A stretch of DNA of 64,000 nucleotides, taken from NCBI RefSeq assembly GCF_023554255.2, contig NZ_JAMJWD020000001.1, forward strand, positions 1,208,755-1,272,754, written 5' to 3'. This document shows, in pieces, positions 1-64,000 of this stretch. The notes beneath the pieces are model-generated. The model saw nothing but the letters and a program-made list of their open reading frames with translations, was not told the DNA's origin and searched no databases. The first letter of the stretch is position 1. Each line of letters begins with the position of its first letter. Both the position numbers and the translations under genes were made by a program. This stretch comes from Phyllobacterium sp. 21LDTY02-6. GTDB taxonomy: Bacteria > Pseudomonadota > Alphaproteobacteria > Rhizobiales > Rhizobiaceae.

Positions 1-980
1 ACGAGATTTCCGACGGCAAGCTGAAATGGAAGGACGTCCTGCGCGATTTCTGGACGGATTTCTTCGGATCGGTCGATGGCATCAAGGAGCTGCGCGTCAC
101 GAATGTGCTGGACGCGCTCAATGAAAGTCTCGGGCCACTCGTATTTCCGCCGCGCGAAGATGGCGGCGATCCCCGCATATGCCAGGTCTGCGGCACCGGT
201 ACCCTGTCGCTGAAACTCGGCAAATACGGCGCCTTCGTCGGCTGCTCGAATTATCCGGACTGCAAGTTCACCCGCCAGCTCGGCGGTAGCGAGACGGCCA
301 GTGAAAATGGCGGCAATGGCGACGAGCCGAAGGTTCTCGGCAAGGATCCCTATACCGACGAGGAGATCAGCGTCCGCAACGGCCGATTTGGTCCCTATGT
401 CCAGCGCGGCGACGGCAAGGAAGCCAAGCGCGCCAGCCTGCCGAAAGGTTGGACCGTCGACGGCATGGATCATGAAAAGGCGCTGGCATTGCTTTCACTG
501 CCGCGCGATGTGGGCCAGCATCCCGAAACCGGCAAGATGATCGCCGCTGGAATAGGTCGCTATGGCCCTTATATTACCCATGACGGGGCCTATGCGAATG
601 TCGACAGCATCGAGGATGTGTTCTCGATCGGCATCAATCGCGCCGTCACCGTTCTGGCCGACAAGCTCTCCAAGGGCCCGCGCCGCGGCGGCGGCACGCC
701 GGCAGCGCTGAAGCAGCTTGGCGATCACCCGGACGGTGGCGCGATCACGGTGCGGGATGGCCGGTACGGTCCCTATGTCAATTGGGGCAAGGTCAACGCG
801 ACATTACCCAAGGGCAAGGATCCGGCTGCCGTTACCGTCGAGGAGGCGCTGGCGCTCATCTCGGAGAAGGCCGGCAGCAAGAGCGCCAGGAAACCTGCCG
901 CGAAGAAGACTGCAACTGCCAAGAAGCCGGCCGCCAAGAAAGCGGCTCCAAAAAAGGCAGCGGCAAAGAAAGCAAGTTAG
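1..980 (+). CDS. topA: DNA topoisomerase I, C-terminal part (5' end outside window)
   Basis: The frame is open from the first base and ends at TAG 978-980. The product is the C-terminal part of type IA topoisomerase, which relaxes negative supercoils. One zinc-ribbon-like unit is visible (CQVCGTG followed by CSNYPDC). It is followed by several repeats built around GRYGPYV or GRFGPYV, the C-terminal topoisomerase repeats typical of alphaproteobacterial TopA. The last 40 or so residues are a Lys/Ala-rich tail, likely a nucleic-acid-binding extension. The catalytic Tyr and TOPRIM domain lie upstream of the window. rnr starts 9 bases downstream on the same strand, a common rhizobial order. Confidence 0.93.
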   Translation, partial: EISDGKLKWKDVLRDFWTDFFGSVDGIKELRVTNVLDALNESLGPLVFPPREDGGDPRICQVCGTGTLSLKLGKYGAFVGCSNYPDCKFTRQLGGSETASENGGNGDEPKVLGKDPYTDEEISVRNGRFGPYVQRGDGKEAKRASLPKGWTVDGMDHEKALALLSLPRDVGQHPETGKMIAAGIGRYGPYITHDGAYANVDSIEDVFSIGINRAVTVLADKLSKGPRRGGGTPAALKQLGDHPDGGAITVRDGRYGPYVNWGKVNATLPKGKDPAAVTVEEALALISEKAGSKSARKPAAKKTATAKKPAAKKAAPKKAAAKKAS

Positions 981-989
981 GGTACGAAA

Positions 990-3308
990 TTGGCACGCCG
1001 TATATCTCCACCGAAAAGCGGAAAGAAGCGGCCAGACAATTCTGCCCCGGCCCGCGAAATCCGCATGCCGAGCCGCGAAGAGATCATGGAATTCATCCGG
1101 GAGAACCCGGACCTGTCGAGCAAGCGCGACATAGCCAAGGCGTTCAACCTTAAAGGCGATGCGCGCATCGGCCTCAAGGCCGTGCTGCGCGATCTTGCGG
1201 ATGACGGCCTTATCGAAAAGCGCTCCAAACGCCTTGCCATGCCGGGCAGCCTGCCGAGCGTCGCCGTCCTCGACGTGACGGGACGCGACAGCGATGGCGG
1301 GTTGATCGCCCGGCCGGCCGAATGGCCGTCCCATGACGACACGCCTGCACCCGTCGTTTTCATCCGTGCATCACGCAGTTCCAGGGCAGTGACGGCGGGC
1401 GTCGGCGACCGGGTCCTGGCGCGCATCTTCCGCGGCGCCGATCCCTCGGGACCGGAATATACCGCCCGCATCATCAAGCGGATCGAACATCGCCGTGACA
1501 ATATTCTCGGCGTGCTGCGCCGTCTCGAAACGGGCGAATGGCGGCTTGAGCCGGTGGAACGCCGTCAGGCGGAGATCGTCATCGACCCGAGCCAGCTGAA
1601 CAATGCCAAGCCGAACGACCTCGTGGAGGTCGAAATCAGCAAGCCCAGCCGGCATGGATTGGCGCTCGGCCGCATCAGCCAGGTCGTGGGTTCCGTATCC
1701 AGCGAAAAAGCGCTGTCGATGATCGCGATCCACGAACATGAGATTCCGCATGTCTTTCCCGAGGCAGTGCTGGCGGAGGCCGAGGCGGCGAAGCCGGCGG
1801 CGATGGCGAAGAGGGAAGATTGGCGGGACCTGCCGCTTGTCACCATCGATCCTGCCGACGCCAAGGATCATGACGACGCCGTCTATGCGGAGCCCGACAG
1901 TGACGAAGGCAATCCCGGCGGCGTGGTTGCGACCGTGGCGATCGCGGATGTGGCGGCCTATGTCACGCCCGGCTCCCACCTCGACCGCGAGGCGCTCGAA
2001 CGCGGCAATTCGGTCTATTTCCCGGACCGGGTCGTACCCATGCTGCCGGAGCGCATCTCGAACGACCTCTGCTCCCTGAAGGAACTGGTGGATCGCCCTG
2101 CCCTGGCGGTGCGCATGCGGTTCAATGCCGAAGGCAGGAAAATCTCGCACAGTTTCCATCGCATCATGATGCGCTCGCATGCGCGGCTTTCCTATGGCCA
2201 GGCCCAGGCGGCGATAGACGGCGCACCGGACGAGAAGACGAGCGCCATCCTTGCGACGATCCTCCGGCCGCTCTGGGACGCCTATGCGGTCCTGAAGCGG
2301 GGCCGCGATGCCCGCGAGCCGCTCGAACTCGACCTGCCGGAGAAGAAGATCCTGCTCGACGCCGACGGCAAGGTGGACAAGGTCTACATCCCGCCCCGGC
2401 TCGATGCGCACAAGCTGATCGAAGAGTTCATGATCCAGGCGAATGTTTCGGCAGCCGAGACGCTGGAGCGAAAGAAGCAGCCGCTGATCTACCGGATTCA
2501 CGATGCGCCGTCGCTTGCGAAGCAGGAGATATTGCGCGAATTCCTGCGCACGCTCGATATTTCGCTTGCTCGCGGCGCGCAGCTGCGGCCCGACCAGTTC
2601 AACCACATCCTGAAGCGGGTCGAAGGCAGCGAACAGCAGGAACTGGTAAACCAGGTCGTGCTTCGCTCCCAGTCGCAGGCCGAATACAATCCGGCCAATA
2701 TCGGCCATTTCGGCCTCAATCTTCATCATTACGCGCATTTTACCTCGCCGATCCGGCGCTATGCGGATCTGATCGTCCACCGCGCGCTGATCGCGGCGCT
2801 CGGGCTCGGCTCCGATGGCATCACCCCGCGCGAGGAGGAGGTCCTGGCTGAAACAGCCGCGCTCATTTCCGCCGCTGAAAGACGGGCGATGGCGGCGGAG
2901 CGCGACACGATCGACAGGCTCATCGCCCATCACCTCGCCGAACGCGTCGGCAGCACGTTCGAAGGGCGCATACAGGGCGTGACGAAGGCCGGGCTTTTCG
3001 TCTCGCTTGCGACATATGGCGCCGATGGCTTCATTCCCATTTCAACCTTGGGCGATGAATACTATTTCTATGACGAGGCCAACCACACCATTTCCGGCGA
3101 GCGAAGCGGCAAGGGCTTCCGTCTGGGTGATGTGGTGGAGGTCCGTCTGGTGGAAGCTCTGCCCGTGGCGGGTGCGTTGCGCTTCGAGATGCTGTCCGAG
3201 CCGCATGCGGTACCGGCAGGCGTTCGATCGCACCACAAGGCCAGGCGGGCCGGCGGTCAGAAACGATTCTCCGGCGCCGGTCGCAACGGAAGAAAAGGTA
3301 GAAGATGA
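990..3308 (+). CDS. rnr: Ribonuclease R
   Basis: 3'-5' exoribonuclease of the RNB family, 772 residues, degrading structured RNA. An N-terminal winged-helix-like part (about 28-80) precedes cold-shock-like domains. The RNB core carries the acidic active-site signature DPADAKDHDDAVY. A C-terminal S1 domain (about 640-730) and a basic tail follow. TTG 990 is preferred over ATG 1065 because an ATG 1065 start would cut into the N-terminal region conserved in rhizobial homologues, and GGG lies about 7 bases upstream of the TTG. It follows topA closely and overlaps the next gene by 4 bases, so it is probably cotranscribed. Confidence 0.93.
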   Translation: MARRISPPKSGKKRPDNSAPAREIRMPSREEIMEFIRENPDLSSKRDIAKAFNLKGDARIGLKAVLRDLADDGLIEKRSKRLAMPGSLPSVAVLDVTGRDSDGGLIARPAEWPSHDDTPAPVVFIRASRSSRAVTAGVGDRVLARIFRGADPSGPEYTARIIKRIEHRRDNILGVLRRLETGEWRLEPVERRQAEIVIDPSQLNNAKPNDLVEVEISKPSRHGLALGRISQVVGSVSSEKALSMIAIHEHEIPHVFPEAVLAEAEAAKPAAMAKREDWRDLPLVTIDPADAKDHDDAVYAEPDSDEGNPGGVVATVAIADVAAYVTPGSHLDREALERGNSVYFPDRVVPMLPERISNDLCSLKELVDRPALAVRMRFNAEGRKISHSFHRIMMRSHARLSYGQAQAAIDGAPDEKTSAILATILRPLWDAYAVLKRGRDAREPLELDLPEKKILLDADGKVDKVYIPPRLDAHKLIEEFMIQANVSAAETLERKKQPLIYRIHDAPSLAKQEILREFLRTLDISLARGAQLRPDQFNHILKRVEGSEQQELVNQVVLRSQSQAEYNPANIGHFGLNLHHYAHFTSPIRRYADLIVHRALIAALGLGSDGITPREEEVLAETAALISAAERRAMAAERDTIDRLIAHHLAERVGSTFEGRIQGVTKAGLFVSLATYGADGFIPISTLGDEYYFYDEANHTISGERSGKGFRLGDVVEVRLVEALPVAGALRFEMLSEPHAVPAGVRSHHKARRAGGQKRFSGAGRNGRKGRR

Positions 3309-3733
3309 CGAATCAGTTTTCCGGAATGGGCGTGGCCCCGGCCCGACCCAGCCGCCCGGTCGGCCGCTCGATGTGGCGCGGCTTCCTCGGCCGCTGCCCC
3401 CATTGCGGCGAGGGCCGGCTTTTCCGTTCGTTCGTCAAATCGGTGGATCATTGTTCCGTCTGCGGTGAAGATTATACGCATCAGCAGGCCGATGATTTCC
3501 CGGCCTATATAACGATCACGATCGTCGGCCACATCGTTCTCGCCGGCTTTCTGGCCGCCGAGACGCTGTTCGTCATGTCCAACTGGGCGCATCTTGCCAT
3601 CTGGGTGCCGCTGACGATCATCATGTCGATCGGACTGCTCCAGCCGGTCAAGGGTGCTGTCATCGGCCTGCAATGGGCCAATTATATGCATGGTTTCGGC
3701 GAGAGCACTGATCCTCACGCTTCGAAACATTGA
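3305..3733 (+). CDS. DUF983 family zinc-ribbon membrane protein
   Basis: 142 residues. An N-terminal zinc-finger-like unit (CPHCGEG then CSVCGEDY) precedes two predicted membrane helices (about 70-115) ending in LQPVKGAVIGLQWA. This layout matches the DUF983 family, whose function is not established. The ATG overlaps the rnr stop (ATGA), indicating translational coupling. The position between rnr and a NUDIX gene is conserved in rhizobia. The paired Cys motifs suggest metal binding at the membrane. Confidence 0.85.
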   Translation: MTNQFSGMGVAPARPSRPVGRSMWRGFLGRCPHCGEGRLFRSFVKSVDHCSVCGEDYTHQQADDFPAYITITIVGHIVLAGFLAAETLFVMSNWAHLAIWVPLTIIMSIGLLQPVKGAVIGLQWANYMHGFGESTDPHASKH

Positions 3734-3735
3734 TC

Positions 3736-4479
3736 ATGAGCCTGAACAAGCTGAGCAATTTCACGACATCGGGGGTAACTGCCAAGACGGTTCGCGTGCG
3801 TCCGCGCGATGCGGCGTCGCTCCTCATCGTCGATCGCTCCGGCAAGGATTGGCGGGTCCTCATGGGCAAACGGCACATGCGGCACGTATTCATGCCCGGA
3901 AAGTTCGTATTCCCGGGCGGAAGGGTCGAGCCCAGCGATGGAAAAGTGCCCGCTTTCGCCGAATTGAGCGATCATGACCAGCGCAAGCTTCTCGGTGGAA
4001 TGGGCGCACGCGGCACGCTCGCACGTTGCCGCGCCGTGGCACTGGCCGCAATCCGGGAGACCTATGAGGAAGCCGGATTGATCATGGGCCGCCGCAGCGA
4101 CGCCGGCCGCTGGCCGGCATTCGACGATTGGACCGCCTTCGCCGAGCGTGGCATCGCACCGGATCTGTCGGCACTGCGCTATTTCGCCCGCGCCACGACA
4201 CCGCCCGGAGGATCGCGGCGCTTCGATACGCGGTTCTTCCTGGCATTTGCCGAATCCATCGCCGACAGGCTTCCCGCCATCACGGGTCCGGCGCAGGAAC
4301 TCGAGGAACTCGCCTGGCCGACATTCGACGAGGCCACAGCCCTCGACATTCCGAATATCACCCGCATGATCATCGGCGAAGCGCGAGCGCTGCTCCAGGA
4401 CAATCCTGAGCTGGCGCCCGGCAATGCGCTGGTGCAATACGGCATGAAACATGGGCGCTTCGTGCGAGAGGTCATTTAG
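3736..4479 (+). CDS. NUDIX hydrolase
   Basis: About 247 residues. The Nudix box is split: GGRVEPSD lies well before AIRETYEEAGL, with an insert between the Gly and the REXXEE helix, as in longer NUDIX proteins acting on CoA or nucleotide diphosphates. The Glu-rich helix that binds the metal is intact. ATG 3736 is chosen. An in-frame TTG at 3730 overlaps the DUF983 stop, and neither start has a strong ribosome site. The substrate cannot be told from sequence. Confidence 0.85.
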   Translation: MSLNKLSNFTTSGVTAKTVRVRPRDAASLLIVDRSGKDWRVLMGKRHMRHVFMPGKFVFPGGRVEPSDGKVPAFAELSDHDQRKLLGGMGARGTLARCRAVALAAIRETYEEAGLIMGRRSDAGRWPAFDDWTAFAERGIAPDLSALRYFARATTPPGGSRRFDTRFFLAFAESIADRLPAITGPAQELEELAWPTFDEATALDIPNITRMIIGEARALLQDNPELAPGNALVQYGMKHGRFVREVI

Positions 4480-4482
4480 ATC

Positions 4483-5661
4483 ATGGATGCCTCGCGATCC
4501 CAGCCGGACCAGACACGGGTTCGCACTCACTGGCGCGCACTCGTCGCAGCCATCGCCACGATCAGCGCCGTCGGCGTCGCGATCGGCCTCGGCATTCCTC
4601 TCCTCAGCGTCATTCTCGAAAGCCGCGGCCACTCGGCCACCATGATCGGGCTGAACGCCGCCGTGGCCGGCGTGGCATCGATCATCGCCGCGCCTTTCGC
4701 GGCGCCGATCGCCGCGCGGCTGGGCGTCGTCCCCACCTTGCTGATCATGCTGCTGATCGGCGGGCTTTCCTTCTTCGGCTTCCACTTCTTCACCCAGTTC
4801 TGGGTCTGGGTCATCCTGCGCATATTCCTGCATTTCGCGCTGACCATGCTCTTCATCCTGTCCGAATACTGGATCAATGCCGCTGCGCCACCCGAACGGC
4901 GCGGTCTCGTCCTCGGCATTTACGGCACGGTGCTCTCCATGGGCTTCGCCCTTGGCCCCTGGCTCTTCGCGCATATCGGCAGCAGTGGAATCATGCCGTT
5001 TGCCGTCGGTTTCGCCATTATCATCCTCGCCATGGTGCCGGTCATGTTCGCCTGGAACGACAGTCCGGATTTCCATGAGGAGGAGCATGTGCCCTTCGCG
5101 CCCTTCATCTGGGCGGTGCCGACGGCCACGGCGGCGGTCTTCGTCTTCGGCGCCGTGGAAACGGGCGGCTTTGCCCTCTTCCCGGTCTTTGGCGCCCGCA
5201 TCGGCTATACGGAGGCCAATGCCGCGCTGCTGCTGACGACGATCGGGCTTGGCAATGTGCTGATGCAGATCCCGATCGGCCTCCTGAGCGATCATGTGAA
5301 GGACCGGCGCAAATTGCTGCTTGCCTGCAGCGTCATCGGTCTTGCCGGCATGTGCCTCCTGCCCTTCATCTATCTCAACTGGTATCTGGTGGCGGCACTG
5401 CTCTTCGTATGGGGCGGCGCCGTGGCCGGCCTCTACACGGTCGGGCTGGCGCATCTCGGCTCCCAGCTCACCGGGCGCGAGCTTGCCTCGGCCAATGCCG
5501 CCTTCGTCTTCTGCTATGCCATCGGCATGCTTGTCGGACCCCAGGCAATCGGCATCGGAATGGACCTGATGGGCCCCGGCGGCTTTGCCATCAGTCTTGC
5601 GGTCTTCTTTGCCGCCTATGCCCTGCTCGTCGGCGGCAGATTGCTCAGGCGGCACGGCTGA
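4483..5661 (+). CDS. MFS transporter, YcaD-like
   Basis: 392 residues with about twelve hydrophobic segments and a short charged loop (DFHEEEHVPF) in the middle, where the two six-helix halves meet. The N-terminal half contains SAVGVAIGLGIPLLSVILE, resembling the YcaD branch of the major facilitator superfamily. Substrate unknown. It starts 3 bases after the NUDIX stop, so the two are likely cotranscribed. The stop codon lies inside a terminator-like hairpin. Confidence 0.85.
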   Translation: MDASRSQPDQTRVRTHWRALVAAIATISAVGVAIGLGIPLLSVILESRGHSATMIGLNAAVAGVASIIAAPFAAPIAARLGVVPTLLIMLLIGGLSFFGFHFFTQFWVWVILRIFLHFALTMLFILSEYWINAAAPPERRGLVLGIYGTVLSMGFALGPWLFAHIGSSGIMPFAVGFAIIILAMVPVMFAWNDSPDFHEEEHVPFAPFIWAVPTATAAVFVFGAVETGGFALFPVFGARIGYTEANAALLLTTIGLGNVLMQIPIGLLSDHVKDRRKLLLACSVIGLAGMCLLPFIYLNWYLVAALLFVWGGAVAGLYTVGLAHLGSQLTGRELASANAAFVFCYAIGMLVGPQAIGIGMDLMGPGGFAISLAVFFAAYALLVGGRLLRRHG

Positions 5662-5671
5662 TGCCGCCTTT
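5647..5671 (+). terminator. Hairpin terminator after the MFS gene
   Basis: AGGCGGCA (5647-5654) and TGCCGCCT (5662-5669) form an 8-bp stem with a 7-base loop. Only a short T run follows, so the terminator is weak. The stem includes the MFS stop codon. Confidence 0.5.
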
Positions 5672-5686
5672 GTGTCGAGCCGAGGC

Positions 5687-5714
5687 TTGACTTTTCACCG
5701 GGTTGGTTTATGTG
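5687..5714 (+). promoter_or_regulatory. Candidate sigma-70 promoter for rpmG
   Basis: TTGACT at 5687-5692 and TATGTG at 5709-5714 are separated by 16 bases. The preceding base makes cTTGAC, the rhizobial -35 form. The start would lie about 70 bases before the rpmG ATG. Confidence 0.4.
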
Positions 5715-5792
5715 TCCGACCGAATTCCCGCTTATAGCCACACTGCTGGACTTGAATAGCGGTCCTCAATAATCAGAACAGGTAACCTGAAA

Positions 5793-5960
5793 ATGGCTAA
5801 GGCTGCGAATATCAAAATCAAGCTTCTGTCTACTGCTGACACCGGTTTCTTCTATGTCACAAGCAAGAACAGCCGTACGAAGACGGAAAAGCTGTCTTTC
5901 CGCAAGTACGATCCGGTCGCGCGCAAGCACGTAGAATTCAAGGAAACCAAGATCAAGTAA
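5793..5960 (+). CDS. rpmG: Ribosomal protein L33
   Basis: 55 residues, the normal length, beginning [20 protein letters not shown]. It is a component of the 50S subunit. It lacks the zinc-binding CXXC pairs, so it is the zinc-independent form. It stands alone between a promoter and a strong terminator and is probably transcribed as a single gene. AGGT lies a short way before the ATG. Confidence 0.95.
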
Positions 5961-5982
5961 TCTGGTTTCCACCGCTTAAAAC

Positions 5983-6005
5983 TGCCGCCTCCGGGCGGCA
6001 TTTTT
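5983..6005 (+). terminator. Rho-independent terminator of rpmG
   Basis: TGCCGCCTCCGGGCGGCA (5983-6000) folds to a GC-rich hairpin followed at once by five T. It lies between convergent rpmG and pleD. Confidence 0.8.
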
Positions 6006-6032
6006 ATTTGTGCCGGGCTTTTTATATTCGCG

Positions 6033-7406
6033 TCAGGCTGCGGCCGAGACCACCCGGTTTCGCCCGGCCGCCTTGGCTTCGTACAGCGCCACGTCCGCGC
6101 GCTTCAGCAGCGCCTGGACGCTGTCGGCGCCGGTGTGGATGCTGGCAATGCCGATGCTGATGGTGACGGGCACGCCGATACCATCCTGGTCGATGGTGAA
6201 CGGCGTCGACGCCGTCTCCCGCCTGATTCGCTCGGCGACGATCGATGCCATCGCCGCATCGGTATCCGGCATGACGATGAAGAACTCCTCCCCGCCATAG
6301 CGGCTGGCGAGATCGCTGCCGCGAACATTCCTGCGCAGCCGGCGCGCGAATTCGCGCAGGACTTCATCGCCGCAATCATGCCCGAACGTGTCGTTGATCA
6401 TCTTGAAGCGGTCTATATCGATCATGAGCACCGACAAGGGCCGCTTGCGCTCGGCGGCACGCTTGAACAGGCTGGAAAGGTGGGTTTCGAGATAGAGCCT
6501 GTTATGCAGCCCCGTAAGGCTGTCCGTGACGGCCATCTCGTAGCTCTTGACGACGCTGGCCCGCAGGCCGTCATGATAGGCCTTGCGGCGCAGCTGCGTG
6601 CGCAGGCGGGCAATCAGCTCGTCGGAGCGGAATGGCTGCACGAGATAATCGCTTATGCCGAGATCCAGCGCACGGCGGATGAGAGGCTCCTCGCCGAGTT
6701 CGGCCATCAGGACGATCGGCAGCGAACGGGTATTGTCCAGGGAACGCAATTGCGCGCATATGCGCAGCGGATCGTGGTTTGAAAGGCTCGATGCGATGAA
6801 GAGGCAATCAAAATTGCCCTGTGCCGCATCGAAGAACCCGGTCTGCGGATCGCCCTGCACTTCCACCCGCGCTTCCGGCGCCAGCACTTCCTGCAATCGG
6901 GCGATGATTTCGGGCCGCTCGTCGATCAGCAGAATGCGCGCCTCGCGGCCGGAAATCTCGGCCGGCGTATTGAGAAGCGATTCGAGCCCCGCATCGCGGG
7001 TCGTCGCGACGCGCAGGCGCAGCTCGTCGGTCAGGTTCTTCAGCCGCACCAGGCTTTTCACCCGCGCCAGCAGCTGCAGATCGTTGACGGGCTTGCTGAG
7101 GAAATCTTCCGCGCCGAAGTTGAGGCCGGTGATCCTGTCGGCCTCCTGATCGAGCGCCGTGACGAGAATGACGGGAATATGGGCCGTGGCCGGCCGCGAT
7201 TTCAGCCTGCGGCAAACCTCGAAACCGTCGAGCCCGGGCATCATGACATCGAGAAGGATCACGTCGATATTGCCGTTTTCACAGATCTCGAGCGCCTCAT
7301 AGCCATTGGTGGCCGACACGACATCATAAAATTCGGCGCTCAGTCGCGCTTCGAGAAGCCTGACATTTGCAGGAACATCGTCAACGACAAGTATGCGGGC
7401 CGTCAT
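6033..7406 (-). CDS. pleD: PleD-type diguanylate cyclase response regulator
   Basis: 457 residues: receiver 1 (about 1-120), receiver 2 (about 150-270), GGDEF domain (about 290-457). It makes cyclic di-GMP when phosphorylated. Asp53 in LLDVMMPG is the phosphoacceptor. Receiver 2 lacks a normal acceptor (FIASSLSNHD), as in the adaptor domain of Caulobacter PleD. The active site GGEEF is at about 371-375, preceded by an RGSD inhibitory I-site. divK lies 21 bases upstream on the same strand, so the pair probably forms one operon controlling cell-pole development. Confidence 0.95.
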   Translation of the reverse strand: MTARILVVDDVPANVRLLEARLSAEFYDVVSATNGYEALEICENGNIDVILLDVMMPGLDGFEVCRRLKSRPATAHIPVILVTALDQEADRITGLNFGAEDFLSKPVNDLQLLARVKSLVRLKNLTDELRLRVATTRDAGLESLLNTPAEISGREARILLIDERPEIIARLQEVLAPEARVEVQGDPQTGFFDAAQGNFDCLFIASSLSNHDPLRICAQLRSLDNTRSLPIVLMAELGEEPLIRRALDLGISDYLVQPFRSDELIARLRTQLRRKAYHDGLRASVVKSYEMAVTDSLTGLHNRLYLETHLSSLFKRAAERKRPLSVLMIDIDRFKMINDTFGHDCGDEVLREFARRLRRNVRGSDLASRYGGEEFFIVMPDTDAAMASIVAERIRRETASTPFTIDQDGIGVPVTISIGIASIHTGADSVQALLKRADVALYEAKAAGRNRVVSAAA

Positions 7407-7427
7407 GGCAGGTTTCTCCGGAGCGGA

Positions 7428-7799
7428 TCATGCATCGCCGAGATAGGATTTGATGGTTTCGATGAATTTCGGAACGGAGATGGGTTTCGAAATATAGGCT
7501 TCGCACCCTCCCTGGCGAATACGCTCCTCGTCCCCCTTCATGGCGAAGGCGGTCACGGCGATGATCGGTATCGTGTGCAGATCATCATCGGCTTTCAGCC
7601 ATTTCGTTACCTCGAGTCCCGATACTTCCGGCAATTGAATATCCATCAATATCAGGTCGGGGCGATGTTCCCTGGCAAGATCGAGCGCCTCCAGCCCGTT
7701 GCGCGTGCGAATGGTTTCATAGCCGCTGGCCTCGATGAGATCGCGAAAGAGCTTCATGTTCAGCTCATTGTCTTCGACGATCATGACTTTCTTCACCAT
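7428..7799 (-). CDS. divK: Single-domain response regulator DivK
   Basis: About 123 residues, one receiver domain. From ATG 7799 the phosphoacceptor is Asp53 ([10 protein letters not shown]), as in Caulobacter DivK. Lys in ISKPIS and Thr in AVTAFA complete the active site. DivK works with the PleC and DivJ kinases to set cell-cycle asymmetry through CtrA. ATG 7799 is chosen over TTG 7805 because it has a GGGAA ribosome site and restores the Asp53 numbering. A CtrA-like box lies about 150 bases upstream. Confidence 0.93.
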
Positions 7800-7948
7800 A
7801 GGCAATTTCCCATTTCACTCATTTGCGCAGAAGCGGCGATCGACCCTGTCCGGGCAGTGCTGGCAATCCTGGTTGCCTCTGGAATAACGGCTGATGATTG
7901 ATGAAAAGAAAACTCTTGGCCCAACCCGCCAAATGCTGTCGATCATGT

Positions 7949-7963
7949 TTAACCAAGCATTAT
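7949..7963. promoter_or_regulatory. Candidate CtrA-binding site
   Basis: TTAA-N7-TTAT, seven of eight fixed positions of the TTAA-N7-TTAA CtrA motif. It lies between divergent divK and the DUF3572 gene. The rest of the interval 7800-8099 holds no gene I can support. Confidence 0.35.
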
Positions 7964-8099
7964 TCAACATCTTCTTTTCAACATGTTCAACACCATACCG
8001 TGGGCCGCCTGTTCCAATCGGCTCACAATCGCAGACTTATTGTCTCCAATCCGCCGAGAATCGCTGTACGACTGGCCGGGATCAATATTGGCGTGGACG

Positions 8100-8381
8100 A
8101 TGAAAACTATAACGCTCGACGAAGCACAGACGCTTGCAATCGACGCCCTGGTATATCTTGCCGGCGACCAGGAACTGATGCCGCGATTTCTCGCATTGAC
8201 GGGCATTACCGCCGACCAGATCCGCGTGGCAGCGGGCGAGCCCGGGTTTCTCGCCGGCGTGCTGCAGTTCTATCTTGCGCATGAGCCGACACTGGTGCGC
8301 TATTGCGAGGACACGAACACCGATCCGCGCCACTTCCGTGAAGCGCTTTTCCTGCTCCCTGGCGGCGCAGTGCCCGATTGA
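8100..8381 (+). CDS. DUF3572 family protein
   Basis: 93 residues beginning MKTITLDEAQTLAIDAL and ending LFLLPGGAVPD. It is small, acidic and mostly helical, matching the alphaproteobacterial DUF3572 family of unknown function. An upstream extension is possible in frame, but ATG 8100 matches the family's start. It is divergent from divK and lies 87 bases before the dinB ATG. No motif points to a function. Confidence 0.8.
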   Translation: MKTITLDEAQTLAIDALVYLAGDQELMPRFLALTGITADQIRVAAGEPGFLAGVLQFYLAHEPTLVRYCEDTNTDPRHFREALFLLPGGAVPD

Positions 8382-8442
8382 ACGGTGCACAGCGACGCGA
8401 CGCGCATTGCAAGCGTGTTTCCGCTTCGGTAGTGTGCATCAC

Positions 8443-8457
8443 GTTCATCCTATGTTC
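8443..8457 (+). promoter_or_regulatory. LexA (SOS) box upstream of dinB
   Basis: GTTC-ATCCTAT-GTTC is an exact match to the alphaproteobacterial LexA operator GTTC-N7-GTTC. It ends 11 bases before the dinB ATG, where bound LexA would block transcription. Confidence 0.75.
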
Positions 8458-8468
8458 CGTTGCGCACC

Positions 8469-9785
8469 ATGGTCAATCTGAATGCCCCGAACTTCGGTTT
8501 CTGCCGGGACTGCCTGACGCTACAGACGACGGCGTCGCGCCGCTGCCACAAATGCGGCAGTCCGCGGCTGCTGCGCCATGACGAACTTTACAGCCTCAAC
8601 ATTGCGCATGTGGATTGCGACGCGTTCTATGCTTCGGTCGAGAAGCGTGACAACCCGGAACTGCGCGACAGGCCGGTGATTATCGGCGGCGGGAAACGTG
8701 GCGTTGTTTCAACAGCTTGCTACATTGCGCGCATCCATGGTGTCAAGTCTGCAATGCCGATGTTCAAGGCTCTCGAAGCCTGTCCGGACGCCGTGGTCAT
8801 AAAACCGGACATGGAGAAATATGTGCGCGTCGGGCGCCAGATCCGGCAGTTGATGCGCGACCTCACGCCATTGGTCGAGCCGTTGTCGATCGACGAGGCC
8901 TTCCTCGATCTTTCGGGCACGGAGCGGCTGCATCATGATCCGCCGGCACGGGTGATGGCGCAGTTTGCCGACCGGATCGAACGGGAAGTCGGGGTGACGG
9001 TGTCGATCGGCCTGTCCTACTGCAAGTTCCTCGCCAAGATCGCTTCGGACCTCAACAAGCCGCGCGGGTTCTCGATCATCGGCCGCGACGAAGCCGTCGC
9101 CTTCCTCCACGACAAGCCGGTGACGATGATCTGGGGCGTCGGCAAGGCCTTCGCCGCATCGCTGGAACGTGATGGCATCCGCACCATCGGCCAGCTGCAA
9201 ACCATGGAACAAGGGCCTTTGATGCGCGCCTATGGCACCATGGGCCAGCGCCTCTACCGGCTTTCAAGGGGTCTCGACGAACGAAAGGTCGAGCCCGACG
9301 GCGAGAGCAAGAGCGTGTCCGCCGAGACGACGTTCAACGAGGATATCGCTACGCTCGAGGAACTGACGCCGATCCTGCGCTCGCTCTCGGAAAAGGTGGC
9401 GCGCCGGCTGAAGGCAGCCGACATTGCCGGGCGGACGGTCGTCCTGAAGCTCAAATCGAAGGATTTCAAGCTGCGGACGCGCAATCGCCAACTGGCCGAT
9501 CCGACGCAACTGGCGGACCGCATTTTCCGCACCGGCTATTCGCTGCTGGTGAAGGAGATCGACGGCACGCGCTTCCGGCTGATCGGCATCGGGGTCAGCG
9601 ACCTTGCCGATGACGGCCGCGCCGACCCGCTCGATCTCGTCGATATACAGGGGACGAAACGCGCCGTGGCCGAAACGGCCATGGACAAGCTGCGATTGAA
9701 ATTCGGCAATGATGCCGTGGAGACCGGCTATACTTTCGGCAAGATGAAGCGGCGGCGCCCGGATATTCCCGACGAGATCGACTGA
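8469..9785 (+). CDS. dinB: DNA polymerase IV with N-terminal Cys4 module
   Basis: 438 residues, Y-family translesion polymerase. Catalytic motifs are [12 protein letters not shown] and [11 protein letters not shown]. The thumb and little-finger regions follow. Before the polymerase core is an extra segment of about 40 residues with CRDC and CHKC, a zinc-ribbon-like pair seen in the longer rhizobial DinB proteins. ATG 8469 is chosen over TTG 8460. Neither has a good ribosome site, so translation may be nearly leaderless. The LexA box just upstream predicts damage induction. The gene converges on dnaE with an 11-base gap. Confidence 0.93.
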
Positions 9786-9796
9786 CGCGCCGGCCG

Positions 9797-12700
9797 TCAG
9801 GCCATTTCGACTTCAATTATGCCGGGAATGGCCTTCATTGCACTCGCCACCTGCGGACCGACGCGGTAGCGGTTGGGCAACTCTATCTCCACTTCATTGG
9901 CGCCATTCTCCTTGATCAGGATAAGGCTGACGACCTGGCCGTCATTCTGCGGCGCCAGATAGGGGCTGAGGGCACTGAGCGGCGTGCTGTTGCGCATATA
10001 GAGGCGCAACGACTTCTGCATGCGCGTTGCCTCGTCCTCGAGCGATTGCGCCGTCTGGATGCGCAGGCTTATGCCCTCGGGACGATCTTCGGCGCCGACG
10101 GTAACGACCACGGAACGGCCGGGCTCCAGCAGGTCGCGGAATTGATTGAGCGCCTCGGAGAAAAGCACCGCTTCGAACTGGCCGGATGCGTCGGAGAACT
10201 GGATGATCCCCATCTTGTTGCCGGTCTTGGTCTTGCGCTCCTGCTTGGCCGTGATGGTGCCGGCGAGACGCCCGGCATTGGCGCCGCGCTTGACCGCCGC
10301 GGAAAAGTCGGCCCAGTTCTGGACCCGCATCTTCTCCAGGATCGGCCGATATTCATCGAGCGGGTGCGCCGACAGGTAGAAGCCCGCTGCCTCGAATTCG
10401 CGGCGGAGCTTCTCCGAGGAAAGCCATGGCGCGGCGGCGGGGAGCTGTATCGCCTGCGAACCCGCACCGGCCATTGCGCCGAAAATATCCGCCTGCCCGC
10501 TGATGCTGTCTTCCTGCGTCCTCTGCGCATGGCCGATGATGCGGTCAAGGCCGGCAATGAGCGCGGGGCGGTCGCGACCGAAGCAATCGAACGCACCGAC
10601 ATTGATGAGGCTTTCGAAGACCCGCCGGTTGACGACACGCGGGTCTATCCGCTCGCAGAAATCCTCCAGGCTGGCATAGGGCGTGGCGCCGCGCTTCTCG
10701 ACGATGTGATCAACGGCCGCCTCGCCGACGCCCTTGATGGCCGCAAGAGAATAGAAGATCCGGTTCTCGCCCACCTCGAACAGCCGATAGGACGTATTGA
10801 CCGACGGCGGCACGACCTCGATGCCGAGGCGAACCGCCTCGCGCCGGAAATCGTTGAGCTTGTCCGTATTGGACATATCGTAAGTCATCGACGCGGCGAG
10901 GAACTCGACCGGGAAATGCGCCTTCATATAGGCGGTCTGGAACGAGACGATGGCATAGGCCGCGGCATGCGACTTGTTGAAGCCGTAATCGGCGAATTTG
11001 GCCAGCAGATCGAAGATGAAATTGGCCTGCGGCTTGGTCACGCCACGCTCGACCGCGCCATCGACGAAACGCACGCGCTGCAGGTCCATCTCGGAGCGGA
11101 TCTTCTTGCCCATGGCGCGGCGCAGAAGATCGGCTTCGCCCAGCGTATAGCCGGACATTTCCTGCGCGATCTGCATCACCTGTTCCTGGTAGATGATGAC
11201 GCCCTGCGTTTCCTTGACCAGATGGTCGATCTTGGGATGGATCGACGCCATCTCCTCCTCGCCATTCTTGCGGGCATTATAGGTCGGGATATTCTCCATC
11301 GGGCCCGGGCGATAAAGCGCGACGAGCGCGATGATGTCCTCGATCCGATCGGGCTTCATGCCGATCAGGGCCTTGCGCATGCCCGTGCTTTCAACCTGGA
11401 ACACGCCGACCGTCTCGCCGCGCGACAGCATTTCATAGGTCAGCCTGTCGTCCAGCGGCAGGTTCGACAGATCGACCGAAATGCCGCGCCGCTTCACAAG
11501 ATTGACCGCCGTCTGCAGCACGGTCAGCGTCTTCAGGCCAAGGAAGTCGAACTTGACCAGCCCCGCCTCCTCGACCATCTTCATGTTGAACTGCGTGACA
11601 GGCATGTCCGACCGCGGATCGCGATACATCGGCACCAGCTCGGACAGGGGGCGGTCGCCGATGACGATGCCGGCGGCATGGGTCGAGGCGTGCCTGTAAA
11701 GCCCTTCGAGCTTCAGGGCGATATCCAGCAGCCGTTCGACGACCGGTTCCTTGTCCCGCTCCTCGCGCAGCCGCGGTTCGTCCTCGATGGCCTTGGAAAG
11801 CGTCACTGGATTGGCCGGGTTGGCCGGCACCATCTTGGTCAGGCGATCGACCTGGCCATAGGGCATTTCGAGAACGCGCCCGACATCGCGCAGGACTGCG
11901 CGGGCCTGCAGCGTTCCAAAGGTGATGATCTGGGCGACCTGGTCCCTGCCATACTTGCCCTGCACATAGCGGATGACCTCATCGCGCCGGTCCTGGCAGA
12001 AGTCGATGTCGAAATCCGGCATCGAGACGCGGTCGGGGTTGAGAAAGCGCTCGAACAGCAGCGAGAAACGCAGCGGATCGACGTCGGTAATCGTCAGGGC
12101 ATAGGCGACAAGCGAACCGGCGCCGGAACCACGGCCCGGGCCGACCGGGATGTCATGGGCCTTCGCCCATTTGATGAAGTCCGAGACGATAAGGAAATAG
12201 CCCGGATATTTCATGCGGGTTATCACCGAGATTTCATATTCCAGGCGCTGCGCGTAACCTTCCGGCGTGTGGCCCTCGGCGAGCCCCAGCGTCTCCAGCC
12301 GATGCGCCAGCCCCTCGCGAGCCTGCCGCGCCAACTCCTCCGCCTCCGCCTCGAGTGCAGCGTCCGGATCGGCGCTTTCGCCGGTGAAGCGCGGCAGAAT
12401 GGGCGCGCGATTCTTCGGGTAGTATGAACAGCGCAGCGCGATCTCGACGGTATTGTCGATGGCCTCGGGCAGATCGGCGAAAAGCTCGACCATCTCCGCC
12501 TCGCTCTTCAGGTAGTGATCGGGCGTCAGCCGCCTGCGATCGTCGATCGAAAGCAGCGAGCCGGATGCGATGGCGAGCAAGGCATCATGCGCATCGTAAT
12601 CGGCGCTCATGGAGAAGAACACGTCATTCGTCGCAACCAGCGGCAGTTCCAGCGCATAGGCAAGCTCGACCTGGGCCGCCTCCAGCGCGCGGTCATAACC

Positions 12701-13288
12701 CCGGTGCCGCTGCAGTTCGACATAAAGCCGGTCGCCGAACAGCGATTTCAGGCTGACGAGCCGCTGGCGCGCTCTGTCGGTGCGATCATCCCTGATCGCC
12801 TTGGCGATGGGACCTTCCGGCCCGCCGGTCAGTGCTATCAGGCCTTCGGTCGCGCCAACCAGCCAGTCGCAGCGGATATGCACCGGATCGCCGCTGACGG
12901 TCTCCAGATAGGCGCGGCTGACCAGCCGCACGAGATTGGCATAGCCCGTCTCCGTCGCCGCCAGCAGAACGATCGGGGCCAGCCCCAATGCCTCGCGCCT
13001 GTTGACGCTGCGGCTCTCCTCGCTCTGATCGTGAAAGGCGATGTCCAGCTGGCAGCCAATGATGGGCTGCAACCCGGCCTTGGAACCCTTCTGCGCGAAT
13101 TCGAGTGCGCCGAAGAGATTGTTCGTATCGGTGATTGCAATCGCCGGAGCAGCATTCTTGACCGCGAGGTCTATGACCTTCGGAACCTGCAACGCGCCTT
13201 CAAGCAGCGAATAGGCCGAGTGAACCCTGAGGTGCACAAAGCGCAATGCGCTCTTCGACACGTCCATACCAATCTGTCCGTCAGCCAC
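9797..13288 (-). CDS. dnaE: DNA polymerase III alpha subunit
   Basis: 1163 residues, C-family replicative polymerase. The N-terminal PHP domain starts at HLRVHSAYSLLEGA. The palm acidic residues lie in MPDFDIDFCQDRR, and a C-terminal OB fold carries LAGTITAKQERKTKTG. GTG 13288 is chosen because GGAGA lies 6 bases upstream and the resulting MADGQIG start is of normal length. TTG 13294 and ATG 13267 are in frame but less well supported. It sits at the end of the proS-lolC-lolD block, downstream of a tiny membrane-peptide gene. Confidence 0.95.
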   Translation of the reverse strand: MADGQIGMDVSKSALRFVHLRVHSAYSLLEGALQVPKVIDLAVKNAAPAIAITDTNNLFGALEFAQKGSKAGLQPIIGCQLDIAFHDQSEESRSVNRREALGLAPIVLLAATETGYANLVRLVSRAYLETVSGDPVHIRCDWLVGATEGLIALTGGPEGPIAKAIRDDRTDRARQRLVSLKSLFGDRLYVELQRHRGYDRALEAAQVELAYALELPLVATNDVFFSMSADYDAHDALLAIASGSLLSIDDRRRLTPDHYLKSEAEMVELFADLPEAIDNTVEIALRCSYYPKNRAPILPRFTGESADPDAALEAEAEELARQAREGLAHRLETLGLAEGHTPEGYAQRLEYEISVITRMKYPGYFLIVSDFIKWAKAHDIPVGPGRGSGAGSLVAYALTITDVDPLRFSLLFERFLNPDRVSMPDFDIDFCQDRRDEVIRYVQGKYGRDQVAQIITFGTLQARAVLRDVGRVLEMPYGQVDRLTKMVPANPANPVTLSKAIEDEPRLREERDKEPVVERLLDIALKLEGLYRHASTHAAGIVIGDRPLSELVPMYRDPRSDMPVTQFNMKMVEEAGLVKFDFLGLKTLTVLQTAVNLVKRRGISVDLSNLPLDDRLTYEMLSRGETVGVFQVESTGMRKALIGMKPDRIEDIIALVALYRPGPMENIPTYNARKNGEEEMASIHPKIDHLVKETQGVIIYQEQVMQIAQEMSGYTLGEADLLRRAMGKKIRSEMDLQRVRFVDGAVERGVTKPQANFIFDLLAKFADYGFNKSHAAAYAIVSFQTAYMKAHFPVEFLAASMTYDMSNTDKLNDFRREAVRLGIEVVPPSVNTSYRLFEVGENRIFYSLAAIKGVGEAAVDHIVEKRGATPYASLEDFCERIDPRVVNRRVFESLINVGAFDCFGRDRPALIAGLDRIIGHAQRTQEDSISGQADIFGAMAGAGSQAIQLPAAAPWLSSEKLRREFEAAGFYLSAHPLDEYRPILEKMRVQNWADFSAAVKRGANAGRLAGTITAKQERKTKTGNKMGIIQFSDASGQFEAVLFSEALNQFRDLLEPGRSVVVTVGAEDRPEGISLRIQTAQSLEDEATRMQKSLRLYMRNSTPLSALSPYLAPQNDGQVVSLILIKENGANEVEIELPNRYRVGPQVASAMKAIPGIIEVEMA

Positions 13289-13443
13289 GATCAATCTCCG
13301 AGAATTGAACGGAGAACTCGATTCTACCGCCCGGCCCTATAGTTCCGCATGGCTAAACCGGTGTCCACAGCTTTCCGGCCGGTACGCCGCATCTCCGGTG
13401 GAGAACGATGACGGAAGACGGCCGGCACCGTTATTGGCTTTCA

Positions 13444-13530
13444 TCAAATGACGCTCACCCACATGGCGAATGTCGCTATGAACAGGCTGACAGTAACGAA
13501 TGACATAACGTCCTGGAAAAGTTCGTTCAT
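13444..13530 (-). CDS. 28-residue single-pass membrane peptide behind a LexA box
   Basis: The ATG at 13530 has AAGGG eight bases upstream. Translation gives a short acidic N terminus (MNELFQDV), then a hydrophobic stretch to the C terminus (residues 9-28) that includes FATM-type aromatic and aliphatic residues and one Trp. The length suits one inner-membrane helix. It lies between lolD and dnaE on the same strand. A GAAC-N7-GAAC LexA operator and a CTTGAC -35 element lie 40-64 bases upstream. Caulobacter SidA is a LexA-controlled 29-residue membrane division inhibitor, so an analogous role is my inference. I see no established family. Confidence 0.65.
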   Translation of the reverse strand: MNELFQDVMSFVTVSLFIATFAMWVSVI

Positions 13531-13569
13531 GGTATAAACCCTTCTTCGTTGTCGTTGTGTCTCTGTTTT

Positions 13570-13594
13570 GTTCTATTTTTGTTCTCTCGTCAAG
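13570..13594 (-). promoter_or_regulatory. LexA box with overlapping -35 element
   Basis: On the minus strand CTTGAC (13594-13589) is followed four bases later by GAAC-AAAAATA-GAAC (13584-13570), an exact GAAC-N7-GAAC operator. The operator fills the -35 to -10 spacer. No good -10 is evident. The downstream gene is the 28-residue peptide, then dnaE. Confidence 0.7.
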
Positions 13595-13651
13595 CCTGTT
13601 TATCCGCCACCGCGCCCTAATGGTTTTCAAAAGGTAAACGCGCCGGTCTGT

Positions 13652-14335
13652 TCAGAGATTTATTATCTTGCCGTTCTTCAACGTCACGCGGCGATCCATG
13701 CGGCGCGCGAGCTCGTGATTATGCGTCGCTATCATCGCCGACAGGCCGGATTGACGCACGAGCGCTTCGAGAGCCTCGAACACATAGGACGATGTCACCG
13801 GGTCGAGATTGCCCGTCGGCTCGTCGGCCAGCAGCACCAGCGGCGCATTGGCGACGGCGCGCGCGATGGCGACGCGTTGCTGCTCGCCGCCGGAAAGTTC
13901 GCTCGGCCGATGCGACGCCCGGGCGCCGACCTTCATGTAGTCCAAAAGCTGCTGCGCCCGCTCGGAGGCGATGGAAGGCGACATGCCGCGAATCATCTGC
14001 GGCATCATCACGTTCTCCAGCGCCGTGAACTCCGGCAAGAGATGGTGGAACTGGTAGACGAAGCCGACATCATTGCGGCGAATGGCCGTGCGCTCGTCAT
14101 CGGACAGCGCGCCGCATGAACGGCCGTCGAGCAGGACGTCGCCGCTGTCGGGGCGCTCAAGCAGGCCGGCCGTGTGCAGCAGGGTGGATTTGCCGGCGCC
14201 CGAAGGGGCGACAAGCGCAACCATCTCGCCGCGACCCAGTGAAAAATTCGCCTCGTCGAGGATGATCAGCTCGCGGCCGATCTCGTCATAGCGGCGGCCG
14301 ACGCCCGTCAGCTGCAGGATGGGTGCAGCACTCAT
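13652..14335 (-). CDS. lolD: Lipoprotein-releasing system ATP-binding protein
   Basis: 227 residues. ABC ATPase with Walker [12 protein letters not shown] (written GPSGAGKS in most homologues; here APSGAGKS), signature [14 protein letters not shown] and Walker [12 protein letters not shown]. It powers release of outer-membrane lipoproteins to LolA. The ATG directly follows the lolC stop, so the two are coupled. The first residue of the Walker A motif (Ala in place of Gly) is a tolerated substitution. Confidence 0.92.
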
Positions 14336-15622
14336 CTATTCATACCTCAGCGCTTCGACGGGATCGAGCTTGGCCGCCCGCCATGCCGGAAAAAGAGTGG
14401 CCAGAAACGACAGCACAAGCGCCATCAGGATGACGCTGAACGTCTCGTTGAAATCCATCTTGGCCGGCAATGTGCTGAGGAAGTAAAGCTCTGGGTTGAA
14501 CAATGTCGTACCGGACAACCATGAGAAGAACTGCCTTATCCGCTCCACGTTCAGGCAGACGACGACGCCGAGAATGACGCCGGCGATGGTTCCGGTGACG
14601 CCGATGGCGGCGCCCGTCATCAGGAATATGCGCAGGATCGAGTTTCGCGTCGCCCCCATCGTCCGCAGGATCGCGATGTCGTGCCCCTTGTCCTTGACCA
14701 GCATGATCAGCCCCGAAATGATATTGAGCGCGGCGACGAGCACGATGAGCGTCAGGATCATGAACATGACGTTGCGCTCCACCTGAAGCGCCGAGAAGAA
14801 GGTCTGGTTGCGCTGACGCCAGTCGGTCAACATAACCGAGCGCTGGGCGGCATCCTCGATCGGCTTCTTGATCGAATCGACCGCATCGGGATTGTCGACG
14901 AAGATCTCGAGGGATTGGACCTTGCCCTCCTGGTTGAAATAGGTCTGCGCCTCTTCAAGCGGCATCAGGACGATAGACGAATCATATTCCGACATGCCGA
15001 CTTCGAAGATCGCGGTCACGGGATAGGACTTCATCCTGGGGCCGACGCCGAGCGGCGTGACGTCGCCATCCGGCGAGATCAGCGTAAGCGAGTCGCCCAG
15101 CCCGAGACCCATGTTTTCCGCCATGCGCGTGCCGATGGCGACGCCTCCGGCGCTGTTGAAGCCCTGGAAAGTGCCCTGGCGCACATTCTTGGCGACAAGT
15201 TGCAGCTTGGCGATATCTTCCTCGCGCAGGCCACGAACGAGCGCGCCCGACCCTGCCCCGGCATTGCCGGTGGCCAGAACCTGGCCCTCGACGACCGGAA
15301 TGGCGAAGGAAACGCCCTGCACTCCGTCGATCCGCTTGATCGCCGCGTCGAAATCGTCGAGCGGCCTGTCCATCGGCTGCATGATCACATGGCCGTTTAT
15401 GCCGAGTATCCGCGTCAGCAGCTCGCTGCGAAAGCCGTTCATCACCGCCATGACGATGATGAGCGTCGCAACGCCCAGCATGATCCCGGTGAAGGAAAAG
15501 CCGGCGATGACCGAGATGAACGTCTCTTTCCGACGGGCGCGCAAATATCGCCACGCGATCATTCGTTCATAGGCCGAAAAGGCCCTCGAGCCGGTCGGAG
15601 CGGCCTCGTCTTTTGCGGTCAT
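14336..15622 (-). CDS. lolC: Lipoprotein-releasing system permease LolC/LolE family
   Basis: 428 residues with one N-terminal membrane helix (about 37-60), a large periplasmic domain and three C-terminal helices, the FtsX-like MacB topology. A single LolC/E-type permease with lolD is usual in alphaproteobacteria, where the complex is a homodimer. It overlaps the proS stop by 4 bases and abuts lolD. Together these move lipoproteins out of the inner membrane. Confidence 0.9.
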
Positions 15623-16968
15623 AGAGTTCCTGCCTGAAAATCTGCCGGCCCGGCCAGCTTGTTGATGGCGGCTTCTATCGTCAGCGTCTCGCGGTTGCCC
15701 GTGGCACGGTCCTTGATCTCTATCTCGCCGGCAGCAACGCCGCGCGGCCCGATGATGACCTGCGTCGGCAGGCCGATAAGATCCATCGTCGCGAATTTCG
15801 AACCCGGGCGCTCGTCCGTATCGTCGAGAAGCGGGTCCAGGCCGGCTTTCGTCAGGGCGTCGTAGACTTTCTGCGAAACGGCATCGCAGGCTTCGTCGCC
15901 GGGCTTCATGTTGATGATGCCGGCACCGAAAGGCGCCACGGCCTGCGGCCAGATGATGCCATTCTCGTCATGCGAAGCCTCGATGATCGCGGCTATGACG
16001 CGCGAGGGGCCGATGCCATAGGAGCCCATCGACACCGGATATTCCTTGCCGTCCGGCCCGGTGACCTTCGCGCCCATCGGTTCCGAATATTTGGTGCCGA
16101 AATGGAAGATGTGGCCGACTTCAATGCCGCGGGCGGCAAGCTGCTCGCCGGCGTCGACCTTGGCCCAGGCCACTTCGTCGTGCATTTCGTCGGTGGCGGC
16201 ATAGGGTGCGGTCCAGCGGGCGACGATGCTGGCGATCCCGGCATCGTCGTCGAAATCCGTATCGGGGCCCGGAACCGCCATTTCCAGATAGGCGCGATCG
16301 CAGAAGACCTGGCTTTCGCCGGTCTCGGCGAGAATGATGAACTCATGGCTGAGATCGCCGCCGATGGGCCCGGTATCGGCACGCATCGGAATGACCTTGA
16401 TCCCCAGTCTGGAGAAGGTGCGCAGATAGGCCACGAACATCCTGTTATAGGCGGCCTTCGCGCCCTCGAAATCCAGATCGAACGAATAGGCGTCCTTCAT
16501 CAGGAATTCGCGCGAGCGCATGACACCGAAACGCGGCCGGCGCTCGTCGCGGAACTTCCATTGAATATGATAAAGATTCAGCGGCAAGTCCTTGTAAGAC
16601 TTGACATAAGAGCGGAATATCTCGGTGATCATCTCTTCATTGGTCGGCCCGTAGAGCATGTCGCGCTCGCCGCGATCCTTGATGCGGAGCATCTCGTCGC
16701 CATAGGCGTCGTAGCGGCCGCTTTCGCGCCAGAGATCGGCCGATTGTATGGTCGGCATCAGCAGCTCGATCGCGCCCGAACGATTCTGCTCCTCGCGGAT
16801 GATCGCGCTGACCTTGTTGAGGATGCGCAGCCCCGCCGGCAGCCACGCATAGATGCCCGCCGACTCCTGGCGGATGAGGCCGGCGCGGAGCATCAGCCGG
16901 TGCGAGACAATTTCTGCCTCCTTGGGGTTTTCTTTGAGGATGGGCAGAAAGTAACGGGAAAGCCGCAT
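15619..16968 (-). CDS. proS: Prolyl-tRNA synthetase, short alphaproteobacterial form
   Basis: 449 residues, charging tRNA-Pro. Class II motifs are present: [10 protein letters not shown] in the N terminus, motif 2 around [25 protein letters not shown], and motif 3 near [11 protein letters not shown]. The editing insertion of the long bacterial form is absent, as is normal for alphaproteobacteria. A C-terminal anticodon-binding domain follows. It is first in the proS-lolC-lolD run. Confidence 0.95.
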
Positions 16969-17255
16969 TGAGAATCACCAGAATTGTGTGAAGCCTGAAT
17001 TGCTTGAAGAATCAGGCAAAACCAAGTGCAAAGTCGGTATTTATTACTGGCTTACGGGTGGATTGGAAACCCGCAACCATCGATCTTTGCCAGTTGGGCG
17101 AAGCCAGTGAATCGCCGTTGCTAAAATCCTAATCAAAAAATGACGTTTCCGAATATTTTTCGTGACATTTCGGAGGCACTCCGCTATTTTTTTAATCATA
17201 AGGAGAAAGTGAGAATATTTCCGCTTTCCTACGCGGTCAAAGTCTTGGGAGGATG
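16969..17255. other. AT-rich intergenic interval before the candidate sRNA
   Basis: No protein gene is convincing here. The interval is far more AT-rich than its neighbours and includes poly-A and poly-T runs around 17140 and 17190. It probably holds the proS promoter on the minus strand and that of the RNA described next. I could not fix either. Confidence 0.4.
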
Positions 17256-17346
17256 TGACCCTGGCGCGGTTTTCCGCAGCCGCCACGCAAGTGGACTGGG
17301 TCAGACGCGATCTTTAAATGCAAGGCGAAAGCCTTGCATTTTTTTT
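17256..17346 (+). ncRNA. Candidate small RNA with three-way junction and terminator
   Basis: TGACCC (17256-17261) pairs with GGGTCA (17298-17303), closing two inner hairpins: GCGG-TTTT-CCGC (17266-17277) and CCAC-GCAA-GTGG (17283-17294). A strong terminator follows 13 bases later. No protein gene ends here, so the terminator probably belongs to a non-coding transcript. The 5' end is not fixed and could lie further upstream. I do not recognise the family. Confidence 0.55.
17317..17346 (+). terminator. Strong rho-independent terminator
   Basis: AATGCAAGGC (17317-17326) and GCCTTGCATT (17331-17340) form a perfect 10-bp stem with a GAAA tetraloop. Eight T end the signal. It would also work in part in the reverse direction. 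Confidence 0.88.
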
Positions 17347-17627
17347 GTCTTCCGCTTAGCTGTCTGCATTCTGCAAGTTTTTCGCATTTTTGCCTGCCTA
17401 TTTCATCTGAACTGATTTTTATCTTTTATTTCAACGAGTTAATTTTAAATGTCCCTTTTCAATCTGAAGTGCCGGGATAGTGATCCCGCGCAATGGCTCT
17501 GCGCCACATCCCTCCTGCGCCTGATCTACCTGCGCCAAGGCTGCTCCTTGCGACGGTCGGCCGAGCGTCGATCCTGTGCCCGGATCGATGCCTGTTTCCG
17601 CCCCGCGCGGCAGAGGGCGCGTGCGTG

Positions 17628-18617
17628 ATGACGAATCAAATCGCCACCGCCCCGCGCTGCGTCTGCATTGCAACCGTAACGCGCGATCGACCGGTCATGC
17701 TCGAATGCCTGCTGAAGTCCTATTCAGCACTCGCCGTTCCGCCCGGTATCGAACTGCGCTTCGCCATCGTGGAGAACAATCCTCGGGCGAACCTGCATGA
17801 TATCGTCGAAAGATTTCGCCTATCGGTGCCGGAACGCGCCGTTCATTACGAGATCGAGCCTCGCCTTGGTATCGCTTTCGCCCGCAATCGGGCGCTGGAT
17901 GCTGCGCTTCATGCTGATTGCCACATCCTGCTCTTCGCCGATGATGACGAAGTGGTCGATACGCACTGGCTCGAGCATCTGCTGGCGGCGCGCGATCGGG
18001 ACGATCTGGATATTGTCGGCGGACCCGTGCGGCTATTGCCGCTCGAACCGGCTGCCGGAATCTGGCATAGACTGGTCTGGAACGGCATCGACCGGCGAAA
18101 TCGCGCCAAGGAACACGGCGCCTCCCGGCTGTGGAAGCAGGGACGGGCCGCGAGGATCGTCCTCGCCACCGGCAGTTGGCTCGGCAATCTCGAGTTTTTC
18201 CGTGGCACCGCCCTCCGCTTCGATGAAACGCTGGGCTTTGCCGGCGGCGAAGATTCGCAGCTCTGGAGAGAGGCGGTCAGACGTGGTGCGAGGACGGGTT
18301 GGGCGCCGGCGGCCATCGCCGCCGAGACAATGCCCTTGGCCAGGCTGACGCTTCGCTATCAATTCTGCCGCAGCCGCGATACCTGTGCCGTTGCCCTGCG
18401 CAAGAAACTTGCCCTGCGGCCGTGGAAGACGGCGCTGCGTCTGCCCGGCTCCATGATCGCCCGCCTTTTCAAGTTTCTGGCCTGCCTGCTGCTGCTGCCG
18501 TTTCGCGGCGGGGCGCAGCTGGTGGCGGCTTCCATATGCCTGGGGAGCCTCGCCGGCCTGCTGCATGGCCTGACCGGGCGCGATATCGCGCATTATCGCA
18601 CCACGACCGGCGCGTGA
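17628..18617 (+). CDS. Family 2 glycosyltransferase
   Basis: 329 residues. GT-A fold: TVTRDRPVMLECLLKS at the start, the metal-binding acidic cluster FADDDEVV at about 105, and GGEDSQLW as the acceptor-site acidic motif. A hydrophobic C-terminal segment suggests membrane attachment. ATG 17628 is chosen because AGAGGG lies upstream. An in-frame ATG at 17493 adds a low-quality N terminus. It probably adds a sugar to a surface polysaccharide or lipid, acceptor unknown. It stands alone on the plus strand and converges on the mce block. Confidence 0.8.
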   Translation: MTNQIATAPRCVCIATVTRDRPVMLECLLKSYSALAVPPGIELRFAIVENNPRANLHDIVERFRLSVPERAVHYEIEPRLGIAFARNRALDAALHADCHILLFADDDEVVDTHWLEHLLAARDRDDLDIVGGPVRLLPLEPAAGIWHRLVWNGIDRRNRAKEHGASRLWKQGRAARIVLATGSWLGNLEFFRGTALRFDETLGFAGGEDSQLWREAVRRGARTGWAPAAIAAETMPLARLTLRYQFCRSRDTCAVALRKKLALRPWKTALRLPGSMIARLFKFLACLLLLPFRGGAQLVAASICLGSLAGLLHGLTGRDIAHYRTTTGA

Positions 18618-18653
18618 GCTCCGGGTCCGGCAATGCCGGGCCATGGGGTTCAA

Positions 18654-18923
18654 TCAGTCAAGCGTCGGGAAGAAGATCGGCAGGTCGCCGACGCCATAGC
18701 CGAGCTTTTCGTTGACTATGTAGAAGATCGCGAAAACAATTGTCGTAACGATCGTCGTCAGCAGGAATATCCTGCCCATGCGGTGCTTGTGCGGTGCGCT
18801 CGGGGTGGTGCCGAGAACGACATCATCCTCGTCCGCCTGCGTGCGCAGGCCGATCGGCAGCATGGTGAAAAGCACGAGCCACCAGAAGATGAAATAGACG
18901 GCCATCGCCGTTGCAACTGGCAT
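18654..18923 (-). CDS. DUF1467 family membrane protein
   Basis: 89 residues with two membrane helices (about 5-25 and 52-72) joined by an acidic loop (TQADEDDVV). It matches DUF1467, small alphaproteobacterial proteins of unknown role. Its ATG shares one base with the mce stop (TAATG), so translation is probably coupled. Confidence 0.85.
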   Translation of the reverse strand: MPVATAMAVYFIFWWLVLFTMLPIGLRTQADEDDVVLGTTPSAPHKHRMGRIFLLTTIVTTIVFAIFYIVNEKLGYGVGDLPIFFPTLD

Positions 18924-19327
18924 TATTCCTGCTCCAGCTCGATAAGGGTGCCGTTGAAATCCTTCGGGTGAAGGAAAAGAACGGGTTTGCCATGCGCGCC
19001 GATCCTCAGGTCGCCATTTCCGAGAACCCGCGCTCCCTTCTGTTTTAGCTGATCGCGGGCGGCCGCGATATCGGGCACTTCGTAGCAGACATGGTGCATG
19101 CCGCCGGAAGGGTTCTTCGCCAGGAAGGCGGCGATGGGCGAGTCGGCGCCCAGGGGCTCCAGCAGTTCGATCTTCGTATTGCCGACATCGATGAAAACGA
19201 CCGTGACGCCATGCTCCGGCAGAGCGGCCGGTTCCGAGAGTTCGGCGCCCAGCATGTCGCGATAGGTCGCGCAGGCCGCCGCCAGATCGGGAACGGCAAT
19301 CGCGACGTGATTCAACCTGCCGAGCAT
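18923..19327 (-). CDS. mce: Methylmalonyl-CoA epimerase
   Basis: 134 residues, vicinal oxygen chelate fold. It interconverts (R)- and (S)-methylmalonyl-CoA in propionyl-CoA use. Likely metal ligands are His in LNHVAIAVPD, His in GMHHVCYEV and Glu in NGTLIELEQE. ATG 19327 gives the normal family length. An upstream in-frame extension overlaps rnj and is rejected. It lies 8 bases after rnj. Confidence 0.9.
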   Translation of the reverse strand: MLGRLNHVAIAVPDLAAACATYRDMLGAELSEPAALPEHGVTVVFIDVGNTKIELLEPLGADSPIAAFLAKNPSGGMHHVCYEVPDIAAARDQLKQKGARVLGNGDLRIGAHGKPVLFLHPKDFNGTLIELEQE

Positions 19328-19335
19328 GACGCCTC

Positions 19336-21009
19336 TCAAACCTGCGTGACGAAGACGGTAACGACGGGCTTCTTGCCCCAGACCTCGTTGGCAGCCGAAC
19401 GTACGGCCCGGCGGATCGCTTCGCGCACCATCGCCAGATCGCGCCGCTTCTCGCGCGGTATGCTCTGCACCGCCTCGACGGTCACGTCGTAGAAGAGGTC
19501 CTCGAAGAGTTCGCCCTCGGCATCGGTCTCCGGCACGCCATAGGGCACGACCTCCGGATCTTCCAATATGTTGTACTTGGCATCGAGCAGCATGCACACC
19601 GCCACATGCCCGACATAGGAGAGCTTGCGGCGTTCGCTGATCCCGGTTTCTTCCTCGTCGCCGATCAGCTTGCCATCCTTGAACAGCCGGCCGAAGGGAG
19701 CCTGGTCAATGACTTCAGGCCGGCCTGGCGCCAGCCGCAGGACATCGCCATTGCGCACCTGCGGAACCTCGGGAATGCCGGCCATGGCGGCAAGGGAGCC
19801 CTGCCCGACCAGATGGGCCGCCTCGCCATGAACCGGCACCAGGATGCGCGGCCGCACCCATTCATACATCCGCTTCAATTCGTTGCGGCGCGGATGGCCG
19901 GACACATGCACCAGTTCATCCCCATCGGAGATGATGTGGATGCCCTGCTCGATCAGCATGTTCTTGGTGTCGATGATGGCTTTCTCGTTGCCGGGAATGG
20001 CGCGCGACGAATAAATCACCGTATCGCCCGGCGACAGCGCCACGCTGCGCATCTCGTCGCGGGCAAGCTTGGCCAGCGCCGCACGGGACTCGCCCTGGCT
20101 GCCGGTCAGCACGACGACGATATTCTCGCGCGGTATATAGCCGTAATCATCCTCGCTGAGGAATTCCGGCACGCCGTCCAGATAGCCGAGTTCGCTGGCG
20201 ACCTGGATCATCCGCTTCATCGAGCGGCCGAGCACGAGGGTCTGGCGCCCGGCATCGCGCGCAGCCAGCGCTATGGAGCGAATGCGCCCGACATTGGACG
20301 AAAAGGTCGTGATCGCCACACGCCCGCGCGCCCGCTCGATGATCTCGCGCAGGCTCTCGCCGACTTCACGTTCCGAGGGAGATTCGCCATCGCGCAAGGC
20401 ATTGGTCGAATCGCACATCAGCGCCAGCACGCCCTCATCGCCAAGCGCGCGGAAGCGCCGCTCATCGATAAGCGGTCCAAGCGCCGGCTCGGGGTCCATC
20501 TTCCAGTCGCCCGTATGGATCACGGTGCCGAGCGGTGTCTTGATCGCCAGCGAGACCGGTTCGGGAATGGAGTGGGTGACGGCAATCGCCTCGAATTCGA
20601 ACGGGCCGACCTGGAAGGTCTCGCCGGCCCTGTAGACCGTAACGGGAATGTTCGGAGCACCCGGTTCGGACTGGCGCTTGGCCTCCAGCAGGCCGGCGGT
20701 GAACGGCGTGCCATAGACCGGGACGTTCAGCAGCGGCCAGAGGTCGAGCAAGGCGCCATAATGGTCTTCATGGGCATGGGTGATGACGATGCCGCGCAGA
20801 TTGTTCCGCTCGGCCTGCAGGAAGCGGATATCCGGCAGAATGAGGTCGGCGCCGGGCAGGTCCGGCCCGGCGAAGCTCACGCCCATGTCGACCACGACCC
20901 ATTCCCGCTTATGGGCGGGACCGTAGCCATACATTGCAAGGTTCATGCCGATCTCGCCAACACCACCCAAGGGCAGAAATACAAGCTCCGCTTGATCGGA
21001 ATGTGCCAT
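19336..21009 (-). CDS. rnj: Ribonuclease J
   Basis: 557 residues, metallo-beta-lactamase/beta-CASP nuclease with 5'-3' exonuclease and endonuclease activity, used by rhizobia in rRNA maturation and mRNA decay. The zinc motif is THAHEDHYGA (His78, His80, Asp82, His83). Other ligands lie in AVTHSIPE and HTGDWKMDP. The beta-CASP part ends near VHVSGHPRRNEL and a C-terminal domain follows. birA lies 20 bases upstream, so they are probably cotranscribed. Confidence 0.94.
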   Translation of the reverse strand: MAHSDQAELVFLPLGGVGEIGMNLAMYGYGPAHKREWVVVDMGVSFAGPDLPGADLILPDIRFLQAERNNLRGIVITHAHEDHYGALLDLWPLLNVPVYGTPFTAGLLEAKRQSEPGAPNIPVTVYRAGETFQVGPFEFEAIAVTHSIPEPVSLAIKTPLGTVIHTGDWKMDPEPALGPLIDERRFRALGDEGVLALMCDSTNALRDGESPSEREVGESLREIIERARGRVAITTFSSNVGRIRSIALAARDAGRQTLVLGRSMKRMIQVASELGYLDGVPEFLSEDDYGYIPRENIVVVLTGSQGESRAALAKLARDEMRSVALSPGDTVIYSSRAIPGNEKAIIDTKNMLIEQGIHIISDGDELVHVSGHPRRNELKRMYEWVRPRILVPVHGEAAHLVGQGSLAAMAGIPEVPQVRNGDVLRLAPGRPEVIDQAPFGRLFKDGKLIGDEEETGISERRKLSYVGHVAVCMLLDAKYNILEDPEVVPYGVPETDAEGELFEDLFYDVTVEAVQSIPREKRRDLAMVREAIRRAVRSAANEVWGKKPVVTVFVTQV

Positions 21010-21029
21010 CTAAACTCCTAGAACATAAT

Positions 21030-21827
21030 TCAATCGGCATGTGCCGAAGCGATAGCGCCAAAATGGACATCGCCTGCTGCAATCTTCAAACGACGGCCAT
21101 CACTCTCGCGAATGACAAACTGGCAATCGTCGTCAATAGTTTCGAATACACCATGTACCACCCCGCCGTCCATTCGAACGGCGACTTCGCCGCCGATACC
21201 CGCCGCCCGTTCGAGCCAGCGCCGGCGTATGGCGGCAAGCCCCTGCCCGCCATTCCATCGCGCGAAGTTTTCCTGCCAGCTGTCGGACATTGCCAGGAAC
21301 AGCGTCTCGGCATCGCAGTCGATGCCGAGGCCGCGCAGCGAGGCGGCCGGATATGGCAGGCCCTCCGGAAAGGCGACGACATTGACGCCGATGCCGATGA
21401 CGAGCGCGAGGCGGCCATTGGGCAACTGCGTCGATTCAAGCAGGATGCCGGCGAGCTTCGCGCCATTCGCAAGCAGATCATTCGGCCATTTCAGCCTGAA
21501 ATCCACTGTCGCGGTCACGGCCGGCGGCGCTACCGCGTCCAGTGCTTCGATGAGGCAGAGCCCGGCGACGAAGCCGAGCGTTGCGGCGTTGCGCAGTTCG
21601 AGGCCATCGGTCAGCAGCAGCGATGCGGCGAGATTGCCCGTGGGCGAAGACCATGCCCGCCCCCGCCTGCCGCGGCCGCTGGCCTGGTTCTTCGATACGA
21701 TCCATAATTTGCCGGGCTCCCCGGCCTGCCCGCGCTCCAGGCCCGCGGCATTGGTCGAGCTTATCGCATCGAATGCCTCAAGCCTGAAACCGTTCTGCTG
21801 CGCCAGCGGCGATAGCGTGAAGCCCAT
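21030..21827 (-). CDS. birA: Biotin--[acetyl-CoA carboxylase] ligase
   Basis: 265 residues. It activates biotin with ATP and attaches it to carboxylase carrier protein. The biotinyl-AMP loop is SGRGRRGRAWSSP, and KWPNDLL carries the catalytic Lys. It lacks the N-terminal DNA-binding domain of E. coli BirA, so it is an enzyme only. It follows nuoN by 8 bases, a conserved rhizobial position. Confidence 0.92.
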   Translation of the reverse strand: MGFTLSPLAQQNGFRLEAFDAISSTNAAGLERGQAGEPGKLWIVSKNQASGRGRRGRAWSSPTGNLAASLLLTDGLELRNAATLGFVAGLCLIEALDAVAPPAVTATVDFRLKWPNDLLANGAKLAGILLESTQLPNGRLALVIGIGVNVVAFPEGLPYPAASLRGLGIDCDAETLFLAMSDSWQENFARWNGGQGLAAIRRRWLERAAGIGGEVAVRMDGGVVHGVFETIDDDCQFVIRESDGRRLKIAAGDVHFGAIASAHAD

Positions 21828-21835
21828 CCCCGGAC

Positions 21836-23272
21836 CTAGAAGAACGAGCGGGACGCTGCTTCCGCGTAGGTGCTGACGGGACCGCCAACCAATACGTAGA
21901 ACAGGACCAGCAGGCCGGATGCGCCGAGCACGAGGCGCAACTCGCCGGCCACGGGTACGAAGCCGCCTGCCGGTTCGTCAAACCACATGATCTTGATGAT
22001 ACGCAGGTAGTAGAACGCGCCGACGACCGAAGCGACGATGCCGATGATGGCCAGCGCATAGAGATTGGCCTGCATCGCGGCAAGGAACACGTACCACTTG
22101 CCCCAGAAGCCCGCGAGCGGCGGAATGCCGGCCAGCGAGAACATCAGGATGGTCAGGATGGTGGCCATGATCGGATTGGTGCGGGAAAGACCGGAAAGAT
22201 CGCTGATCTGCTCGACATTGCCGTCCTTGCGGCGCATCGCCAGGATGAAGGCGAAAGTGCCGAGCGTGGTGACGAGATAGATCAGCATGTAGATGGCGAC
22301 GCCGCGCACGCCGACAGCGGTGCCGGCGGCAAGGCCGACGAGCGCATAGCCCATGTGGCTGATCGAGGAATAGGCCATCAGCCGCTTGATATTGCGCTGG
22401 CCGATGGCGGCAAAGGCGCCGAGGACCATCGAGGCAATGGCGATGAAGACGATGATCTGGCGCCAGTCGGCGGTGATCGGCTGGAACGTCTCCGCCGCGA
22501 CGCGCGTCAGCAGCGCCATGGCAGCCATCTTCGGAGCGCTGGCGAAGAAGGCGGTGACCGGGGTCGGCGCGCCCTCATAGACGTCCGGCGTCCACATGTG
22601 GAACGGCACGGCCGAAATCTTGAATGCCAGTCCGGCAAAGATGAAGACCAGCCCGAACACCACGCCGAGCGGCCGTTCGCCGCCGGCCAGCGACTGCGCG
22701 ATGCCCTCGAAGCCCGTATGGCCGGTGAAGCCGTAGACGAGCGAAATACCGTAGAGCAGCATGCCCGAGGACAGCGCGCCGAGGACGAAATATTTCAGGC
22801 CGGCTTCCGTCGAACGGACACTGTCGCGATTGATCGCGGCGACGACATAGAGCGCAAGCGACTGAAGCTCGAGGCCGAGATAGAGCGAAAGCGTGTCATT
22901 GGCGGAAATCATGAGCAGCATGCCCACATTCGCCAGCAGGACGAGGATCGGGAACTCGAACTTGTCGAACTTCTCCGATTTCGCGAAGCCCGACGACATG
23001 ATCAGCGTCACCACCGATCCGACGAGGGTCAATACTTTCATGAAGCGCGCGAACGAATCCGAGATGAAGGCACGGCCGAAGACGTGCCCGTCTTGCGGGA
23101 ACACGACAACCAGGGCGAGCGCCAGCAACAGGACGGCAATGCTGAGGCCATTGACGAGGCTATAGGATTTCTCGCCGGCGAAGGCTCCAACCATCAGGAG
23201 AGCGAGGGCCCCGATTGCGAGCAGCAATTCGGGCGCCATCAGCGAAAGGTTTGCAATCATATCGGTCTGCAT
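21836..23272 (-). CDS. nuoN: NADH-quinone oxidoreductase subunit N
   Basis: 478 residues, about fourteen membrane helices. Antiporter-like proton-pumping subunit of the complex I membrane arm. The Lys in [21 protein letters not shown] and the Glu in the conserved helix [12 protein letters not shown] mark the pumping channel. Last of the nuo genes, 18 bases after nuoM. Confidence 0.95.
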
Positions 23273-23290
23273 CGGCCTTGGCCTCTCCTG

Positions 23291-24796
23291 CTATTTCAGC
23301 GCCAGCGTGGCAGCCGTGGATAGCGCGTTATTGTATTGATTGATCAGTGCGTGGACGGAACTCGCCGTGGCATCGAAGACGGGCATCGGATAGACGCCAT
23401 AGAAGATCGTCAGGATCACCAGCGGGTAGATCACGGCCTTTTCGCGCGGCGTCATGTCGAGAAGCGCCTTCAGGCTCTCCTTGTCGAGACTTCCGAACAC
23501 CACGCGCCGGTAAAGCCAGAGCGCATAGGCCGCGGAGAAGATCACGCCCGTCGTGGCAAACAGCGCCACCCAGCTATTGACGCGGAACACGCCCATCAGC
23601 GCCAGGAATTCGCCGATGAAGCCCGAGGTGCCGGGCAGTCCGACATTGGCCATCGTGAAGATCAGGAAGACCACGGCATATTTCGGCATGTTGTTCACGA
23701 GGCCGCCATAGGCCGCGATATCACGCGTATGGGTGCGGTCGTAGACGATGCCGACGCACAGGAACAGCGCGCTCGAAACGAGGCCATGCGACAGCATCTG
23801 GAACAGCGCACCCTGGATGCCCTGCTCGTTCGCCGCGAATATGCCCATCGTCACATATCCCATATGGGCGACGGACGAATAGGCGATCAGCTTCTTGATG
23901 TCTTCCTGCATCAGCGCGACGAGCGACGTATAGACGATCGCGACGACGGAAAGCGTATAGATCAGCGGCGCGAAGTCGGCCGAAGCGATCGGGAACATCG
24001 GCAGCGAGAAGCGCAGGAAGCCGTAGCCGCCGAGCTTCAACAGGATGCCGGCGAGGATGGCCGAGGCGGCCGTCGGCGCTTCGACGTGCGCATCCGGCAG
24101 CCAGGTGTGGACGGGCCACATCGGCATTTTCACGGCGAAGGAAGCAAAGAAGGCGAGCCACAGCCAGGTCTGCATCGAGACCGGGAAGGAATAGGCGAGC
24201 AGCGTCGGGATGTCCGTGGTGCCGGCCTGCCAGTACATCGCCATGATGGCGAGCAGCATCAGCACCGAACCGAGCAGCGTATAGAGGAAGAACTTGAAGC
24301 TCGCATAGACGCGCCGCTTGCCGCCCCAGACGCCGATGATGATGAACATCGGAACCAGTACCGCCTCGAAGAAGACGTAGAAGAGCACGATGTCGAGCGC
24401 GCAGAACACGCCGATCATCAGCGTCTCGAGAATGAGAAACGCTATCATGTACTCTTTCACGCGGTTCTGGATGGCCTCCCAGCTGGCAAGGATGCACAGC
24501 GGCATGAGGAAGGTCGTCAGAATGACGAACAGCACCGAAATGCCGTCGACGCCCATGTGATAGGAGATGCCGGAGTCCAGCCAGTCGAACTTCTCGACGA
24601 ACTGGAAGCCTGCCTCGCTATTGTCGAAATAGTACCAGATCGGCAGCGACAGCAGGAACGTGATGATCGTCGTCCACAGCGTGACATTGCGGATGTTCCG
24701 GCGCGCGACATCGCTGTCGTCGCGGATCATGAGGACGAGGAAGGCGCCGACCAGAGGCAGGAATGTTACGGTAGAAAGAATTGGCCAGTCGGTCAT
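23291..24796 (-). CDS. nuoM: NADH-quinone oxidoreductase subunit M
   Basis: 501 residues, about fourteen membrane helices, antiporter-like subunit. The family motif [20 protein letters not shown] contains the conserved His and Asp. ATG 24796 overlaps the nuoL stop by one base; a longer upstream frame is spurious because it lies inside nuoL. Confidence 0.95.
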
Positions 24797-26787
24797 CAGA
24801 AGTTGCTCCCGAGCATCATCCACGTGACGAGTGCGGCGACCCCGATGAGCATCGCGAACGCATAGTGATAAAGGTAGCCGGTCTGCAGGCGCACGACCCG
24901 GTTGGTGACATCGACGACGCGGGCGGAAATCCCGTCGGGACCATGCCCGTCGATCAGCCAGCCATCGCCGCGCTTCCACAGGAACTTGCCGAGAGCCATG
25001 GCCGGACGGACGAAGATGAAATTATAGAGTTCGTCGAAGTACCATTTGTTGAGCAGGAACTGATAGAGCCCGTGATGCTGCTCGGCCAGGCGCTTCGGGG
25101 TTTCCGGCGAGCGGATATAGAAGTACCAGGACACGAGGAAGCCCGCGACCATCGCCAGGAACGGCGACGCGGCCACGATGAAGGGCACGTGGTGGAACTC
25201 GCTCAGGATCTCGTTTTCCGGGCCGGTATAGATCGCGCCCTTCCAGAACTCGGCATATTCGTGGCCGAAGAAATACTCGCGGAAGACGACACCGGCGAAC
25301 AGCGCGCCAATGGCGAGAATGAACAGCGGAACCAGCATGACATAGGGAGATTCGTGCACGTGGTGCATGACGTCATGGCTGGCGCGCGGCTGGCCGTGGA
25401 ACGTCATGAAAATCAGGCGCCATGAATAGAAGCTGGTGAAGATCGCCGCCACCACGAGGAGGATGAAGGCATAGCCGGCGACCGGGCTGTGCGACGCGAA
25501 GGCCGATTCGATGATCATGTCCTTCGAGAAGAAGCCTGCCGTGCCGATGATGGTGCCCGGAATGCCGAGGCCCGTCAGCGCGACCGTGCCGATGATCATC
25601 ATCCAATAGGTCTTGGGGATGTATTTGCGCAGGCCGCCCATGTGACGCATGTCCTGCTCGTCCGAAACCGCATGGATGACGGAACCGGCGCACAGGAACA
25701 GCAGCGCCTTGAAGAAGGCGTGCGTGAACAGATGGAAGATGCCGGCGCCATAGGCACCGAGCCCGAGCGCAACGAACATGTAGCCGAGCTGCGAGCAGGT
25801 CGAATAGGCGATGACGCGCTTGATGTCGTTCTGGACCAGGCCCACCGTCGCGGCGAAGAACGCCGTGGTTGCGCCGACGACCGTCACGACGATCAGCGCC
25901 GTATGCGACAGTTCGAAGATCGGCGAAAGCCGCGCCACCATGAAGACGCCGGCCGTGACCATCGTCGCGGCATGGATCAGCGCCGAGACGGGCGTCGGGC
26001 CTTCCATGGCGTCCGGAAGCCAGGTGTGCAGCAGGAACTGCGCCGACTTGCCCATGGCGCCCATGAACAGCAGCAAGGCCGCAACCGTGATCGCACCCTG
26101 CTTGTCGAGGCTGTAGCCGAGGAAATTCAGCACGACGGCATCGCCGCCGGCAGCGCCTTCAGCCGGCAGGTATTGTGCCGCCGCCGAGAACAGCGTGTCG
26201 AACTGCACCGTGTCGAAAAGCACGAACAGCGTGAAGATGCCGAGGAGGAAGCCGAAATCGCCGACGCGGTTGACGATGAAGGCCTTCATCGCCGCGGCAT
26301 TGGCCGATGGCTTCTTGAACCAGAAGCCGATCAGCAGGTAGGAGGCAAGGCCGACGCCTTCCCAGCCGAAGAACATCTGCGCGAGGTTGTCGGCAGTGAC
26401 CAGCATCAGCATGGCGAAGGTGAAGAGCGACAGGTAGGCGAAGAAACGCGGGCGATGCGGATCATGGTGCATGTAGCCGATGGAATAGGCATGCACCAGC
26501 GCGGACACCGTGTTCACCACGACAAGCATGACCACCGTCAGCGTGTCGATGCGCAAGGCCCAGTCGAAGCTCAGCGAGCCAGATTCGACCCAGTGAAGCA
26601 CCGGTACCTTGAAAGCCTCGGTATGGCCGAGGCCGACCGTCACGAAAGCGACCCACGACAGGATCGCCACGACGATCAGCAGGCCCGTCGTCACATATTC
26701 ACTCGCCTTGGCGCCGATCGACGCGCCGAACAGGCCCGCTATCAGGAAACCGGCAAGCGGAAGGAAGACAATCGCCAGGTACAGCAT
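24796..26787 (-). CDS. nuoL: NADH-quinone oxidoreductase subunit L
   Basis: 663 residues, the largest antiporter-like subunit, at the far end of the membrane arm. [19 protein letters not shown] is the conserved channel motif. The C-terminal extension (about 500-663) forms the lateral helix and final anchor helix. It starts 7 bases after the nuoK stop. Confidence 0.95.
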
Positions 26788-26794
26788 GTCCCCG

Positions 26795-27103
26795 TCAACC
26801 TTTCATCATGTTGACGTCTTCCACGGCAATCGACCCCCGATTGCGGTAGAACACGACTAGAATTGCAAGACCGATCGCCGCCTCGGCGGCAGCCACGGTC
26901 AGGACAAACAATGCGAAGATCTGCCCGACGAGATCGCCGAGAGCAGCCGAAAAAGCTACGAAATTCAGGTTCACGGCCAAAAGGATGAGCTCGACCGACA
27001 TCAGGATGACGATGACATTCTTGCGGTTCAGGAAGATACCGAAGATGCCGAGCGTGAAGAGCAGCGCCGAAACCGTGAGATAATGTGCGATACCGATTTC
27101 CAT
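26795..27103 (-). CDS. nuoK: NADH-quinone oxidoreductase subunit K
   Basis: 102 residues, three membrane helices. The conserved Glu residues lie in [14 protein letters not shown] and [11 protein letters not shown], in the proton path. ATG 27103 gives the standard length. An in-frame TTG at 27109 is less likely because it overlaps the nuoJ stop. Confidence 0.95.
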
Positions 27104-27105
27104 AA

Positions 27106-27726
27106 TCAAATACCCTTGCCTGTTTCGACCTGCTTGACCTCGATCGCCGTTTCCGGCGTGCGGCGGACCTGCTGCGTTATGTTCTGGCGCTTGACGCCTT
27201 CCTTGTGGCGCAAGGTCAGCACGATGGCGCCGATCATCGCGACCAGCAGGACAAGCCCGGCGATCTGGAAGAAGTACACGTAATCCGTGTAGAGAATATC
27301 GCCGAGCGCCGCCGTATTGCTGCGTGTCGCGGCATCCGGCGATGGCTGCACGGCGACCGAAGCGACATTGGGCGCGAAGACCGATCCGGCCAGGACGACG
27401 ATGAGCTCGGCAGCGAGAATGATGCCGACGAGCGCGCCGATGGGCGCATATTGCAGCGCTCCCCTTTTCAGTTCCGCGAAATCCACGTCGAGCATCATGA
27501 CGACGAAGAGGAAGAGAACCGCAACGGCGCCGACATAGACGACCAGCAGGATCATTGCCAGGAATTCAGCGCCAGTCAGCAGGAACAGGCCCGCCGCATT
27601 GAAGAATGCCAGGATCAAGAACAGTACGGAATGTACGGGGTTGCGGGCCGCGATCACCATGAAAGCACTGGCGATCGTTATAAAGGCGAAGAGGTAGAAA
27701 AACGCCGCCGCTATACCTGTCAGCAT
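27106..27726 (-). CDS. nuoJ: NADH-quinone oxidoreductase subunit J
   Basis: 206 residues, five membrane helices, with the helix that flexes in coupling near [21 protein letters not shown] 27726 has GAGGAA ten bases upstream, which decides the start against an in-frame TTG at 27756. A 152-base gap separates it from nuoI. Confidence 0.94.
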
Positions 27727-27878
27727 GGGTTTCCTCGATTTCCAATCCGGCAGCATGAACTGCCATTCTCACAGCCGCTCCGCCACGGGCGGACCGACCT
27801 TCCAAATTTTCACGCCTCTTAGCGCAAGTTTCCCCTCGGTAGAAGCTACCTTGGAAGGACACAAGCGCGCACGCACAC
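27727..27878 (-). other. nuoI-nuoJ gap with inverted repeat
   Basis: This is the longest gap within the nuoF-proximal genes after the one before nuoG. CCTTCCAA (27798-27805) and TTGGAAGG (27851-27858) form an 8-bp inverted repeat with a 45-base loop. Its role is unknown. Confidence 0.3.
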
Positions 27879-28370
27879 TCAGCGGTAAGGCGCATCCAAT
27901 GCTATGTTGCGCGCCAGTTCGCGTTCCCAACGATCGCCATTCGCCAGAAGCCTCTCCTTGTCATAGTAGAGTTCTTCGCGGGTCTCGGTGGCGAATTCGA
28001 AATTCGGCCCCTCGACGATGGCATCCACCGGGCAAGCCTCCTGGCAGAAACCGCAATAGATGCACTTCACCATGTCGATGTCATAACGGACGGTGCGGCG
28101 CGTTCCGTCATTGCGGCGCGGGCCGGCCTCGATGGTGATCGCCTGTGCCGGGCAGATCGCCTCGCACAATTTGCAGGCGATGCAGCGTTCCTCGCCATTG
28201 GGATAGCGGCGCAACGCATGCTCGCCGCGGAAGCGCGGGCTGAGCGGCCCCTTTTCGAACGGGTAGTTCAGCGTCGCCTTCGGCGCGAAGAACTGCCGCA
28301 TCGACAAGAAGAATGCGCCGACAAATTCCAGAAGCAGGAGTGATTTTGCAGCTTGTGCAAGCGAACTCAT
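27879..28370 (-). CDS. nuoI: NADH-quinone oxidoreductase subunit I
   Basis: 163 residues. Two complete 4Fe-4S motifs, [12 protein letters not shown] and [12 protein letters not shown], bind clusters N6a and N6b that pass electrons towards quinone. A short N-terminal amphipathic helix sits at the membrane. It overlaps the nuoH stop by 4 bases. Confidence 0.96.
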
Positions 28371-29413
28371 GGCGTAAGACCCGTTATTTTAAGGAAGGCC
28401 GCGGTGGCGACGACCATGAAGAGCGAGATTGGCAGGAACACCTTCCAGCCGAGGCGCATCAACTGGTCGTAGCGATAGCGCGGAACAAATGCTTTCACCA
28501 TGGCGAACATGAAGAAGCAGAAGAACAGCTTGAGCAGGAACCAGACGACGCCCGGCACCCAGTTGAGGAACCATACATCGACCGGAGGCAGCCATCCGCC
28601 GAGGAACATGATGGTGGTCAGGGCGCACATCAGCACGATGGCGACATATTCACCAAGGAAGAACAGCAGGAATGCCGTCGACGAATATTCGATCATGTGG
28701 CCGGCGACGAGCTCCGACTCGGCTTCCACCAGGTCGAATGGCGGACGGTTGGTCTCGGCAAGGGCGGAGACGAAGAAGATGATGAACATCGGGAACAGGC
28801 CGAGCCAATGCCAGTCGAGGAAGCTGTTCGGCAGGCCGACCATCGTGCCCAGTCCGTCCTTCTGCGACAGGACAATATCGGTCAGGTTGAGCGAACCGAC
28901 GCAGAGGAGAACGGTGACGATGACGAAGCCGATCGACACCTCGTAGGACACCATCTGCGCCGCCGAGCGAAGCGCGCCGAGGAACGGATATTTCGAGTTC
29001 GAGGCCCAGCCGGCCATGATGACGCCATAGACCTCCAGCGAGGAGATCGCCAGGACGTAGAGAATGCCGACATTGATATTGGCTACCGCCCAGCCCTCAT
29101 TCACCGGAACGACGGCCCAGGCCGCCATGGCGAGAACCGACGACACCAGCGGCGCGAGCAGGAAGATGCCCTTGTTGGCGCCCGACGGGATGATCGGCTC
29201 CTTGACGACGAATTTCAGAAGGTCGGCGAAGGATTGCAGCAGGCCGAAGGGCCCGACCACATTCGGGCCGCGACGAAGCTGTACCGCCGCCCAGATCTTG
29301 CGATCCGCATAAAGCAGATAGGCGATGATGAGCAGCATCACGACCAGCAGCAGGAGCGACTTCCCGAGGATGATCAGAAACGGCAGGATGTAGGTTGCGA
29401 ATATATCTTCCAT
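28367..29413 (-). CDS. nuoH: NADH-quinone oxidoreductase subunit H
   Basis: 348 residues, about eight membrane helices; it forms part of the quinone chamber. Conserved acidic loop: [22 protein letters not shown] 29413 is chosen because the longer frame overlaps the end of nuoG. GGAAGAG lies upstream of the chosen ATG. Confidence 0.95.
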
Positions 29414-29429
29414 ATCAGTCTCTTCCCGC

Positions 29430-31523
29430 CTATTCGGCTGCCTGCTTGAAGCCGCCCTTGGCGAGCGCGGAACATTCGGCCATGACAGCCGAGGCACGTG
29501 CGATCGGGTTGGTCAGGTAGAAATCGGCGACGGGCGAAACGAAACCGGTCTTGTCGACAGGCCCGGTCACGCTCGCCAGCTTCCTTATATCGTCAGGGTT
29601 CCCAGCCTCAATCGTATCAATTGCCGCAAGGTGTGGATATTCGCCGTAAAGACGGGCACGCAGCGCCGCGAGCGAGTCGAAGGGCAGCTTCTGGCCAAGT
29701 ACATCCGACAGGGCGCGCAGGATCGCCCAATCCTCCTTGGCGTCGCCGGGCGCGAAGCCGGCGCGGGCCGCCATCTGCACCCGTCCTTCCGTATTCACAT
29801 AGGTTCCGGACTTCTCCGTATAGGCGGCGCCCGGCAGGATCACGTCGGCATTGTGCGCGCCCTGATCGCCATGCGTGCCGATATAGACCGTGAAGGCCCT
29901 ATTGCCCTCGGCGGACCGGTCGCCCCAGTTCAATTCATCCGCGCCGAGCAGGAACACGACGTCCATCGCATCCTTCATCTCGGCGACCGTCTTGCCGCCT
30001 TCGCCGGGCACGAAGCCGATGTCGAGCGCGCCGACGCGGCTGGCAGCCGTGTGGATCACGCCGAAACCGTTCCAGTCCGCGCCGATCGCAGCGGTATCGG
30101 CGGCGAGCTTCGCTGCCAGTCCAAGCACCGCAGCGCTGTCCGGGCGGTTCAGCGCGCCCTGCCCGATCAGGATCATCGGGTTCTTGGCCTTCTGCAGCAC
30201 GGAAAGGAACTTGAGCGAACCGGCCGCGAGATCGGCGAGCGTTTCCGCCCCGGCGCCGAGATATTCGTAGTTGAAGCGCATGTCGGCCTTCTCGCCGATG
30301 ACGGCGATCGGAATGCCCGCCGCACGCCAGCGCTTGCGGATGCGCGCATTGAGCAGCGACGCTTCAAAGCGCGGATTGGAGCCGATGATCAGGATGGCGT
30401 CGGCCTGTTCGATACCGTCGATCGTCGGATTGAAGACATAGCTCGCGCGGCCATTGGCGTTGGTGAGGACCGAACCGTCCTGCCGGGCGTCGATATTGGC
30501 CGAGCCGAGCGACTGCATCAGCTGCTTCAGCGCATACATTTCCTCGACGGTCGCAAGATCGCCGGCAATTGCGCCGATCCTGTCGCCGCTCGTCGCCGAA
30601 ACCGCTGCCTTGATCGCGGCGAAGGCCTCCGGCCAGGTGGCTGCGACAAGCCTGCCATTCGTGCGCACATAGGGGCGGTCGAGGCGCTGCGTGCGCAGTC
30701 CGTCCCAGATGAAGCGGGTCTTGTCGGAAATCCACTCTTCATTGACCTGTTCGTTGACGCGCGGCAGGATACGCATGACTTCGCGGCCACGCGTATCGAC
30801 GCGGATAGCGGAACCGACGGCGTCCATGACGTCGATCGATTCGGTCTTGCTCAGCTCCCACGGACGCGCCTGGAAGGCGTAGGGCTTGGACGTCAGCGCA
30901 CCAACCGGGCAGAGGTCGATGACATTGCCCTGCAGTTCGGAGGTCATCGCCTGCTCGAGATAGGTGGTGATCTCGGCATCTTCGCCGCGGCCGATCAGCC
31001 CCAGTTCCGAAATGCCGGCAACTTCCGTGGTGAAGCGGACGCAGCGCGTGCAATGGATGCAGCGGGTCATGATCGTCTTGACCAGCGGCCCGATATATTT
31101 GTCCTCGACGGCGCGCTTGTTCTCCTTGTAGCGCGAAGAATCGACGCCAAAGGCCATCGCCTGGTCCTGCAGGTCGCACTCGCCGCCCTGGTCGCAGATC
31201 GGGCAATCCAGCGGGTGGTTGATCAGCAGGAACTCCATCACGCCTTCGCGGGCCTTCTTGACCATGGGCGTATTGGTGAAGATTTCCGGCGTCTCGCCGT
31301 TCGGACCCGGGCGCAGATCGCGCACGCCCATGGCGCAGGATGCGGCAGGCTTGGGCGGCCCGCCCTTCACCTCGATGAGGCACATGCGGCAATTGCCGGC
31401 GATCGACAGGCGCTCATGGAAGCAGAAGCGCGGCACCTCGGCGCCTGCCGCTTCCGCTGCCTGCAGCAGCGTGTAGTGATCCGGTACCTCAAGCTCGTTA
31501 CCGTCGACTTTGATCTTCGCCAT
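29430..31523 (-). CDS. nuoG: NADH-quinone oxidoreductase subunit G
   Basis: 697 residues. N-terminal 2Fe-2S domain ([15 protein letters not shown]), His-Cys 4Fe-4S cluster ([14 protein letters not shown]) and a further 4Fe-4S domain (CIHCTRC), followed by a molybdopterin-oxidoreductase-like domain. It carries electrons along the peripheral arm. A 163-base gap separates it from the helix-hairpin-helix gene upstream. Confidence 0.95.
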
Positions 31524-31686
31524 TATTCTTCTCCGGCACCTGTTGCCGCTTCAAAAGCTGCATGCACATCCGCAAAACCGGTACCGGCATCAAGCGGCAC
31601 CAAGGCGCGGATATCAGTCCCCGACCTGCCCCGGCAAAGCCCTGCCGGCTGGTCGTCGAACAATCTTCCAATTTCTCCGGACAGCA
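31524..31686 (-). other. Gap between the HhH gene and nuoG
   Basis: No open frame of note and no clear hairpin or promoter. It may be the untranslated remains of the C terminus of the inserted gene. Confidence 0.3.
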
Positions 31687-32253
31687 TCAGCGCGCTCCAT
31701 CCGATATGACGAGCGCCGCCGCCTGGCCGGTCCAGTCGTCGCGCCGGATACGGCCGCCAAGCCGCAACCGCGCATCGATCTCGGCTATTTCTTCCGAGGT
31801 CCAGGCCGCCACCTGTTCATAGGTGAAGATGCCCATCCCATTCAGCACCTGCTCGGCCTTGGGACCAAGGCCGGAAATCCGCTTCAGATCGTCCTTGACG
31901 GCAATGGCGGACGATACTTCTTTCTTTTCCAATGCTTGCACCGGAGTCTTCACCTGATCCGTGATATCCGGCCGGGCGCGGATCATCTGTTTCAGCCGGT
32001 CGAGTTCGTCAGCGCGTTCGCCCCGCGAGGGCTGGGCCGGAACATGGGCCTCCCCCGTCCGCGCAGCGTCGAGGCCGCCGGCGAGCGCACCTGCCCAGAA
32101 CCCCCAGAACTGGCTGGCAACACCGAGACCGACGACCGAGGCCGCAGCCGCGGCGCCCATGACGGGGCCGAACAGATTGGCAGCCGGAGCGAACTGTCGT
32201 GGCAGCAGCGCCATGACATCGACTTCGCTCGTCCTGTTCCGGGATTTGCTCAT
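31687..32253 (-). CDS. Helix-hairpin-helix protein inserted between nuoF and nuoG
   Basis: 188 residues. A Gly/Ala-rich hydrophobic segment (about 20-65) is followed by a charged linker and a C-terminal helix-hairpin-helix domain (about 120-180: DDLKRISGLGPKAEQVLNGM). This resembles the COG3743 group annotated as predicted 5' DNA nuclease-like, found in rhizobial nuo operons. The same domain ends nuoE two genes upstream. ATG 32253 has a GAGGCGG site inside the end of nuoF. No nuclease residues can be assigned. A role in complex I is unproven. Confidence 0.75.
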   Translation of the reverse strand: MSKSRNRTSEVDVMALLPRQFAPAANLFGPVMGAAAAASVVGLGVASQFWGFWAGALAGGLDAARTGEAHVPAQPSRGERADELDRLKQMIRARPDITDQVKTPVQALEKKEVSSAIAVKDDLKRISGLGPKAEQVLNGMGIFTYEQVAAWTSEEIAEIDARLRLGGRIRRDDWTGQAAALVISDGAR

Positions 32254-32264
32254 CGGCGTCCGCC

Positions 32265-33566
32265 TCACTCTGCCGCGACGAGAACGGGGCTGGCCGAGGC
32301 ATTGCGCGAGAACTCGTCGATACGCCGCTCGATTTCCGGGCGGAAGTGACGGATGAGTCCCTGCACCGGCCAGGCGGCCGCGTCGCCGAGCGCACAGATG
32401 GTATGGCCCTCAATCTGCTTGGTCACGTCGAGCAGCATGTCGATTTCGCGCTTCTGGGCATTGCCGGTGACCATGCGTTCCATGACCCGCCACATCCAGC
32501 CGGTGCCTTCGCGGCATGGCGTGCACTGGCCGCAGCTCTCATGCTTGAAGAAGTAGGACAGCCGCGCAATCGCCCGCACGATGTCGGTGGACTTGTCCAT
32601 GACGATGACGGCAGCCGTGCCGAAGGAGGATTTCACCCCGCGCAGGCCATCGAAATCCATCGGGCAATCGATGATGTCCGCCGCGGGGACGACCGGGCAG
32701 GATGCGCCGCCGGGGATGACCGCCAGCAGGTTGTCCCAGCCGCCGCGAATGCCGCCAGCATGCTTCTCGATCAGTTCGCGGAACGGGATGCCCATTGCCT
32801 CTTCGACCGTGCAGGGACGGTTGACGTGGCCCGAGACCATGAACAGCTTGGTGCCGACATTGTTCGGGCGGCCGATGCTGGAGAACCAGGAAGCGCCGCG
32901 GCGCAGGATCGTCGGCGCAACGGCAATGGATTCGACGTTGTTGACCGTCGTCGGGCAGCCGTAGAGACCCATATTGGCCGGGAATGGCGGCTTCAGCCGT
33001 GGCTGGCCCTTCTTGCCTTCAAGGCTTTCGAGCAGCGCGGTCTCCTCGCCGCAGATATAGGCGCCGGCGCCATGATGGACGAAGATGTCGTAATCCCAGC
33101 CGTTCTTGTTGTTCTTGCCGAGCAGGCCCGCATCGTAGCACTCGTCGATCGCCCGCTGCAGCGCCTCGCGCTCGCGAATGTATTCGCCGCGGACATAGAT
33201 GTAGCAGGTGTGCGCGCCCATGGCGAAACCGGCGATGAGGCAGCCTTCGATCAGCGTGTGCGGATCGTGCCGCATAATATCGCGGTCCTTGCAGGTGCCG
33301 GGCTCGGATTCGTCGGCATTGATGACGAGATAATGCGGACGGCCATCGCTTTCCTTCGGCATGAAGGACCATTTAAGCCCGGTCGGGAAGCCGGCACCGC
33401 CGCGCCCGCGCAGGCCGGAAGCCTTCATTTCCTCGATGATCCAGTCCCTGCCCTTGGCGATGATGCCGGCAGTGCCGTCCCAATGGCCACGAGACATTGC
33501 GCCCTTCAACGATTTGTCGTGAAGGCCATAAATATTGGTGAAGATGCGGTCTTTATCAGCAAGCAT
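32265..33566 (-). CDS. nuoF: NADH-quinone oxidoreductase subunit F
   Basis: 433 residues. Binds NADH and FMN ([13 protein letters not shown] and [13 protein letters not shown]) and 4Fe-4S cluster N3 ([10 protein letters not shown]). It is the electron entry point of complex I. 57 bases separate it from nuoE. Confidence 0.96.
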
Positions 33567-33623
33567 TTCACACCGTCCTATTCTCTTCGTGCACCTGTCG
33601 AACGCCGGAAGCGTCCGAATTCA

Positions 33624-34796
33624 TCATCGCGGCGTCTTGCCGAATACCCTGATGTATTCCGCTTCGCCGCCCTTGGCCAATGCCTTGGCCTGTTTCACCC
33701 ATTCCTCGCGCTCGATGCGGCCGTGGAACTTCAGATAGCCGTCGACCCATTCGCGCTCGGCCTTCTTCCACGACGCGATCTGCGCATAGGTGAATATGCC
33801 CAGTTCATGCAAAGTCTGCTCGATCTTCGGCCCGACGCCGGAAATCAGCTTCAAATCGTCGACCTGCGCCGGACGCTCGACGGCAGCCGGCCGGTTCCTG
33901 TCGGTCAGAGACAGGGCCTTCGGGTCCGCCTCGATCGACTGTACCGTTGGTTTCTCGCCAGGCGAACCCTCTGCCAGCGGCGGGTTCTTGATGGTCCGCC
34001 GCGTGGTCGATTGTTTCGGCGCAGGCGTGGACGTGGCGGCTTCCGCGCCTTTCGGCGCCTTCACCGTGGATGGCGACTTGATCGCGGGATCGGTCGCCTC
34101 CGCATGGGTCACGGGCTTGGCGGCGTTGGAAGGGGGCACCGCCGCCGCTCCCGCATCGCCGGACGATGCCTTGTTGGCGTTGGCCGCCCTTTCGGTCAGC
34201 GAGGTCAATCCGCCTTCGGGCGCGGAGAAATGCCGTTCGATCTGCGGCCCTACCGGCAGTTCGGCGCCCTTGCCCGCCTCATAGGCATCGATGATCTCTT
34301 CGAGGCGCTCCGGCGTCAGATCTTCGTAGGTATCCTTGAAAACCATGACCATCGGGGCGTTGACGCAGGCACCGAGGCATTCCACCTCTTCCCATGACAG
34401 CGTGCCGCTCTCGTTGAGATGGAACTGTTCATGATGGATCTTGCTCTGGCAGACCTTCTTCAGGTCCTCCGAGCCGCGCAGCATGCAGGGCGTCGTGCCG
34501 CAGACCTGGATATGCGCGCGCGTCCCGACCGGCTTCAGCTGGAACTGCGTATAGAATGTCGCGACTTCCAGCACGCGGATCATCGGCATGTCGAGCATTT
34601 CGGCGACATGCTCGATGGCGGCCTTCGTCACCCAGCCTTCCTGCTCCTGCGCCCGCATCAGCAGCGGTATCACAGCGGATTGTTCGCGGCCCTTGGGATA
34701 TTTCTTGATTGCAAGCTTCGCCCAGGCGCTGTTTTCGCGGTTGAACGCGAATGTCCCCGGCTGGAAATTATCTTCTGCGAGACGACGGACTGACAT
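33624..34796 (-). CDS. nuoE: NADH-quinone oxidoreductase subunit E with C-terminal HhH extension
   Basis: 390 residues, much longer than the roughly 165 of E. coli NuoE. Residues 1-200 are the thioredoxin-like 2Fe-2S domain with CGTTPCMLRG and CLGACVNAPM. A Pro/Thr/Ala-rich linker follows (about 200-305), then a helix-hairpin-helix domain (about 310-370: DDLKLISGVGPKIEQTLHEL) that is a paralogue of the gene between nuoF and nuoG. Long rhizobial NuoE proteins with such tails are known; the tail's function is not. ATG 34796 overlaps the nuoD stop. Confidence 0.92.
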   Translation of the reverse strand: MSVRRLAEDNFQPGTFAFNRENSAWAKLAIKKYPKGREQSAVIPLLMRAQEQEGWVTKAAIEHVAEMLDMPMIRVLEVATFYTQFQLKPVGTRAHIQVCGTTPCMLRGSEDLKKVCQSKIHHEQFHLNESGTLSWEEVECLGACVNAPMVMVFKDTYEDLTPERLEEIIDAYEAGKGAELPVGPQIERHFSAPEGGLTSLTERAANANKASSGDAGAAAVPPSNAAKPVTHAEATDPAIKSPSTVKAPKGAEAATSTPAPKQSTTRRTIKNPPLAEGSPGEKPTVQSIEADPKALSLTDRNRPAAVERPAQVDDLKLISGVGPKIEQTLHELGIFTYAQIASWKKAEREWVDGYLKFHGRIEREEWVKQAKALAKGGEAEYIRVFGKTPR

Positions 34797-35986
34797 TAAC
34801 GATCAACCTCACCAAATACGATATCGAGCGAGCCGAGCACGGCGGAAACGTCGGCCAGCATATGACCACGGCACAGGAAATCCATGGCTTGAAGATGGGC
34901 GAAACCGGGCGCGCGCAGCTTGACGCGATAGGGCTTGTTGGAACCATCGGCGACGACGAACACGCCGAATTCGCCCTTCGGGGCTTCCACGGCGGCGTAA
35001 ACTTCGCCGGCGGGAACGTGATAGCCTTCCGTATAGAGCTTGAAGTGATGGATGAGCGCTTCCATCGAACGCTTCATCTCGCCGCGCTTCGGCGGCACGA
35101 TCTTGGCGGAGGTGTTGGACACCGGCCCGACCTTCTCGGCACCGAGCAGCCGGTCGACGCACTGGCGCATGATGCGAACCGACTGGCGCATCTCTTCCAT
35201 GCGGATCAGATAGCGGTCGTAGCAATCGCCATTCTTGCCGATCGGTACATCGAACTCCATCTCGGAATAGCACTCATAGGGCTGCGATTTGCGCAGGTCC
35301 CACGCGGCGCCGGAACCACGGACCATGACGCCGGAGAATCCCCAGGCCCAGGCCTCTTCCAGCGAAACGACGCCGATATCGACGTTGCGCTGCTTGAAGA
35401 TGCGGTTCGGCGTGATCAGATCGTCGAGGTTCTTGACGGTCTCAAGGAACGGATCGCACCATTTGCCGATATCTTCGATCAGCTGGTCCGGCACGTCCTG
35501 ATGGACGCCGCCCGGACGGAAATAGGCCGCGTGCATGCGGGCGCCGCTCGCGCGCTCGTAGAAGACCATCAGCTTCTCGCGTTCTTCGAAGCCCCACAGC
35601 GGCGGCGTCAGCGCGCCGACGTCCATGGCCTGCGTGGTGACGTTGAGAAGATGCGAGAGAATACGGCCGATCTCGGAGAAAAGCACACGGATCAGCTGGC
35701 CGCGCATCGGCACTTCGAGGCCGAGCAGACGCTCCACCGCGAGCGCGAAGGCATGTTCCTGGTTCATCGGCGCCACGTAATCGAGGCGGTCGAGATAGGG
35801 CACGGCCTGAAGATAGGTCTTGGCTTCCATCAGCTTTTCGGTGCCGCGGTGCAGAAGACCGATATGCGGGTCCACGCGCGCGACCACCTCGCCATCCAGC
35901 TCAAGCACAAGGCGCAGAACGCCGTGCGCCGCAGGATGTTGCGGCCCGAAATTGATGTTGAAGTTGCGAACGTTGTGTTCAGTCAT
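34796..35986 (-). CDS. nuoD: NADH-quinone oxidoreductase subunit D
   Basis: 396 residues, 49-kDa-type subunit lining the quinone site. Begins [22 protein letters not shown]; the GPQHPAAHG loop with its His is the quinone-binding loop. ATG 35986 is standard; the longer frame adds unrelated residues. One base is shared with nuoE. Confidence 0.96.
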
Positions 35987-36072
35987 CGCTAGGCCATTTC
36001 TTGAAACTGACGATCCAAAGCAGGATTCAGGCAAACAGGCGGGATTTTGGAGAACGAACCCACTGTCTCCCC

Positions 36073-36687
36073 CTATTGCTTCGCTTTTTCGTCGCCCGGA
36101 AGCACATAATCCGTGCCTTCCCATGGTGACTCGAAATCGAACTTACGGAATTCCTGACGCAATTCGACGGGCTCGTAGACGACCCGCTTCATCTCGTCAT
36201 CGTAGCGAACTTCGACGAAACCGGTAAGCGGGAAATCCTTGCGCAGCGGATGTCCCTCGAAACCGTAATCGGTGAGAATCCGGCGCAGATCCGGATGGCC
36301 GGAGAACAGCACGCCGTAAAGGTCGTAGGTCTCGCGCTCATACCAGTCGGCGCCCGGATAGACCGGCGTCGCCGACGGTATCGGCGTATCCTCGTCCGTC
36401 GCGACCTTGACGCGGACGCGCAAGTTCTGCCGTGGCGACAGAAGGTGGTAGACCACGTCGAACCGGTGCACCCGCGACGGATAGTCGACGCCGCAAATGT
36501 CGATGAGGCATACGAACTGGCACTGCACATCGTCGCGCAGGAAGGTCAGAAGGTCGAGCAGGCCGTCCCTCTCCACCTCGAGATTGAGTTCGCCATAGGC
36601 GACCTCGACCGATTTGAGCGACAGCGCAGGCTTTTCGCTCAGATAGGCTGAAAGCTCGGTCAGCGCTTCTTCGAACATCGTCACCAT
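36073..36687 (-). CDS. nuoC: NADH-quinone oxidoreductase subunit C
   Basis: 204 residues, 30-kDa-type subunit of the peripheral arm. The conserved signature [22 protein letters not shown] is present. It is separate from NuoD, as usual in alphaproteobacteria. ATG 36687 and ATG 36678 are both possible starts. The gap to nuoB is one base. Confidence 0.95.
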
Positions 36688-36688
36688 C

Positions 36689-37270
36689 CTATCGCTCGAT
36701 CGTCCCGGTGCGGCGGATCTTCTTCTGCAGCATCAGGACGCCGTAGAGCAGCGCTTCCGCCGTGGGCGGGCAGCCCGGCACGTAGATATCGACCGGCACC
36801 ACGCGGTCGCAGCCACGCACCACCGAATAGGAATAGTGATAATAGCCGCCGCCATTGGCGCAGGAGCCCATGGAGATGACATAGCGCGGCTCCGGCATCT
36901 GGTCGTAGACCTTGCGAAGCGCAGGCGCCATCTTGTTCGTCAGCGTGCCGGCGACGATCATCACGTCGGACTGGCGCGGTGAGGCGCGCGGCGCGAAGCC
37001 GAAACGCTCGCCGTCATAGCGCGGCATGGAGGTGTGCATCATTTCCACGGCGCAGCAGGCGAGACCGAAGGTCATCCACATCAGCGAACCGGTGCGCGCC
37101 CAGGTGACGAGCGCATCGGCCGAAGTCAGGATGAAACCCTTGTCGGCCAGCTCATTGTTTATCTCGCCGAAGAAAGCATCGTCGGAGCCGATCGGCTTGC
37201 CCGAATTCGGGTCGATTATACCTTTTGGCTGCGGCGCAACCAGGGTGGTATTGCTGTTGGTCAATCCCAT
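36689..37270 (-). CDS. nuoB: NADH-quinone oxidoreductase subunit B
   Basis: 193 residues. Binds cluster N2, which reduces quinone, through the tandem Cys of LACCAVEM and the Cys of [11 protein letters not shown] and [13 protein letters not shown] 37270 (MGLTNSNT) is chosen with a GAAGGGAG site upstream. It overlaps the end of nuoA by 10 bases. Confidence 0.95.
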
Positions 37271-37626
37271 TCCAGCGCTCCCTTCTTCCATTCATAAATG
37301 AAGCCGATCGTCAGCACGGCCAGGAAAACCATCATCGACCAGAAGCCGAACCATCCGACGGCGCCGAACGATATCGCCCAGGGGAAGAGAAAGGCCACTT
37401 CGAGATCGAAGATGATGAACAGGATCGAGACGAGGTAGAAGCGAACGTCGAACTTCATGCGGGCGTCGTCGAAAGCATTGAAGCCGCATTCATAGGCCGA
37501 GAGCTTCTCGGCGTCCGGCGCGCTATATGCCACCAGGAATGGGGCGACAAGAAGCGCCACACCAATCAGCAGCGCCACACCGATAAAGATTACGATGGGC
37601 AGATAGGAACTTAAGAGCTCGTTCAT
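37261..37626 (-). CDS. nuoA: NADH-quinone oxidoreductase subunit A
   Basis: 121 residues, three membrane helices. First gene of the operon. The conserved loop [20 protein letters not shown] contains the Cys exposed in the deactive state. The acidic residues of [14 protein letters not shown] are present. Confidence 0.95.
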
Positions 37627-38063
37627 GATCCGTCTTTTTCCGCCTATTGAACTCAGGCTGACAAGAATGCCATGTCATAAAAACAGTCGCCGCAAACACG
37701 CGACAGGCCACGCCAACCTTCCGGCTGGACGTTGGGCGAGGGTTAGCGCGTTAGCGCCAAGCACGCAAGTGCAACAATCACGTTCTGAACCGCCCCTACC
37801 CGCTGCAGAATATGCGCCCAGCCTGCAAAAACACCAGCAAAAATCACGATTCTTCTCACTTTCTGATCGAAAATCACCCTAAAAACGCTCTTTAGAATGA
37901 TATTAATGTGACCCGGTTCCTTCGCCGCACCGACCTCTAAAATCCTAACTGCGACATTCGGTCCTACGAACGATCCGGGCCGGTCCTGCGAACGATCCAT
38001 GCACGGTCAGGAGGCGGCAATAAACCGGGTAGCGGACATCGGGCCAGGCATCGGAATTGCCGG
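37627..38063. other. Intergenic region upstream of nuoA
   Basis: No gene is convincing in these 437 bases. The interval must hold the nuo operon promoter on the minus strand, but I find no clear CTTGAC/CTATAT pair. TTAGCGC occurs twice near 37742-37755. A 17-bp direct repeat is listed separately. Confidence 0.5.
37960..37998. repeat. 17-bp direct repeat upstream of nuoA
   Basis: GGTCCTACGAACGATCC (37960-37976) and GGTCCTGCGAACGATCC (37982-37998) differ by one base and are spaced 22 bases apart, two helical turns. Such spacing can present adjacent protein sites on one face. Confidence 0.45.
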
Positions 38064-39293
38064 CTAGCCCTGGACGCCCGCAAGCGGCTCGAGCGCCATC
38101 TCCTGGTCGAGCACCTCGCCGATCTCCGCCGGGGTATTCGCGCGCCGCCCGCGGCTGTCCAGCCATGCCGACCAGGCCGCAAAGCCGAGGCCGACAACGG
38201 CAAGCGCAGCGCCGACGAAGGGAAGCTGCTGATAGGAGACGCCGAGCGTCAGCGCGGCGCCGCCGATCCAGGCGCCGGCGGCATTGCCGAAATTGAAGGC
38301 GCCCTGATTGAGCGTGGCCGCAAGGTTTGGCGCTTCGTCGGCCGATTCCACCACCCGCATCTGCAGCGGCGGAACGATGACGAAGGTCAGGACGCCCCAG
38401 AAGAACACCAGCACGATCGTCGCCGTGGCAAAGCCCGCGACCTCGGCCAGGACGACATGCGTCACGGCAAGGGCGACCAGCGTCGCCAACACCGTCGGCA
38501 TCAGCTTCCAGTCGGCCAGCCTGCCGCCGACCACATTGCCGACGGTCATGCCCGCGCCGAAGAGCAGCAGTACCCAGGTGACGCTGCCGGTCGAAATGCC
38601 GGAAACATCGGTCAGGATCGGCTTGATATAGGTGAAGACCGCAAACAGGCTGCCTGACGCCAGCGCCGATATCAGCATGGCGAGCCAGACCTGCAGCTTG
38701 GCCAGAACCTTGACCTCATTGAGTATGCCCGCCCCCTTCTGCCCCTCGCCCGCCGACGGCACCAGGACATGGATCGCGATGACCGCGGCAATGCCTATGA
38801 CGACGACGGCAAAGAAGGTCGAGCGCCAGCCATAGACTTCGCCGAGCGCCGTGCCGGCCGGCACGCCGAGAATATTGGCAAGGGTCAGGCCGGCAAACAT
38901 CAGGGCGATCGCGCTGGCCCGCTTGTGGCGTGGCACGAGGCTGGCCGCGACAACGGAACCGATGCCGAAGAACGCTCCATGTCCAAAGGCGGTCACGACG
39001 CGCGCCAGCATCAGCAGCCAGTAGTTCGGCGCGATGGCGCAGAAGAGATTGCCGATGACGAACAGCATGGCCAGCCCGACCAGTACCGGCTTGCGCGGCA
39101 TCGATGCGGTGGCGATGGCGATGATCGGCGCGCCGAGAACGACGCCGAGCGCATAGCCGGTGACCAGCAGGCCGGCGCTCGGGATCGAAACCGACAGGTC
39201 GGCGGCGACTTCGGGCAGAAGTCCCATGATCACGAATTCGGTGGTTCCGATACAGAAGGAGGCTATCGCTAGGGCGAGAATCGGCAAGGGCAT
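38064..39293 (-). CDS. MFS efflux transporter, AraJ/DHA1-like
   Basis: 409 residues with twelve membrane helices. The start (ALAIASFCIGTTEFVIMGLL) is typical of the AraJ and sugar-efflux or drug-efflux branch of the DHA1 family, whose substrate varies. ATG 39293 is chosen over TTG 39353, which would place the start near the operator. A 25-bp palindrome lies 67 bases upstream, implying control by an HTH repressor not encoded next to it. Confidence 0.85.
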   Translation of the reverse strand: MPLPILALAIASFCIGTTEFVIMGLLPEVAADLSVSIPSAGLLVTGYALGVVLGAPIIAIATASMPRKPVLVGLAMLFVIGNLFCAIAPNYWLLMLARVVTAFGHGAFFGIGSVVAASLVPRHKRASAIALMFAGLTLANILGVPAGTALGEVYGWRSTFFAVVVIGIAAVIAIHVLVPSAGEGQKGAGILNEVKVLAKLQVWLAMLISALASGSLFAVFTYIKPILTDVSGISTGSVTWVLLLFGAGMTVGNVVGGRLADWKLMPTVLATLVALAVTHVVLAEVAGFATATIVLVFFWGVLTFVIVPPLQMRVVESADEAPNLAATLNQGAFNFGNAAGAWIGGAALTLGVSYQQLPFVGAALAVVGLGFAAWSAWLDSRGRRANTPAEIGEVLDQEMALEPLAGVQG

Positions 39294-39359
39294 GGCTGGG
39301 GACCGCAGAAGGTTGAAAAATGCGATGCTGCATTGGGGCCGGTGCGCGCACAAATGATA

Positions 39360-39384
39360 TTAATGCAACGCAGCGTTGCATTAA
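39360..39384. promoter_or_regulatory. 25-bp perfect palindromic operator
   Basis: TTAATGCAACGC, one central A, then GCGTTGCATTAA: 12 bp of perfect dyad symmetry. Its size fits a TetR- or MarR-type homodimer. It lies 67 bases upstream of the MFS ATG and downstream of the lipoprotein gene. Confidence 0.7.
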
Positions 39385-39428
39385 CGGACAGGCTGCTTGC
39401 AGCTACCGGTTTTCAGGCTGTTGGCGGG

Positions 39429-39785
39429 CTATTGGCCTTCCACCGTCTGGCCCTCGATATCCTTGAGGTCCTGCGCCTGCTGCTCGCGCAATTGCCTTAT
39501 CTCCGCCTGTTTGCGCGCCGCGGCTGCCGGGTCTGCCGACGGGCCAGCCTGCCTGCCCTTGGCGGCGGCGAGGCGCTGTTGCAGCGCAGTCTTCTCCTCG
39601 GGCGTGAATTGAGTCGTCTCGCCCTTCGGGTCCGGAGTGAAGTGCGGATAGGTGCCGGTATTGACCGGGCCGACCAGCGGCGAGCTGGCACCCGGCGCCG
39701 GAGGCGTATTGGCGCAGGCGCTCAAGGCCGCAATCAGGGATGCAACTGCCAAGCCACGGGCAAGCGGTTCAAGCGTCATAATCAT
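39429..39785 (-). CDS. Lipoprotein with Ala/Gln-rich tail
   Basis: 118 residues. The signal peptide ends in lipobox LSAC (Cys24), with Ala following, so outer-membrane sorting is likely. A Pro-rich segment precedes a charged, helical C-terminal part rich in Glu, Gln and Arg (AARKQAEIRQLREQQAQD). ATG 39785 has AGGA seven bases upstream. It is divergent from phaC. No recognised family. Confidence 0.75.
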   Translation of the reverse strand: MIMTLEPLARGLAVASLIAALSACANTPPAPGASSPLVGPVNTGTYPHFTPDPKGETTQFTPEEKTALQQRLAAAKGRQAGPSADPAAAARKQAEIRQLREQQAQDLKDIEGQTVEGQ

Positions 39786-39902
39786 CGTTTATCCTGACTG
39801 CTGTATCGATATTTCTCATGGCTACACCAATTGCGCCTTGGAGGGATAGCACCATCTTATGTTATCATGTCAAGAATGCTGTGACCGGGAGGAAGCGACT
39901 GC

Positions 39903-41723
39903 ATGGATAATCAGGGCGGCAAGGGAGGCAAGTTCCCGAACCTCGACAGCTACGTCGTCAAGGATCCGGATGCTTTCGCGCGCAACGTCGCCCATATGAT
40001 CGAGCAGGCCGGCAAGGCTGCCTCTGCCTGGGTCGAGCCCCGCGAAAAAGGCATGAAGCGCGACACGCTCGCCGATCCCGTCGCCGATGTGGTGAAAACC
40101 TTCTCCAAGGTCACCGAATACTGGCTGGCGGAGCCATCGCGCGCGGTCGAGGCGCAGACGAAGCTCTTCGCCAGCTATATGCAGATATGGGCCAATTCCA
40201 TCAGGCGTCTCGGCGGCGAGGAGGTCGAGGCCGTCGCCGAACCGGACAGGAACGACAAGCGCTTCAACGATGAAGACTGGGGCCGCAATGCGTTCTTCGA
40301 TTTCCTGAAACAGGCCTATCTCGTCACCTCGCGCTGGGCCATCGACCTGGTGGAAAACGCCGAGGGGCTCGACGAACATACGCGCCACAAGGCCTCGTTC
40401 TACGTCAAGCAGCTGACGGCGGCGGCGTCGCCGAGCAACTTCCTCCTGACCAATCCGGAACTCTACAAGGAGACGGTTGCCAGCAATGGCGAGAATCTCG
40501 TCAGGGGCATGAAGATGCTCGCCGAGGACATTGCGGCCGGCGGCGGCGATCTGCGCCTGCGCCAGTCCGACCTGACCAAGTTCGCGCTCGGCGAAAATAT
40601 TGCGACGACGCCCGGCAAGGTCGTGGCGAGAAGCGAAGTCGCGGAAATCATCCAATACGAACCGACCACGAAAGAGGTGTTGAAGCGCCCTCTCCTGATC
40701 TGCCCGCCATGGATCAACAAATTCTACATACTCGATCTCAACCCGGAAAAGTCGTTCATCAAATGGGCGGTCGATCATGGCCACACGGTATTCGTGATTT
40801 CCTGGGTCAATCCCGACCAGCGCCATGCGCAGAAGGACTGGACGGCCTATGTCAATGAGGGATTGCGCTACGCCCTCGACACGGTGGAGAAGATCACCGG
40901 CGAAACGGACATCAACGCCATCGGCTATTGCGTCGGCGGGACGCTGCTGAGCGCCGCGCTCGCCCTCTTCGCCAAGGAAGGCGAGGACCGGATAAAAAGC
41001 GCCACTCTCTTCACCACCCAGGTCGATTTCACCCATGCGGGCGACCTGAAGGTCTTTGTCGACGAGGACCAGATCCGGGCATTGGAGAATGCCATGTCGG
41101 CGGAAGGCTTCCTCGAAGGCACGCGGATGGCGACGGCGTTCAACATGCTGCGCTCCGGCGACCTGATCTGGCCCTATGTGGTCAATAATTACATGCGCGG
41201 CCGCGAGCCCGTGCCGTTCGACCTGCTCTACTGGAATGCCGACGCCACGCGCATGAGCGCCGCCAACCACTCCTACTATCTGCGCAATTGCTATCTCGAC
41301 AACAATCTGGTGCGCGGGATGATGCGGCTGGCGGGCGAGCAACTCTCGCTGAAGGACGTGAAGATACCGATCTACAATCTGGCGGCGAAGGAAGATCACA
41401 TCGCGCCGGCGCTGTCGGTTTTCACCGGCTGCCATCATTTCGGCGGCGACGTCACCTATGTCCTCTCCGGTTCCGGCCACATTGCCGGGGTGGTCAATCC
41501 GCCAGGCAAGAACAAGTATCAGTACTGGACCGGCGGCGCGCCAGAGGGGTCGTTCGAGGACTGGCTGGCGCGCACCGAGGAACATCCCGGCTCGTGGTGG
41601 AATCACTGGCACGATTGGATCACGGCGCTGGACGATGCGCGCGTCGCCGCGCGCCAACCCGGCGCGAATCACGTCGAAGTGCTGGCCGATGCACCCGGCA
41701 CCTATGTGCGCGTCCGGGTCTGA
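39903..41723 (+). CDS. phaC: Class I poly(3-hydroxyalkanoate) synthase
   Basis: 606 residues. It polymerises (R)-3-hydroxyacyl-CoA into storage polyester on granule surfaces. The lipase-like box GYCVGG has catalytic Cys343. The Asp (KEDHIAP) and His (GSGHIAGVV) of the triad are present, and FLLTNPEL is a class I signature. GGAGGA lies before the ATG. No phaA, phaB or phasin gene is nearby. Confidence 0.95.
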   Translation: MDNQGGKGGKFPNLDSYVVKDPDAFARNVAHMIEQAGKAASAWVEPREKGMKRDTLADPVADVVKTFSKVTEYWLAEPSRAVEAQTKLFASYMQIWANSIRRLGGEEVEAVAEPDRNDKRFNDEDWGRNAFFDFLKQAYLVTSRWAIDLVENAEGLDEHTRHKASFYVKQLTAAASPSNFLLTNPELYKETVASNGENLVRGMKMLAEDIAAGGGDLRLRQSDLTKFALGENIATTPGKVVARSEVAEIIQYEPTTKEVLKRPLLICPPWINKFYILDLNPEKSFIKWAVDHGHTVFVISWVNPDQRHAQKDWTAYVNEGLRYALDTVEKITGETDINAIGYCVGGTLLSAALALFAKEGEDRIKSATLFTTQVDFTHAGDLKVFVDEDQIRALENAMSAEGFLEGTRMATAFNMLRSGDLIWPYVVNNYMRGREPVPFDLLYWNADATRMSAANHSYYLRNCYLDNNLVRGMMRLAGEQLSLKDVKIPIYNLAAKEDHIAPALSVFTGCHHFGGDVTYVLSGSGHIAGVVNPPGKNKYQYWTGGAPEGSFEDWLARTEEHPGSWWNHWHDWITALDDARVAARQPGANHVEVLADAPGTYVRVRV

Positions 41724-41971
41724 TATCGTATCGGCCCAAGCAAGATCGCCTGTATATCAAGGTTAACAACAAAGGCAGGAAAGTGTCGTATCACGCTTTT
41801 GCCTCATTCTGGTTATAGTTCGTGTCTTGTGCAGCCGAGCAAAAACAACTAGTTCTTTTTGCTCTCTATGGGTGTATTACGCACCTCGACAGGACTTCGC
41901 GAGCTTACTGCTCTTATAGAAGCGTTCTGACCAGGCATCGGCCGGTATAGAATGCCAGGACGGGGGAATCG

Positions 41972-43339
41972 TTGAAAATACTGCGGCGCTCAATCTCTGC
42001 CCTTCGGGCAAGCACAATCGCATGTATGGTCGGGCTCGCTTCCCTCGCCGCCACATCCTGTACGTCGACTGTCTCCAATCCAAACCTCACCGCCGGCCTC
42101 GCCCCGACTGCGACGTCCACCGCGACACCGGCCGCATCCGCACCTGACGGCGAGCAGGAAAAGGCGGCGCAAACCGGCGCAATGGCCTCCGGCGGCACGC
42201 AGGAAGTCGGGCCGCGCGCCCTGGCATTGGCCGGCAGCACCGAGACCAACGCGCTCCAGGCGCTGAATGCCGCCGCCAAGCCTGCCGAGGCTGCCAAGGC
42301 TCAGGATGGCGCCAAGGCCGAGACGGCCACCGCCGCTGCGGAACCGGCTGCGGCCGCGCCCGCCCCGCAGGAGACGAAGACGTCGCTGTTCGGATCGAGC
42401 AAGGCCAAGGACACGCCGGTTCAGACCGCAAGCGCGGCGCAGGGCGCCGAACAGCCTGTCCGCACCTCGCTCTTCGGCAGCTCGACGGCAAGTGCTTCCA
42501 CCGGCGCGTCCACTGGCGCCTCCACCGGGGCACCGGCTGCTGCTGGAGCCGACGCAGCGACCGACGCTGGTACCGAGGCCCGCGCCGAGGGTGATGTAAG
42601 CGCCGACGACGCCAGCACGAAGACGGAAGCGGCCTATGCCGCGCCGGCACAGGCGAAGGCGACGCCGCCGAAATCCAACGGCGCGTTGCTGAGGCTCTTC
42701 TCCAACAACAATTCCCGGCCGGCTTCAAAACGCCTCGTCGCGGTCATCGATCCGCAGTCGAAGCCGGAGCTGCGCGCCACGAAAGCCGCATCGGGCGATG
42801 ATTCTGCATTGCCGTCGGCTGAATCCTACGAGGGCAAGAGCGAACGTCTGGCGTCCCTGCCCGGCGTCCGCCCGAATGCCGGCATCCAGATCATGCAGCG
42901 CGACAGCCTCTATGACGATGACGATGTCGAGGCAGCGGGCACTCCGGTGATTCTCGCATCCGCGGCCGGTCTGGCGCGCCTCGCGCCCAACGGGCTCAAG
43001 GTCCAGCGCGAATCGGTCGATGTCGCCTGCCTGAAGCCGCAGCTCGTCGGCATGCTGAAGGCGATCGAACGCAAATACGGCAAGAACGTCATCGTCACCT
43101 CCGGCTATCGCAGCCCGCCCTACAATCGCAAGGTGAACGGCGCGAAGGCATCGCTGCACATGTCCTGTGCCGCCGCCGACATCCAGGTGCCCGGCGTTTC
43201 GAAGTGGGAACTGGCGAATTTCGCCCGCAACATGTCCGGCCGTGGCGGCGTCGGAACCTATTGCCATACCGAATCAGTGCACGTCGATATCGGCCCGCGC
43301 CGCGACTGGAACTGGCGCTGCTCGCGCCGACGCGGCTGA
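41972..43339 (+). CDS. Lipoprotein with C-terminal peptidase M15-like domain
   Basis: 455 residues. TTG 41972 is the best start, with GGGGGA just upstream; it gives a signal peptide with Cys29 in LAATSC. Residues 60-300 are Ala/Thr/Ser-rich and repetitive, with TSLFGSS twice and STGA three times. The C-terminal 110 residues match the M15_3 fold (VTSGYRSPPYNRKVNGA); zinc ligands are His and Asp in LHMSCAAADIQV and His in VHVDIG. It is probably a murein LD- or DD-carboxypeptidase tethered to the outer membrane. Confidence 0.8.
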   Translation: MKILRRSISALRASTIACMVGLASLAATSCTSTVSNPNLTAGLAPTATSTATPAASAPDGEQEKAAQTGAMASGGTQEVGPRALALAGSTETNALQALNAAAKPAEAAKAQDGAKAETATAAAEPAAAAPAPQETKTSLFGSSKAKDTPVQTASAAQGAEQPVRTSLFGSSTASASTGASTGASTGAPAAAGADAATDAGTEARAEGDVSADDASTKTEAAYAAPAQAKATPPKSNGALLRLFSNNNSRPASKRLVAVIDPQSKPELRATKAASGDDSALPSAESYEGKSERLASLPGVRPNAGIQIMQRDSLYDDDDVEAAGTPVILASAAGLARLAPNGLKVQRESVDVACLKPQLVGMLKAIERKYGKNVIVTSGYRSPPYNRKVNGAKASLHMSCAAADIQVPGVSKWELANFARNMSGRGGVGTYCHTESVHVDIGPRRDWNWRCSRRRG

Positions 43340-43417
43340 GATCGGCGATGCCGGATCGCGCGCCCGACAAAATTCTGCACAAAATCGACTTTTTCAAAAA
43401 AAGAATGACTTATGGGG

Positions 43418-43446
43418 TTGCGGCGGAAAAACTGTTTCACTATAAG
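43418..43446 (+). promoter_or_regulatory. Promoter of tRNA-Glu
   Basis: TTGCGG (43418-43423), a 17-base spacer and TATAAG (43441-43446), placed about 15 bases before the mature tRNA. Confidence 0.65.
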
Positions 43447-43461
43447 CCGCTTACCTGCGGG

Positions 43462-43537
43462 GCGCCCATCGTCTAGCGGTCTAGGACGCCGCCCTTTCAC
43501 GGCGGAAACAGGGGTTCGATTCCCCTTGGGCGTACCA
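43462..43537 (+). tRNA. tRNA-Glu (anticodon TTC)
   Basis: A full cloverleaf of 76 bases including encoded CCA. The acceptor GCGCCCA pairs with TGGGCGT, giving a G-U first pair. The anticodon loop CTTTCAC reads TTC at 43496-43498. The T arm has GGTTCGATTCC. Confidence 0.95.
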
Positions 43538-43597
43538 GGTTCTTTCCCTGGATATTCAAGCATTTAGATGACCGAGCTCACAAGCGGGCTGGCCAAT

Positions 43598-43626
43598 GAA
43601 AAATGGCCGACTGTCCAGCCGGCCAT
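43598..43626 (-). terminator. Terminator of the small lipoprotein gene
   Basis: ATGGCCG (43603-43609) pairs with CGGCCAT (43620-43626). On the minus strand the stem is followed by a run of T. It lies between convergent tRNA-Glu and the lipoprotein gene. Confidence 0.65.
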
Positions 43627-43650
43627 CTTTGAAACCTTTTGCGCGAGCGC

Positions 43651-43827
43651 CTAGTTGGCGGGCGCCGGCTGTGATGGTGCGGGTTCCGCAGGGGCCGGCG
43701 TGGCAGGCGTAGAGGGTTCGGTTGTGGTCGCCGGCGGCGTTGCAGTCCCTTCCGATGGCTTGTTGTCACATGCGGTCAAGGTAAAGGCGGCAAGTGCCAC
43801 GATTGGGAGTAGGATCTTGTAATTCAT
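43651..43827 (-). CDS. Small Pro/Ala-rich lipoprotein
   Basis: 58 residues. Signal peptide MNYKILLPIVALAAF ends in lipobox LTAC with Cys19, and the remainder is Pro, Ala and Thr-rich low-complexity sequence. The ribosome site GAAGGAGG is nearly perfect, seven bases before the ATG. The function is unknown. Confidence 0.75.
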   Translation of the reverse strand: MNYKILLPIVALAAFTLTACDNKPSEGTATPPATTTEPSTPATPAPAEPAPSQPAPAN

Positions 43828-44050
43828 GAGCGTCCTCCTTCAGGGTGATGTCCCTATCAATAAGATGTGATAGTCCCGCCCTTTAGAACAGCCCCACTTT
43901 TTCAAGCTTTGTCACGCCATGTTAGACAAAGTTATGAGGCTGAAATGATGAGGTGGCATATCATAAAATCACTGCCACGATTCCCATCGGGCAGCAGGGC
44001 TCGGTTAAACCTCCAAGCGGGCCCGATTCTCCCACCCCAGAGCAAATTTA

Positions 44051-44086
44051 CCTGCCTTTTTTCGAAAGGCAGGTCTTTTGCCTGCC
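44051..44086 (+). terminator. Competing hairpins resembling an attenuator
   Basis: CCTGCCTTT (44051-44059) pairs with AAAGGCAGG (44065-44073), followed by TCTTTT. GGCAGG (44068-44073) can instead pair with CCTGCC (44081-44086). The two folds exclude each other. The transcript that would use it is not known. Confidence 0.45.
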
Positions 44087-44143
44087 CCCGAAGCGGCCAG
44101 ATTGCATCATAATCCTGGCTGTATTGGCGGCGATAACCGCTGC

Positions 44144-44296
44144 ATGAGATTCACGAAAGACACCAGGACCACCATCATATTCCTCGCAGCCGGTCTCATG
44201 GCTGCAACACTCGTCATGCTGTCGGACGGGCCGCTGGCTCGAACCAACCTCCTGCACGCACCCCATGCACCGCATTCCGCGAGCCTGCAGAAATAG
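44144..44296 (+). CDS. Possible 50-residue membrane peptide
   Basis: Begins MRFTKDTRTTIIFLAAGLMA: basic N terminus, one hydrophobic helix (about 10-27), and a His/Ala-rich tail. The ribosome site is weak and the composition of the tail is like non-coding repeat sequence. I report it as possible only. Confidence 0.25.
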   Translation: MRFTKDTRTTIIFLAAGLMAATLVMLSDGPLARTNLLHAPHAPHSASLQK

Positions 44297-44297
44297 C

Positions 44298-44374
44298 GTT
44301 CTGCCAGCCGCCAACGCCAACTGCCACCCTGGGAAGCTACTCTCCCTCATGCTGGGAGCCCGTGCTGGCAGAAC
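44298..44374. repeat. Short element bounded by 11-bp inverted repeats
   Basis: GTTCTGCCAGC (44298-44308) and GCTGGCAGAAC (44364-44374) are perfect inverted repeats. The interior contains CTCCCTCATGCTG, a motif repeated in the next element. Confidence 0.55.
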
Positions 44375-44394
44375 CACCACCCTGCAAACCCCTA

Positions 44395-44515
44395 CCTCCC
44401 TCATCCTGAGCCTGGTGAGCCCGCCGAACCACGAAGGGCGCTGCAACGGTGATGCAGTCCCTTGTTTGGTTGCATCAAAATAGTGCGTGCTTCGACAAGC
44501 TCAGCATGAGGGAGG
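44395..44515. repeat. Inverted repeat pair of a REP-like element
   Basis: CCTCCCTCATCCTGAGC (44395-44411) and GCTCAGCATGAGGGAGG (44499-44515) match as inverted repeats at 16 of 17 positions. The core GTGCTTC...CTCAGCATGAGG resembles a repeat family I know to be scattered through intergenic regions of many alphaproteobacteria; a diverged copy lies at about 45041-45068. Confidence 0.5.
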
Positions 44516-44641
44516 TTGGCTCATCATGGGGGGAGCTAACCTTCAGGGGATTTTGTGGTGGCAGCCAGAACAGGTGCCTGAATAGCCAAAATCCGCACCA
44601 CGCCCGCAAAATCGCGTCTGGTCATTGAAAATGGGGGGAGA

Positions 44642-44739
44642 CGGGCGGTCTTCAGCGCGTCAGTAGGTATCAGGGTCGAGGTCCGAAGACCGCCCGCGAC
44701 GTCTTTGCCTGCCATTGTTGCGCTTGTCAGACGCAACAA
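44642..44739. repeat. Structured segment with two hairpins
   Basis: CGGGCGGTCTTC (44642-44653) pairs with GAAGACCGCCCG (44685-44696) over 12 bp. TTGTTGCG (44715-44722) pairs with CGCAACAA (44732-44739). The minus strand is open for about 110 codons here (44536-44868), without a ribosome site. Confidence 0.45.
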
Positions 44740-45204
44740 CCCGGAAAACGAAGCGCTACCTCCGTTTCCATCTGCAGTTTGCCGGCCAATCGGGGTTGTC
44801 ACTTCCGATCTTCCGGCAACGCCACCCTTTCCCAGCAATCGAAACAGCACCGGAAGCTGCTCCCCCACTGGAAAGGATTTGTGCAGAATAACCCTGTTCC
44901 AAAGTGGTGGGATAAGTTCGTGTTATTTATTTTGGCAGCCGAGGGGAAGAATGAGCGAAATCAGTGGCTTGCAGGGCAAAATATTTTCTGAGGCCGAAAA
45001 TCCATCCCACCGGGAGGGTCGTGCGGTGCATGAACAGAGCGCGTGCTTCCACCCGCCCCGGGATGAGGATGATTGATTTGATTGCAGAAAAAGCATGGAG
45101 CCCGCGCTGAAGGCTCGCAAATCCATCCCCCTTGCCGACCGCCACCCCGCAAAAGTCCCCGGCGGCGCTTTATTCGCAGCGGCGATTCGGCTAATCCTCC
45201 GGTC

Positions 45205-45906
45205 ATGAACTTCATGGATCCCCTCGTCACCGGCAGGCTTGTGCAAAGATACAAGCGCTTCCTCGCCGATATCGTGCTCGATGATGGCCGCGCCATTACC
45301 AGTTCCGTCCCCAATACCGGATCGATGCTCGGATTGACCGATCCGGGCATCAGGGTATGGCTGTCGCATAGCGGCGATGCGAAGCGCAAATATCCGCATA
45401 CGCTGCAAATCGTCGAGGTCGGCGGCGAAATGGTCGGCGTCAATACCGGCCTGCCGAACAGGATCGCGGAAGAGGCCATCCTTTCGGGGCTCATCCCGGA
45501 ACTTTCGGGCTATGGCGGGCTGCGCCGCGAGCAAAGATACGGCGCCGGTTCCCGCATCGATCTTCTCTTGAGCGATCCCGTGCGCGGCGACGCCTATGTC
45601 GAAGTCAAGAATGTCCACTTCTCGCGCACCCCGGGTCTCGCGGAATTTCCCGATTCGCCGACGGCGCGCGGTGCAAAGCATCTGGACGAACTCGGCAACA
45701 TGGTGGAAAATGGCCATCGTGGCGTGATGTTCTACGTCGTTCAGCGTGGCGACTGCGATTGCCTCGGCATTTGCGGCGACCTCGACCCGCTCTACCGGGC
45801 GGCGTTCGACAGAGCGATGTCGCGCGGGGTTGAAGCTTACGCCGTAAAATGCCACATCACTCCGGCAGGAATTGCTGCAATCGCCGCGATCCCTATCATT
45901 ATCTAG
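45205..45906 (+). CDS. sfsA: Sugar fermentation stimulation protein SfsA
   Basis: 233 residues. Family motifs: [14 protein letters not shown] near the N terminus, [12 protein letters not shown], and the nuclease-like centre [10 protein letters not shown] with [12 protein letters not shown]. SfsA proteins bind DNA or nucleic acid, but the physiological role is unsettled. ATG 45205 gives the family length; the longer upstream frame is low-quality sequence. map follows 15 bases on. Confidence 0.9.
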
Positions 45907-45921
45907 CAATCGGACGACGCC

Positions 45922-46752
45922 ATGGTCACCTATCTCGATGCACAACATGCGCCGCTGAAGAATACCGGACAGATCCGGCTTCACGGTCCGGAGGCCTTCG
46001 AGGCCATGCGCAAGGCGTGCCAGCTTACGGCTCGCTGCCTCGACGAGCTTGCCTCCATCGTCGCGCCGGGCGTTACCACCAATACGATCGACCGCTTCGT
46101 CTTCGAGTTCGGCGCCGACCATGGCGCCCTGCCCGCCACGCTGAATTATCGCGGCTACACCAAATCCAGCTGCACCTCGATCAACCATGTCGTCTGCCAC
46201 GGCATCCCGGACGACAAGCCGCTGCGCGAGGGCGACATCGTCAATATCGACGTCACCTATATCGTCGATGGCTGGCATGGCGATTCGAGCCGCATGTATC
46301 CGGTCGGAACGATCAAGCGCGCCGCCGAACGCCTGCTGGAAGTCACCCATGAGAGCCTGATGCGCGGCATAGCGGCCGTGCGCCCCGGCGCACGCACCGG
46401 CGCGATCGGCGCGGCCATACAATCCTATGCGGAATCGGAACGCTGTTCCGTGGTCAGGGATTTCTGCGGTCATGGCGTCGGCCAGATCTTCCATGATGCG
46501 CCGAATATCCTTCATTACGGCACGCCGCATGAAGGCATCGAATTGCGGCAAGGCATGATCTTCACCATCGAGCCCATGATCAATCTCGGCAAGCCGCATG
46601 TGAAGGTGCTGGCCGATGGCTGGACGGCCGTCACGCGCGACCGTTCGCTCACCGCGCAGTACGAACACACGGTGGGCGTCACGGCGGATGGCTGCGAAGT
46701 ATTCACATTGTCGCCCGCGGGCCTGTTCGCCCCGCGATTGAAACTCGAATAG
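45922..46752 (+). CDS. map: Methionine aminopeptidase, type I
   Basis: 276 residues. Removes the initiator Met from nascent proteins. The pita-bread fold metal ligands are Asp in VNIDVTYIVDGWHGDSSRM, His in FCGHGVGQIFH and Glu in FTIEPMINLG and QYEHTVGVT. It is slightly longer than E. coli Map because of an N-terminal extension of about 20 residues. Confidence 0.95.
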   Translation: MVTYLDAQHAPLKNTGQIRLHGPEAFEAMRKACQLTARCLDELASIVAPGVTTNTIDRFVFEFGADHGALPATLNYRGYTKSSCTSINHVVCHGIPDDKPLREGDIVNIDVTYIVDGWHGDSSRMYPVGTIKRAAERLLEVTHESLMRGIAAVRPGARTGAIGAAIQSYAESERCSVVRDFCGHGVGQIFHDAPNILHYGTPHEGIELRQGMIFTIEPMINLGKPHVKVLADGWTAVTRDRSLTAQYEHTVGVTADGCEVFTLSPAGLFAPRLKLE

Positions 46753-46764
46753 AACTGGGTGGCC

Positions 46765-47571
46765 ATGAGCGAAGAAGACAAGCAAAAACCTTTCTTCCTC
46801 AACGAAACAGCCGCCCCACCCCCTTCCAAACAACCAGCCGTTGAAGTCGGTAGCGATGTTCACAACGCGCAGCCGCATATGCCCTATGCCGCCGAGCCGA
46901 CGCCGCACTATCTCGGACACCGCGAGCGCATGAAGGAGCGTTTTCAGCGCTCGGGCCATGCGGGTCTTGCCGACTACGAACTGCTGGAGATGCTGCTCTA
47001 TCGCTCCATCCGCCAGGGCGATACCAAGCCGCTGGCGAAAGCGCTGCTGGCGCGGTTCGGCTCCCTCGGCGAGGTGCTCGGGGCGCCGGAAAATCTCCTG
47101 CGCGAGGTAAAGGGCTGCGGTCCCGCCACGGCATTCGACCTGAAATTCGCCGCCGCCCTCGCCCAGCGCATCATCCGCAGCGAGATACATGAAAAGACGG
47201 TGCTGAGTTCATGGAACAAGGTCATGGATTACTGCGTCGCCGCAATGGCATTCGAACTGCGCGAGCAATTCCGGATATTGTTCCTCGACAAGAAGAACGC
47301 CCTCATCGCCGATGAAATCCAGCAGACGGGAACGGTGGATCATACCCCGGTCTACCCGCGCGAGGTGATTGCGCGAGCGCTGCAACTATCGGCGAGCGCG
47401 CTGGTTTTAGTGCATAATCATCCATCCGGTGACCCGACCCCGTCCAAGGCCGATATCGAGATGACGAAGACGATTGCCGGCATCGGCGCGCAGATGGGAA
47501 TCGCGGTCCATGACCACATCATCATCGGCAAGAAGGGCCATGCCAGCATGAAGGGGCTGAAGCTCTTCTGA
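46765..47571 (+). CDS. radC: RadC family JAB-domain protein
   Basis: 268 residues. An N-terminal helix-hairpin-helix-like part (about 55-125) precedes a JAB/MPN+ metalloprotease-like domain with [14 protein letters not shown], whose His-X-His and Asp ligands are intact. RadC's historical role in repair is disputed and its activity unknown. ATG 46765 has GGGTGG upstream. It closes the sfsA-map-radC run. Confidence 0.9.
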
Positions 47572-47662
47572 CATCGCCGCCCGTTCCTGCCCCTGATGTC
47601 AGGAATAGCGGCGACGTCGGGGCCATCGGGTGTAGACTTCGGGCTTCTTGAGGAGGAGTACC

Positions 47663-48385
47663 ATGTTACAAGCCTGCCTGAACGGCGATCGCAACCCGGA
47701 TTTCCACGCCAGGGTGCCCTGCACCGCGGCCGAGCTCGCCGCCGATGCGCGAGATTGCATTGCCGCCGGCGCGGACGAGTTGCACATCCATCCGAGGGAC
47801 AGCCAGCGCCGCGAAACGCTCGATCCGAATGTGGTGGCGGAGACGATCGGCGTAATCCGCCAGGCGGTTCCGGGCGTGCCGATCGGCCTTTCCACCCATT
47901 GGCGCATCCCGCCGGGCGGCCTCGCGCGCCAGCGCTCCATCTCCGCCTGGAGCGTGCTGCCGGATTATGTCTCGATCAACCTCATCGAGCCCGACGCGGC
48001 CGACATGATCGCTCTCGTGCTGTCGAAAGGCATCGCCGTCGAGGCGGGACTATGGTCGGTGGCAGATGCAAGGCGGTTCGTCGCCCTGCGGCAGGCGCGA
48101 TCCTGCCTGCGCGTGCTCATCGAGATCAACGAGCAGGATGTGGCGGAAGGACTGCAGGTGGCGACGGGAATTCTGGCCGTGCTCGAAGCCGGCGGCATGT
48201 CGCTGCCGATATTGCTGCATGGCGACCAGGCCAGCGCCTGGCCGATGTTCAGGCAGGCCATCATCATGGGGCATGATACGCGCATCGGGCTCGAGGACGA
48301 CAATCGCCTGCCGGACGGCGAACCGGCTGCGGGCAATGCCGAACTGATCAAGGCCGCAGTCGAGCTTGCACACAGCCTGAAATGA
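47663..48385 (+). CDS. DUF849 / beta-keto acid cleavage enzyme family protein
   Basis: 240 residues, TIM-barrel. Members of this family (BKACE) condense a beta-keto acid with acetyl-CoA using zinc. The zinc site is suggested by LHIHPRD and GLSTHWRI. GLEDD near the C terminus is also conserved. It is shorter than the usual 270-310 residues. GAGGAGGAG precedes the ATG by four bases. The substrate is unknown. Confidence 0.8.
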   Translation: MLQACLNGDRNPDFHARVPCTAAELAADARDCIAAGADELHIHPRDSQRRETLDPNVVAETIGVIRQAVPGVPIGLSTHWRIPPGGLARQRSISAWSVLPDYVSINLIEPDAADMIALVLSKGIAVEAGLWSVADARRFVALRQARSCLRVLIEINEQDVAEGLQVATGILAVLEAGGMSLPILLHGDQASAWPMFRQAIIMGHDTRIGLEDDNRLPDGEPAAGNAELIKAAVELAHSLK

Positions 48386-48410
48386 AACGGGCCGCACAAG
48401 GCGGCCCGTT
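48386..48410 (-). terminator. Hairpin terminator between DUF849 gene and tig
   Basis: AACGGGCCGC (48386-48395) and GCGGCCCGTT (48401-48410) make a perfect 10-bp stem. On the minus strand it is followed by TTTCATTT, so it serves tig mainly, and the convergent gene too. Confidence 0.7.
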
Positions 48411-48431
48411 CGAGACATGGTCGAGACGAGA

Positions 48432-49853
48432 TCAAGCCTCGTCGTCGGTCTTCTTCTTTGCAGCCTTCTTCGGCGCGGCCTTCTTGGCCGGCTTCTTGGC
48501 TTCCGCCTTGGTGTCGGTCTCGTCATCCGCCATCAGCTCTTCCTTGGTCACGGTCTTGTCCGTCACCTTGATGCTTTCGAGCAGGTGGTCGACGACCTTC
48601 TCTTCGAAGATCGGGGCGCGCAGGCCGTTGATCGCGTCCGGCGTGTTGCGGAAGAAGTCGTAAATCTGCTTCTCCTGGCCCGGATACTGGCGAACCTGAT
48701 CGTAGACGGCGCGCTGCAGCTCTTCTTCCGTCACTTCGACGCCGGCCTTGTTGCCGATCTCGGAAAGGACGAGGCCGAGACGAACGCGACGTTCAGCAAG
48801 CTTGCGATATTCCTCGCGTGCCTCTTCCTCGGTCGTCTCTTCGTCTTCGAAAGTCTTGCCGGCGGTCTGCAGATCCTGCGTGATCTGCGACCAGATATTG
48901 TTGAACTCCGCATCGATGAGGCGCTGCGGTGACTCGAACTTGTACTCGCCGTCGAGAGCGTCGAGAATCTGGCGCTTCACCTTCTGGCGGGAGAACGACT
49001 TGTACTGGTTCTCGATCTGCTCGCGGATCAGCTGGCGCAGGCGCTCGGCATTCTCGAGGCCAAGCGACTGGGCGGTCTCGTCATTGATCACGATCTCGCC
49101 CGGCTTGCCCACTTCCTTGACCTTGATGTCGAAGGTGGCATCCTTGCCGGCGAGATGCGCGGCCTGGTACTGCTCGGGGAACGTGACCTTGATTTCCTTC
49201 TCGTCACCGGCCTTGACGCCGATCAGCTGGTCTTCGAAGCCCGGAATGAACTGGCCGGAACCAAGCACCAGCGTCGCATCCGTGTCGGCGCCGCCGTCGA
49301 AGGGAACGCCGTCGACCTTGCCGAGATAATCCATGGTGACGCGATCGCCGCTTTCGGCCTTGCCCTTCTTGGGCTCGAACGTCTGGGCGGAACTCGCGAT
49401 GCGCTTGGCCTGCTCCTCGACTTCCTCATCGGTGACTTCGACGACTTCGCGGGTAACGCTGATCTTCGACGCGTCCTTGAGTTCGATTTCCGGCAGCACT
49501 TCGTAGTTGAGCGAGAATTCGAAATCGGCCTCGCCGTTCAATACTTTCTCGGCTTCCTTCTCGTCTTCCGTCATGACGACTTCAGGCTGGGTCGCCGACT
49601 TCTCGTTGCGGTCGGAGAGAATGGTGCGTGAGGAATCGCTGAGGATCTCGTTGACGACTTCCGCCATGAACGACTTGCCATATACCTTGCGCAGATGGCT
49701 TACAGGCACCTTCCCGGGACGAAATCCGTTGATGCGCGCCTTGGCGCTGGCACCCTGGAGGCGTTCGGAAAGCTTTGCTTCCAGATCCTTGGCCGGAACG
49801 ACGACCTTGATCTCGCGCTTCAGTCCTTCATTGAGCGTTTCAGTAACCTGCAT
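48432..49853 (-). CDS. tig: Trigger factor
   Basis: 473 residues. Ribosome-bound chaperone and peptidyl-prolyl isomerase. The ribosome-binding signature is [17 protein letters not shown] near residue 45. A FKBP-like domain (about 160-245) and a helical arm domain follow; the end is a Lys/Ala-rich tail typical of rhizobia. ATG 49853 is chosen with AAGG nine bases upstream; TTG 49859 is a less likely alternative. Confidence 0.95.
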
Positions 49854-50403
49854 ATCCAAACCTTCACTTCTAACATTTGCCCCGCCGTTACCGGCACTCT
49901 TGCCAAATTGCGGGAAGAAAACTGTTGCCTTCGTGGTTCCGGGAAGCGGATGGACGAGCTTCGCTCGTCTTCACATTGATTATATAATCCTGTTCCAACT
50001 CGACTTCCGATTTGTGCCCTCGCCGTAATACATGCCGCAGCACAAAACTGGGTTGGAAATCGCACCGTCACCGACTGGTCGCTCCCTTTACTCGGCTCGG
50101 TCGCAAAAATCAATGGTGGAGCCAGGCTGGCGCGCAAAATTGACAGGAGCGCACAATACCACTCCAGATTGCGAGGTGACAATCGTCGGGAACTGTGCAA
50201 ATCTGCCCGCATGGGGATTTGAGACTAGTGTCAATCTAACTCGTGCAACCTTTCATGGCGCTGCCCTGCTATGTCCTATCTCCCCGCATGCACCTTAGCT
50301 TAATCCGAATTTGTACTACTCGACCTGATCGTTCGCGAAGTTCGTTCTAGCATTTTTATCTGTATCAGAATGATGTCGCCCAATCGTCGGGACGTTTCAC
50401 TGT
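49854..50403. other. Intergenic region between tig and the RND operon
   Basis: No gene is convincing in these 550 bases. On the minus strand TATAAT (49984-49979) could be the tig -10, without a good -35; a hairpin GACGAGC-TTC-GCTCGTC (49953-49969) lies between it and the gene. TTCGCGAA near 50333 is a short palindrome. No regulator gene is adjacent to the pump. Confidence 0.45.
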
Positions 50404-51624
50404 ATGGAGACCTGTCCTTTGTCGTCCAGTTTGAATTCTACCCTGAAGGCCGGCATCGCCGCCCTTCTGTTTTCCTGCACTTCGGCCTTTGCCCAGGAAG
50501 CGGCATCTCCTCCCCCGCCCCCTCCGGTCACGGTCGCAAAGCCGGTCGTACGCGACGTCGTCGATAGCGACGAGTTCATCGGCCGTTTCGAGGCCGTCGA
50601 CCAGGTCTCCATCCGGTCGCGCGTCGCCGGATATCTCGACAAGATCGAGTTCAAGGACGGCGCCCTGGTAAAGCAGGGCGATCCATTGTTCACGATCGAC
50701 CAGCGGCCCTACATCACTGCGCTGTCGCAGGCCGAGGCCTCGCTGGAAGTCGCCAAGACCACCCTCATCTATGCCGAGGCGCAGTTCAAGCGCACGGAGT
50801 CGCTCGCCAGCAGCGGCACATTGTCGGCATCGCAGCTCGACGACCGGCGCCGGGACTTCATTTCGGCGCAGGCAAATGTCCGCGGCGCCGAAGCGGCCCT
50901 CGCCCGCGCCAGGCTCGACCTCGAATATACGAGGATCACGGCGCCGCTCAGCGGCCGGATCGACCGGCGGCTGATATCCGTCGGCAATCTCGTCCAGCCG
51001 GACCAGACCATCCTCACCACCATCGTCTCGCTCGATCCGATCGATTTCTATTTCGACGTGGACGAGAGGAACCTGCTCTCCTATGCCAAGACCGCCCGCG
51101 AGCGCGGCAGCAACCTGCAGGAAGGCGGCGGCGGCATCGAGGTCACCGTGCGGGTGGCCGACGCCAATGAAAAGCCGTTCAAGGGGACTGTCGACTTTGC
51201 CGAAAACCGGATCGACAGCGAGACCGGCACGGTCCGGGTCCGGGCGCGCTTCGCCAATCCGGATTTCGTCCTGCAGCCCGGCCTCTTCGGCCGTGTCGAC
51301 GTAGCGGCATCCAACAGCTACCGGGGCATTCTCGTTCCCGACGAGGCCATCGGATCGGACCAGAACGAGCGGATCGTATTCACCGTCACCGAGGATGGCA
51401 CCGTCACGCCGAAGCCCGTCCGCATCGGGCCGAAGCTCTATGGCTATCGCGTCATCCGCTCCGGGATGACGGGCGACGAGACCATCGTCGTCAACGGCCT
51501 CATGCGCATCCGGCCCGGCGTCAAGGTAAAGCCTGAAATGACGGAATTGCCGCCGGAGGCCGTCACCGCGGACAGTTCGTCCGCGGCGGCCGCCGATGCC
51601 CCTGTTCCGGAGACCGCGCAATGA
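50404..51624 (+). CDS. RND efflux periplasmic adaptor
   Basis: 406 residues. AcrA/HlyD-type membrane-fusion protein linking pump and outer-membrane channel. The signal peptide ends at about AFA-QEA; the Cys in LLFSC is not a good lipobox. Lipoyl half-motifs flank a coiled-coil hairpin (about 100-165), followed by barrel domains ending near VKPEMTELPP. TTG 50419, nine bases after GGAG, is an alternative start. It overlaps the pump gene by 4 bases. The pair resembles the Bep systems of Brucella. Confidence 0.9.
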   Translation: METCPLSSSLNSTLKAGIAALLFSCTSAFAQEAASPPPPPPVTVAKPVVRDVVDSDEFIGRFEAVDQVSIRSRVAGYLDKIEFKDGALVKQGDPLFTIDQRPYITALSQAEASLEVAKTTLIYAEAQFKRTESLASSGTLSASQLDDRRRDFISAQANVRGAEAALARARLDLEYTRITAPLSGRIDRRLISVGNLVQPDQTILTTIVSLDPIDFYFDVDERNLLSYAKTARERGSNLQEGGGGIEVTVRVADANEKPFKGTVDFAENRIDSETGTVRVRARFANPDFVLQPGLFGRVDVAASNSYRGILVPDEAIGSDQNERIVFTVTEDGTVTPKPVRIGPKLYGYRVIRSGMTGDETIVVNGLMRIRPGVKVKPEMTELPPEAVTADSSSAAAADAPVPETAQ

Positions 51625-54600
51625 GATTTGCACATTTCTTCGTGGACCGTCCCATCTTTGCGACGGTCCTTTCAATCGTTTTGCTGATCGTCGGCGGCAT
51701 CGCCTATACCCAGCTGCCCGTGGCGCAGTATCCGGAAATCGCACCCCCGACGATCGTCATCCGCACCTCCTATCCCGGTGCCGATGCCGAGACGATCGCC
51801 AATACGGTGGCGACGCCCATCGAACAGGAAGTCAACGGCGTGGAGGGAATGCTCTACATGTCGTCCTATTCGACCGCCGATGGCTCCATGGCGCTGACCG
51901 TCACCTTCCGGCTCGGCACCGATCTCGACAAGGCCCAGGTCCTGGTGCAGAACCGCGTTTCGATCGCCGAACCGCGGCTGCCCGAGGAAGTGCGCCGCCT
52001 CGGCATCACGACGACCAAAAGCTCTCCGGACCTGATGATGGTGGTTCACATTCTCTCGCCCAACGGGAGATATGACCAGCTCTACGCCTCCAACTACGCG
52101 CGCAGCCGGGTGCGGGACGTGCTCCTGCGCCTCGATGGCGTCGGCGACCTGATCATCTTCGGCGAACGCGAATATTCGCTGCGCATCTGGCTCGACCCGG
52201 AAAAGCTTGCCGCCTATGGCATGACCTCGGACGATGTCGTCCAGTCTCTGCGCGACCAGAACGTGCAGGTTTCCGGCGGCTCGATCGGCGGACCACCGAC
52301 TTCCGGCAACAATGCGTTCCAATATACCGTGACGACCGAGGGCCGCTTCAGCGACGCAAGGCAGTTCCGCTATGTCATCGTCAAGGCGAGCCAGTCCGGC
52401 CGTCTCGTGCAATTGCAGGATGTCGCCAGGATCGAGCTCGGCGCCAAGGACTATGTCACCAACAGCTATCTCAACGGCAGTCCGGCTGTTGCGCTCGGCA
52501 TATTCAGCCGCCCGGGCACCAATGCCCTCGCCGCTGCTGCCTCCATCCGCAGCACCATGGAGGAACTCTCCAAGGATTTCCCCGATGGCCTGACCTATGA
52601 CATCGTCTACAATCCGACGGAGTTCATCGCGGAATCCATCAACGAGGTCTACAAGACCATCATCGAGGCCGTCATATTGGTGGCGCTCGTCGTTCTCGTA
52701 TTCCTGCAATCCTGGCGAACGGCCATCATCCCCATCGTGGCGATCCCGGTATCGCTGATCGGCACGCTCGCCATCCTGCTCGCCTTCGGCTTCTCGCTCA
52801 ACATGCTGACGCTGTTCGGCCTGGTGCTCGCCATCGGCATCGTGGTCGACGACGCCATCGTGGTCGTGGAGAATGTCGAGCGAAACCTGGCGCGGGGGAT
52901 GACACCGAAGGAAGCCTCGCATGTGACGATGGACGAAGTCGGCACCGCGGTCATCGCGATTTCGCTCGTCCTCATCGCCGTCTTCGTGCCAACCGCCTTC
53001 ATACCGGGCATTACTGGCCAGTTCTATCTCCAGTTTGCCATCACGATCGCGGTTGCGACGGCCATTTCGGCGCTCAATTCGCTGACGCTGTCGCCTGCCC
53101 TGGCGGCAATCGTGTTGCGGCCGCATGGGCACAAGGAGTCGAACAATCCGCTGGCGAGGGTCGGCCGGTCGCTGGCCAACGGCTTCAACCGGGGCTTCGA
53201 CAAGATGGCGTCGGGCTATTCCTGGGTGATCCGCCATCTGGTCAGTTCGGCGACAGGCATCGTCGCGTCGCTGCTGGTGTTCGTCGCCCTGCTCGGCGCC
53301 ACCTGGTTCATGGCGACCTCCATCCCGCGCGGCTTCATACCGCTCATGGATCAAGGCTATGCCATCGTCGTCGTGCAATTGCCCGACGGCGCGTCGCTGT
53401 CGCGAACGGATGCCGCGATCCAGAAGGCGACCGAACTGGTGCGCAAGACACCGGGCGTGAAGAACGCCGTCGCCTTCTCGGGCTTCAGCGGCGCAACCTT
53501 CACCAATGCTTCCAATTCGGGCGTGGTGTTCGCGACCTTCGACGATTTCGAGAAACGGCTTGAACACGGCCAGGATGCGAATTCGATCATCGGCCAGCTC
53601 TACGGCACGCTGCAGAGCATACAGGAGGCATTCATCATCGCCGTGCCGCCGCCGCCCATCAACGGCATCGGCACGTCGGGCGGCTTCAAGATGCAGCTGC
53701 TCGATCGCGACAGTTCCGACATGCGCCGCGTGCTGGCGCTGGCCTACCAGATGATGGGCGAAGCCAACCAGACACCGGGCCTGACCGGCGTGTTCACCAC
53801 CTTCTCTGCCTCCAGCCCGCAATATTTCCTTGAGATAGACCGCGACAAGGCGCGGGCGCTGAACGTTCCCATACCGAACATCTTCGAAAGTCTTGCCACC
53901 AATCTTGGCACGTCTTATGTGAACGATTTCAATGCCTTCGGACGAGTTTATCAAGTCCGGGCACAGGCGGACCAGCAGTTCCGCGTCGAGCGGGACGATA
54001 TTCTCGCACTCAAGGTCAGATCGGCCAGCGGTGCGCTCGTTCCCCTTGGCACGCTGGTGGAAATCAGGGACACGACCGGCCCGTCGCTGGTCCAGCGCTA
54101 CAATATGTACGTATCGGTGCCCTTGCAGGGCAGCGCTGCGCCGGGCGTCTCGACGGGTGCGGCGCTCGACTCGATGGAGGCGCTTGCGGCCAAGACTTTG
54201 CCGCAGGGCACGACGTTCAACTGGACGGAACTTGCCTTCCAGGAGCGCAATACGGGCAATACGGCAGTGTTCATCTTCGCGCTGTCGGTGGTGTTCGTGT
54301 TCCTTGCCCTGTCCGCCCAGTATGAAAGCTGGGTGCTGCCTCTGGCCATCATCCTGATCGTTCCGCTGGCGGTGCTCGCTGCCCTGATCGGCGTCTGGCT
54401 GCGCGGCATGGACAACAACATCCTGACGCAGATCGGCCTCGTGGTGCTGATCGGGCTGGCGGCGAAGAACGCCATTCTGATCGTGGAGTTCGCCCGCCAG
54501 CACGAGGAACAGGGCTCCGATCCGATCGAGGCGGCCATCGAGGCAAGCCGCCTGCGCCTGCGTCCGATCCTGATGACGGCCTTCGCATTCATCTTCGGCG

Positions 54601-54785
54601 TCGTGCCGCTGATGATCGCCACGGGCCCCGGCGCCGAAATGCGCCAGTCGCTGGGAACGGCGGTGTTTTCGGGCATGCTGGGCGTCACATTCTTCGGGTT
54701 GTTCCTCACACCCGTCTTCTATGTGGCCCTGCGCTCTTTCGGGCGAAGGCGAAAGCCGGCGGCCGAAGAAGCGGCAGCGCACTAG
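51621..54785 (+). CDS. RND multidrug efflux pump, HAE1 family
   Basis: 1054 residues, inner-membrane proton-driven pump of the AcrB type. Starts MRFAHFFVDRPIFATVLSI; twelve membrane helices flank two large periplasmic loops. The proton-relay Asp pair is in GIVVDDAIVVVENVERN in TM4, and the TM10 Lys lies in LAAKNAILIVEFAR. The gene is coupled to the adaptor (ATGA) and followed by a terminator. There is no outer-membrane partner gene here, so a TolC homologue elsewhere must serve. Confidence 0.93.
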   Translation: MRFAHFFVDRPIFATVLSIVLLIVGGIAYTQLPVAQYPEIAPPTIVIRTSYPGADAETIANTVATPIEQEVNGVEGMLYMSSYSTADGSMALTVTFRLGTDLDKAQVLVQNRVSIAEPRLPEEVRRLGITTTKSSPDLMMVVHILSPNGRYDQLYASNYARSRVRDVLLRLDGVGDLIIFGEREYSLRIWLDPEKLAAYGMTSDDVVQSLRDQNVQVSGGSIGGPPTSGNNAFQYTVTTEGRFSDARQFRYVIVKASQSGRLVQLQDVARIELGAKDYVTNSYLNGSPAVALGIFSRPGTNALAAAASIRSTMEELSKDFPDGLTYDIVYNPTEFIAESINEVYKTIIEAVILVALVVLVFLQSWRTAIIPIVAIPVSLIGTLAILLAFGFSLNMLTLFGLVLAIGIVVDDAIVVVENVERNLARGMTPKEASHVTMDEVGTAVIAISLVLIAVFVPTAFIPGITGQFYLQFAITIAVATAISALNSLTLSPALAAIVLRPHGHKESNNPLARVGRSLANGFNRGFDKMASGYSWVIRHLVSSATGIVASLLVFVALLGATWFMATSIPRGFIPLMDQGYAIVVVQLPDGASLSRTDAAIQKATELVRKTPGVKNAVAFSGFSGATFTNASNSGVVFATFDDFEKRLEHGQDANSIIGQLYGTLQSIQEAFIIAVPPPPINGIGTSGGFKMQLLDRDSSDMRRVLALAYQMMGEANQTPGLTGVFTTFSASSPQYFLEIDRDKARALNVPIPNIFESLATNLGTSYVNDFNAFGRVYQVRAQADQQFRVERDDILALKVRSASGALVPLGTLVEIRDTTGPSLVQRYNMYVSVPLQGSAAPGVSTGAALDSMEALAAKTLPQGTTFNWTELAFQERNTGNTAVFIFALSVVFVFLALSAQYESWVLPLAIILIVPLAVLAALIGVWLRGMDNNILTQIGLVVLIGLAAKNAILIVEFARQHEEQGSDPIEAAIEASRLRLRPILMTAFAFIFGVVPLMIATGPGAEMRQSLGTAVFSGMLGVTFFGLFLTPVFYVALRSFGRRRKPAAEEAAAH

Positions 54786-54790
54786 CAACG

Positions 54791-54819
54791 AAAGGCGTGG
54801 ATCACCTCCACGCCTTTTT
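54791..54819 (+). terminator. Terminator after the RND operon
   Basis: AAAGGCGTGGA (54791-54801) pairs with TCCACGCCTTT (54807-54817), giving an 11-bp stem with a five-base loop, followed by T residues. Confidence 0.8.
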
Positions 54820-54963
54820 CTTTTCCACAGTAGCCCGGATATTGGCCTGCCAAGGTTGACCCGCGCCGCCATGTTCTCCAGACTGTCGTCGAAGTCGTTC
54901 CGTTCCGGCGGGATTTAAAGTTTGCGAATGGCCTGCTCCGGTCGCAACGAACGGAGAGCAAAT

Positions 54964-55101
54964 ATGAAGCACCAATGCGCCGTTATCGGCGTCCTTATAG
55001 TCTTGTTCGGCTTGCTTGGGCTGGTGGCGATGCACTCCAGAGAAGATGCGGGACCCAATTCGAGCCGCCAGATCATCCCGTCCATCGACGCGCCATCGTG
55101 A
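54964..55101 (+). CDS. 45-residue membrane peptide
   Basis: ATG 54964 has GGAG seven to eight bases upstream. Residues 6-24 are strongly hydrophobic (AVIGVLIVLFGLLGLVAM), then a charged and Ser-rich tail (HSREDAGPNSSRQ). One membrane helix or uncleaved signal is predicted. It is followed by a small lipoprotein gene. No family recognised. Confidence 0.5.
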   Translation: MKHQCAVIGVLIVLFGLLGLVAMHSREDAGPNSSRQIIPSIDAPS

Positions 55102-55137
55102 TCCGCCGATGGATGGCAAACCCTGAACGGAACGCCG

Positions 55138-55281
55138 ATGCCGAGACTCTTTCTGGTTTTCCTGACTGTCGCGATCTCGATACCACTGGCCGGCTGCGTG
55201 AGCGATCCCAATTTCCGGCCACCGGACCCGAGGACCTACGAGCCGCCAGTCTATGACGGCTCGTCACATGGCGGACGATAA
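55138..55281 (+). CDS. 47-residue lipoprotein
   Basis: The signal peptide (MPRLFLVFLTVAISIP) ends in lipobox LAGC with Cys20. The mature part is about 28 residues, Pro- and Tyr-rich (PPDPRTYEPPVYDG). CGGAA lies before the ATG. It starts 36 bases after the 45-residue peptide gene and converges on the Cys-rich protein. Confidence 0.55.
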   Translation: MPRLFLVFLTVAISIPLAGCVSDPNFRPPDPRTYEPPVYDGSSHGGR

Positions 55282-55300
55282 TGGTTCGTCCACTGTCCGC

Positions 55301-55630
55301 CTACCAGTTGCGCACGCAATAGCCCCGGCGTGAAAGATGGAAGCCGCGCGGGCAGGCCCTGTGGGCCGGGCGGATACGCACGCATTCACCAAAGCGATTG
55401 AGCCGGCGACCCGGGCCGCAGCGCGCGATCCGGCGATTTGGCACGCACCGTCCCCAGCGATTGACGTGCCAGCCACGCCCGCACCGCCAGCCGACCTGCT
55501 CCAGCACCTGCGACAGTTCGATCGAATTGCTGCGAGCCGGCGCTGCGGGCGACGCTCCGGCCGGCGCAGCCATGGCAAACAGTCCGCCGATCAGGACGAG
55601 TACAGAAAGACCGATTTTCCATGATGACAT
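55301..55630 (-). CDS. Secreted Cys-rich GCG_CRPN-type repeat protein
   Basis: 109 residues. Signal peptide (about 1-24, ending GAS-PAAP). The rest has three repeats with Cys pairs: RCGRGWHVNRWGRCVP, RCGPGRRLNRFGECVR and ACPRGFHLSRRGYCVR. This is the GCG_CRPN-prefix repeat pattern of small secreted alphaproteobacterial proteins of unknown role. ATG 55630 has the strong site GGAGGAA, which lies inside a hairpin. Likely disulfide-bonded in the periplasm. Confidence 0.75.
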   Translation of the reverse strand: MSSWKIGLSVLVLIGGLFAMAAPAGASPAAPARSNSIELSQVLEQVGWRCGRGWHVNRWGRCVPNRRIARCGPGRRLNRFGECVRIRPAHRACPRGFHLSRRGYCVRNW

Positions 55631-55635
55631 AGAAC

Positions 55636-55666
55636 TTCCTCCCATGAAGATATTCCATGGGAGGAA
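55636..55666 (-). promoter_or_regulatory. Hairpin that sequesters a ribosome site
   Basis: In the minus-strand transcript TTCCTCCCATG pairs with CATGGGAGGAA over 11 bp with a nine-base loop. The 3' arm includes the GGAGGAA ribosome site of the Cys-rich gene, whose ATG starts six bases on. The 5' arm is an anti-Shine-Dalgarno sequence. Confidence 0.6.
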
Positions 55667-55740
55667 AAATAACTCCAATAGGCCGGGACTGCCACAATAA
55701 ATTGTCGGCAATTGCCGGTGCGCCGGCGATACCGCAAGGG

Positions 55741-56379
55741 CTAATCGCGCCGAGGCCTCTTCACCGCGCGGATCGTGCCGCTTCCGCCGCCACCGCAGAA
55801 GAAGCGGTCCTTGCCGTCCGATTCAAGCCCGGACACGCCGCAACCGGAAGGCATTTCGATGATCTCGAGGACTTCGCCGGTCGCGACATTGATCCGCCTG
55901 ACATCGCTCTCGTCGCCCTCCCACGTCCCGTGCCAGAGCTCGCCATCGACCCAGGTGACGCCGGTGACCACGCGCCTGGATTCGATGGTGCGCAGGACCT
56001 TGCCCGTTTCAGGATCGACCTGATGGATCCTGCGGCCCCGGTGCTGCCCGACCCAGAGCGAGCCCTCGGCCCAGGCGAGGCCGGAATCGCCGCCATTGCC
56101 GGGCGCGGGTATCGTCGCCACCACTGCGCCGTTCTTCGGGTCGATCTTCTGGATGACAGTCTCGGCGATCTGGAAGATATGGCGGCCGTCGAACGCCGTC
56201 CCGGCATGGGCGGCCGCGTCGATGGAACGGGTAATCACACCGTCCTCGGGGTCCATGGCATTGATCCTGTCGCCTGATGCGAACCAGACCTGGCTGCCAT
56301 CATAGGTCAGGCCGTGGACCTGTTCGACATCGGGAAATGGTCCATATTCGCGGATGATCTCGGCGGTGCTCGTCTTCAT
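55741..56379 (-). CDS. Cytosolic beta-propeller protein, glutamine cyclotransferase/Vgb-like
   Basis: 212 residues made of repeated blades such as VWFASGDRINAMDPEDG and LWVGQHRGRRIHQVDPETGKV. It has no signal peptide. The pattern fits the YncE/Vgb beta-propeller group; an enzymatic centre is not evident. ATG 56379 has GGAG eight bases upstream. It lies downstream of the winged-helix gene on the same strand. Confidence 0.65.
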   Translation of the reverse strand: MKTSTAEIIREYGPFPDVEQVHGLTYDGSQVWFASGDRINAMDPEDGVITRSIDAAAHAGTAFDGRHIFQIAETVIQKIDPKNGAVVATIPAPGNGGDSGLAWAEGSLWVGQHRGRRIHQVDPETGKVLRTIESRRVVTGVTWVDGELWHGTWEGDESDVRRINVATGEVLEIIEMPSGCGVSGLESDGKDRFFCGGGGSGTIRAVKRPRRD

Positions 56380-56419
56380 GGTTCGACTCCTGCTGTTCGA
56401 TGTTCGGTTCCCCGGCAAT

Positions 56420-57640
56420 CTAGTCGCTCGGCAATGGACCCGGGAGTAACAACACCGTCGGGAAACCGGCAATCACAGGCACCGTCCAGCGCCGCGCCCT
56501 GCCCTTGCCCAGCGCCTGCACCTTGCCAGCCGCCGCAAGCTGTTCGAGCCCGCGCTGCACCGTGCGGGCACTGGCGCCGAGCGCAATCGAAAGCGCGGAA
56601 CTCGCCCAGGTCTCGCCATCGGCAAGCAGCGCGAGCAAGGCCGCATGTTTCTCGTCGACAGGCGGCGCAAGCACGGCAACGCCGCCATTGTGCCTGGGCT
56701 TCAGCGCAAAGCCGCGCCCGGTAGCCCCAATGTCGGCAAGCGGCCGCAATTCGGCGCGCAGCCGGCCTATCTCCACCCGCAGCCGGGCTCGATGCGACTC
56801 GTCCGCATGTCTCGCGCCGAACGCCGATATCAGCAATTGCTCGCGCGAGACATCGCCGGGCCAGGCCTCCGCCAGCGCACGCACAAGCGCGAACAGCACC
56901 GGCCGCGTCGCCAGCGATACGACCTCATCCTGCCTGCGCACCGCATTGCGGCAGGCATCGACGACGAGCAGGTCCGACGAGAACAGCGTCTCGACCTCGT
57001 CGAGCAGAAGCGGACGCTGCCCATCGCCCTGGATCAGGCGGGCCGCCGGCCGACGCAGCACCAGGCCGACCTCTTCCACCTCGGCCGAAAGCGCCGGAAT
57101 GTCGGCCTCGCGGGCTGCCTCGACGGCACGGGCCAGCGCCTCGCGCGCCTGTCTTGTCCTGAGACGACGAATGGCAATGCCGGCCAGAACGAGATCATAG
57201 GCTGCCCGCGAGGCCGGCGGCAGGTCTGCCGGGTCGAGTTCGCCCAGCCGGCGCTCTGCCTCGTCGAGCGCGCCGATCAGCAGCAGGCGGCGCACCTCGA
57301 GATGTCGCGCATGGGCCGCGTTGATCCGGTCGCCCCGGCGCTCCAGCGTCAGGCGGGCCTGTTCGAGCTTCTTCACCGGCCAGCCGAGATCGCGCGAAAC
57401 CAGCGCTATTTCCGCTTCGGCGACGACGCAGCGGCTGCGCGCCACGGCTTCCCTCGGGCCGAACGCAGCAGCGGCGCGGCGCAGAAGCGACTTGGCACGG
57501 ACGAGATCGCCGAGTTGCGCCATGGCAATGCCGCGCAAGGCCAGCGCCGGCGCATCCTCGCGCAAGGCGACCCGCTTCAACGCGCCCAGCGCATCGCCCG
57601 CCGCAAGGGCCCGGGCGGCGGCAGTAATCAAGGAATCCAT
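56420..57640 (-). CDS. Winged-helix regulator with helical-repeat N terminus
   Basis: 406 residues. The N-terminal half (about 1-190) is Ala/Arg/Leu-rich helical repeat sequence like TPR. A segment at about 255-330 (SREQLLISAFGARHADESHR) resembles the OmpR/SARP DNA-binding fold, and a second HTH lies at about 355-405 (SALSIALGASARTVQRGLEQ). Probably a transcription regulator for the divergent small genes or the downstream propeller gene; effector unknown. Confidence 0.55.
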   Translation of the reverse strand: MDSLITAAARALAAGDALGALKRVALREDAPALALRGIAMAQLGDLVRAKSLLRRAAAAFGPREAVARSRCVVAEAEIALVSRDLGWPVKKLEQARLTLERRGDRINAAHARHLEVRRLLLIGALDEAERRLGELDPADLPPASRAAYDLVLAGIAIRRLRTRQAREALARAVEAAREADIPALSAEVEEVGLVLRRPAARLIQGDGQRPLLLDEVETLFSSDLLVVDACRNAVRRQDEVVSLATRPVLFALVRALAEAWPGDVSREQLLISAFGARHADESHRARLRVEIGRLRAELRPLADIGATGRGFALKPRHNGGVAVLAPPVDEKHAALLALLADGETWASSALSIALGASARTVQRGLEQLAAAGKVQALGKGRARRWTVPVIAGFPTVLLLPGPLPSD

Positions 57641-57751
57641 GCAAATCCCGTCACACTTGTCACTCTCCCGGTTCCGGCATCCGGTTCTATCCTGCCTGAT
57701 GACCGGCAAGCGCACGGCGCCGGGCGATCGAACAACGCCGAGGAGAACTTC

Positions 57752-57943
57752 ATGGACAATAGTCTAAAGAGCGCGCAGCAAGTGTGCAATTGTCACCCGG
57801 AACGGGCGGAAGGCGTTCGAAGCGCGCCGCGCGGATCGGGTCTGATGAATGTCTCGGCGCGCAGCAGCGCGGCGATGGACACTCGTTCCAGCGATCAGCA
57901 CGGAGTGGAAGACCATGGCCAAGCCATCGAACCCCGCAAGTAA
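57752..57943 (+). CDS. 63-residue uncharacterised peptide with strong ribosome site
   Basis: GAGGAGAACTTC precedes ATG 57752. The product starts MDNSLKSAQQVCNCHPERAE and has two Cys, then low-complexity sequence; no domain is seen. It overlaps the next gene by 29 bases in another frame. It may be a leader peptide, a decayed remnant or a regulatory reading frame. Confidence 0.35.
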   Translation: MDNSLKSAQQVCNCHPERAEGVRSAPRGSGLMNVSARSSAAMDTRSSDQHGVEDHGQAIEPRK

Positions 57944-58199
57944 TGCCCCGTCTTCATCGGCCACGTCTTCATCGGCCCCGTCTTCATCGGCAATGACGGT
58001 ACAGGCGGCAACGCGCTGGCTGACCCTTGCCGCGACGCCGACATTCGCGTCCATGGCGCTGCTGTCGTCGGCGGAGGGCGGTGCGGACATGATCTGCACC
58101 AGCGCCGCTTCGCCGATCAGCGGAATGACGCTGATGTACCTGCTGATGGCTGTCTTCCATTCCGGGCCATGGCTGCGGCTGGCCGCGAACTGGCGCTGA
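57915..58199 (+). CDS. 94-residue membrane protein with SSSA repeat
   Basis: A Ser-rich N terminus formed by three 15-bp repeats is followed by AMTVQAATRWLTLAATPTFASMALL and a second hydrophobic segment SGMTLMYLLMAVFHSGPWLRL. Two membrane helices are likely. I have seen similar short proteins beside regulators in rhizobia but cannot name a family. ATG 57915 has a GGAAG site. Confidence 0.55.
   Translation: MAKPSNPASNAPSSSATSSSAPSSSAMTVQAATRWLTLAATPTFASMALLSSAEGGADMICTSAASPISGMTLMYLLMAVFHSGPWLRLAANWR
57948..57992 (+). repeat. Three 15-bp tandem repeats in the coding region
   Basis: Units of about CCGTCTTCATCGGCC at 57948-57962, 57963-57977 and 57978-57992, each coding for five residues (PSSSA or TSSSA). 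The copy number may vary by slipped-strand mispairing while keeping the frame. Confidence 0.8.
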
Positions 58200-58242
58200 G
58201 CCCGCCAATTCAAGCACTTAGGCAGAAGTGTTCAGGAATGAA

Positions 58243-58325
58243 TGGTGCGGATAGAGGGACTCGAACCCCCACGGTCTCCCGCCAGAACCTAAATCTGGTG
58301 CGTCTACCAATTTCGCCATATCCGC
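58243..58325 (-). tRNA. tRNA-Leu (anticodon TAG)
   Basis: 83 bases with encoded CCA. Acceptor GCGGATA/TATCCGC; long variable arm CGGGAGACCG typical of type II tRNA. Anticodon loop TTTAGGT gives TAG (58289-58291 as CTA on the plus strand). T arm GGTTCGAGTCC. Confidence 0.95.
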
Positions 58326-58456
58326 ATGGCCCTGGCTCTCGCCTCGGGCGCGGCCTCTATAGCATCCCATCTCGCAGCGTCAAAGGAAAAAGCCGGGCGG
58401 CGCGGCCGCGCAGTTCGCGTCCACCCTGACAGCCAGTGTGTCGGTCACGATGGCAG

Positions 58457-59026
58457 TCAGTATGAAGGCTGCTCGTCCAGCACCTTGTCGCCATCCCTCA
58501 GCGCCCGGACTTGCGCCTCGCCGTCGGGCGAGACCGCAACGACCGCCTCGATCTGCTGCTTGCGCTGCAGGTCTTCGAGTACCCGTCCTTGCCCCTCCGC
58601 CACATAATAGCGCTCGATGCCATAGGTGACGGGCACCGTTGTGAACATCGTCAGGTCGCGCAATGCACCTATCCTGCCGCGCAACGTGATCTCGCCGTCG
58701 GGGCTTTCGCTCGGCCGCTGCCACGAAGCCCTGGCGAAGGCCCATTTGCCCGATGCGTCGGGGCGCAGCGTGACGAAAACATCGGCCGGCCCGTTCTTCG
58801 GCGCCGTTCCTTCGATAGAGCTGGTGGGGATGGCCGAAATATCATAGCCAAGCGCAACATATTCGCCGCGCAGCAGATCACGCGGATCGACCGGATGGGT
58901 CAGAAGGGTGATGTCGGTGGCGCTGCGCAGTGCCGAGGCGCGCTGTTCGACCATGGCGAACAGGACGCCGGATTGAAGCAGCGCCACGGCAGCGGCCAGC
59001 CACAGGATGCGGCGCTTGCCCTTCAT
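58457..59026 (-). CDS. GDYXXLXY domain protein
   Basis: 189 residues. An N-terminal membrane anchor (about 5-27) is followed by a periplasmic domain with RGEYVALGYDIS, matching the GDYXXLXY family signature, and IERYYVAEGQG. Family role unknown. It overlaps the DUF2157 stop by 4 bases; such pairs are common. Confidence 0.85.
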   Translation of the reverse strand: MKGKRRILWLAAAVALLQSGVLFAMVEQRASALRSATDITLLTHPVDPRDLLRGEYVALGYDISAIPTSSIEGTAPKNGPADVFVTLRPDASGKWAFARASWQRPSESPDGEITLRGRIGALRDLTMFTTVPVTYGIERYYVAEGQGRVLEDLQRKQQIEAVVAVSPDGEAQVRALRDGDKVLDEQPSY

Positions 59027-60129
59027 GGCGCGGCCTCCGTCAGTTGCGCCCTTTGCTTGAGCCGCCGTTCCATCCGCATGACGAATACGGCGAGAAGCAG
59101 CACGAGAACGCCGGCACTGAGGAAGAAGCCGGCGGTTCCGATCATGGTGCCGATGGTCTTGAAGGCGAGATAGATGACTTCGAACGAGAAGACCGAATAG
59201 GCGATCCAGCGCACGGCCGGGTTCCTGTAGCCGGACAGCGACAGCCCGGCGACCGAGCAGGCGAGGATAAGGAAGCCGGCCATCACCTCGCCGGGCACCG
59301 TGCCCTCGAACTCGTCGAACTGCAGGAAGATCAGGACCAATAGCAGCGTGAAGAAGCCATAGGCTCCAACGGCTTTGGACCAGCCGGTCCAACGCTCCAG
59401 CAGGGGATGGCGCAAGGCATCGACGAGGAATAGTCCGCCGCCCACAAGGGCCGCCGGCCAGAATATGGCCGCCTCGTCGAGATCGATGCGCAGCACGAAC
59501 ACATAGACGATGGCGAGGATGGCGATCAGGTGCCGCGCAGCCCTCGCGCCCGTGTACCAGGCAAGGCCGGCGCAAAGGAGCAGGAGAATTGGCAGCAGCC
59601 AGGAATAGCCGAAGCGGCCGCCATCATCGAGGGCGAGAAACAGGAACAGGCCGGCCAGCACCACGCTTCCCGAAGCAAGGATCTCGGAGCGCAGGAGCGG
59701 CGCGGCGATCATGACGCCCGCGACCCACAGCAGCACCGCTTCGGCGGGTTCCCCGGCGAGGTGATACATCTGGCCGACCAGCGCGATGCCGGCACCGAAG
59801 GTGATGGCGGCGATAAGGTAGAAGGCTTCGCCCAGCATGCGCTCGCCGCGGCTGACGCGCCATGCGCCGCCGAGATAGCCCGCCCAAATGACCGCGACGA
59901 TCAGGACGAGGCGCACCAGCCTCGGCATCACTTCCCAATTGGCGGCGATCAACGAGAGGATGGCGGCGCCGAGCAATACGGCTCCCAGCACCGCAAGGAT
60001 GCCGCCGAGACCGAAGCCGGAACGGCTGGTCTCCACATCGCTGCGCAGGCGCGCTGCCGTATCGGAGTCGATTATGCCTTTCGATTCCCAACGGGAGATG
60101 TGCCTATTGATTCCGAAAGATACCGCCAA
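59023..60129 (-). CDS. DUF2157 membrane protein
   Basis: 368 residues. An N-terminal segment (about 5-40, ISRWESKGIIDSDTAARLRSD) precedes ten to twelve hydrophobic segments. The family is of unknown function and often sits before a GDYXXLXY gene, as here. TTG 60129 is chosen since GGAG lies nine bases upstream; TTG 60144 is in frame but without a site. Confidence 0.8.
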   Translation of the reverse strand: MAVSFGINRHISRWESKGIIDSDTAARLRSDVETSRSGFGLGGILAVLGAVLLGAAILSLIAANWEVMPRLVRLVLIVAVIWAGYLGGAWRVSRGERMLGEAFYLIAAITFGAGIALVGQMYHLAGEPAEAVLLWVAGVMIAAPLLRSEILASGSVVLAGLFLFLALDDGGRFGYSWLLPILLLLCAGLAWYTGARAARHLIAILAIVYVFVLRIDLDEAAIFWPAALVGGGLFLVDALRHPLLERWTGWSKAVGAYGFFTLLLVLIFLQFDEFEGTVPGEVMAGFLILACSVAGLSLSGYRNPAVRWIAYSVFSFEVIYLAFKTIGTMIGTAGFFLSAGVLVLLLAVFVMRMERRLKQRAQLTEAAP

Positions 60130-60228
60130 TGACTGAGTCTCCAATGCAAGCAGCTAACTCGACTGCGGCTGAAAAGGCAATCTCGGGTATTTTTGTGCAG
60201 CGCAGCATTCTGCGCCCATTATGACGCA

Positions 60229-60243
60229 ATGCAACAATTGCAT
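60229..60243 (+). promoter_or_regulatory. LysR-type interrupted palindrome upstream of the DUF1127 gene
   Basis: ATGCAA-CAA-TTGCAT contains T-N11-A (60230-60242). A second half-site ATGCAA is at 60251-60256. A candidate -10 CTATCT lies at 60288-60293 with a poor -35 (TGCAAG), which would fit activator-dependent transcription; the palindrome centre would then be at about -64. Confidence 0.5.
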
Positions 60244-60347
60244 AGCTGAAATGCAAACTTGTCTCTGCAAGTTCGAGGCCGCTTCGACTATCTTCAGCTC
60301 AACGATCAAGAGTGATCAACGAGACAACAACCGAAGTGGTGAATGAC

Positions 60348-60494
60348 ATGAACCTTATCCGTTCCTACAGCAACTGGCGCCGTTACCGCGAGACGGTAAC
60401 CGAACTGAACCGCCTTTCGATCCGCGAACTGAGCGACCTGGGCATTGCCCGTTCGGACATCCCGTTCGTAGCGAAGAAGTCCGCAATCCGCTAA
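60348..60494 (+). CDS. DUF1127 family small protein
   Basis: 48 residues, basic: MNLIRSYSNWRRYRETVTEL then LSIRELSDLGIARSDIPFVA, the DUF1127 signature with LSxREL and DLGI. Proteins of this kind in rhizobia and Rhodobacter bind RNA or act in stress and phosphate or carbon control; in Rhodobacter one (CcaF1) is encoded upstream of CcsR RNAs. ATG 60348. The anti-SD RNA starts 17 bases after its stop. Confidence 0.85.
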   Translation: MNLIRSYSNWRRYRETVTELNRLSIRELSDLGIARSDIPFVAKKSAIR

Positions 60495-60510
60495 TAGCGG
60501 CAAGGAATAT

Positions 60511-60628
60511 CGCTGAGGCTTCTCCTCCTCCCAAAGCCTCCTGCGATCAAAGCCCGGCACTCCTCCTCCCAGCCGGTCTTTACTTAACGACACCCACCGC
60601 ACCTCCTCCCGCGGTGGGTGTTGTTGTT
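60511..60628 (+). ncRNA. Three-hairpin anti-Shine-Dalgarno small RNA (alpha-r14 / CcsR-like)
   Basis: CCTCCTCCC occurs three times (60524-60532, 60562-60570, 60602-60610), each time in a hairpin loop. Stems: GAGGCTT/AAGCCTC (60515-60521/60534-60540), CCGGC/GCCGG (60554-60558/60572-60576) and CACCCACCGC/GCGGTGGGTG (60591-60600/60611-60620). The last stem is followed by a T-rich tract, ending the transcript. This matches the alpha-r14 family of rhizobia (NfeR1-type) and the CcsR RNAs, which pair with ribosome sites of mRNAs. Confidence 0.82.
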
Positions 60629-60752
60629 TCTGGAGGTAGCTTCCCATCGCCACAGCGCGCCCCTCGCGCCCGAATCTTCCCCGCTCCATATATTTCCGCT
60701 TGCATGCCGGGCTTGCCGTTGAAGCGGCGCGGCAAAAGAGCTATGGGAAGGC

Positions 60753-62162
60753 ATGTCCATCAAACCAGTTCATATCGTCGGCGGCGGCCTTGCCGGTTCC
60801 GAAGCATCATGGCAACTCGCTGAAGCGGGCGTGCCGGTCATCCTCCATGAAATGCGGCCCGTCCGCGGCACGGATGCGCACAAGACCGATCATCTGGCGG
60901 AACTCGTCTGTTCCAATTCGTTCCGTTCCGACGACGCCCAGACCAATGCCGTCGGCGTCTTGCATGCGGAAATGCGCCTGGCCAATTCGCTGATCATGGC
61001 CGCCGCCGATGCCAATCAGGTCCCGGCGGGCAGCGCGCTGGCGGTCGATCGCGATGGCTTTGCCCAGGCCGTCAGCGCCAGGCTCGAAGCGCACCCGCTC
61101 ATCACGCTCATGCGCGAAGAAGTGACCGGCCTGCCGCCGGAAGACTGGGACAAGACGATCATAGCCACCGGGCCGCTGACCGCGCCGTCGCTTGCCGCGG
61201 CTATCGGCGAGCAGACCGGAACGGACGCCCTCGCCTTCTTCGATGCGATCGCGCCCATCGTCCATTTCGATTCCATCAATATGGACGTGTGCTGGTTCCA
61301 GTCGCGCTACGACAAGGTCGGGCCCGGCGGCAATGGCAAGGATTATATCAACTGCCCGCTCACGAGGGAGCAGTACGAAACCTTCATCCAGGGTCTGATC
61401 GACGGTGACAAGACCGAGTTCAAGCAATGGGAAGGAACGCCCTATTTCGACGGCTGCCTGCCCGTCGAGGTGATGGCCGAGCGCGGACCGGAGACGCTGC
61501 GTCACGGACCGATGAAGCCGATGGGCCTCACCAATGCGCACAATCCGACGGTCAAGCCCTATGCGGTCGTGCAGCTGCGCCAGGACAATGCCCTCGGCAC
61601 GCTCTATAATATGGTCGGGTTCCAGACGAAGCTGAAATATGGAGCGCAAACGGAGATATTCCGTCTCATTCCGGGGCTCGAGAACGCCGAATTCGCCCGT
61701 CTCGGCGGATTGCATCGCAATACATACCTCAATTCGCCCATCCTGCTCGACCCGACCCTGCAGCTCAAATCCCGGCCCGGATTGCGCTTTGCCGGCCAGA
61801 TCACCGGCTGCGAAGGCTATGTCGAATCCGCCGCCATCGGCCTGCTCGCGGGCCGGTTTGCCGCGGCCGAGCGTCTGGGCGGATCGGCGACGCCGCCCCC
61901 GGTGACGACCGCCTTCGGCGCGCTGCTCGGCCACATCACCGGCGGGCATATCGTAAACGACGAAGAGCCGGGCAAGCGCTCTTTCCAGCCGATGAATGTC
62001 AATTTCGGCCTGTTCCCGCCGATCGAGGCACCGAAGCAGGAAGGCAAACGACTGCGCGGCAAGGAAAAGTCGAACGCCAAGAAGCAGGCGATGAGCGCGC
62101 GGGCGCTCAGCGACTGCCGGGCCTGGCTCGGCCTGCCGGCGGTCTCGCAAGCCGCCGAGTAA
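60753..62162 (+). CDS. trmFO: tRNA m5U54 methyltransferase, folate/FADH2-dependent
   Basis: 469 residues. Uses methylenetetrahydrofolate and FADH2 to form m5U54 in tRNA. FAD-binding [14 protein letters not shown] at residues 10-23; Cys53 in [12 protein letters not shown] is a catalytic candidate, and [14 protein letters not shown] carries the second conserved Cys. Length is normal. The next gene is convergent, 55 bases away. Confidence 0.95.
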
Positions 62163-62217
62163 GCGTCACTCCATCAGAGTTGCCTGAACAATCCCTGCGT
62201 GGCCCAACTACGCGGGG

Positions 62218-63609
62218 TCAGATATGGATTGCGTGGCCCAGCGCCTTCAATGCTGCCTCGGGGAAGCCTTCGCTCTGCGTCGGATGCGCATGAATGGTGC
62301 CGGCGATATCTTCCAGCCGCGCGCCCATTTCCAATGCCAGCGCGAAGCTGGCCGAAAGCTCCGATACGCCGCTTCCCACCGCCTGGATGCCGAGGATCAG
62401 ATGGTTGCTGGCCAGCGCGACGACGCGGACGAAACCATCCTCGCCCTCCTGCGTCATTGCCCTGCCATTGGCCGCGAAGGGGAACAGCCCGACCTTGATC
62501 TCATGACCGGCCTTCTTCGCTTCGTCCGGCGAAAGGCCGACCGCGACGATTTCGGGATCGGTGAAGCATACGGCGGCGATGGCGCGCCTGTCCCATGCCC
62601 TGTTCTGCCCGGCGACGATCTCGGCAACCATTTCGCCCTGCGCCATGGCCCGATGCGCCAGCATCGGTTCGCCCGTGACGTCGCCGATGGCATGGACGCC
62701 GCGCATCGAGGTGCGGCATTTCTCGTCGATCCGCACGAAGCGGCCGTCCATGTCGAGATCGATCTCCTCCAACCCCCAGCCCGTCGTTACCGGCTTGCGG
62801 CCAACGGTTACGAGGATCTTGTCGGCAGCTATTCTCTCATCCTTGCCATCGGCAGTTTCGATCAGCAGGGCATCGCCCTTGACGCCCCTTGCCTTGGCCC
62901 CCGTGACAAGTTTCACGCCCAAGCCATTGAGATGCTTGACGATCGGGCGGGTCAGCTCCGCATCATATTGCGGCAATATCCTGTCCATCGCCTCGATCAC
63001 CGTGACGTTCGAACCGAGCTTCGCATAGGCGGTGCCAAGCTCGAGCCCGATATAACCGCCGCCGACCACGGCCAGCCTTTCCGGCACGCTCTCCAGCGAC
63101 AGCGCCTCGGTCGAAGATATGACATTGCCGCCAAAGGGCAGCGACGGCACCTCGACGGGCGCCGAACCCGTGGCAATGACGATATTCTCGGCGCGGATGA
63201 TCTGCAGGCCGGTCAGCGTCTCGACCTCCACGGTCTTGCCGTCGCGAAACCGCGCCCGGCCGGTGACGATCTTGACATTCGCCTTCTTGAGGAGGCCCGC
63301 GACGCCATTGTTCAAGCGGCTGACGATCCCGTCCTTCCAGGCGATCGTCTGCGTAAAATCGAGCGAATGTTGCGCAACCCCAATGCCGAGCGGCGTCTTT
63401 CCCGCCGCAAATCGCGCTACTTTGGCAAATTCGTCGGCTGCATGGATGAGCGCCTTGGAGGGGATGCAGCCCACCATCAGGCATGTGCCGCCCACCCTTC
63501 CGGCTTCGACGATCACCGTATCGACATTGAGCTGCCCGGCGCGGATCGCGCAGACATAGCCGCCGGGGCCGGCGCCGATCACCAGGAGCTTGCACGAGAT
63601 ATCCTTCAT
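62218..63609 (-). CDS. lpd: Dihydrolipoyl dehydrogenase of the branched-chain 2-oxoacid complex
   Basis: 463 residues, E3 flavoprotein. FAD site [16 protein letters not shown]; redox disulfide [18 protein letters not shown] site [11 protein letters not shown]-terminal active His/Glu in [12 protein letters not shown]. The E2 stop lies 5 bases before the ATG, so the gene belongs to a branched-chain dehydrogenase cluster (bkd), probably feeding leucine, isoleucine and valine breakdown. The usual Asn after TCL is Met. Confidence 0.92.
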
Positions 63610-63614
63610 CGTTT

Positions 63615-64000
63615 TCAACCCTCGACAAAAATCATGGCAGGCGTTTCGAGCAGCGTCTTGATGCGCTGGATGAAGACCGCGGCGTCCCAGCCATCGATGA
63701 CGCGATGGTCGAAGCTCGACGACAGGTTCATCATCTTGCGCGGGATGAAATTGGTGCCATCCCAGACCGGACGCATCATGATCTTGTTCACGCCGATGAT
63801 GGCGACCTCGGGATGATTGATCACCGGCGTCGTCACGACACCGCCCATGCTGCCGAGCGAGGTGATGGTGATGGTCGAGCCCGTCAGCTGTTCGCGCGTC
63901 GCCGTACCCGTCTTCGCCGCCTCGGCCAGGAGATTGACCTCCGCGGCACAATCCCACAGCGTCCGCGCTTCGGCATGCCTGACGACCGGAACGACAAGGC
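63615..64000 (-). CDS. bkdB: 2-oxoacid dehydrogenase E2 acyltransferase, C-terminal part (5' end outside window)
   Basis: The last 127 or so residues of a lipoamide acyltransferase, open to the window edge. The catalytic motif [15 protein letters not shown] has the active His and the downstream Asp. [22 protein letters not shown] is a conserved E2 core segment. Branched-chain specificity is inferred from pairing with the following E3 gene; pyruvate or 2-oxoglutarate E2 cannot be excluded. Confidence 0.85.

Follow-up and report, generated by a model that had tools for sequence, protein, structure and literature searches.

A predicted LexA-controlled membrane peptide gene of Phyllobacterium, probably orthologous to Caulobacter sidA

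Between lolD and dnaE of Phyllobacterium sp. 21LDTY02-6 lies a 28-codon open reading frame (ORF) preceded by a LexA-type operator, which raises the questions of whether the frame is a gene at all and whether it corresponds to SidA, the 29-residue LexA-controlled inner-membrane division inhibitor described in Caulobacter crescentus (PMC4211646; PMC12700426). Comparative genomics indicates that it is probably the Phyllobacterium ortholog of sidA, repressed by LexA, induced by DNA damage and halting division via FtsW; in silico evidence gives good support to its regulation and ancestry, and we infer its induction and the arrest of division.

The peptide gene and its operator

The window (the whole stretch of DNA that was analysed, 64,000 nucleotides) contains the following features:

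13444..13530, minus strand: sidA-like ORF of 28 codons plus TGA, with an ATG start, encoding a predicted one-helix membrane peptide
13539..13543, minus strand: AAGGG ribosome-binding site, read from the sequence, 8 nt before the ATG
13570..13584, minus strand: predicted LexA operator, exact GAAC-N7-GAAC (GAACAAAAATAGAAC), at -54 to -40
13589..13594, minus strand: CTTGAC, probable -35 element, in which TTGAC begins 9 nt before the LexA box
13652..14335, minus strand: lolD-like ABC ATPase, upstream neighbour (Pfam ABC_tran; the name lolD reflects its place next to a lolC-like ORF)
9797..13294, minus strand: dnaE (DNA polymerase III alpha), downstream neighbour (Pfam; TTG start as mechanically listed)
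8443..8457, minus strand: second exact LexA box, before the ATG at 8470 of a dinB-like ORF on the plus strand

The translation of ORF 13444..13530 (MNELFQDVMSFVTVSLFIATFAMWVSVI, 28 aa) has a single hydrophobic segment (mean hydropathy 1.04 to 2.04 in 19-residue windows). The layout described in a first-pass annotation of this DNA (28 codons, AAGGG, one hydrophobic helix, and an exact box just inside a CTTGAC -35) was confirmed in every part, and both the ORF list and Pfam (ABC ATPase, polymerase III alpha) agree with its placement of the gene between lolD and dnaE. A sigma-70 scan of both strands from 13290 to 13660 returned no site, and there is no clear -10 element. The operator overlaps the promoter region, and so, by the known SOS circuit, LexA should block transcription and its cleavage should release it. 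Scans of eight family members against Pfam and NCBIfam at E values up to 10 matched no model, the HMMER filters being insensitive for short peptides.

The bare motif count was rejected as weak evidence: three exact copies were observed in the window versus 1.5 expected (20 of 100 shuffles reach three), and 155 were counted genome-wide versus 96 for the reversed motif. The third copy in the window (40239-40253) is apparently within coding sequence and was taken as fortuitous. The box near dinB had been put forward in the first-pass annotation as showing that the motif is meaningful here; an exact box does stand 12 bp before the dinB-like ORF (a name assigned by eye), but the bare motif is weak evidence for its meaning. 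Two of the window's 367 ORFs that start with ATG and encode 24-40 aa have an exact box no more than 130 bp upstream: the peptide gene and a minus-strand ORF (start 8407) that backs onto the box at 8443. The same genome has a lexA-type gene (G000:C1:1024972-1025163), and an exact box (1025215-1025229) precedes it by about 50 bp. Two more short frames of this genome score above the Pfam LexA DNA-binding cut-off (L252 and L253, G000:C1:815453-815635 and 818070-818255, 2.6 kb apart); the exact box is absent from their 3.2 kb loci.

Conservation of peptide and box in Phyllobacterium and the Hyphomicrobiales

All 20 Phyllobacterium genomes searched, including that of the window, keep the peptide (86-100% identity), with the exact LexA box at the same distance, -54. 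Codon positions that vary among the 20 sequences are the third in 19 of the 28 codons, the first in four and the second in two, and mean pN/pS is 0.038. Judged from these sequences, ORF 13444..13530 is a real gene whose amino-acid sequence is under strong purifying selection, a judgement based on the conservation of peptide and box throughout the genus and not on the motif count.

A codon-pattern scan of the named genome collection, made without reference to the box, yielded at least 119 loci, 80 of them with titles; the titled matches listed are from Phyllobacterium, Mesorhizobium, Aminobacter, Brucella, Nitratireductor, Tianweitania, Chelativorans and relatives. The peptide is encoded from an ATG in all 119 matches listed and has exactly 28 residues in 118, the other being clipped by the end of its locus. 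Conservation of the frame and the box in relatives had been proposed as a check of the first-pass reading, and it proved strong: besides the 20 Phyllobacterium genomes, 117 of the 119 loci listed carry an exact box in the 130 bp upstream, versus none for the reversed control motif, the two others being L041 (with only 23 bp upstream) and L107 (with two one-mismatch boxes). Within the same family, a match to profile A1 at E values up to 0.1 was obtained in 228 of 394 genomes. An exact box precedes 30 of 40 divergent family matches and 36 of 40 weaker matches (19 from other families of the order), with none for the control motif in either set, fractions that do not describe random samples, as these loci and the 20 class loci considered below were hand-picked from longer lists with a preference for full-length matches in short frames. 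The divergent loci lacking an exact box are L151 (11 bp upstream), L171 and L183 (one-mismatch boxes), and L155, L159, L173, L179, L180, L188 and L189 (none); the weak ones are L209 and L224 (one-mismatch boxes) and L192 and L203 (none). Pooled, 183 of the 199 Hyphomicrobiales loci have an exact box and 16 have none.

The promoter arrangement recurs along with the box: TTGA(C/A) is found exactly 9 bp before it as the sole nearby copy in 125 of the 183 boxed loci, or in 128 when those with another copy are included. A tandem operator, in which two overlapping boxes form three half-sites 11 bp apart, is present in 65 of the 199 loci (e.g. L032), and box pairs 18 bp apart are found in many Caulobacteraceae (e.g. 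L258); the window gene has a single box only. The tandem operators of Hyphomicrobiales and Caulobacteraceae suggest very tight repression. Among 91 distinct family peptides, the most constant residues are D7 (90), S10 (87), S15 (81), F17 (91) and A22 (89), which may form a face for helix-helix contact.

The upstream neighbour is lolD in 107 of the 119 loci listed (unreadable in 8) and the downstream neighbour is dnaE in 26 (unreadable in 9), and in a set of 20 loci, all but one from other families of the order, lolD is found in 16 and dnaE in 19. The 45 Mesorhizobium-titled loci listed keep peptide and box with lolD upstream in 37 and dnaE downstream in only one; therefore, the gene is independent of dnaE. 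This independence counts against an alternative that we consider quite unlikely, namely that the ORF is an upstream ORF or leader tying dnaE expression to DNA damage, with a peptide that itself does little. The purifying selection on the amino-acid sequence likewise disfavours it, and the RNA fold at the locus is not unusual (z -0.33), with no RNA element seen; in its favour, the peptide ORF of the window lies about 150 bp from dnaE on the same strand with no terminator-like site between them on that strand, and in Sinorhizobium meliloti the 5'-UTR of dnaE1 contains a small translated ORF, sORF25, whose authors propose that ORFs of this kind may serve as uORFs (PMC10117765). Compared by location only, sORF25 is possibly the same gene as the one studied here; the main text of PMC10117765 makes no mention of LexA, SidA or lolD.

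Second copies of 32-33 residues, with an extra tail ending in AEKV or AEKVG, are present in genus g17 (L159, G035:C27; L173, G197:C4; L179, G266:C37), with not even a one-mismatch LexA box within 150 bp; G035 additionally has a boxed 28-residue copy (L022). These boxless second copies are possibly SOS-independent paralogs. No LexA box, exact or one-mismatch, was found at L155 (G027:C37), L188 (G069:C16), or L180 and L189 (genus g49), and boxed copies are carried elsewhere by G027 (L161) and G069 (L021).

Relationship to sidA of Caulobacter

Published locus tags place the Caulobacter genes as follows: sidA is CCNA_02004 (PMC11034885), CCNA_02005 is an inosine-uridine nucleoside hydrolase (PMC3667746), lexA is CC1902 (PMC1839093) or CCNA_01979 (PMC11535069), and dnaE1 is CC1926 (PMC1839093). 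By arithmetic from these tags, the offset of 77 between the two numbers of lexA means that dnaE1 should be CCNA_02003, next to sidA.

The first class-wide search, with a Rhizobiaceae-type profile (A2), gave nothing convincing outside the order and was set aside, whereas a broader, order-wide profile built from Hyphomicrobiales peptides only (A3) succeeded when run on 385 genomes of the class. Of the 20 hand-picked class loci examined, two are of the same order, both boxed, and 18 are from outside it, in six of which a LexA box stands ahead of a short hydrophobic ORF; the 12 unboxed matches are probably due to chance. One of the six boxed loci (L234, re-read as L257) sits between lolD and dnaE, and it belongs with L235 to a family (f115, Caulobacteraceae) whose CtrA is the closest among 162 genomes to that of Caulobacter (87%, the next being 85%). 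Genus g519 of this family is presumably Caulobacter, on the basis of the CtrA match, the gene order and the residue numbering of FtsW.

Of the 119 Caulobacteraceae genomes searched, 112 matched at E values up to 5 and seven did not, and 50 loci were read, one per genome (the best 30 of the 112 and 20 picked from the rest, mostly g519). The peptide gene is directly before dnaE in all 50. Peptide lengths (n = 49, L284 being excluded for its start) are 29 residues in 39, 30 in four and 31 in six; those of g519 (L285-L299) are 29 residues in 15 of 15. An exact LexA box is present at 37 of the 50 loci, and each of the other 13 has two one-mismatch boxes. A nucleoside hydrolase ORF is in front of the peptide gene in all five g519 loci inspected, confirmed by Pfam for L293. 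Identified by locus, box and FtsW numbering, these dnaE-adjacent Caulobacteraceae peptides are very probably SidA.

The peptide of the window resembles them in being short, with one hydrophobic helix, a predicted LexA operator and a gene before dnaE, and shares with them an acidic residue at position 7 and F17. It differs in its length of 28 residues and in its C-terminal part, where similarity is weak, and its locus differs in that lolD adjoins it directly, whereas g519 has the nucleoside hydrolase gene between lolD and sidA. Alignment with hhalign of 20 Caulobacteraceae peptides gave 92% and E 6.3e-7 with profile A2, and 95% and E 1.6e-8 with profile A3, the alignments spanning residues 1-20 or 1-21 only; the remainder differs (e.g. 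W24 here versus W19 there). Against A3, 19 of these 20 peptides scored higher than every one of the 200 shuffles made from them individually, and 14 higher than all 4000; with the narrower A2, the numbers were 13 and 6. The Caulobacteraceae peptides were chosen via a profile containing two of their kind, so that more independent evidence comes from two features invisible to that profile, the box and the placement ahead of dnaE. Profile similarity, LexA operator and place before dnaE together are evidence, at the level of sequence and gene order, that the window gene and its relatives are orthologs of Caulobacter sidA. The first-pass annotation, which called the peptide a functional analogue of SidA, is thus supported, if too modest in the term.

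Short LexA-controlled membrane peptides are also known among toxins. TisB of E. coli has about 29 residues and is a depolarising toxin paired with the antisense RNA IstR. The size, the single hydrophobic helix and the LexA control of the window peptide recall TisB, and would suit a damage-induced toxin that slows metabolism by depolarising the membrane, with no action on the divisome, but such a role is highly improbable for a peptide related in sequence and place to that of the sidA locus. No Rfam family was matched in 12900-14400 at E values up to 1, and hence, as far as known families go, no antisense regulator comparable to IstR. The intergenic DNA of the locus had no match in the plasmid collection, nor had one Mesorhizobium-type member of the family in the plasmid and phage collections, so that those collections give no sign of a mobile gene, which also speaks against a toxin of this kind.

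FtsW, mode of action and reach of the locus

SidA is reported to bind FtsW and FtsN in two-hybrid assays, its lethality being suppressed by mutations in FtsW and FtsI, among them FtsW A31K, F145L and A246T (PMC4211646); a low-confidence model puts it at TM7 of FtsW (PMC13396833), and cells lacking LexA filament due to sidA (PMC12700426). The residues replaced in these suppressors, A31, F145 and A246, are present in FtsW of two g519 genomes, and the corresponding residues of FtsW here (A24, F137 and A237) are identical at all three sites. This is weak evidence at an overall identity of 46%; alignment with the FtsW-like proteins of four Caulobacteraceae genomes gave 47-48%. Four RodA-like proteins have A, V, L and L at site 31, Y at site 145 and A at site 246, so that only site 145 cleanly separates FtsW-like from RodA-like proteins. 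The conserved suppressor sites are thus only consistent with action of the peptide on FtsW, FtsI or FtsN.

By analogy with the known circuit, LexA bound to the operator just inside the -35 element would keep the gene off. Upon DNA damage, RecA would trigger cleavage of LexA, and derepression would allow the 28-residue peptide to be made. The peptide would insert into the inner membrane as a single helix and dock on FtsW, perhaps also on FtsI or FtsN, holding septal wall synthesis inactive, and the cells would elongate without dividing until LexA recovers. We infer all four of damage induction, membrane insertion, FtsW binding and division arrest.

A descendant of sidA could also be SOS-induced and yet act mainly on an envelope machine other than FtsW (e.g. 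FtsN or polar growth). One FtsW/RodA-family protein was found in the genome studied here versus two per Caulobacteraceae genome searched, so the setting of wall synthesis differs, and the C-terminal part of the peptide is unlike those of Caulobacteraceae; with the three SidA-relieving sites of FtsW unchanged here, this retargeting is nevertheless unlikely.

Other small division inhibitors resemble the peptide in part. DidA of Caulobacter is likewise small, has one helix and inhibits division via FtsN and the FtsW/I/N complex, but is SOS-independent and driven by DriD (PMC4211646), in contrast to the gene studied here with its conserved exact LexA box. YneA, ChiZ and SosA of Gram-positive bacteria are single-helix proteins induced by the SOS response, and their reported or modelled target is FtsW or a late step of division; a LysM domain is present in YneA and ChiZ, and the helix of SosA is extended (PMC13396833), whereas the peptide here is a helix only.

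The open-access literature yielded no paper joining Rhizobiales, cell division, DNA damage and SidA, and open-access titles and abstract openings yielded none placing SidA outside Caulobacter; prior mention in the subscription literature, which is outside this scope, is possible. The surprise is in the reach and common origin of the system and not in its mechanism. If the proposed reading is true, SidA is not peculiar to Caulobacter: rhizobia and their relatives share a Caulobacter-type SOS division checkpoint encoded by a gene too short for usual annotation, a safety switch far more widespread than annotation shows, and how these bacteria halt division after DNA damage becomes a testable question. 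The family would also provide a large pool of naturally occurring variants of a minimal peptide, probably directed at FtsW, from which its binding face could be mapped, and a search rule, namely a LexA box either downstream of lolD or upstream of dnaE.

Across the class, 69 dnaE loci were taken from representatives, one per family, and 67 of them included sufficient sequence. Eight of the 67 representatives, one of them of the same order, have an exact box in the 900 bp ahead of dnaE, versus one of 67 for the reversed motif. A short hydrophobic ORF follows the box in all eight; the probability that a randomly placed position would satisfy this ORF criterion is 0.10. The exact box is absent from that interval in the other 59, in which the gene may be absent, elsewhere, or under a degenerate box. 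We tentatively suggest, at somewhat less than even chances, that lolD-sidA-dnaE is an ancestral DNA-damage checkpoint locus in much of the Alphaproteobacteria, encoding orthologous, fast-diverging peptides matched by no model, in many lineages under tandem LexA operators; its target would be FtsW in bacteria with a sole FtsW, and the boxless paralogs would be SOS-independent inhibitors. Several peptides of the eight boxed representatives have no visible SidA motif and are at most candidate homologs. Short hydrophobic ORFs behind an exact box before dnaE are found at L314, L322, L323, L341, L345, L352 and L359, in other alphaproteobacterial families.
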